A DNA stretch of 37,392 nucleotides from Olsenella profusa (GTDB lineage Bacteria > Actinomycetota > Coriobacteriia > Coriobacteriales > Atopobiaceae), in NCBI RefSeq assembly GCF_016900315.1, contig NZ_JACSNQ010000019.1, positions 1 through 37,392 on the forward strand, in the 5' to 3' direction. Below, in pieces: positions 1-37,392 of the stretch. A model generated the notes under the pieces. It made no database searches. It worked only from the letters and a program-made list of their open reading frames with translations, and was not told the origin of the DNA. How positions within the stretch are numbered: the stretch's first letter is position 1; each line of letters opens with the position of its first letter. The translations under genes and the position numbers were made by a program.

Positions 1-167
1 GCGGGGACGGCCGCCGGGGCGGCCGCGACGACGGGCGCCGCCTCGGCGACGACCCTGGTCCCGCGCTCGAGCTCGACGGCCGAGCCGTCGGCCTCCTCCA
101 GGCGCACGCGGGAGAGCCCGTGGCTCTCCATCACGGCAGCGATCTCTGCGATCTTGCTGGGCTCCAT
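1..167 (-). CDS. accB: Biotin carboxyl carrier protein of acetyl-CoA carboxylase, N-terminal part only
   Basis: This is the first 55 codons of a gene that runs off the left edge. AccB carries the biotin of acetyl-CoA carboxylase, which makes malonyl-CoA for the fab pathway. The visible N-terminus begins MEPSKIAEIAAVMESHGLSR and continues into an acidic stretch and then an Ala/Pro/Val-rich linker, as in AccB proteins. The biotinyl domain with its AMKM motif is outside the window. The ATG at 167 lies 4 bases after the fabF stop, and GGGGAGGGAG inside the fabF end serves as ribosome binding site, so translation is probably coupled. The call rests on N-terminal similarity plus position behind fabF and the nearby birA. 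Confidence 0.85.
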   Translation of the reverse strand, partial: MEPSKIAEIAAVMESHGLSRVRLEEADGSAVELERGTRVVAEAAPVVAAAPAAVP

Positions 168-171
168 GTTG

Positions 172-1419
172 CTACTCCCTCCCCGCCGCGCGAAGCGCGA
201 GCGCCGCATTGTGCCCGCCGAAGCCGAGGTTCGTGGAGAGCGCCCAGGTGAGCTGGCACTCGACGGCCTCGTTGGGCGTGTAGTCGAGGTCGCACTCCGG
301 GTCCGGAGTGTGATAGTTGATGGTGGGCGGAACCACGCCGTTCTCCAGCGCGAGCGCGCAGGCCATGACCTCGACGGCACCCGTGGCGCCGATCATGTGA
401 CCGGTCATGGACTTGGTGGACGAGATGTGCGCGGCGTGCGCGGCCTCCTCGCCGAGGGCCCGCTTGAAGCCGAGGGTCTCGGAGGAGTCGTTGAGCTTGG
501 TGGAGGTGCCGTGGGCGTTGATGTAGAGGCCCTCCTCGGGCTTCACGCCGCCCTCGGCCACCGCCAGCTCGATGGCGCGGGCGATGCCGCGAGCCTCGGG
601 GTCGGGGCTCGTGATGTGGTGGGCGTCGTCGGTGTTGCCGTAGCCGACGAGCTCTGCGTAGATGTGAGCGCCACGGGCCACGGCATGCTCCCACTCCTCG
701 AGAACGAGCACGCAGGCGCCCTCGCCCATGACGAAGCCGTTGCGCTCCGCGTCGAAGGGGCGGCAGGCGGTCGTCGGGTCGGGGTTGGTGGTGAGGGCGC
801 GGCAGCTCGTGAAGCCGGCGATGGAGTCGGGCATGATGGCCGCCTCGGCGCCGCCGGCCAGGATAGCGTCGGCGTAGCCGTGCTTGATCGCGCGGAAGGC
901 CTCGCCCACGGCGTGGGCGGAGGTGGCGCAGGCGGTGACGACGGGCAGCGTGGGGCCGCAGGCCTTGTGGCGGATGGCGATGTTGCCGGACGCCATGTTG
1001 GCGATCATCATCGTGATCATGAACGGGGACGCGCGACGCGGCCCGCGCTCGGCGATGGTGTGCACGTTGTTCACGATGGTGTTGATGCCGCCCACGCCGG
1101 AGCCCACGTAGACGCCCAGGCGGTCGTGGTCGACGGCGCCCTCGGCGTCAAGGCCGGAGTCGACCATGGCCTCGTCGGAGGCCACAAGCGCGTACTGGGA
1201 AAAGAGGTCGAGGTGCGCGGCCTCCTGCTTGCCGAGCAGCGCGGCGCCGTCGAAGTCCTTCACCTCGGCGGCCACCTTGACCTTGAAGCCCTCCGTGTCG
1301 AAGTGGGTGATGGGGCCGATGCCGCACTTGCCGGCGACCATGGCCTCCCACGTCTCCTTGGCCGTGTTGGCAAGCGGGGTGACAGCGCCGATACCCGTGA
1401 TAGCTACCCTGTGTTCCAT
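172..1419 (-). CDS. fabF: 3-oxoacyl-[acyl-carrier-protein] synthase II
   Basis: This cytosolic condensing enzyme elongates acyl-ACP with malonyl-ACP. The product is 415 residues, the normal family length. The Cys-His-His triad is visible: Cys164 in TACATS, His303 in NAHGTSTK and His341 in TGHMIGATGA, followed by the glycine-rich GFGGHNA near the end. The frame is open upstream to 1464, but the ATG at 1419 gives MEHRVAITGIGAVTPL, the canonical start, and has GGGAG 7 bases upstream; the upstream 15 codons come from a palindromic repeat and are not expected to be translated. It lies between fabG and accB in the fab operon. Nothing is missing. Confidence 0.97.
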   Translation of the reverse strand: MEHRVAITGIGAVTPLANTAKETWEAMVAGKCGIGPITHFDTEGFKVKVAAEVKDFDGAALLGKQEAAHLDLFSQYALVASDEAMVDSGLDAEGAVDHDRLGVYVGSGVGGINTIVNNVHTIAERGPRRASPFMITMMIANMASGNIAIRHKACGPTLPVVTACATSAHAVGEAFRAIKHGYADAILAGGAEAAIMPDSIAGFTSCRALTTNPDPTTACRPFDAERNGFVMGEGACVLVLEEWEHAVARGAHIYAELVGYGNTDDAHHITSPDPEARGIARAIELAVAEGGVKPEEGLYINAHGTSTKLNDSSETLGFKRALGEEAAHAAHISSTKSMTGHMIGATGAVEVMACALALENGVVPPTINYHTPDPECDLDYTPNEAVECQLTWALSTNLGFGGHNAALALRAAGRE

Positions 1420-1433
1420 CTCGTCTCCCAACG

Positions 1434-1504
1434 ATGGTACGAGGGGACCGTCCCCTCGTACCATTAGTTCTTTGATGATACGAGGGGACCGTCCCCTCGT
1501 ATCA
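1434..1504. repeat. Two tandem palindromes with a shared GAGGGGACCGTCCCCTC core
   Basis: Two imperfectly duplicated stem-loops fill the fabG-fabF junction. The first has 14-base arms (1434-1447 and 1451-1464) and the second 13-base arms (1476-1488 and 1492-1504); each has a CCG loop and the core ACGAGGGGA/TCCCCTCGT. The terminal bases of the arms differ between copies (ATGGT/ACCAT against TGAT/ATCA) yet stay paired within each copy. Transcribed, they would form two very stable hairpins inside the fab mRNA. They resemble REP-type dispersed palindromes; a degenerate relative lies at 15263-15283. Confidence 0.85.
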
Positions 1505-1507
1505 CCG

Positions 1508-2278
1508 CTACATCGCCATGCCGCCGTCGACGCGGATGACCTCCCCGGTCACGTAGGAGGCGGCGTCGCTCACGAGGAAGCGCGCCACGGCCGCCACCTC
1601 GTCGGCGCTCGCCAGACGGCCGAGCGGAATCTGCTTCTCGTAGTTCTCGCGCACGGCGTCGGAGAGAACGGCCGTCATGTCCGTCTCCACGAAGCCCGGC
1701 GCGATGGCGTTGACCGTGACGCCGCGCGGCGCGAGCTCGCGCGCCACGGACTTGGTCATGCCGATGAGGCCCGCCTTGGAGGCCGCGTAGTTGGCCTGGC
1801 CGGCGTTGCCCATGAGGCCCACCACGGAGGCCATGTTGACGATGCGGCCGCCGCGCTGGCGCATGAAGGAGCGCGCGAGGGCGCGGGTGGTGTGGAAGGC
1901 GCCCTTGAGGTTGACGTCGACCACGTGGGCGAAGTCCTTGTCGGACATGCGGACGAGCAGCCCGTCGCGCGTGACGCCGGCGTTGTTGACGAGCGCCCAC
2001 ACGCTGCCGAAGTCGGCGAGAACCGCCTCCACGGTGGCCTTGACCGCCTCGGCGTCGGAGACGTCGCAGCGGTAGGCGCGCGCGGTGGCGCCGGCCGCCT
2101 CGCAGGCGGCGACGGCCTCGGCGGCCGCGGCCTCGTTGCCCGCGTAGACGATCGCAAGGTCAAAGCCGTCGGCGGCAAGCCCCTCGGCGATGGCGCGGCC
2201 GATGCCGCGGGAGGCGCCGGTCACCAGGGCCACGCGGCGGGAGGCGTCCCGCTCGATGGCGCCGTTCTTCTCGGCCAT
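1508..2278 (-). CDS. fabG: 3-oxoacyl-[acyl-carrier-protein] reductase
   Basis: This NADPH-dependent short-chain dehydrogenase reduces 3-ketoacyl-ACP to 3-hydroxyacyl-ACP. The product is 256 residues. It shows the TGASRGIG nucleotide-binding motif near residue 20, NNAG in the middle, and the catalytic Ser151-Tyr164-Lys168 set in the MASVVG and YAASK segments, then the usual APGFVETDM. The ATG at 2278 (MAEKNGAIERD) has GGGGGAG upstream and lies 2 bases from the fabD stop, so the pair is probably coupled; the longer open frame upstream is fabD sequence in another frame. The fabF gene follows after two palindromic repeats. Confidence 0.96.
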   Translation of the reverse strand: MAEKNGAIERDASRRVALVTGASRGIGRAIAEGLAADGFDLAIVYAGNEAAAAEAVAACEAAGATARAYRCDVSDAEAVKATVEAVLADFGSVWALVNNAGVTRDGLLVRMSDKDFAHVVDVNLKGAFHTTRALARSFMRQRGGRIVNMASVVGLMGNAGQANYAASKAGLIGMTKSVARELAPRGVTVNAIAPGFVETDMTAVLSDAVRENYEKQIPLGRLASADEVAAVARFLVSDAASYVTGEVIRVDGGMAM

Positions 2279-2280
2279 GT

Positions 2281-3219
2281 CTACTCCCCCTTCTCGGAAA
2301 GCGCGGCGAGAACCGCCTCGAGCTGCTCCACGGTCTCGCACGGCAGGGCGGTCACGCCCTCGAGCGTGCGCTTGACGAGGCCCGTGAGGGTCTTGCCGGG
2401 GCCCACCTCGATGAAGGTGTCCACGCCGTCGGCCGCCATGGCCTCCAGGGTGCGGACCCACTGCACGGGGTTGGCCACCTGGCTGGAGAGCAGCTCCACG
2501 CGCGACGCCTCGTCGGCGGGGTAGGCCTCGCCGGTGCGGTTGGCAAGCACGGGGACGGTGGGCTCGGCCGGCGCGTGGCCGTTCGCGAGGTAGGCGGCGA
2601 GGCCGCGGGCGGCCTCGGCCATGAACGGGCTGTGGAAGGCACCGGAGACGGCCACCTTCATGGCGCGCCCCTTGGCGGCCTTCACCAGCTCGTCGAGCTT
2701 CTCGCAGGCCTCGGGCGTCCCGGCCACGACGGTCTGCAGCGGGCTGTTGTAGTTCACGGGCCAGCAGGACTCGCCGGCCTCGGCCGCCAGGCGCTCCACG
2801 GCTGCGGCGTCCAGCTTCACGACGGCGCGCATGGCGCCAGGGTTCTTCTCGGCGGCGTCGGCCATGAGCTCGGCGCGGTGGCACACGAGCTCGAAGCCCT
2901 GCTCGTCGGTGTAGGCGCCCGCAAAGGTGAGTGCGGCGACCTCGCCCAGCGAGAAGCCCGCCACCACGTCCGGCGTCACGCCGTGCGCCGCGAGGGCGCG
3001 GGCGGCCGCGAGGTCCGCGGCGAAGACGCAGGGCTGGGTGTTGACGGTCTGGGCGAGCTCCTCCTTGGTGCCGGAGAGGCACTGCTCGGTGGTGCCGGGG
3101 CGCACGGCGTCGGCCGTCGCGAAGACGGCCTTGGCCGCAGGCTCCGACTCGATGAGGTCAGCGCACATCCCAGGGTGCTGGGCGCCCTGACCGGCAAAGA
3201 GGAAGGCTACTTTACCCAT
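2281..3219 (-). CDS. fabD: Malonyl-CoA:ACP transacylase
   Basis: This enzyme transfers malonyl from CoA to ACP, supplying FabH and FabF. The product is 312 residues, typical for FabD. It shows GQGAQ at residues 10-14, the nucleophile Ser90 in GFSLGE, and the downstream histidine segment VSGAFHSPFM. The ATG at 3219 (MGKVAFLFAGQGAQ) overlaps the 3' end of fabK by 13 bases, a common arrangement in this operon and a sign of translational coupling. The open frame continues upstream of 3219 but only as a shadow of fabK. Confidence 0.97.
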   Translation of the reverse strand: MGKVAFLFAGQGAQHPGMCADLIESEPAAKAVFATADAVRPGTTEQCLSGTKEELAQTVNTQPCVFAADLAAARALAAHGVTPDVVAGFSLGEVAALTFAGAYTDEQGFELVCHRAELMADAAEKNPGAMRAVVKLDAAAVERLAAEAGESCWPVNYNSPLQTVVAGTPEACEKLDELVKAAKGRAMKVAVSGAFHSPFMAEAARGLAAYLANGHAPAEPTVPVLANRTGEAYPADEASRVELLSSQVANPVQWVRTLEAMAADGVDTFIEVGPGKTLTGLVKRTLEGVTALPCETVEQLEAVLAALSEKGE

Positions 3220-4151
3220 TGCATGGCTCCCGAAAGGACCTTCTCGGCGCCGTTCACGAGGTCGTCGACGATCTCCTGGGCGCTCTGGCGCTCCTTGACC
3301 ATGCCGGCGATCTGCCCGCACAGGAAGCTGCCGTGCTCGTAGTCGCCCTCCTTGGCCGCCTTGCGCAGCGCGCCGGTGCCGAACTTGTTGAGCTCCTCGG
3401 CAGGGGCGCCCTCGGACTCCATCTTGTAGTAGGCGTTGGAGAAGGGGCTCTTGAGCGCGCGCACGGGGTGGCCGGTGGAGCGGCCGGTGGCGCGGGTGGA
3501 GATGTCGTTGGCCTTGAGGACGAGCTCCTTGTACTGGTCGGAGACGGTGCACTCGTCGGCCACGAGGAAGCGCGTGCCCACCTGGACGCCCACGGCGCCC
3601 AGCATGAACGCGGCCGCCACGCCGCGACCGTCGGCGATGCCGCCGGCGGCGATCACGGGGATCTTCACCGCGTCGACGACCTGCGGCACGAGGGCCATCG
3701 TCGACGTCTCGCCGATGTGGCCGCCGGACTCGGTGCCCTCGGCCACCACGGCCACGGCGCCGGCGCGGGCCACGAGCTTGGCCATGGCCACGGAGGCGAC
3801 CACGGGGACGACCTTGATGCCGGCCTCGTTCCAGGCCTTCATGTACTTGGTGGGGTTGCCGGCGCCCGTCACGACCACGGGGACGTGCTCGTCGATGACG
3901 ACCTGGGCCACCTCGTCGGCAAACGGGCTCATGAGCATCACGTTGACGCCGAAGGGCTTGTCGGTCTTCTCGCGCAGCTCGTGGATCTGGTCGCGCAGCC
4001 AGTCGGCGTTTGCGTTCATGGCCGCGATGATGCCGAGGCCGCCGGCCTCGGAGACGGCGGACGCCAGGGAGGCGTCGGCAATCCAGGCCATCCCGCCCTG
4101 GAAGACGGGCTTCTCGATGCCGAGAAGGTCACAGATGGGAGTGCGCAGCAT
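3207..4151 (-). CDS. fabK: Enoyl-[acyl-carrier-protein] reductase II (FMN)
   Basis: FabK is the flavin-dependent enoyl-ACP reductase that replaces FabI in many Gram-positive bacteria; it completes each elongation round. The 314-residue product is a nitronate-monooxygenase/FabK-type TIM barrel: it starts MLRTPICDLLGIEKPVFQGG, and has GGLGIIAA near residue 37, AEGTESGGHIGE with the conserved His of FabK, then IPVIAAGGIADGRG and GVQVGTRF, which form the FMN phosphate site. The position between acpP and fabD favours FabK over a nitronate monooxygenase. The gene starts 2 bases after the acpP stop. FabK-type reductases are poorly inhibited by triclosan (family knowledge). Confidence 0.94.
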   Translation of the reverse strand: MLRTPICDLLGIEKPVFQGGMAWIADASLASAVSEAGGLGIIAAMNANADWLRDQIHELREKTDKPFGVNVMLMSPFADEVAQVVIDEHVPVVVTGAGNPTKYMKAWNEAGIKVVPVVASVAMAKLVARAGAVAVVAEGTESGGHIGETSTMALVPQVVDAVKIPVIAAGGIADGRGVAAAFMLGAVGVQVGTRFLVADECTVSDQYKELVLKANDISTRATGRSTGHPVRALKSPFSNAYYKMESEGAPAEELNKFGTGALRKAAKEGDYEHGSFLCGQIAGMVKERQSAQEIVDDLVNGAEKVLSGAMQWVK

Positions 4152-4153
4152 GA

Positions 4154-4390
4154 TTAGTTCTCCAGGAGCGCGTCGACCATGTCGACGAACTCGCCGATGG
4201 TGGTGGGGTTGGTCTCGGCGTCGATCTCGATGCCGAACTCGTCCTCGCAGGCCATGACGGCCTCGACGGTGGCGAGGCTGTCAAGGCCGACCTCGGCGAG
4301 CGTGGTCTCCGGGGTGAGCTCGACGTCGTCGAGGCCGCCCTGCTCGCGGACGATTGCGCACACGCGGTCGAAGGTGCTCTGGTCTGCCAT
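4154..4390 (-). CDS. acpP: Acyl carrier protein
   Basis: The 78-residue acidic helical protein carries the growing acyl chain on a phosphopantetheine arm. The attachment serine is Ser38 in VGLDSLATVE; the usual residue before DSL is Ala or a small polar residue, here Leu. The second recognition helix reads EDEFGIEI, as in canonical ACPs. The ATG at 4390 has AAGGAG 8 bases upstream; the frame is open further upstream but the extension MERPSGAWKRRRTQ is not ACP-like. It is the second gene of the operon, after fabH, with a GC-rich hairpin between them. Confidence 0.96.
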   Translation of the reverse strand: MADQSTFDRVCAIVREQGGLDDVELTPETTLAEVGLDSLATVEAVMACEDEFGIEIDAETNPTTIGEFVDMVDALLEN

Positions 4391-4464
4391 TTGGGTTCTC
4401 CTTCTTTTCCATGCGCCCGACGGGCGCTCCAATGGACGGTGGTCGGCGCGACGGGCGTCGCGCG

Positions 4465-4500
4465 CCGCGGCCGGGGCCGCTTTCGCGGCAAAGGCCGCGG
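4465..4500 (-). terminator. GC-rich nested hairpin between fabH and acpP
   Basis: The 122-base fabH-acpP gap contains a nested hairpin: outer arms CCGCGGCC (4465-4472) and GGCCGCGG (4493-4500), inner stem GCCGC/GCGGC (4476-4480, 4485-4489) with, on the transcript, a GAAA loop. No U-tract follows, so it is more likely a partial attenuator or an mRNA-stabilising structure that lets acpP be expressed at another level than fabH. Confidence 0.5.
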
Positions 4501-4512
4501 GGTGCGCCGGGG

Positions 4513-5472
4513 CTAGCCCCAGCGCAGAAGGGTGGCGCCTATGTCGAGCCCGGCGCCAAAGCCCACCAGCACCACGAGCTGGCCGGCCGTGAGCTCGCCC
4601 GAGCGGGCGAGGCGGTCAAGCGCCAGCGGGATGCACGCGCTGGAGATGTTTCCGGTCTCCGAGAGCACGCGCGCGACCTTGGCGTCGTCGATGCCGAGGC
4701 GCGCCACGCCTGCGGCGAGGATGCGCTCGTTGGCCTGGTGGAAGACGAAGTGGTCGATCTGGTCGAGCGTCACGCCCGCCTGCTCGCAGAGCCCGCGCAC
4801 GGAGTCCACGATGGCGTTGACGCCGAACTTGAAGACGCGGCGCCCCTCCATGGAGAGCACGCTCGCGGGGTGGTCCGTCTTGTCGTAGGGGCAGCTGCCG
4901 CCCACCCCCGGCGCGTCCAGGATCGCCACGCCCGGCTCGGTGGTGAGGCTCGTGGCCAGGGGGCTCTCCCCGCCCGCCTCAAGCACCGCGGCTGCGGCGC
5001 CGTCGCCAAAGAGCACGCAGGTGGCGCGGTCGGTCCAGTCCACCATGCGGCTCATCTTCTCTGCCGAGACCACGAGCGCGCGGCGCGCGCGGCCGCGGAC
5101 GAACCAGCCGTCGGCGGTGTCCAGCGCAAAGACGAAGCCCGCGCAGGCGGCGGAGACGTCGAACGAGGGGCAGTGCGCGCCGAGGCCCTCGGCGATGGCG
5201 CACGCCTCGGCGGGGATCAGGTGGTCCCCGCTCGTGGTGGAGCAGACGATGAGGTCAAGCTGGTCCGGGGTGACGCCCGCCGCCTCGAGCGCGCGGCGGG
5301 ACGCCTCGACGGCAAGCTCGTCAAGCGTCTCGGTGGTGCAGATGCGCCTGCTCGAGATGCCGGTGCGCGTGGAGATCCACTCGTCGGAGGTGTCAAGAAA
5401 CTCCGAGAGGTCGTCATTGGTGACCGAGCGGGCCGGAAGCGCCGACCCTGTTCCCAGTACGCGAAATCCCAC
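4513..5472 (-). CDS. fabH: 3-oxoacyl-[acyl-carrier-protein] synthase III
   Basis: FabH starts fatty-acid synthesis by condensing acetyl-CoA or another short acyl-CoA with malonyl-ACP. The product is 319 residues. Its triad is Cys110 in SAACAGF, His245 in FVFHQANERI and Asn275 in ETGNISSACIPLALD. It is the first gene of the operon. The start is a GTG at 5472 (MGFRVLGTGSALPARSV) with GGAAGG upstream; no ATG nearby fits the conserved N-terminus. A 16-base near-palindrome sits 21 bases upstream of the start codon. No fatty-acid regulator gene lies beside it in the window. Confidence 0.96.
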   Translation of the reverse strand: MGFRVLGTGSALPARSVTNDDLSEFLDTSDEWISTRTGISSRRICTTETLDELAVEASRRALEAAGVTPDQLDLIVCSTTSGDHLIPAEACAIAEGLGAHCPSFDVSAACAGFVFALDTADGWFVRGRARRALVVSAEKMSRMVDWTDRATCVLFGDGAAAAVLEAGGESPLATSLTTEPGVAILDAPGVGGSCPYDKTDHPASVLSMEGRRVFKFGVNAIVDSVRGLCEQAGVTLDQIDHFVFHQANERILAAGVARLGIDDAKVARVLSETGNISSACIPLALDRLARSGELTAGQLVVLVGFGAGLDIGATLLRWG

Positions 5473-5492
5473 CTTCCCGCCTTCCGTCGTGT

Positions 5493-5508
5493 TGTTAACG
5501 CGTCAACA
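5493..5508. promoter_or_regulatory. Candidate operator upstream of the fab operon
   Basis: TGTTAACGCGTCAACA is a 16-base inverted repeat with 7 of 8 pairs matching. It is placed in the fabH leader, 21 bases before the GTG start. On the minus strand TTGACT lies about 17 bases upstream of TGTTGA, so the palindrome would overlap a weak promoter or the transcription start. It does not look like the known FapR or FabT boxes. The regulator is unknown. Confidence 0.4.
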
Positions 5509-5670
5509 TCTCTCAGGGTTAGGCTAGTCAAAAGGGCCCTCACGTGGCGGGCTCTTTTTCAAGCTCCTCCATTTTGCCACGATGTCTCCATATGGGGAAT
5601 CCCCGCCGGCCAGCGGCAACGCCGCCGTCGGGCAGCGCGGGGCCGGAGGGCGCGGCTCTTCTCGCCACGA

Positions 5671-5710
5671 CGGTTCAGTCCCCACCACGGCGGTTCAGTC
5701 CCCACCACGG
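5671..5710. repeat. Two exact tandem copies of a 20-base unit
   Basis: CGGTTCAGTCCCCACCACGG occurs at 5671-5690 and again at 5691-5710, preceded by a short partial copy (CCACGA, 5665-5670). It sits in the fabH-birA intergenic region. No coding or hairpin role is visible. Confidence 0.9.
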
Positions 5711-5718
5711 CCCCTCCA

Positions 5719-5909
5719 GTTAGAAATCGTGGCATCTTATGCCCCGGCGCCCCGGATTGGTTAAGAATGGGCGCATCTTATGCCCTAGCCAACCTAAGAT
5801 GCGCCGATTCCTAACGAAACGGCGTCGGATGAGGCTAAGGTCCCTAGATTCCTAACGGCATGTTTTCGGCCGGAGCAGCACACAAGCGTAAGACGCTGTG
5901 ATTCCTAAC
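5719..5909. repeat. Cluster of five 21-base GTTAGGAA...GCATCTT elements
   Basis: The 533-base fabH-birA spacer holds five copies of a 21-base element whose ends are GTTAGRAAT and GCATCTTA. Two are forward (5719-5739, 5760-5780) and three are inverted (5795-5815, 5836-5856, 5889-5909). The second and third form a large stem-loop with two non-Watson-Crick positions, one of them G-U. All inverted copies end in GATTCCTAAC. The same family recurs at 15147-15243. Nothing else recognisable fills this spacer except the tandem repeat at 5671-5710 and the fabH and birA control regions. Confidence 0.8.
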
Positions 5910-6005
5910 GGGAACCCAACGAGCGCACCCAAGCGGGCGCCGAGTTGGCTATGCTGACCACACGCGCCCGGCACAACGCGGGGCCGAGAAGAACCTGGAG
6001 GTCGT

Positions 6006-6716
6006 ATGTCACTGCCCCCGATCAGCCTGGTCGAGTCCGTCGGCTCGACCAACGACGCCGTGCTCGCGCTGGGACGCTCGGGCGCCCCGGCCGGATTCGC
6101 GGTGGCCGCGCGCCAGCAGACGGCGGGGCGCGGGCGGCGCGGCCACGTGTGGGCGTCGCCGGAGGGCAACCTCTACCTCTCCGTGCTGCTGCGGCCGGAC
6201 GTGTCGCCCACGCGCTTGCCGGGCCTGGCGGCGGCGTGCGGGGTGGGCGCCGCCAGGGGGCTGCGTGCCGTCGGTGCAAACGAAGTGCAGCTCAAGTGGC
6301 CCAACGACCTCGTGGCGCGCGGGCGCAAGCTCGGCGGCATCCTCGTGGAGGTCGAGGGCGGACCCGCCGTCTGTGGCATCGGCGTCAACGTGCTGGACGC
6401 GCCGCGCGAGCTCGGAGCCATCTGCCTTGCCGAGCTCGGCGTGCACCCGGCGTTCGAGGGGCTGGCAGAGGCGCTGCGCGACGCGATCGTGGCTCAGGTC
6501 GACGCGTGGGCGGCCTCTGCGGGCACGCACCCGCTCGACGGCGTGCTCGACGACTACCTCGTCCTTCTCGCCTGGCGAAGCAAGGAGGTCCGCGTGCTGT
6601 CGCCCGACGGCGCAGAGCTTGCGCAAGGCACGCTCGACGGGGTGGACTCATGGGGCCGTGCCGTGGTGGACGGCGTCGCGTTTGCATCCGAAACGGCATC
6701 GATCCGCCTCGCCTAG
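6006..6716 (+). CDS. birA: Biotin--[acetyl-CoA-carboxylase] ligase (monofunctional)
   Basis: This ligase activates biotin as biotinyl-AMP and attaches it to AccB. The product is 236 residues. Motifs are STNDAVLALG near the N-terminus, the biotin/AMP loop GRGRRGHVW at about residues 42-50, LKWPNDLVARGRKLGGILVE, and a small C-terminal SH3-like domain. There is no N-terminal helix-turn-helix, so it lacks the repressor domain of E. coli BirA. The ATG at 6006 has GGAGG 6 bases upstream. A TATGCT at 5950-5955 is a possible -10 box without an evident -35. It is divergent from the fab-acc operon whose AccB it modifies and converges on rpoC. Confidence 0.94.
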   Translation: MSLPPISLVESVGSTNDAVLALGRSGAPAGFAVAARQQTAGRGRRGHVWASPEGNLYLSVLLRPDVSPTRLPGLAAACGVGAARGLRAVGANEVQLKWPNDLVARGRKLGGILVEVEGGPAVCGIGVNVLDAPRELGAICLAELGVHPAFEGLAEALRDAIVAQVDAWAASAGTHPLDGVLDDYLVLLAWRSKEVRVLSPDGAELAQGTLDGVDSWGRAVVDGVAFASETASIRLA

Positions 6717-6775
6717 GCAAGAAGAGCCCGCGTCGAAGAGCGCACGTCCGGGACGCACCACGCTCGCCGCACGGA

Positions 6776-6810
6776 AACGGGCGCCGGCCCCAGAGAGGCC
6801 GGCGCCCGTT
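6776..6810. terminator. Stem-loop between convergent birA and rpoC
   Basis: A perfect 14-base stem (AACGGGCGCCGGCC, 6776-6789, with 6797-6810) and a 7-base loop lie between the ends of birA and rpoC. It is placed to end both transcripts. The U-tract is poor in both directions, so its strength is uncertain. Confidence 0.6.
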
Positions 6811-6840
6811 CCTCAGAGCGTCTTCAAGGAGAGGTCACAG

Positions 6841-11271
<4,431 letters not shown>

Positions 11272-11276
11272 AGTCG

Positions 11277-14795
<3,519 letters not shown>

Positions 14796-14847
14796 CAGGC
14801 TTTTCCTCCTTCAAAAGGGTGGAAGGCGGCAATTGTCGCAACGTAAC

Positions 14848-14876
14848 AATCTACCGAAACACCTCCTGGGGGTCAA
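14848..14876 (-). promoter_or_regulatory. Sigma-70-type promoter of rpoBC
   Basis: On the minus strand TTGACC (14871-14876) is 17 bases from TAGATT (14848-14853), giving a predicted start near 14841 and a leader of about 45 bases before rpoB. This would let rpoBC be expressed apart from rplJL, which ends at a strong terminator upstream. Confidence 0.75.
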
Positions 14877-15146
14877 CAAAAAGTCTTGACTTGACGCCGC
14901 ATTTCGGTTAGAACCCGCTTGCTTATTTGTTTTGCCTGTTCATAGCAGGTGTTTTGTTTTTCTCGCATATGAAGTTTCGATGGTGGGACGCTCGCTCCCC
15001 CGTTGAGGATACCGCTGAGGGGCCCGTTGTCGTCCGAAGGGGCTCTTCGCAGGGCGGCGCGGGCGCGCCCTCTCGCCCCGCGCCCCTCTGGCCCGCAGGT
15101 CCTTCTCGCCACCCGCGCCCTCTCGGCCCCGCGCCCTTACCAGCGC

Positions 15147-15243
15147 GTTAGAAATCTCGGCATCTTTTGCCGTTAGCCCCCGATTTCGTTAGGAACGGCC
15201 GCATCTTTTGCTCCCGACGACAAAAGATGCGGCCGTTCCTAAC
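15147..15243. repeat. 21-base element family, second locus, with a perfect 23-base stem
   Basis: Three copies of the GTTAGGAA...GCATCTT element seen upstream of birA: a forward copy at 15147-15167, and a forward/inverted pair with perfectly complementary 23-base arms (15188-15210 and 15221-15243) around a 10-base loop. The order, lone forward copy then palindromic pair, repeats the first three copies of the other locus. The rest of the 567-base rplL-rpoB spacer holds the rpoB promoter, GC-rich sequence with no gene, a degenerate GGGAC palindrome at 15263-15283, and the rplL terminator. Confidence 0.85.
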
Positions 15244-15297
15244 GCGCGCGCTCTCCGCAAAATGACACGAAGGGACTGCCCCCCGCATCCTTGCATC

Positions 15298-15330
15298 AAA
15301 AAAGGGGTCGGGCCCGAAGGCCCGACCCCT
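15298..15330 (-). terminator. Rho-independent terminator of rplJL
   Basis: A 12-base perfect stem (AGGGGTCGGGCC, arms 15303-15314 and 15319-15330) with a UUCG loop is followed on the minus strand by six U residues, 33 bases after the rplL stop. It is a textbook intrinsic terminator and separates rplJL from rpoBC. Confidence 0.93.
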
Positions 15331-15362
15331 GGCAGTGCCAAAGACCCCTGAGGTAAGCGAAC

Positions 15363-15743
15363 TTACTTGAGGGTGACGGTGGCGCCGGCCTCCTCGAGCT
15401 GCTTCTTGGCGGCCTCGGCGTCCTCCTTCTTGGCGCCCTCGAGGACGGCCTTGGGGGCACCCTCGACGACCTCCTTGGCCTCCTTGAGGCCGAGGCTGGT
15501 GAGGGAGCGGACGACCTTGATGACGGCAATCTTGTTGTCGCCAAAGCCCTCGAGCACGACGTCGAAGTTGGTCTTCTCCTCCTCCTCGGCGGCAGCGGCG
15601 GCCGGAGCAGCGGCCACGGCGGCGACGGGGGCGGCGGCGGACACGCCGAAGGTGTCCTCGATAGCCTTAACGAGCTCGGAGGCCTCGAGAAGGGTCATCT
15701 CCTTGAGGGCGTCAACGATCTCCTCGGTGGTAAGCTTAGCCAT
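15363..15743 (-). CDS. rplL: 50S ribosomal protein L7/L12
   Basis: L7/L12 forms the flexible stalk dimers that recruit translation GTPases. The product is 126 residues: an N-terminal dimerisation helix region ([20 protein letters not shown]), an Ala-rich hinge near residues 36-55, and a C-terminal domain with the factor-binding [20 protein letters not shown] helix. The hinge ends in a run of four glutamates. The ATG at 15743 has GAAAGGAA upstream. It follows rplJ by 111 bases and ends at a strong terminator. Confidence 0.97.
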
Positions 15744-15854
15744 TTTTCTGTTCCTTTCGGTCCCGTGCGGGGTGCACGGATCGCTTCTGTGTTGGTGAGG
15801 CGCACGCGCCTCGGGGTGCGCGACGAGGGCCGCCGCGCGGTGGTGCGGCCTGCC

Positions 15855-16376
15855 TTAGGCGGCCTGCTTCTGCTCGGACACCGCGTTGATGGAGCGGGCG
15901 AGGCCAGCGGGGACCTCGTTGACGCAACGGGCGATGTCGCGGGCGAAGCCACTGATGAGGCCGGCGAGCATACCCATGAGCTGGTCGCGGTTGGGCAGGT
16001 CGGCGTAGGCCTTGGCCTCCTCGGCGGAGAGAGCCTTGCCATCAGCGATGGCACCGACGAACTCCATCTTCTTGAGCTTCTCGGACTCCTCCTTGATGAC
16101 CTTGGCGGCATCGACGGGGTCCTTCTCGAAGAAGACGTAGGCGCAGGTGCCCGTGAGGGCGTCATCGAGGCTGGGCAGGCCAGCGTTCTCCAGCGCGAGC
16201 TTGACGATGTTGTTCTTGTACACCTTCATCTCGGCGCCAGCGTTGCGCAGCGCGCGGCGGACCTCCTGGGTCTCCTTGACGGAGAGACCATGGTAGTCGA
16301 CCACGAAGACGCCCTGGGAGGCCTCGAGGGAGTTCGAGACCTTCTGGAGCATATCGACATTGGACTTGGACGGCAT
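15855..16376 (-). CDS. rplJ: 50S ribosomal protein L10
   Basis: L10 is the base of the ribosomal stalk and binds L7/L12 dimers through its C-terminal helix. The product is 173 residues, starting MPSKSNVDMLQKVSNSLEAS, with KVYKNNIVKLAL in the rRNA-binding domain. The ATG at 16376 has a perfect AAGGAGGTG upstream; the frame is open further upstream only through the leader RNA. The preceding 283-base spacer carries an L10-type autoregulatory leader and a promoter, so feedback control by the L10-L12 complex is expected. Confidence 0.96.
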   Translation of the reverse strand: MPSKSNVDMLQKVSNSLEASQGVFVVDYHGLSVKETQEVRRALRNAGAEMKVYKNNIVKLALENAGLPSLDDALTGTCAYVFFEKDPVDAAKVIKEESEKLKKMEFVGAIADGKALSAEEAKAYADLPNRDQLMGMLAGLISGFARDIARCVNEVPAGLARSINAVSEQKQAA

Positions 16377-16442
16377 GTAGTTACACCTCCTTGAATGCGG
16401 TCGGGCACGAGCCGCCACGCTGGCGGGCCTTCCGCATGAGAA

Positions 16443-16551
16443 GACCCCGCTTGGCGCGGCCAAAGCAGGGTCCTCGAAGATGCAATCTCTGAGACCACCT
16501 CGGCAGGCGGGTTTCCCCTTTGAGCCTTGCGGCACCGGCTGTCTTTGGCAG
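16443..16551 (-). ncRNA. Ribosomal L10 leader with attenuator-like hairpin
   Basis: The transcript upstream of rplJ contains CAAAGACAGCCGG and CCTGCCGAGGT (within 16494-16549), the two conserved strands of the L10 leader that bind the L10(L12)4 complex. Just downstream a GC-rich hairpin (16443-16472, GACCCTGC... with ...GCGGGGTC) is followed by UUCU and may be the attenuator. A second small hairpin, CCGCC/GGCGG, lies near 16411-16427, before the rplJ ribosome binding site. The identification is by motif match to the known family. Confidence 0.8.
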
Positions 16552-16580
16552 CGGACGTGCGATGTGCTGTTTACACAAGG

Positions 16581-16630
16581 CGGACGCCTCGTGCAGCGGT
16601 CATTTTGACACGCGACGAGGCGTCCGTCAA
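16581..16630 (-). promoter_or_regulatory. rplJ promoter overlapping a 12-base stem-loop after rplA
   Basis: On the minus strand TTGACG (16625-16630) is 17 bases from CAAAAT (16602-16607), predicting transcription near 16595. The -35 box overlaps one arm of a perfect hairpin (CGGACGCCTCGT, arms 16581-16592 and 16615-16626). That hairpin lies after the rplA stop and could end the rplKA transcript, though it lacks a good U-tract. Confidence 0.6.
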
Positions 16631-16659
16631 GTAAGCTCTGGAAAAACCCGCGAGAAGAA

Positions 16660-17367
16660 CTACTCCTCCATAAGGTTGCGGGTCTTGGAGGAGTCGACCT
16701 TGATGCCAGGGCCCATCGTGGTGGAGATAACGACGGACTTGACGTACTTGCCCTTGGCGGAGGACGGCTTCACGCGAAGCAGCTCGTTGATCAGCGCGCC
16801 GTAGTTCTCGACGAGCTTCTCGGTCTCGAAGGACACCTTGCCCATCGGGACGTGGCAGATGCCGTAGCGGTCGGCGCGGTACTCGACGCGGCCGGCCTTG
16901 AGCTCGCCGACCATCTTGGCGACGTCCATGGTGACGGTGCCGAGCTTGGGGTTGGGCATGAGGCCGCGGGGGCCGAGGATCTTGCCGAGGCGACCGACCT
17001 TGCCCATCATGTTGGGCGTGGCGATGGCGGCGTCGAAGTTCAGCTCGCCGGCCTGAATCTGGGCGACGAGGTCGTCGGAGCCGATGACGTCGGCGCCGGC
17101 GGCCTCGGCCTCGCGGGCCTTCTCGCCCTCGGCGAAGACGGCGACGCGGACGGTCTTGCCGGTGCCGTTGGGCAGGGAGATGGAGCCACGGACGTTCTGG
17201 TCGGCCTTGCGGGTGTCGACGCCCAGGCGGACGGCGACCTCGACGGTCTCGTCGAACTTGGCGGGGGCCAGCTCCTTGGCGAGCTCCATGGCCTCCTTCG
17301 GCGAGTAGAGCTTGGAGCTGTCGACCTTCTCGGCGGCGGCCTTGTAGTTCTTTCCGTGCTTAGGCAT
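16660..17367 (-). CDS. rplA: 50S ribosomal protein L1
   Basis: L1 forms the mobile stalk at the E site and often represses its own operon. The product is 235 residues, starting [20 protein letters not shown]. It contains the signature segments [20 protein letters not shown] and [11 protein letters not shown] near the middle and ends in [13 protein letters not shown]. The ATG at 17367 has GGAGG upstream. It is the second gene of rplKA; two hairpins lie in the gap after rplK. Confidence 0.97.
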
Positions 17368-17412
17368 GCTTTCTACCTCCTGTGGTCAGCGGGCTGAGCC
17401 CTCCCACATATC

Positions 17413-17457
17413 TGGCGGTCTCCCGCCACTTACAGAGAGGCGCCCCCGAGGGGGCGC
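17413..17457 (-). other. Two hairpins in the rplK-rplA gap
   Basis: GCGCCCC/GGGGCGC (arms 17440-17446 and 17451-17457) and TGGCGG/CCGCCA (17413-17418 and 17423-17428) form adjacent stem-loops between rplK and rplA. No U-tract follows. They could tune or process the rplKA message, or contribute an L1-binding mimic; the sequence alone does not decide. Confidence 0.4.
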
Positions 17458-17471
17458 GTGGTGCCGTATTG

Positions 17472-17900
17472 CTACTCGGCGATGGTGACGCCCATGGAGC
17501 GGGCGGTGCCGGCGACGATCTTCTTGGCGGCCTCGATGTCGTTGGCGTTGAGGTCCGGCATCTTGATCTCGGCGATCTTGGTCAGCTGCTCCTGGGTGAG
17601 CTGGCCCACCTTGTCGCGCTGGGGCACGCCGGAGCCACTCTTGAGGCCGAGCTCCTTCTTGATGAGCTGGGCCGCGGGCGGGGTCTTGCAGACGAAGTCG
17701 AAGGTGCGGTCCTCGTAGACCGAGATCTCAACCGGGATGATGTCGCCCTGCTTGTCCTGCGTGGCGGCGTTGAAGGCCTGGCAGAACTGCATGATGTTGA
17801 CCTGGGCGGCGCCGAGGGCGGGGCCGACGGGAGGCGCGGGGTTGGCCGCACCGGCCGGAATCTGAAGCTTGATGAAGTGGACGACCTTCTTCTTGGCCAT
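17472..17900 (-). CDS. rplK: 50S ribosomal protein L11
   Basis: L11 binds the GTPase-associated centre of 23S rRNA and is needed for stringent signalling. The product is 142 residues with the proline-rich N-terminal domain ([20 protein letters not shown]) that forms the thiostrepton cleft, and a C-terminal rRNA-binding domain ending [15 protein letters not shown]. The ATG at 17900 has AAGGAG upstream. It follows nusG by 88 bases with no clear promoter between, so it may be read through from secE-nusG. Confidence 0.97.
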
Positions 17901-17988
17901 GTTCTTCTCCTTGAGAACGTGCGAACGATGCTATGTGCGCGCCTGCCCGAGAAGCTATCCTCACCGATGCGGGCGGGCGGTGACTCCC

Positions 17989-18537
17989 CTAGGCGATGAC
18001 GGTGACCTGATCGAGCGTGAGCTCGACCGGGGTCTCGCGGCCAAAGATCATGAGCATGACCTTGACCTTGCCGGACTCGGCGCTGACCTCCGACACCATG
18101 CCGTCGAAGTCGGCAAGCGGGCCGGAGAGAACGCGCACCGACTGACCCACCTCGATGTTGGTGGAGGTGCGCTTGGGCACGGCAGCGGAGGTGCCGCGGG
18201 CGCCCGTGCGACGCATGATCTTGTCGAACTCGCTGCGGCGCAGCGGGGACGGCTTGCTGTCCGGGCCCACGAAGCCGGTGACGCCGGGCGTGTTGCGGAC
18301 AAACGACCACGTCTCGTCGTTGCCCTCCATGCGCACGAGGACGTAGCTCGGCAGGACCTTTGCCTCCTTGGTCTCGCGCTTGCCGCCGTCCTTGATCTCC
18401 GTGACCTCCTCGGTCGGGATCTGGATGTCGACGATCTGGTCCTGCATGCCGAAGGTCTCGATGCGGTGCTCAAGATCTGCTTTGACCTTGTTCTCGTAGC
18501 CCGAGTAGGTATGAATCACATACCAGCGCTTAGCCAT
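17989..18537 (-). CDS. nusG: Transcription termination/antitermination factor NusG
   Basis: NusG binds the RNA polymerase clamp and links transcription to Rho or the ribosome. The 182-residue product has the NGN domain (MAKRWYVIHTYSGYENKVK, and PSYVLVRM with the following aromatic segment) and a C-terminal KOW domain from about residue 130 (VGQSVRVLSGPLADFDGMV). The frame offers GTG at 18540 directly followed by ATG at 18537; the ATG gives the usual MAKRWYV start and better spacing to GAGGGGG. It begins right after the secE stop, so the two genes are coupled. Confidence 0.96.
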   Translation of the reverse strand: MAKRWYVIHTYSGYENKVKADLEHRIETFGMQDQIVDIQIPTEEVTEIKDGGKRETKEAKVLPSYVLVRMEGNDETWSFVRNTPGVTGFVGPDSKPSPLRRSEFDKIMRRTGARGTSAAVPKRTSTNIEVGQSVRVLSGPLADFDGMVSEVSAESGKVKVMLMIFGRETPVELTLDQVTVIA

Positions 18538-18540
18538 CAC

Positions 18541-18918
18541 TTACCCCCTCAGACCAGTGAAGCCGACAAGGACGGCGACGATGCCGGAGTCAACGAGCCA
18601 GATGACGACGCCGAAGACGATGAGCATGATGATGATGGCGACCGAGTAGCTCCTCAGCTCCTCCTTGGAAGGCCAGACCACGCGGCGCATCTCGGAGCGG
18701 ACGTCACCGAGGTAGTTGCGCAGACGACGGAAGAGGCCGGGCTTCTTCTCTGCCTTGCGCTCCTGCTTTGCGGCGGCCTTGGCCTCCTTGGCCGCCTGCT
18801 TCTCCTGGGCGGCCTTCTGGGCAGGGGTGACCGAGGCAGCCTGGGCCGCCTCAACGCGGGCACGCTCTTCGGCGCGGGCCTTGCGGGCGCTCCTCTTGTT
18901 ACGGTCCTTGTTCGCCAT
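18541..18918 (-). CDS. secE: Preprotein translocase subunit SecE
   Basis: SecE clamps SecY in the membrane translocon. The 125-residue product has a long charged N-terminal extension of about 70 residues rich in Lys, Glu, Ala and Arg, then the conserved amphipathic segment GDVRSEMRRVVWPSKEEL and one transmembrane helix (SVAIIIMLIVFGVVIWLVDS). The extension is longer than in minimal SecE but common in high-GC Gram-positives. The ATG at 18918 gives MANKDRNKRSARKAR with GGGAG upstream; the upstream open frame is not SecE-like. Its stop abuts nusG. Confidence 0.95.
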   Translation of the reverse strand: MANKDRNKRSARKARAEERARVEAAQAASVTPAQKAAQEKQAAKEAKAAAKQERKAEKKPGLFRRLRNYLGDVRSEMRRVVWPSKEELRSYSVAIIIMLIVFGVVIWLVDSGIVAVLVGFTGLRG

Positions 18919-18953
18919 CCCTAGACTCCCTAGAAGTCGTCCCTTACATGGAA

Positions 18954-18981
18954 ACCGGCTAACCCCGAAGGGATAGCCGGT
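18954..18981 (-). terminator. Hairpin after tRNA-Trp
   Basis: ACCGGCTA and CCC pair with GGG and TAGCCGGT around a UUCG loop, with one T-T mismatch, starting 9 bases after the tRNA-Trp CCA end. Only UUCC follows, so it could be a weak terminator or a processing signal before secE. Confidence 0.55.
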
Positions 18982-18990
18982 GGTGAAATC

Positions 18991-19066
18991 TGGCAGGCCA
19001 GGAAGGACTCGAACCCTCAACAAACGGTTTTGGAGACCGCCGCTCTACCATTGGAGCTACTGGCCT
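18991..19066 (-). tRNA. tRNA-Trp (anticodon CCA)
   Basis: The 76-base cloverleaf has acceptor strands AGGCCAG/CTGGCCT, anticodon stem-loop GCGGTCTCCAAAACCGT with CCA, T-arm with GGTTCGAGTCC, discriminator G and an encoded 3' CCA. It lies between rpmG and secE, the place tRNA-Trp holds in many Gram-positive genomes. Confidence 0.96.
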
Positions 19067-19074
19067 GTGTGAAA

Positions 19075-19092
19075 ACCCACCTTTTAGCGGGT
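19075..19092 (-). terminator. Weak terminator-like hairpin after rpmG
   Basis: On the transcript ACCCGC pairs with GUGGGU (one G-U pair) around a 6-base loop, then UUUC follows. The stem overlaps the rpmG stop codon. It may partly separate rpmG from the tRNA-Trp. Confidence 0.45.
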
Positions 19093-19233
19093 CTCTCTGT
19101 GAAGCGTGTGCTTACGGCACCACGGGCAGTACTTCTTCAACTCCATACGATCAGGGTTGTTGGACTTGTTCTTGTCCGTGGTGTAGTTGCGGCGCTTGCA
19201 CTCAGTGCACGCGAGGGTAACCAGAGTACGCAT
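19084..19233 (-). CDS. rpmG: 50S ribosomal protein L33 (zinc-ribbon form)
   Basis: L33 is a small protein of the large subunit near the E site. This 49-residue protein has four cysteines in two pairs (CTEC near the start, CPWC near residue 38) that form a zinc ribbon, and the conserved [20 protein letters not shown] core and [13 protein letters not shown] end. The ATG at 19233 has AGGAGG upstream. It precedes tRNA-Trp and secE, as expected for the rpmG-secE-nusG block. The upstream promoter carries a striking inverted repeat. Confidence 0.96.
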
Positions 19234-19264
19234 GAATCAAATCCTCCTGAAATACTTTTCGTTG

Positions 19265-19328
19265 GAGGGATTTTCCCTCGAACGTGACGCGGTGGTATAC
19301 GCTACCACCGCCTATCGTACTTTGTCAA
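19265..19328 (-). promoter_or_regulatory. rpmG promoter with inverted repeat over the -10 region
   Basis: On the minus strand TTGACA (19323-19328) lies 18 bases from TAGCGT (19299-19304). A perfect 8-base inverted repeat CGGTGGTA-N5-TACCACCG (19290-19310) covers the -10 region, so it may be an operator. A second hairpin, GAGGGA-TTT-TCCCTC (19265-19279), lies in the leader. Apart from this promoter and the tuf terminator the 280-base tuf-rpmG spacer shows nothing. Confidence 0.55.
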
Positions 19329-19463
19329 GGCAATCTGTATCGCATCCGCTTGCTCACAAAATGTACAAGAGAGGCGAGAAGGACGGGCGACCTACGCCCC
19401 TCCTCCGTAGCTCGTCGGCCGCCCGAAGGAAGCACAGACGCACTGGCACGCCATGACGTAGAA

Positions 19464-19493
19464 AGGGCCCGACGCCATGTGGCGCCGGGCCCT
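19464..19493 (-). terminator. Terminator of the tRNA-tuf unit
   Basis: A 14-base stem (arms 19464-19477 and 19480-19493, AGGGCCCG and CGGGCCCT at the base, one G-U pair on the transcript) is followed by UUUCU, 20 bases after the tuf stop. Confidence 0.85.
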
Positions 19494-19513
19494 GCGAGTC
19501 ACTTGAGAATAAG

Positions 19514-20719
19514 CTACTCGATGATGGTGGAGACGCGGCCGTCGCCGACGGTGTGGCCACCCTCGCGGATAGCGAACTTGTCGCCCTGCTCCATGGCGAT
19601 GGCGTGGATGAGCTCAGCGGTGATGGTCACGTGGTCGCCCGGCATGGCCATCTCAACCTTGGTGCCGTTGGAGTCGGTGAGCTCCTGGATGTCACCAGTG
19701 ATGTCGGTGGTGCGGAAGTAGAACTGCGGACGGTAGCCGGCGAAGAACGGCGTGTGACGGCCGCCCTCCTCCTTGGTGAGGACGTAGATCTCGCCGGTGA
19801 ACTTGTGGTGCGGCTCGACGGAGCCCGGCTTGCAGATGACCTGGCCGCGCTCGATGTCCTCGCGCTTGATGCCGCGCAGGAGGATGCCGACGTTATCGCC
19901 AGCCTCGCAGAAGTCCATGGTCTTGCGGAACATCTCGATGCCGGTGGCAACGGAGGTCTGCTTCTCGCGGATGCCGATGATCTCGACCGGCTCGTTGAGC
20001 TTGAGCTCGCCACGCTCGACACGGCCGGTGGCGACGGTGCCGCGGCCGGAGATGGTCATGACGTCCTCGATGGCCATCAGGAACGGCTTGTCGTTGTCGC
20101 GCGGCGGGGTCGGGATGTAGGAGTCGACGGTGTGCATGAGCTCCACGACGGAGTTCACCCACTTCTCCTCGCCGTTGAGGGCGCCGAGAGCGGAGCCGCG
20201 GATGATCGGCAGGTCGTCACCCGGGAAGTCGTACTCGGAGAGAAGGTCACGGGTCTCCATCTCGACGAGGTCGATGAGCTCCTCATCGTCAACCATGTCG
20301 CACTTGTTCAGGAACACGACGATGTAGGGGACGCCGACCTGACGGGCGAGCAGGATGTGCTCGCGGGTCTGGGCCATGGGGCCGTCGGTGGCGGCGATGA
20401 CGAGGATGGCACCATCCATCTGAGCAGCGCCGGAAATCATGTTCTTGATGTAGTCGGCGTGGCCCGGGCAGTCGACGTGAGCGTAGTGGCGCTCCCAGGT
20501 CTCGTACTCAATGTGGGCAACGTTAATGGTGATGCCGCGCTGACGCTCCTCGGGAGCCTTGTCGATGTTCTCGAAGGCGGTGAAGTCAGCCTTGCAGCCC
20601 TCCTGCTCGGAGAGGACCTTGGTGATGGCCGCGGTCAGCGTGGTCTTGCCGTGGTCGACGTGACCAATGGTACCGATGTTTACGTGCGGCTTGGAACGAT
20701 CGAACTTCTCCTTGGCCAT
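19514..20719 (-). CDS. tuf: Elongation factor Tu
   Basis: EF-Tu delivers aminoacyl-tRNA to the ribosome as a GTP complex. The product is 401 residues with G1 GHVDHGKT (19-26), G2 RGITIN, G3 DCPGH, G4 NKCD and G5 SAL, then domains 2 and 3. The C-terminus reads EGGHTVGDG where E. coli and many bacteria have EGGRTVGAG (Arg381 and Ala385, E. coli numbers). The ATG at 20719 ([16 protein letters not shown]) has AAGGAGG upstream; the short upstream extension is spurious. It is the last gene of a tRNA-Tyr/Thr/Met-tuf transcript. Confidence 0.98.
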
Positions 20720-20770
20720 GTGCCATCCTCCTTTTGGAACCGACCTTGCGGCCAATCCGCTAACAACTGC

Positions 20771-20808
20771 GTTCTTATGCCAAGCGGCGCCGAGGCGCCG
20801 CTAAGAAC
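20771..20808 (-). other. Stem-loop between tRNA-Met and tuf
   Basis: An inner perfect stem AGCGGCGC/GCGCCGCT with CTCG loop (arms 20783-20790 and 20795-20802) is extended by GTTCTT/AAGAAC (20771-20776 and 20803-20808) with a 6-base bulge. It lies 3 bases after the tRNA-Met CCA. No U-tract follows, so a tRNA-processing or mRNA-stabilising role is more likely than termination. Confidence 0.5.
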
Positions 20809-20810
20809 TC

Positions 20811-20887
20811 TGGTACCGGTGACTGGACTCGAACCAGTGACATCGCGGGTATGAGCCGCGTGCTCTAACCAACTGAGCTACACCGGC
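20811..20887 (-). tRNA. tRNA-Met, elongator type (anticodon CAU)
   Basis: A 77-base cloverleaf with GCCGGTG/CACCGGT acceptor strands (a G-U first pair), D-arm GTAGCTCAGTTGGTTAGAGC, anticodon stem CGCGG/CCGCG with loop CTCATAC, T-loop GGTTCGAGTCC and encoded CCA. It lacks the unpaired C1-A72 of initiators. A lysidine-modified tRNA-Ile2 also has CAU, but this D-arm and stem fit elongator Met better. Confidence 0.9.
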
Positions 20888-20916
20888 ATGGTGCCTTGCG
20901 ACTGAAGAGGCGGAAA

Positions 20917-20992
20917 TGGAGCCCGCGACCGGATTCGAACCGGTGACCTCTTCGTTACCAACGAAGTGCTCTACCTACTGAGCTACACGGGC
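20917..20992 (-). tRNA. tRNA-Thr (anticodon GGU)
   Basis: A 76-base cloverleaf with acceptor strands GCCCGTG/CGCGGGC, D-arm GTAGCTCAGTAGGTAGAGC, anticodon stem CTTCG/CGAAG with TTGGTAA loop, T-arm with GGTTCGAATCC and encoded CCA. It sits between tRNA-Tyr and tRNA-Met in the tuf transcript. Confidence 0.95.
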
Positions 20993-20995
20993 GAA

Positions 20996-21079
20996 TGGTG
21001 GGGATGCTTGGACTCGAACCAAGGAACCCAGAGGGAGCGGATTTACAGTCCGCCGCAGTTGCCGCTGTGCCACATCCCC
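20996..21079 (-). tRNA. tRNA-Tyr (anticodon GUA)
   Basis: An 84-base class II tRNA with acceptor GGGGATG/CATCCCC, anticodon stem GCGGA/TCCGC with CTGTAAA loop, a long variable arm, T-arm CTTGG/CCAAG and encoded CCA. It is first in the tRNA-tuf transcript, 3 bases before tRNA-Thr. Confidence 0.95.
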
Positions 21080-21130
21080 ATTCCGTTTTCAGCCACTCGC
21101 GAAGCGCTTTCTCCCTCGCAAGCGGATGAT

Positions 21131-21159
21131 AGATTACGTCGTGGGGAAAAACTTGTCAA
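21131..21159 (-). promoter_or_regulatory. Promoter of the tRNA-Tyr/Thr/Met-tuf unit
   Basis: A consensus TTGACA (21154-21159) lies 17 bases from TAATCT (21131-21136) on the minus strand, about 50 bases upstream of tRNA-Tyr. No other promoter is evident before tuf. Confidence 0.8.
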
Positions 21160-21248
21160 CGTATACCCCGGCCCCGGGCGTATCCATTCTCACGAGACGT
21201 ACACAACCGCAGGTGAAACCGGTCGTTTTTTGCGCTTTGAAATAGAAC

Positions 21249-21275
21249 GGGCCGCGGGTCTGAAGCCCGCGGCCC
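21249..21275 (-). terminator. Terminator after tRNA-Thr(UGU)
   Basis: A perfect 10-base stem GGGCCGCGGG/CCCGCGGCCC (arms 21249-21258 and 21266-21275) is followed by GUUCUAUUUC on the transcript, 11 bases after the tRNA end. Confidence 0.75.
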
Positions 21276-21286
21276 AAAATTAATCC

Positions 21287-21361
21287 TGGAGCCGGCAGAG
21301 GGAGTCGAACCCCCAACCCACGGTTTACAAAACCGTTGCTCTGCCATTGAGCCATGCCGGC
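21287..21361 (-). tRNA. tRNA-Thr (anticodon UGU)
   Basis: A 75-base cloverleaf with GCCGGCA/TGCCGGC acceptor strands, D-arm TGGCTCAATGGCAGAGC, anticodon stem ACGGT/ACCGT with TTTGTAA loop, T-arm with GGTTCGACTCC and encoded CCA. It is transcribed alone; a TATCAT 15 bases upstream could be the -10 box. Confidence 0.94.
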
Positions 21362-21463
21362 GTGCCCGTACATGATACCGGAAAGGCCGGCCCGAGGGTG
21401 GCCCAGACGGGGACGGGGGCAAATTGGGCGTCGGCGAGCGTCCCAGCCTGCCCGCCCTTGCGG

Positions 21464-22021
21464 TCATTCCCCGCGCAGCATCCGCCAGAGCTTCTCGCGC
21501 GACGCCGGGTCTATGCGGTCCTCCAGGCGCATGTGCTGGGTCTGGCGCTCGTCGTTTTCCCTCCGGTACTCCACCCAGAGCGCGTCCATGTTGGTCACGA
21601 GCACGTCGCTGGAGACGCGCGTCACGGGCACGCCGCCCACCGTTGCCCTGATCGTGTTGTCCGAGGTCACCACCGTGACGGCCTCGGGCCTCAGGCGCGC
21701 CTCGGTCACCAGCCGCTCGATCACCGAGTCGGCCGACTCCCCCGTCTGGGAGAAGACCAGCCGCACGCCCGCCTTGGAGAGGTCGGGGCGCTCCGGGGAG
21801 ACGTTGCCCGCCGCATCAAAGACGATGATGGGACGGTAGCGCCTCTTGGCATAGGCCGCAACGTCCGCGATCAGCAGCTCGCGCGCCTGCTCGAAGGGGT
21901 CCCCCTCGTCGGTCTCGTCCATGCGGGCGAGGTAGCGCTTGGACTTGTAGATCACGTTGTAGCCGTCCACCACGAGAAGCTCGCGCGGCTCAGACTCCTT
22001 GGCGACGCGCGGCCTAGGCAT
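21464..22021 (-). CDS. YacP/Rae1-like NYN-domain ribonuclease
   Basis: This 185-residue protein belongs to the YacP family of NYN/PIN-fold nucleases; B. subtilis Rae1 cuts mRNA in the ribosomal A site. Visible acidic motifs are VVDGYNVIY near residue 18, IIVFDAAGN near 70 and TVVTSDNTIRA near 110, the expected metal ligands. The C-terminal part is charged (ENDERQTQHMRLEDR). The ATG at 22021 overlaps the rlmB stop by 8 bases, indicating coupling; the ORF extends 41 codons further but only inside rlmB. It ends the clpC-disA...rlmB block, matching the position of yacP in Bacillus. Function is inferred from family and synteny. Confidence 0.85.
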   Translation of the reverse strand: MPRPRVAKESEPRELLVVDGYNVIYKSKRYLARMDETDEGDPFEQARELLIADVAAYAKRRYRPIIVFDAAGNVSPERPDLSKAGVRLVFSQTGESADSVIERLVTEARLRPEAVTVVTSDNTIRATVGGVPVTRVSSDVLVTNMDALWVEYRRENDERQTQHMRLEDRIDPASREKLWRMLRGE

Positions 22022-22958
22022 CGGCGCCCGTCCCGGGGTCGGCCGCCGCCTCCACGCGTCGCAGCCACTCGTAGCAGAGCACCGTCGTGGCCTGGGCCAC
22101 GTTAAGCGACTCCACCCGGCCTCGCTGGGGCAGGCGGCATGCAAAGTCGCACTTCTCGGCCACCAGGCGCGAGATGCCCTCGCCCTCGGAGCCCATCACC
22201 AGGGCGAGCCTGCCGCCCATGGGGGCGTGCCAGACGTCCTGCTCGGCGTGCTCGGTTGCGGCGCAGGCCCAGAACCCCGCCTGCTTGAGCTGCTCGATGG
22301 CGCGCGCGAGGTTGGGAACCTGCGCGATGGGAATGTGCATGACGGCGCCCGCGGAGGTCTTGTAGGCGCCCACGCCCACCGAGGCGCTCCTGGCCTTGGC
22401 CACCACCACGCCCGCCGCGCCCACGACCTCGGCCGTGCGGACGATGGCTCCAAAGTTTCCCTGGTCGGTAACGTGGTCCAGCACCACCACGAGGGCATCC
22501 CCGTCCCCGGCGGCTGAGATGACGTCCGAGAGCTCGGCGTAGGCAAACGGGCGCGTCCGCACAACCACGCCCTGGTGGGCACCGTGGCTGGAGAGCGCGT
22601 CGAGGCGGGAGCGCGGCACGCGCTCCACCGTCACGCCGGCCTCCTCAAGCCGCGCGGCTATGCACTCGAGCGCCTGGTCGCGCTCGCCGGAGCGCTCCTG
22701 CACCAGGGCGCTTCTCAGCGGAACGCCGCAGGAGAGCGCTTCCTCGACGGCACGCCTTCCTTCGATGAGGTCGCTTCGGTCGCGTTGGGGACGCTGGGGG
22801 CGTCCGGCAGGGCGCGGGGCGGAGCCGCGGGGGCCACGGTTCTTCTCGCCGTGGAAGGACCTGCCGGCACGAGCGCCGCCGGAGGCTCCGGGGCGCGCGC
22901 CCCTGCCTTTGCCGCCGCGGACGTCGCGCCCGGGGGTTCTGGACTGACCCTTGGCCAT
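22014..22958 (-). CDS. rlmB: 23S rRNA (guanosine-2'-O-)-methyltransferase RlmB (SpoU/TrmH family)
   Basis: This AdoMet-dependent enzyme methylates a guanosine ribose in 23S rRNA. The 314-residue product has about 65 residues of Arg/Gly/Pro-rich disordered N-terminus, a SpoU substrate-binding domain (DLIEGRRAVEEAL), and the trefoil-knot SPOUT domain with motif 1 DHVTDQGNFGAIVRTA, motif 2 VMGSEGEGISRL and motif 3 RVESLNVAQATTVLCYE. The ATG at 22958 has AAGGAG inside the cysS end and follows that stop by 2 bases. The N-terminal tail is longer than in E. coli RlmB and may bind rRNA. TrmH-type tRNA methylation cannot be ruled out by sequence alone. Confidence 0.9.
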   Translation of the reverse strand: MAKGQSRTPGRDVRGGKGRGARPGASGGARAGRSFHGEKNRGPRGSAPRPAGRPQRPQRDRSDLIEGRRAVEEALSCGVPLRSALVQERSGERDQALECIAARLEEAGVTVERVPRSRLDALSSHGAHQGVVVRTRPFAYAELSDVISAAGDGDALVVVLDHVTDQGNFGAIVRTAEVVGAAGVVVAKARSASVGVGAYKTSAGAVMHIPIAQVPNLARAIEQLKQAGFWACAATEHAEQDVWHAPMGGRLALVMGSEGEGISRLVAEKCDFACRLPQRGRVESLNVAQATTVLCYEWLRRVEAAADPGTGADA

Positions 22959-22960
22959 GG

Positions 22961-24439
22961 CTACTCCTTGCGGTGGAGGCGGGCGCCGGAGGCCGTGTCC
23001 TCGACCACCAGGCCCAGCGCGGTGATTCCGTCGCGGATGGCGTCGGCGAGCGCCCAGTTCTTCTGGGAGCGGGCCTCCTGCCGGGCGGCAAGCAGGACGT
23101 CGGCCGCCTCGGCGGCGGAGGCGCCCTCGTAGCCGGCGTGCTCGCGCGCGAGGTCGATGAGCCCGGCGGGCAGGTCGTCGTCGCCGGCCGAGCGGGAGAG
23201 CTCGATGCCCATGACGCCCGCAAGCTCGCAGAGCATGTCGGCGGCGCGCAGGCACACGGCGGTGGAGGTGTCGTCGGCGGCGTCGGCCAGGTAGGTGTTG
23301 GCGGCCGTCACCAGGCCGAAGATCGCGGCAAGCCCGCCGGCGGTGTTGAAGTCGTCGTCCATCTGGCGGCAGAACTCCTCGCGCGCCTCGTCGATGGCGC
23401 GGCCGAGGGCACGGTCGGCGGCGTTGAGCTCGCCGTCCTGCGGGGAGCGCTCGGCGGCCCAGCGCAGGTTGCGCGCGCAGGTCTGCAGGCGCTCGAGCGT
23501 GCCGGCGACGCCGTCGAGGCGCTCGAAGGAGAAGTCAAGCGGGGCGCGGTAGTGGGTCTGCAGCATGAGCAGGCGCACGGCGTCGGCCGGGTAGCGGTCG
23601 AGCACCTCCTTGAGCGTGTAGAAGTTGCCGAGGCTCTTGGACATCTTCTCGCCGTCCACGCGCAGCATGCCCGTGTGCATCCAGGTGTTGGCGAGCGCGC
23701 TGTCCCAGGCGCACATGGCCTGGGCGGTCTCGTTCTCGTGGTGCGGGAAGATGAGGTCGGCGCCGCCGCCGTGGATGTCGATCGGGCAGCCGAGGTAGCG
23801 GTGGATCATCGCGCAGCACTCGGTGTGCCAGCCGGGGCGGCCGTCGCCCCACGGGGAGGGCCAGCTCGGCTCTCCGGGCTTGGCCGCCTTCCAGAGGGCG
23901 AAGTCAAACGGGTCGCGCTTCTCGTCATTGACCTCCACGCGCTCGCCGGCGCGCATCTGGTCGAGGTCGCGGCCGGACAGGATGCCGTAGCTCGGATCCG
24001 AGCGCACGGAGAAGTAGACGTCGCCGGAGGGCACCGGGTAGGCGTGGCCGCGCTCGATGAGGGTGGAGATCATCTCCTGCATGGCCGCGATCTCGTGCGT
24101 GGCCCGCGGGCGGATGTCCGGGTCGAGCACGCCGAAGCGGTGCATCTGCTCGATGAAGGCGGCCGAGCACTCCTCGGCGACCTCGGCGGCGCTGCGACCC
24201 TGCTCGTTGGCGCGGTTGATGATCTTGTCGTCCACGTCGGTGAGGTTCTGGGCAAAGGTGACCTGGTAGCCCTTGTACATGAGGTAGCGACGAATCACGT
24301 CGAACGCGAGGAACGTGCGCGCGTTGCCGATGTGGATCTGGTCGTAGACGGTGGGGCCGCAGACGTACATGCGGATCTTGCCCTCCTCGATGGGGACGAG
24401 CTCCTCCTTCTTGTGCGTCTGGCTGTTATAGACGAGCAT
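22961..24439 (-). CDS. cysS: Cysteinyl-tRNA synthetase
   Basis: This class I synthetase charges tRNA-Cys. The product is 492 residues. Motifs are the zinc and binding Cys in YVCGPTVYD, the HIGH-like HIGNAR near residue 36, WHTECCAM and HHENE zinc ligands, and the KMSKS loop (GEKMSKSLGN) near residue 270. The C-terminal anticodon-binding helices are present. The ATG at 24439 gives MLVYNSQTHKKEELVP. A TATACT at 24485-24490 on the minus strand could be its -10 box, without a good -35. It is followed closely by rlmB; no mrnC lies between, unlike in Bacillus. Confidence 0.97.
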   Translation of the reverse strand: MLVYNSQTHKKEELVPIEEGKIRMYVCGPTVYDQIHIGNARTFLAFDVIRRYLMYKGYQVTFAQNLTDVDDKIINRANEQGRSAAEVAEECSAAFIEQMHRFGVLDPDIRPRATHEIAAMQEMISTLIERGHAYPVPSGDVYFSVRSDPSYGILSGRDLDQMRAGERVEVNDEKRDPFDFALWKAAKPGEPSWPSPWGDGRPGWHTECCAMIHRYLGCPIDIHGGGADLIFPHHENETAQAMCAWDSALANTWMHTGMLRVDGEKMSKSLGNFYTLKEVLDRYPADAVRLLMLQTHYRAPLDFSFERLDGVAGTLERLQTCARNLRWAAERSPQDGELNAADRALGRAIDEAREEFCRQMDDDFNTAGGLAAIFGLVTAANTYLADAADDTSTAVCLRAADMLCELAGVMGIELSRSAGDDDLPAGLIDLAREHAGYEGASAAEAADVLLAARQEARSQKNWALADAIRDGITALGLVVEDTASGARLHRKE

Positions 24440-24484
24440 GGTGCGCTCCTTGGCGTCTGTCGGGGCTGAATCGTACGTCCGACC

Positions 24485-24490
24485 AGTATA
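24485..24490 (-). promoter_or_regulatory. Candidate -10 box upstream of cysS
   Basis: TATACT on the minus strand lies 46 bases before the cysS start in the 80-base ispF-cysS gap. No clear -35 hexamer is seen; the CGAGAAGAAC motif (24501-24510) overlaps the -35 position. Confidence 0.35.
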
Positions 24491-24519
24491 CGCCGGCCGG
24501 CGAGAAGAACCCGCCTCCG

Positions 24520-25002
24520 CTACGCCTCCGGGCGCTCGAGCAGGGCGACGGCCCAGGCGGCGATGCCCTCCTCGCGGCCCACGAAGCCGAGGCGCTCGGT
24601 GGTGGTGGCCTTCACGCCCACGCTCTCCACGCCCACGCCGAGCGCGGCCGCCATCCGCGCGCGCATCTCCTCGCGGTACGGCGCGAGCCTGGGAGCCTGC
24701 GCGGCGATGGTGCAGTCCACGTCCGCCACGCGCCAGCCGCGCTCGCGCACCAGCTCCGCCACCCTGCGCATGAGGCCGAGCGAGTCGGCGCCCTCGTAGG
24801 CGGGGTCGGTGTCCGGGAAGAGCTTGCCGATGTCGCCCTCGCGCAGCGCGCCGAGCACCGCGTCCATCACGGCGTGCGCGGCCACGTCGGCGTCAGAGTG
24901 GCCCGCCAGCCCGCGCTCGCAGGGCACGTGGACGCCGCCCAGGATCAGCCTGCGCCCCTCGGCGAACGCGTGCACGTCAAAGCCGTGTCCGATGCGCAGC
25001 AT
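24520..25002 (-). CDS. ispF: 2-C-methyl-D-erythritol 2,4-cyclodiphosphate synthase
   Basis: IspF forms the cyclic diphosphate of the non-mevalonate isoprenoid pathway. The 160-residue product has the metal ligands Asp9 and His11 in GHGFDVH, LAGHSDADVAAHAVMDA with the third histidine, GDIGKLFPDTDP, and the C-terminal ATTTERLGFVGREEGI. The ATG at 25002 (MLRIGHGFDVHAF) is the canonical start. It follows ispD by 42 bases; the two enzymes catalyse near-successive steps. Confidence 0.97.
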   Translation of the reverse strand: MLRIGHGFDVHAFAEGRRLILGGVHVPCERGLAGHSDADVAAHAVMDAVLGALREGDIGKLFPDTDPAYEGADSLGLMRRVAELVRERGWRVADVDCTIAAQAPRLAPYREEMRARMAAALGVGVESVGVKATTTERLGFVGREEGIAAWAVALLERPEA

Positions 25003-25044
25003 GTCAGACGGCCCCCTTCGGTCGGGCGGTCGCGGCGCGCCTCA

Positions 25045-25836
25045 TCACGAAAGCAGTCTCTGCTCGAGCGCAGCCTCGGCGATGGCGAGGTCCTCGGGCA
25101 CCGTGACCTTGATGTTGTCGCGCGGGGCCTCGACCACGCGCACCTTGCCGCCGATCCGCTCCACCAGCGAGGCGTCGTCGGTCCCCTGGTACTCCTCGCG
25201 CGCGGCGGAGCGGTGCGCGGCCGAGAGCTTGGCCGTGCGGAACACCTGCGGCGTCTGCGCGCACCAGTAGAACGAGCGGTCCGGCGTGGCGATGATCGTG
25301 TCGCCCTCCACCAGCTTGAGCGTGTCGACGGAGCGCGCGGCGAGAATGGCCCCGGAGAGCGTGGCGTCCCCGCGCACGGTGGCGATGGCGCGCTCGATGA
25401 GCTCCACCTCGATGAGCGGGCGCGCGGCGTCGTGCACCGCGACGAACTCGAGGTCTCGCGGGACGGCGGCGAGCCCCGAGCGCACGGAGTCCTGGCGCGT
25501 CGCCCCGGACGGGGCGAGGGCCACCGGCTTCCTGAGGGTCAGCGGCGCGAGCACGTCCTTCTCAACCTCGAGGACGCGGTCGGGGGCGCACACCACCACG
25601 ATGCGCGCCACGGACGGCGCGTGGTCAAAGGCCAGGATTGACCAGCTCATGAGCGGAAGGCCGCAGAGCTCCACGAACTGCTTGCCGCGCGGGTCCCCGA
25701 AGCGCTCCCCGGAGCCGCCGGCAACGATGAGCGCGCAGGTGTCGGCGGCGTCGGCAACGGAGCCGACGCGCTCGGCACAGGCGCAGGGGCACGGCGTCGG
25801 CAGCCCGGTCGCGCCGGGATCGCCCGCGGCGGCCAC
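25045..25836 (-). CDS. ispD: 2-C-methyl-D-erythritol 4-phosphate cytidylyltransferase
   Basis: IspD joins CTP and methylerythritol phosphate. Motifs are IVAGGSGERFGDPRGKQF (nucleotide loop), ATRQDSVRSGL, VHDAARP and DTLKLVEGDTI, then TPQVFR. The best start is GTG at 25836, which has GGGGGAG upstream overlapping the disA stop and gives 263 residues. The ORF is open up to an ATG at 25857 inside disA, but that has no matching spacing. About 33 residues, including CPCAC, precede the core ALIVAGG, more than in most IspD, so a later start cannot be excluded. It overlaps no other gene and precedes ispF. Confidence 0.93.
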   Translation of the reverse strand: MAAAGDPGATGLPTPCPCACAERVGSVADAADTCALIVAGGSGERFGDPRGKQFVELCGLPLMSWSILAFDHAPSVARIVVVCAPDRVLEVEKDVLAPLTLRKPVALAPSGATRQDSVRSGLAAVPRDLEFVAVHDAARPLIEVELIERAIATVRGDATLSGAILAARSVDTLKLVEGDTIIATPDRSFYWCAQTPQVFRTAKLSAAHRSAAREEYQGTDDASLVERIGGKVRVVEAPRDNIKVTVPEDLAIAEAALEQRLLS

Positions 25837-25838
25837 CG

Positions 25839-26918
25839 CTACTCCCCCTTGCCCCACATGCGGTGCAGGCTGTTGGCGAGCACGCCGGGGTTCTTGACGC
25901 CGATCTCGCCGAGACGCGACGGGTCGTCATCCACGGCCTCGAGCACCTCCTGGAGCGAGCCATACTCGTCCACGATCTTGTCAGCCATGCCGTCGCGCAC
26001 CACCGGCACGCGGGAGAGCGTGCGCAGGCCGAGCGGGGTCATGATGGAGTCCTCGCCACGGTCGTCGGTATAGCCGAGCAGGCGCGCCACGTACTTCGCG
26101 GAGCGCAGCTGGGTGTTGGCGGTGTCGTGAAGGCGCTTGCGGATGGCGCGCGCGGCGTCCTCTGAGGAGTCCACGGCGTAGTCGCGAATCATGAGGTTGT
26201 AGGCCTCGTCCATGCCCGCGAGGTACTCCTCGCGCTGCATCTTGGTGGTCTTGCCCTCGCGGCCGAGCTGGATGATGCAGTCGTCCAGCTCCTCACCGGC
26301 GGTCATGAGAACCTCGAAGAGGTAGAGGATGTCCGCGATGTCCCCGAGGGTCACGCAGTTGTCCAGCTCCAGGCTCGTGAGGTGCAGAAGGCGCCGGTCC
26401 AGCTGGGAGCGCGTGTTCTGCATGGCCACCGTGAGCTGGTTGACCGTGGCGAGAAGGTCGCTGACGCTCTTGAGCTCGTAGCCCTGCCCGTCAACGTAGA
26501 CGTTCACCACGGAGCGGCGCGAGGAGACGGAGATGACCATCGCCTTGGTGAGCAGGCTCATCCGCGCCGCCGTGCGGTGGCGCGTGCCCGTCTCGGAGGT
26601 GGGCAGCGACGGGTCCGGGTTGAGGTGGTAGTTGGCGCGCAGGATCTTGGTGAGGTCGCGGTCGATCACCACGGCGCCGTCCATCTTGCAGAGCTCGAAG
26701 AGGCGGTTGGCGGTGAACGACACATCCAGGCGGAAGCCGTCGTCGCCGGCGGCGAGCACGTTCTCGGTGTCGCCCACGCACACGAGCGCACCGAGGTGCC
26801 CCGCCAGGATCATGTCGAGCGCGGTGCGCAGCGGGGTGCCGGGCGCCGTCTTGCGGATGGCGTCGTCAAGGCGCTGGCCACGCTTTGAGCTGCTGGTCTC
26901 GAACTGGGACGCATTCAT
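25839..26918 (-). CDS. disA: Diadenylate cyclase DisA
   Basis: DisA scans DNA and makes c-di-AMP from two ATP. The product is 359 residues: DAC domain with DGA (80-82) in KMDGAVVIDRD and the GTRHRTA motif (111-117), a helical spine, and a C-terminal helix-hairpin-helix DNA-binding domain (DDPSRLGEIGVKNPGVLANS). All catalytic motifs are intact. The ATG at 26918 has GGAGGTG about 10 bases upstream. It lies between clpC and ispD as in Bacillus, though radA is absent here. A separate promoter candidate lies in the 71-base gap after clpC. Confidence 0.96.
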   Translation of the reverse strand: MNASQFETSSSKRGQRLDDAIRKTAPGTPLRTALDMILAGHLGALVCVGDTENVLAAGDDGFRLDVSFTANRLFELCKMDGAVVIDRDLTKILRANYHLNPDPSLPTSETGTRHRTAARMSLLTKAMVISVSSRRSVVNVYVDGQGYELKSVSDLLATVNQLTVAMQNTRSQLDRRLLHLTSLELDNCVTLGDIADILYLFEVLMTAGEELDDCIIQLGREGKTTKMQREEYLAGMDEAYNLMIRDYAVDSSEDAARAIRKRLHDTANTQLRSAKYVARLLGYTDDRGEDSIMTPLGLRTLSRVPVVRDGMADKIVDEYGSLQEVLEAVDDDPSRLGEIGVKNPGVLANSLHRMWGKGE

Positions 26919-26939
26919 GATGGGGCACCTCCGTCGCGT

Positions 26940-26964
26940 GCCGGCCCGCGCGGGGCGGGCCGGC
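26940..26964 (-). terminator. Hairpin in the clpC-disA gap
   Basis: A perfect 10-base stem GCCGGCCCGC/GCGGGCCGGC (26940-26949 and 26955-26964) lies between clpC and disA. No U-tract follows. It may act on clpC read-through or sit in the disA leader. Confidence 0.45.
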
Positions 26965-26989
26965 GCTCCCTACGGTCTGAGTATAGCGG

Positions 26990-29578
<2,589 letters not shown>

Positions 29579-29612
29579 GCGTCGGGTTCCCTCCCTCGTC
29601 GCTGTTCTCACA

Positions 29613-29618
29613 ATTGTA
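29613..29618 (-). promoter_or_regulatory. Candidate -10 box upstream of clpC
   Basis: TACAAT on the minus strand lies 35 bases before the clpC start, and TACACT lies 7 bases further upstream. Neither has a convincing -35 hexamer, so activator dependence is possible. Confidence 0.35.
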
Positions 29619-29753
29619 GAGTGTACCCAGCCCGGCGGCCCGGCAAACCATTTAGGTGACACAACGTTACTAGTGCGGGGCGGGAGGTGCGTGTGGGTGC
29701 GGGGCGGCGGTTCTTCTCGCCGGTTTTCTCGCCCGACGCCCCTCTTGCACCAG

Positions 29754-29935
29754 GTGCACCCTCCGAGAGCCTCTCTCTGCCAAGTGCACCCCTCCGCTGG
29801 GTGCACTCCTCAAGTGCACCGCGCCATGAGTGCACCTAACGCCAAAAGGCCCGTTTTGGGTGCACTTGGCGCTAAATCCGGCAGAGGGCGAGTGCACTTG
29901 ACGAGTACACCCCACATGACACTTGCCAAGTGCAC
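29754..29935 (-). repeat. GTGCAC-box array C (between clpC and the nuclease gene)
   Basis: Eight perfect GTGCAC words at 29754, 29784, 29801, 29814, 29830, 29860, 29892 and 29930, plus GTACAC at 29905. Read on the minus strand, boxes at 29892, 29860, 29830, 29814 and 29801 have spacings 32-30-16-13, identical to arrays A and B. Sequence between boxes is also related, for example CCAAGTGCACCCAAAA here and CAAGTGCACCCAAAT in A. The rest of the 588-base clpC-nuclease spacer holds the clpC promoter region and CGAGAAGAACC motifs near 29710 and 29995. Confidence 0.9.
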
Positions 29936-30166
29936 TAGGAAAGCGCCCATCGCACGTCAGCCACCCTCTATGGTGATTCCGTAGGCCGGCACGGCGAGAA
30001 GAACCTGCCTCCAACCACGTCCCCGGCCCAGAAAGCCCCGCACCCAGCGGTTTCTCGCTGACTCGAACGCAAGTCGGACGCTAGCCGGAAGGTTACCGGC
30101 AGCTACGAGCAAGCGCCTCTCCCTACGATGGGGCGGTCAGGCATCCCCCAGGGCGGAAGGGGACGT

Positions 30167-31264
30167 ATGAACGCCGTGCTCACGCAGGAGGACTCGCTCC
30201 GGCTGCTCAGAATCGTGCGGACAAGCCCCGAGCTGCGGCTCATCCCCTGTAGCGCACGCTCCCTCCGCACCGAGGAGGCAGGCCGATGCTCTCTTGACCT
30301 ACCCCTCCTATGCGCCGCCCTGCCCGAACAGATGAGGACGCCAGCTCGCGAGCATCCGCTGCAGGTGCTGTCCTTCTCAAGAGAGGCACGCTGCAAGTCA
30401 GACTTCGTACATCCATCGGCCATGCTCTGCGACCCGCCCGACGACTCGTTCCTGGAGGTGGCCCGCACCGACGGGGCACCTCTGGCCGAAGGGGTCGGAA
30501 GCCAGGCACGCTTCTTCGTGGAGACGCCGGCGCTGAGCCTCATCAGGATGTCTCATTCCATGGAGCGTCGCGTCCGGGACGGCGCCTTCTCTCACGACGC
30601 GGCGCTGATCAGGCTGGCCGCGCTGGCCATGGAGATGTGTGGGACCTATGCGCGGGACCCCATCGACCCCGGGAGGGGCACCACGACCTACGACGTGTCC
30701 TCGCTGTGCTCTCGCACCGAGCTCGACGCCTTCCTGACCCAAGCCCCACGTCTTCACGGAATCCGCCTGGCCCGTCAGGCCACCGCGCTCGCACGCGACG
30801 ACTCGGGCTCGCCGCATGAGACGCTGCTCTCGTTTGCCTTTCGGCTCTCCGCGCAGATGGGCGGCGCGGAATTTGCCGAGCCGCTCCCGAACACCCCGCT
30901 CGCATGGCCCGACCACGCCCGCCCCCTCCTCAAGCACCACGCGATGCGACCCGACTTTCACTGGCCGCAATACCTGCTCGCCAGCGAGTACCTTGGCGGA
31001 AAGCACGGGGAGGGGGACGAGTACGTCGAGGACAGCAATCGCGTGCAGGACTACCAGAGCTGCGGCTACAGCGTCTTCCCGGCAACCTACGAAGACATCC
31101 GAAGCACGCACGCACTCGGCCGCTATCTCGCGCGCCTTGTAAGGGTGATGGCGCTCCACGAGGACGATCGATTTGCTCGCGAGAAGAACGAGCTCCTGCT
31201 TGACCCGGACGTAATACAGGCGAGGGCGGTGCTCATCGCGCACCTCCTGCCGCCGCGGAGGTAA
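30167..31264 (+). CDS. DUF559/Vsr-like endonuclease-fold protein, function unknown
   Basis: This 365-residue protein is not a characterised enzyme. Its C-terminal part looks like the PD-(D/E)xK fold of DUF559/Vsr-type proteins: Asp263 in RPDFHWPQY, Glu274 in ASEYLGGKHG with Gly277, Lys279 and His280, then a conserved-looking RVQDYQSCGYSVFPAT strand-helix. The middle region, with SPHETLLSFAFRLSAQMGG and NTPL, matches the layout of actinobacterial AbiEi-like/DUF559 proteins. The ATG at 30167 has GGAAGGGG upstream; an ATG at 30128 is less likely. It is the only plus-strand gene between rpoC and tatA, and sits between inverted outward-pointing GTGCAC arrays in the clpC-lysS gap, which suggests a cassette. 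Composition resembles its neighbours. Confidence 0.75.
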   Translation: MNAVLTQEDSLRLLRIVRTSPELRLIPCSARSLRTEEAGRCSLDLPLLCAALPEQMRTPAREHPLQVLSFSREARCKSDFVHPSAMLCDPPDDSFLEVARTDGAPLAEGVGSQARFFVETPALSLIRMSHSMERRVRDGAFSHDAALIRLAALAMEMCGTYARDPIDPGRGTTTYDVSSLCSRTELDAFLTQAPRLHGIRLARQATALARDDSGSPHETLLSFAFRLSAQMGGAEFAEPLPNTPLAWPDHARPLLKHHAMRPDFHWPQYLLASEYLGGKHGEGDEYVEDSNRVQDYQSCGYSVFPATYEDIRSTHALGRYLARLVRVMALHEDDRFAREKNELLLDPDVIQARAVLIAHLLPPRR

Positions 31265-31356
31265 GTGCGGAACGGGGGCGGGCGCGGGACCTTCTGGGCA
31301 ACATGGCACCACGCCGCCGCGCTTCCGAAACGGCGTCTTGGGTGACAGCGCCCCGG

Positions 31357-31495
31357 GTGCACCCGTTAAGTGCACCCGGGGCGCTGCTGATTTGACGTTA
31401 TGTGCACCGAAAACCGGACTTTTTACGTCAGGTGCACCCGGGGTCGGGTGCACCTGAGGGGTGCACTTGGCGGCAGTGCGGTTGCCGGGTTGCAC
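31357..31495 (+). repeat. GTGCAC-box array B (between the nuclease gene and lysS)
   Basis: Six perfect GTGCAC words at 31357, 31370, 31402, 31432, 31448 and 31461, plus TTGCAC at 31490. The last five perfect boxes have spacings 32-30-16-13. Boxes at 31432 and 31448 lie in the arms of a perfect 12-base hairpin, CAGGTGCACCCG/CGGGTGCACCTG (31429-31440, 31445-31456). The array fills most of the 298-base spacer after the nuclease gene; no lysS terminator with a U-tract is visible. Confidence 0.9.
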
Positions 31496-31562
31496 CTAGC
31501 GGCGGGGCAGCAGCCGCACTCGCCGGGGGCACGCTTGGCGGCAGGGCCGCCCCGGCCCGCCG

Positions 31563-33788
31563 CTACTTGCCGAAGGTGTCGCGGTCGGGCGCGATGGCGC
31601 GCATCGCGTCGATGGTGCGCGAGAAGAGCTCGTCGAGCTCCCAGCCGCAGAGCTCGGCGCCCTTGCGGATGACGTCGCGGTCGCACCCGGCGGCGAAGCG
31701 CTTGTCCTTGAACTTCTTCTTGAGTGACTTCACCTCGAAGTCCATCACGGACTTGCTCGGCCGCATGATGACGGCCGCGCCGATGAGACCCGTCAGCTCG
31801 TCCACGGCAAAGAGCACCTTCTCCATCGGCAGCTCGGGCGCCGGCAGGTCGGGGTTGTTGTCCGAGTTGTGGGACTGGATGGCGTGGATCAGCTCCTCGG
31901 AGCCGCCGGCCGCGCGCAGCCACTCGGCAGCGTAGGTGGTGTGGCCCGTCGGGTCGTCGCCGCGCTCCTCCCAGTCGAGGTCGTGCAGGATGCCCACGAC
32001 CTCCCAGAAGTCGGCGTTGTCGGGATCCATCTCAAGGGCAAACTGGCGCAGCACGCCGCCCACCGTGCAGCCGTGCTCCAGGTGGAACTCCTCCTTGTTG
32101 TGCTCGGCGAGAAGGGCCAGCGCCTCGTCGCGCGTGAGCCCCGCGTCGAGCGCGGCCGGCCCCGTCGTGGCGCCCGAGCCAGCGGAGACCTTCTCGGCGT
32201 CCGCGGCGATGGCGTCCACCGAGGCGGCGGCGTTGTCCGTCACCACGCCCGCCACCTGGGCCTGAATGTCGGCGTGGGTGATGGTCTCGGGCTTCATGGC
32301 CGGGAAGAGCAGCACGTCGCGGATAGCCGGCTGGTCGCAGAAGAGCATGATCATGCGGTCGATGCCGTAGCCGATGCCGCCCGCCGGGGGCATACCGTAC
32401 TCGAGGGCGCGCACGTAGTCGTAGTCGTAGCCCATGGCCTCGTCGTCGCCCATACCCTTGGCGGCCACCTGCTCGGCAAAGCGGCCCGCCTGGTCGACGG
32501 GGTCGTTGAGCTCGGAGAAGGCGTTGGCGTACTCGTGGCCGGCGATGACCAGCTCAAAGCGGTCGGTAAGGCGCGGGTCCTCCTCCTTGCGCTTGGAGAG
32601 CGGGCTCACCTCCTCCGGGTAGTCGCAGACGAAGGTGGGGTTGACGATGGTCTTCTCGCCAAGCTCGTCGTAGAGCTCAAAGAGGAGCTTGCCGGCACCC
32701 CAGGAGGGCTGCACCTCGATGCCGTTCTTCTCGCAGAGCTCGCGCAGGTGCTCCACCGGGGTGTCCATGTCCACGTGCTCGCCCACGCACGCGGAGGCGA
32801 TCTCGGAGAGCGGGCGGCTGGCCCACTCGCCGGACATGTCGATCTGCTGGCCCTGGTAGGTGATGACCTCGTGGCCCTCCTCGCAGCCGCAGACCTCGCG
32901 CGCGATAGTCTTGAAGAGGCCCTCGGAGAGGCGCTTCATGCCCTCGAGGTCGGAGTAGGCGCAGTAGGCCTCCATCGAGGTGAACTCGGGGTTGTGCGTG
33001 AGGTCCATGCCCTCGTTGCGGAACTGGCGGCCGATCTCGAAGACGCGCTCCATGCCGCCCACAATGAGGCGCTTGAGCGGCAGCTCGGTGGCGATGCGCA
33101 GGTAGAAGTCGCGGTCAAGGGCGTTGAAGTGGGTCACGAACGGCTTGGCGTTGGCGCCGCCGAGAATGGCATGCATCATCGGCGTCTCCACCTCCATGTA
33201 GCCGTCGGCCTCCATGTAGCGGCGAATCAGGGAGATGATCTGGCTGCGCTTGCGGAAGACGTCGCGGACCTCGGGATTCATGATGAGGTCGACGTAGCGC
33301 TGGCGGTAGCGGACCTCGCGGTCGGTGAGTCCGTGGAACTTCTCGGGCAGCGGGCGCAGCGCCTTGGAGAGCACCGTCAGCGAGGTCGGCGAGACGGACA
33401 GCTGGCCGCGGCGCGTGCGCAGGACGGTGCCGGTGGCGCCGAGGATGTCGCCCAGGTCGAGCTGGGAGAGCAGCTCCCAGCCCCTCTCGCCGAGCACGTC
33501 GTGGCGGCAGAAGAGCTGGATGGAGCCCGTCACGTCCTCGAGCACGATGAAGGCGGCCTTGCCCTGCTTGCGCAGGGCGCGGATACGACCGGCGACGCTC
33601 GCCACGTCCTCGGTGTCGCTCCCGTCGGGCAGCTCGACATAGCGCTCCTCGAGCTCGGCGGCGTGCGCGGTGACCTCGGAGTGGATGGGGTAGGGGTTCA
33701 CGCCCGCGTCGAGAAGCGCCTGGCGGCGGGCGCGGCGCATCGTGCGCTCGTCGGTCGCCGCGGCCCCCTGGGCGGTGGTTTGTGCCAT
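31563..33788 (-). CDS. lysS: Lysyl-tRNA synthetase (class II) fused to a C-terminal HD-domain hydrolase
   Basis: The 741-residue product is far longer than the usual 490-510. Residues 1 to about 496 are a complete LysRS: OB-fold anticodon domain, FRNEGMDLTHNPEFTSMEAY (motif 2) and GIGYGIDRMIMLFCD (motif 3). After an Ala-rich linker of some 55 residues comes an HD domain with His572, His602-Asp603 (GILHDLDWEE) and Asp663 (FAVDELTGLIGAAVIMRPSK), resembling standalone HD/HDIG proteins of about 190 residues in Firmicutes. The ATG at 33788 (MAQTTAQGAAATDERTM) has AGGAG upstream. The frame runs through unbroken. It follows greA. The HD domain's substrate is unknown. Confidence 0.95.
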   Translation of the reverse strand: MAQTTAQGAAATDERTMRRARRQALLDAGVNPYPIHSEVTAHAAELEERYVELPDGSDTEDVASVAGRIRALRKQGKAAFIVLEDVTGSIQLFCRHDVLGERGWELLSQLDLGDILGATGTVLRTRRGQLSVSPTSLTVLSKALRPLPEKFHGLTDREVRYRQRYVDLIMNPEVRDVFRKRSQIISLIRRYMEADGYMEVETPMMHAILGGANAKPFVTHFNALDRDFYLRIATELPLKRLIVGGMERVFEIGRQFRNEGMDLTHNPEFTSMEAYCAYSDLEGMKRLSEGLFKTIAREVCGCEEGHEVITYQGQQIDMSGEWASRPLSEIASACVGEHVDMDTPVEHLRELCEKNGIEVQPSWGAGKLLFELYDELGEKTIVNPTFVCDYPEEVSPLSKRKEEDPRLTDRFELVIAGHEYANAFSELNDPVDQAGRFAEQVAAKGMGDDEAMGYDYDYVRALEYGMPPAGGIGYGIDRMIMLFCDQPAIRDVLLFPAMKPETITHADIQAQVAGVVTDNAAASVDAIAADAEKVSAGSGATTGPAALDAGLTRDEALALLAEHNKEEFHLEHGCTVGGVLRQFALEMDPDNADFWEVVGILHDLDWEERGDDPTGHTTYAAEWLRAAGGSEELIHAIQSHNSDNNPDLPAPELPMEKVLFAVDELTGLIGAAVIMRPSKSVMDFEVKSLKKKFKDKRFAAGCDRDVIRKGAELCGWELDELFSRTIDAMRAIAPDRDTFGK

Positions 33789-33812
33789 GGTTGCTCCTGT
33801 CTTCTCACAGAT

Positions 33813-33848
33813 GCGCCCCGTACCTGCTGGCATGCAGACACGGGGCGC
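33813..33848 (-). terminator. Hairpin between greA and lysS
   Basis: GCGCCCCGT (33813-33821) pairs with ACGGGGCGC (33840-33848), with an inner CTGC/GCAG pair. No U-tract follows, so it may only attenuate transcription from greA into lysS. Confidence 0.5.
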
Positions 33849-33878
33849 CTCGCTTGCTTTGGATAAGGAAGTCCAGTC

Positions 33879-34358
33879 CTAGCGGGAGATCCCCGTAATG
33901 GTGTACTTCCTCGCTTTGCCGGAGGGCGCGACGACCTCGATCTCGTCACCCTTCTTGTGGCCCACCAGGGCGCTGCCCACGGGGGACTCGTTGGAGATCT
34001 TGTGCTCGAGGGAATTGGTCTCGGTGGTGCCCACGATGGTGAACGTGGACTTCTTGCCCTTCTCGTCCTCAAGCTCCACGGTGGTCCCGATGGAGACCGT
34101 GAGGTTGCGGCCGCTGCCGGCCTCCACGATGACCGCCTGGGAGAGGATCTGGCGAATCTCGTTGATGCGCGCGGCGTTGCGCGCCTCCTCCTCCTTGGCG
34201 GCGTCGTACTCGGAGTTCTCGGAGAGGTCGCCGAAGCCGCGGGCCTCCTTGATGCGCTCGACGATCTCCTCGTGCTTCTCGCCCTCGCGCAGGGCCAGCT
34301 CGTCGACAAGGCGCTGGCGGCCCTCGGGGGTGAGCTCGATCTTCTTGGCGTTGTCCAT
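33879..34358 (-). CDS. greA: Transcription elongation factor GreA
   Basis: GreA enters the polymerase secondary channel and stimulates cleavage of backtracked RNA. The 159-residue product has the N-terminal coiled coil with the acidic tip FGDLSENSEYDAAKEE (the conserved Asp and Glu are present) and the C-terminal FKBP-like domain ending SGKARKYTITGISR. The ATG at 34358 has AGGAG upstream. It follows tatA by 44 bases and precedes lysS, an order also found in other Gram-positives. Confidence 0.97.
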   Translation of the reverse strand: MDNAKKIELTPEGRQRLVDELALREGEKHEEIVERIKEARGFGDLSENSEYDAAKEEEARNAARINEIRQILSQAVIVEAGSGRNLTVSIGTTVELEDEKGKKSTFTIVGTTETNSLEHKISNESPVGSALVGHKKGDEIEVVAPSGKARKYTITGISR

Positions 34359-34402
34359 GTGCTGCTCCTACCTAAACGTGCTGCTCTGACTGCTGCGAAC
34401 CA

Positions 34403-34729
34403 CTAGTTGAGCTTGTTGCCGCACTTGGAGCAGAACTCGGCGTCGGCGGCGTTCTTGGCGCCGCACTTGGAGCAGAAGATAGCGTCGGAAGAGGCCTCCT
34501 CGGGGGCGTCGGCGTCATCCTCGTCCTCGATGACCTCGACGTCGTCATGGGACTCGATGGGGCTGTCGGACTTCTCGTCCTTGTCGTCGCCCTCCTCCAT
34601 GCCCTCGCGGACGTTCTTCACGGTCTTGCCGAGGGCGGAGCCGATCTTGGGCAGGTTCTTGGGCCCGAAGATCAGCAGGATGACAACAACGATGACGACG
34701 AGCTCAAGCGGGCCCAATCCTAAAATCAT
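34403..34729 (-). CDS. tatA: TatA/E-type twin-arginine translocase subunit with C-terminal zinc ribbon
   Basis: TatA forms the pore-like oligomer for export of folded proteins. The 108-residue product has one N-terminal membrane helix (LGPLELVVIVVVILLIFGPK), the conserved FGPKNLPKIG hinge and amphipathic GKTVKNVREG helix, then an acidic tail. Unusually, the last 26 residues form a double CxxC zinc ribbon: FCSKCGAKN and FCSKCGNKLN. The ATG at 34729 has GGAAGG upstream. No tatC is in the window. Whether it acts as TatA, TatB or only as a TatA-like anchor is unknown. Confidence 0.88.
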   Translation of the reverse strand: MILGLGPLELVVIVVVILLIFGPKNLPKIGSALGKTVKNVREGMEEGDDKDEKSDSPIESHDDVEVIEDEDDADAPEEASSDAIFCSKCGAKNAADAEFCSKCGNKLN

Positions 34730-34791
34730 GGTGAAGTGTCCTTCCGATGCGATGTCTCAAGCTGGGCCCGAGGCCCAATACAGCATCAGCT

Positions 34792-34821
34792 AGTATAGCC
34801 GAGGTTATGCGCACCTCACAA
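34792..34821 (-). promoter_or_regulatory. Candidate promoter of tatA-greA-lysS
   Basis: TTGTGA (34816-34821) is 18 bases from TATACT (34792-34797) on the minus strand, about 63 bases before tatA. A TGGGCC/GGCCCA hairpin lies in the leader near 34764-34778. Confidence 0.55.
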
Positions 34822-34894
34822 TCTCTAAACGTCTCCAAACGCGAGAAGTTCGGCGCCCCGGACGCCGCGACTCGCCCGAGCCCGGGAGGAACCC

Positions 34895-35743
34895 TTGAGG
34901 GAGCTCGTCATCGGCCTTGTTGTCCTGACCGTCGTCTGTACCGCCGTGCTGGCCGCGCTGCCGTGGCTGCTGCGCCGACGCGGCGTGGACATGCTGCGGA
35001 CGAAGTTCGGCATCACGCTCGTATTTGACTCGGAGGACCTCGACCACACGCCCGTACGCCTGCTCAACGTCAACGGCACCTTCCAGAGCGCCTGCTACGT
35101 GCCCGAGGACCTGCGCTTCGAGCTGGCGTGCGTGTACCACCGCGAGATGGCCGCCGTCATCGAGAGGCTCGTCGCGGCACGCGGGGCCAGCCGGGAGCGG
35201 CCGCTGCGCGTGATGGTCATGGGAGGGGGCGGCTACTCGCTGCCCAAGTACCTGGCCGCGTTCGTCCCGGCGGTGCGGACGGACGTGGTGGAGGTGGACC
35301 CCGCAATCACCCAGCTGGCGCGCGAGCGCTTCTTCCTCGACGAGTGCCTCGAGAGGACGGGCGCCGAGAAGGACGGGCGGCTGCGCCTGGTGACCGGCGA
35401 CGCGTGGGCGTTCCTGCACGCAGCCGAGGACCCCTACGACGTGATCGTGAACGACGCGTTCTCCGGGAACCGGCCGCTCGGCCCGCTTGAAACCGACGAG
35501 GGCGCGCGCGTGATCCGCGAGCACCTGGCCGCGGGCGGCGTCTACCTGGCCAACGTGCGCTGCGCGTGCACCGGGCGCCGGTCGCGGCCGCTGCGCGAGG
35601 TCGAGGAGGCCTTCGGGCGCGAGTTCGCCCACGTCTGGTACGTGCCCGAGTGGCCGGACGAGCCGGAGAAGCCCGGCAACAACGCGCTAGTGGCCACCGA
35701 CGCGACGCTGGCGATGCCGGAGGGCGCCGTCACGGTACGGTAG
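34895..35743 (+). CDS. Membrane-anchored spermidine-synthase-like (Rossmann methyltransferase-fold) protein
   Basis: The 282-residue protein has an N-terminal membrane helix (residues about 5-26, VIGLVVLTVVCTAVLAALPW followed by RRR), then a SpeE-like Rossmann domain: VMVMGGGGYSLPKYLA near residue 107, DVVEVDP as the acidic ribose-binding strand near 130, GDAW and NDAFSG near 190. It lacks the N-terminal strand domain of true spermidine synthases, so it is best called SpeE-like with unknown substrate. The start is TTG at 34895 with GGAGG upstream. It is divergent from tatA and ends before array A. Confidence 0.8.
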   Translation: MRELVIGLVVLTVVCTAVLAALPWLLRRRGVDMLRTKFGITLVFDSEDLDHTPVRLLNVNGTFQSACYVPEDLRFELACVYHREMAAVIERLVAARGASRERPLRVMVMGGGGYSLPKYLAAFVPAVRTDVVEVDPAITQLARERFFLDECLERTGAEKDGRLRLVTGDAWAFLHAAEDPYDVIVNDAFSGNRPLGPLETDEGARVIREHLAAGGVYLANVRCACTGRRSRPLREVEEAFGREFAHVWYVPEWPDEPEKPGNNALVATDATLAMPEGAVTVR

Positions 35744-35821
35744 GGCGCGGGGCGCGGGGCTCGGGCGCTGGAGTGCTGGGCAGTGCGGGCCGCGGGCCAG
35801 GCATGCCCTTCGAAGCGGCCT

Positions 35822-36023
35822 TCATACGCCAGGTGCACCCGCCGGGGGCCTCCCATGCGTTAGGTGCCCCCGTCTGAGCTGTTCTCATACGCCAGGTGCA
35901 CCCGCAAGCAATCTCCCATGCGCTAAGTGCACCCGGGATTGCGGCATTTTGACGTCAAGTGCACCCAAATCTAGGGATTTTGCGTCAAGTGCACCGAGGT
36001 CTCGGTGCACTTGGGGAGTGCAC
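35822..36023 (+). repeat. GTGCAC-box array A, preceded by a 63-base-period duplication
   Basis: Seven perfect GTGCAC words at 35833, 35896, 35927, 35959, 35989, 36005 and 36018, plus GTGCCC at 35864. The last five have spacings 32-30-16-13, as in B and C. Upstream, about 51 bases starting TCATACGCCAGGTGCACCCG are duplicated at 35822 and 35885. Boxes at 35989 and 36005 lie in an 11-base hairpin AAGTGCACCGA/TCGGTGCACTT. The rest of the 440-base spacer is GC-rich without a recognisable gene. Confidence 0.9.
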
Positions 36024-36183
36024 TTAAGCATGCGGGGCGGTCGGACGCGCCTACGGAGCGCACGTGCGGGGCTCGTCGGACAACCGGGTACACCTGCGCG
36101 GCACACCCGGGGAGTGGCGCCCCAAGAGGCGCACGTGCGCGTGGCGCGGGCGAGAAGGACGTCGGACCGCCACCCCACCGCGC

Positions 36184-37326
36184 CTACCCGAGTCGCCCGC
36201 CGAGTGCGAGTAGCGAGAAGAGCCGGTCGGCCGCGAGCGCGTAGAGCTCCGCGGCGCGCTCGAGCGCCTCGTCGAGCGGCATGGCGTCGATGGCCGTGGG
36301 CACCACCGCGTCCAGGCCCGGCAGGCCCGTCGCGCCGACGTCCATACCCCCGACCACGGCCACGCAGGGCACCCCCACCGCGGCGCACGCCGCCGCCACG
36401 CCGGCCACGACCTTGCCGCGCGCGGTCTGCGCGTCGGCGTGACCCTCGCCCGTGACGCAGAGGTCCGTCCGCGCGAGCCGTGCCGAGAAGCCCGTGAGCT
36501 CGAGCACGCGCGACACCCCGCTCTCGACCTGCGCGCCGAGAAACGCCATGCAGCCCGCGGCGAGCCCGCCGGCCGCGCCCGCCCCCGGGGCGTCGAAGTC
36601 GCGCCCGAACGTCACCTGGAGCACGCGCGCATACGAGCGCATCCCCGCGTCGAGCGCCGCCACTATCTCGGGCGTGGCGCCCTTCTGCGGGCCGAAGACC
36701 ACGCTCGCCCCGTCCGGCCCGGTCAGCGGGTTGTCCACGTCGCACATCAGGTGGAAGGAGGCCTCCCCCACGCGCGGGTCCAGGCCGGAGAGGTCAAGCG
36801 TCGCCACACGTGCGAGGTCCTCCCCACGCCCGGCGAGCTCGCGGCCGCCCGCGTCCAGCAGGCGCACACCGAGCGCCCGCGCAAGGCCCAGCCCACCGTC
36901 GTTGGTGGCGCTGCCGCCCAGGGCTATCGTCACGTCCCGCGAGCCGGCGTCGAGCGCGGCGCGCACGAGCTCGCCGGTTCCGAAGGTGCTCGTAAGCAGC
37001 GGGTTCTTCTCGCCGGGCGAAAGCAGCGGCAGGCCGGAGGCGGCCGCCATCTCCACGACGGCGCACCCGCCGGGAAGCAGGGCGTACGCCGCCTCGACGG
37101 GACGGCCCAGCGGGTCGCTTGCGCGCACGCGTCGCAGCTCCCCGCCGCAGGCTTCCACGAGCGCGGCCGCCGTGCCCTCGCCGCCGTCGGCCATCGGGAC
37201 GGTCTCGCACGCGCAGCTCGGGAAGTGCCGGTGCGCGGCCTCCCCCAGCAGGCGCGCGGTGTCCGCGGAGGTGAGCGTGCCCTTGAGCGAGTCGGACGCA
37301 AAGAGGAAGCGCGGCGCTGCCGTCAT
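36184..37326 (-). CDS. Glycerate kinase (GlxK/GarK family)
   Basis: This enzyme phosphorylates D-glycerate, probably at position 2 as in the GarK/GlxK family. The product is 380 residues, the usual length. Motifs are SDSLKGTLTS near residue 11, MADGGEGT near 45, SPGEKNPLLTSTFGTGEL near 103, GGSATNDGGLGLARALG near 136 and TGEGHADAQTARGK near 290. The ATG at 37326 has GGGAGG upstream. It is transcribed alone, away from other sugar-acid genes, so its physiological source of glycerate is not shown here. A TATACT (37358-37363) is a possible -10 box. Confidence 0.92.
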   Translation of the reverse strand: MTAAPRFLFASDSLKGTLTSADTARLLGEAAHRHFPSCACETVPMADGGEGTAAALVEACGGELRRVRASDPLGRPVEAAYALLPGGCAVVEMAAASGLPLLSPGEKNPLLTSTFGTGELVRAALDAGSRDVTIALGGSATNDGGLGLARALGVRLLDAGGRELAGRGEDLARVATLDLSGLDPRVGEASFHLMCDVDNPLTGPDGASVVFGPQKGATPEIVAALDAGMRSYARVLQVTFGRDFDAPGAGAAGGLAAGCMAFLGAQVESGVSRVLELTGFSARLARTDLCVTGEGHADAQTARGKVVAGVAAACAAVGVPCVAVVGGMDVGATGLPGLDAVVPTAIDAMPLDEALERAAELYALAADRLFSLLALGGRLG

Positions 37327-37357
37327 GGTGCCTCCCGTCGACGAGGTCGTTTCAGAC

Positions 37358-37363
37358 AGTATA
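37358..37363 (-). promoter_or_regulatory. Candidate -10 box of the glycerate kinase gene
   Basis: TATACT on the minus strand lies 32 bases before the start codon. No -35 consensus is seen in the GC-rich sequence upstream. Confidence 0.4.
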
Positions 37364-37392
37364 GGGGCGCGGGGGCAGCGCCGCGCTTCCTC

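Follow-up and report, generated by a model that had tools for sequence, protein, structure and literature searches.

The window analysed here, a stretch of 37,392 nucleotides from Olsenella profusa, raises the question of what keeps a short word, GTGCAC, at one fixed spacing in three separate intergenic sites, and which protein may read it. The whole window holds 32 perfect GTGCAC words against 12.0 expected, and none of 100 shuffles contained 32 or more. A sequence-only reading had counted eight, six and seven of these words in three spacers, and the counts were confirmed (29754-29935, 31357-31466 and 35833-36023, respectively), together with start-to-start distances of exactly 32-30-16-13 at all three sites, two on the plus strand and one on the minus. 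The hand estimate of about 70% identity between the first two sites was also correct, with 68 of 97 positions identical. The elements and the gene enclosed by the first two are the following.

29799..29912, minus strand: element A, five-box pattern with exact 32-30-16-13 spacing; box starts 29892/29860/29830/29814/29801; profile match 29799-29912, 88.2 bits.
30167..31264, plus strand: bracketed gene, likely start 30167, 365 aa, between A and B; proposed partner of the element.
31355..31468, plus strand: element B, five-box pattern with exact 32-30-16-13 spacing; box starts 31370/31402/31432/31448/31461; profile match 31354-31470, 93 bits.
31390..31423, plus strand: phased A/T tracts of unit B (31390-31393, 31410-31413 and 31420-31423), around box 2.
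35912..36025, plus strand: element C, five-box pattern with exact 32-30-16-13 spacing; box starts 35927/35959/35989/36005/36018; profile match 35918-36027, 82 bits.

Element A is a single unit within an island of eight boxes (29754-29935), with the start of clpC on one side and the bracketed gene on the other. Element B, inverted with respect to A, carries all six boxes of the full unit described below and separates the bracketed gene from the 3' end of lysS. Element C is one unit between convergent genes for a spermine/spermidine-synthase-like protein and a glycerate kinase; its sixth box is not clear, and extra GTGCAC boxes are found upstream at 35833 and 35896.

The proposal that these sites belong to a repeat family was borne out when the search was extended to the genome and its relatives. 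With up to three mismatches allowed, the five-box pattern occurs at 19 places in the whole genome, labelled G000 below (13 perfect, five with one mismatch and one with three) and the reversed control pattern at none, while a profile search finds 25 strong units. The layout is also present in relatives, with another word. The earlier size of about 110 bases falls short of the full extent, which is about 115 bp: most of the 19 copies have a sixth box that precedes box 1 by 13 bp, the conserved span runs from about -15 to +98, and the ends of the unit are inverted, with boxes paired at each end. Mean identity among the 19 copies is 0.65 within the unit and 0.30 and 0.32 in the flanks. No target-site duplication was seen by unsystematic inspection.

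Fixed geometry had been attributed to selection on structure or on protein binding, and the analysis of the copies favours the second of these and speaks against the first as far as RNA structure is concerned. All 30 box bases are intact in 13 of the 19 copies, whereas non-box positions average 50% identity, and RNA folding of the copies gives a covariation term of -0.19; for these reasons the unit looks like a DNA-protein site. The spacers carry A/T tracts with a period of about 10 bp, as strong in none of 2000 permutations, in which 211 of 228 cells are A or T (242 of 817 in the other spacer cells of the 19 copies). A/T tracts stand 8 and 18 bp past the first base of box 2, and in the first tract of the unit A and T are equally frequent and swap freely, which points to DNA shape. 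A family of structured RNAs or terminators would be compatible with a consensus fold that can pair boxes 3 and 4 as a hairpin; we regard it as very improbable given the near-zero covariation, the free A/T swapping in one tract, a terminal stem with 85.2% of its cells paired (85.3% in shuffles) and an Rfam search of the window that matches only tRNAs at gathering thresholds. The data thus support, at the level of sequence, the GTGCAC unit as a candidate protein-binding DNA site and not an RNA structure.

The position of the tracts recalls the uptake signal of Haemophilus, in which a box is followed by A/T tracts. Uptake words with species dialects would likewise be short and lineage-specific in spelling, as the boxes are, with A/T tracts just past box 2. 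Nevertheless, known uptake words count hundreds to thousands, and the genome of 2.07 Mb holds 151 WAGTGCACY against 77 of the reversed control, many of them, among the matches listed, falling in the islands. We consider this explanation the most remote of those weighed.

The arrangement around the 365-aa gene is shared by its relatives. In 30 full-length homologues the upstream and downstream flanks share a median of 15.5 11-mers, compared with 1 for 38 control genes, and 18 of the 30 reach the 99th percentile of random pairs (11 shared 11-mers). The other 12 are below this threshold, one of them without any shared 11-mer, and bracketing is also seen by eye in further homologues beyond the 18. 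The controls retain one gene with a GTGCAC island on either side (24 shared words) and a copy of the family in G091 under an over-long call (7 shared words), which makes the comparison conservative. At the lysS locus most of the bracketing pairs are inverted, and in clades II and III of the family the copies are direct.

The bracketed protein itself has no match in Pfam, NCBIfam, PADLOC or the PDB; two coat-protein matches in the PDB profile search (E 0.36 and 0.6) were taken as chance, and a single-sequence structure prediction failed (pLDDT 33). The family evolves fast and is under purifying selection, with dN/dS of 0.12-0.33 over eight pairs. Homologous short paralogues reach DUF559 or REase_MTES_1575, one of them scoring 22.1 bits against a DUF559 cut-off of 20.6, and Asp263, Glu274, His280, Asp289 and Arg292 are invariant in all 30 homologues and retained in three short paralogues. 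These residues, which we take to be catalytic, link the family to PD-(D/E)XK proteins of the DUF559 and REase_MTES_1575 types, although, unlike those, the bracketed protein matches no family directly. It is possible on this basis that it represents a PD-(D/E)XK nuclease distantly related to DUF559-type proteins. A DNA comparison limited to more than 74% identity over more than 250 bp gave 77% matches to one stretch (L197) that look like paralogues and were set aside. An origin from a phage or plasmid was rejected: no relatives of the protein were found in the plasmids or phages searched, none of ten pattern matches in viral contigs was confirmed, and the four-box pattern had no match in those contigs.

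Across the genus the word changes with the protein. G091 and G092 hold 11 units with the same layout and GTGYAT in place of GTGCAC, and at the clpC/lysS locus many members carry multi-box elements with other words, as does the lysS site of some genomes lacking the gene there. The proteins of G112 and G090 (91% identical) share a word, as do those of G113, G107 and G096 (93-95%), and the members of each set stand apart in the lysS tree; G103 groups with G091 and G092 by protein and word, whereas the lysS tree places it with G000 (support 80). These groupings, with element words at the lysS site assigned by eye, suggest that the words follow the tree of the bracketed protein and not that of lysS.

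Dispersal of the words was compared by per-genome totals, which include the copies bracketing the gene. The GCCGGC/GCCCGC palindrome is found at 5-28 sites in nine genomes with the matching gene and at 0-13 in 22 others (p=2.5e-5); when phylogeny is taken into account, about five of six independent pairs agree and none opposes (p ~0.06). The same phylogeny-aware test on 12 genomes grouped by protein clade (threshold 4) gives p ~0.03, a grouping in which the palindrome covers the words of only nine, the nine used for p ~0.06. The word of clade III exceeds its control by 35, 24, 14 and 6 in four genomes with the gene, the best other genome reaching +10; all four independent pairs agree, a number too small to reach significance. 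Most clade II words are local: those at the gene itself make up 13 of 19 in G106 and 7 of 10 in G102. Dispersal is seen only in G087 (two of nine at the gene), while G098 has dispersed clade-II-like words without a full-length gene. The palindrome has exceptions as well: it occurs without an assembled gene in G099 (13 sites) and G105 (4), whose lysS contigs end there, without such a gene in G102 (4), G092 (3), G087 and G098 (2 each), and despite a different own word in G090 (5), G112 (4) and G085 (2). For two of the three word classes compared, dispersal is seen chiefly where the genome has the matching gene. Because the phylogeny-aware p is ~0.06 and clade II words are mostly local, the gene product is regarded as partner of the element with moderate confidence.

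The tendency of word to track gene also bears on the possibility that a host protein, architectural or regulatory, binds the element, which selection would keep beside housekeeping genes, with the bracketed gene as one of several accessory cargoes. BIMEs are binding sites for gyrase or IHF, and phased A/T tracts would suit a bent or wrapped complex. The units adjoin lysS, valS, aspS, leuS, guaB, ffh, rpsI, rpsL and groEL-type genes, nine of the 25 islands lie between convergent gene calls, and an MFS gene, as well as an ABC-type gene with a 510-aa gene, are bracketed too. Such a role would leave unexplained why the word tracks the bracketed gene across incongruent trees and why matching words are enriched where the gene is present; we judge it unlikely, while giving it more weight than any other competing explanation.

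Segments bounded by inverted elements are themselves inverted between species at two loci. A 1.4 kb segment between two inverted elements is flipped between G091 and G092; its tRNA-Ala genes, which form an inverted pair of their own, were rejected as the cause because a tRNA-Met gene outside the pair moves with the segment. Relative to lysS the bracketed gene, its orientation assigned by eye, changes direction at least four times among 16 genomes, and its presence changes eight times among 27. These changes, together with the 1.4 kb flip, might be expected if a conventional site-specific recombinase acted on the elements to invert and exchange the segments between them, with the bracketed gene only as cargo. 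However, the four Phage_integrase matches of a whole-genome search fall at three places, each more than 5 kb away from any listed element, so that no tyrosine recombinase was seen beside one; inverted repeats could also give rise to inversions by homologous recombination or template switching. A conventional recombinase therefore appears improbable. An IS1595-like transposase frame beside a double unit on contig C54 was discarded too, since it looks degenerate, with boxes on one side only.

The known system closest to these observations is that of RAYTs. According to PMC2817692, PMC3116915 and PMC8266576, the RAYT gene (TnpA-REP) is flanked by its repeats and evolves faster than its neighbours, repeat and protein change together, the abundance of REPs and REPINs follows the presence of the gene, and the units are intergenic palindromes of 20-40 bp. 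The overall logic here is similar: the bracketed gene is flanked by its own repeats in 18 of 30 homologues and evolves faster than the genes beside it, the word changes with the protein, and word abundance follows the gene for GCCGGC/GCCCGC and the clade III words, with exceptions, clade II remaining mostly local. In contrast to RAYTs, the protein has no Pfam match, including PF01797 (Y1 HUH), and is instead a putative distant relative of DUF559-type proteins; in contrast to REPs, which bear a GTAG or CGTC tag, the unit is a six-box structure of about 115 bp with phased A/T tracts and nearly invariant boxes. Y1_Tnp matches do occur in 28 of 31 genus genomes, two of them in G000, so that the units could be conceived as REPs or BIMEs mobilised by a RAYT, a Y1 transposase. 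Neither RAYT of G000 adjoins a GTGCAC unit, both being flanked on both sides by other palindromic repeats, in all ten RAYT stretches studied (from seven other genomes; 10 of 17 fetched) the gene is surrounded by repeats with other words, and G085 and G096 have no Y1 match yet carry elements. The resident RAYTs have their own repeats and were rejected as partners of the GTGCAC word, and mobilisation by a RAYT is hardly to be expected.

CGTC-tagged REPs, according to PMC3733652, are found in intergenic regions, frequently downstream of genes or between convergent ones, and are apparently without a dedicated transposase. The GTGCAC units are also intergenic, often between convergent genes and with no RAYT partner known; they differ in not being a tagged single palindrome, CGTC preceding box 1 in 6 of 19 copies, box 2 in 5 and box 3 in 6-7. 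The earlier remark that no described element with such a layout was known to its author agrees with the open-access literature searched, in which we found no description of the element or of repeats paired with a nuclease, and no cognate repeats for a DUF559 or Vsr protein; this suggests that the partnership of a repeat with a DUF559-like protein has no prior description there.

We propose that the GTGCAC unit acts as a recognition element in double-stranded DNA, and we lean slightly towards the product of the bracketed gene as its partner and as the maker and keeper of the family. The six short boxes, paired at the inverted ends and separated by helically phased A/T tracts, would form a site to which several copies of one protein probably bind, and the likeliest such protein is encoded between A and B, the possible PD-(D/E)XK nuclease. 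We infer that this product may bind, cut and copy the unit. The gene with its bracketing elements would be autonomous, and the remaining 23 strong units would represent non-autonomous relatives that it makes and keeps; a lineage gaining another version of the gene would see another word spread. Cutting or nicking at the boxes may promote flipping, and would account for the inversion of segments bounded by inverted elements. More tentatively, and at somewhat less than even likelihood, the system may represent a second, independent design of RAYT/REP type in bacteria, in which a domesticated PD-(D/E)XK nuclease reads a multi-box word, spreads it intergenically over the chromosome, causes segments between copies to be inverted and exchanged, and introduces a new word with each gene replacement.

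The question addressed is how short intergenic repeats are spread and kept up without a RAYT, as the CGTC-tagged REPs also appear to be, lacking a dedicated transposase according to PMC3733652. The system offers a fixed geometry, 25 strong copies, a candidate partner gene, natural word variants (GTGCAC and GTGYAT) and natural gene replacements, which makes specificity accessible through swaps of the word or of the gene. Should the partner be confirmed, the PD-(D/E)XK nucleases, a superfamily familiar mainly from restriction and repair, would have given rise to an enzyme that maintains repeats, and the recurrent inversions beside housekeeping genes would acquire a candidate mechanism.

The hexamer GTGCAC occurs 32 times in the window versus an expected 12.0, a count reached in none of 100 shuffles. 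The sequence-only reading had reported 8, 6 and 7 boxes in three intergenic spacers, five in each at start-to-start distances of 32-30-16-13; these counts were recovered, and the spacing was exact at units A, B and C:

29799..29912, minus strand, unit A, about 115 bp
31355..31468, plus strand, unit B
35912..36025, plus strand, unit C
30167..31264, plus strand, gene for a 365-aa protein between A and B (the bracketed gene) at the clpC/lysS locus, proposed partner of the element and possible PD-(D/E)XK nuclease

Across the 2.07 Mb of the genome (56 contigs) the five-box pattern was found at 19 places with up to three mismatches, and the reversed control at none. A sequence-only profile built from the 19 copies gave 65 matches on both strands, 25 of them at 50 bits or more and each at a separate place; weaker variant islands (clusters of boxes) lie at 94.8 and 97.3 kb of contig C11. 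Judged from mechanical gene calls, 17 of the 25 islands are outside every call and the remaining 8 overlap a short call, a 5' extension or the end of a call, with convergent calls flanking nine. Their neighbours are housekeeping genes (lysS, valS, aspS, leuS, guaB, ffh, rpsI, rpsL, groEL-type) and accessory ones, e.g. for acyltransferases, MFS and ABC proteins. Two direct-orientation islands flank a pair of genes, one ABC-type and one of 510 aa, and the counterpart place in the related genome G103 aligns only outside the islands.

The gapless alignment of the 19 copies delimits a unit of about 115 bp, conserved between about -15 and +98 (numbered from box 1), with an identity of 0.65 across 114 bp versus 0.30 and 0.32 in the flanks. 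Most copies have a sixth box at -13 from box 1, so that the unit ends are inverted box pairs 13 bp apart. All 30 box bases are intact in 13 of the 19 copies, while a single base differs in five others and three bases in the remaining copy; mean identity at spacer positions is 50%. In the four-base tracts at +20, +40 and +50, 211 of 228 cells are A/T versus 242 of 817 other spacer cells, the first tract with equal A and T (34 each) and the other two dominated by one letter (A 64/76, T 58/76). From box 1 to box 3 the A/T profile has a 10-bp period, equalled in strength by none of 2000 permutations. RNA covariation was absent (consensus fold covariation term -0.19), and terminal stem pairing showed no gain over shuffled partners (85.2% versus 85.3%). 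We read the unit as a putative DNA site for several protein molecules.

Among 140 family genomes, including its own, the five-box pattern with up to two mismatches is confined to this genome (18) and G103 (2); a four-box search of public genomes added one record, an uncultured Atopobiaceae MAG. Both G103 copies lie in stretches (L066 and L067 versus L204 and L195) of 4.3 kb, 98.8% identical to our genome, and 5.8 kb, 97.2% identical. These copies look recently transferred, because other collinear stretches compared are only about 84-93% identical, and the transfer looks to have brought a foreign word (box spelling) along. The lysS site of G103 has its own word, AAGTGTATT, in the same orientation. 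A degenerate three-box pattern occurs 18 times in our genome, 7 in G091, 4 in G092, 2 in G103 and once in G105; G034 and G124 each have a single, possibly chance match, and the remaining 133 genomes have none. The 11 G091/G092 units preserve the layout, with box 3 at 63 rather than 62 from box 1 and box 2 at 32 or 33. Between G091 and G092, whose flanks keep the same orientation, a 1.4 kb segment (a transglycosylase gene and four tRNA genes) bounded by two inverted elements is inverted. The breakpoints map near, not demonstrably inside, the elements: they are at most about 80 bp from one and, for the other, at most 108 bp in G092 or 730 bp in G091.

Up to 560 bases downstream of lysS were inspected in 30 of the 31 genus genomes, two contigs ending early. 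Palindromic multi-box elements follow lysS in most, with spellings that vary by lineage (GAGTGCCGGC, GAGTGCGGCC, AAGTGCGGGC, GGTGCGGGC, TTGGGTACTTTTT and others); none was seen within these bases in G088 and G111. The bracketed gene occupies this site in 16 genomes, nine convergent and seven co-directional with lysS; on the lysS tree its orientation needs at least four changes among the 16 and its presence or absence eight among 27. Another gene, which looks acyltransferase-like by eye, takes its place in G110, G095 and G111 (L085, L104, L109), and in the first two it is preceded by an element whose inverted ends are of the TTGGGTACTTTTT type. The word TTCTTCTCGCC / GGCGAGAAGAAC (window ~29711-29721 and 29994-30004) recurs, by eye, in spacers genus-wide and in loops of clade II hairpins. 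The 740-aa lysS frame (window 31563-33785) matches HD domain PF01966 near its C-terminus (E 1.7e-4, 22.3 bits, cut-off 22), a possible LysS-HD fusion.

The bracketed-gene family has 30 full-length members across 23 of the 31 genomes. Their upstream and downstream flanks have a median of 15.5 common 11-mers versus 1 for 38 control genes; 18 members reach the random-pair 99th percentile (11 common 11-mers) and one has none, and palindromic elements stand on both sides of each of the eight members initially read at other loci. The protein of our genome is only 36-45% identical to the 29 others, while LysS identity is 89-93% for 29 of 30 relatives and 77% for the other, G088; dN/dS is 0.12-0.33 in eight pairs. 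The protein itself has no family match; all three short paralogues scanned gave weak matches to DUF559 or REase_MTES_1575, of which one passes the Pfam cut-off, and these paralogues have the family's invariant residues. The flanks of one short paralogue of DUF559 type, whose frame contains a TAG (L243, G000:C53:53200-55900), have 30 common 11-mers that belong to another palindromic word, which suggests that bracketing may extend past the full-length family; three other short paralogues have 0, 1 and 0.

The protein tree recovers the groups G112/G090, G113/G107/G096 and G103/G091/G092, within each of which there is one word or near word, and the lysS tree splits these groups; these are single-gene trees with long branches, and support for our genome with G103 is only 80. 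Copies that bracket the gene may just move along with it, so a stronger test comes from those dispersed elsewhere. Sites of the GCCGGC/GCCCGC palindrome number 5-28 in the nine genomes whose bracketed gene has that word versus 0-13 in the 22 others (p=2.5e-5; reversed controls 0 in 29 of 31); considering phylogeny, about five of six independent pairs fit and no pair runs counter (p ~0.06). Counter-cases are G099 (13) and G105 (4), which lack an assembled gene and whose lysS contigs stop at the locus, G102 (4), G092 (3), G087 (2) and G098 (2), together with G090 (5), G112 (4) and G085 (2), which have a different word of their own. Clade III words exceed control by 35, 24, 14 and 6 in the four genomes with a matching gene, the best other genome reaching +10; hairpin arrays occupy eight of nine fetched G089 places, and the ninth is a chance match within a gene. 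For clade II words the totals are 9, 10 and 19 versus at most 7, mostly at the gene itself (7/10 in G102, 13/19 in G106), with dispersal in G087 only; clade-II-like words are present in G098, which has no full-length gene.

Two RAYT-type genes of our genome (L128, G000:C16:5389-5727; L141, G000:C11:24515-24850) each have their own REP-like palindromes, and own-word repeats surround the gene in all ten RAYT stretches examined from seven other genomes. PMC2817692 names as hallmarks of the RAYT/REP pairing flanking repeats, fast gene evolution, co-evolution and abundance that tracks the gene. The system of the bracketed gene largely shares them, although this gene is not a RAYT. We propose that the bracketed protein is likely to read the boxes; that it also spreads them is less certain, and we hold this tentatively. 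As an overall explanation, a partnership of element and bracketed gene is one towards which we lean slightly.
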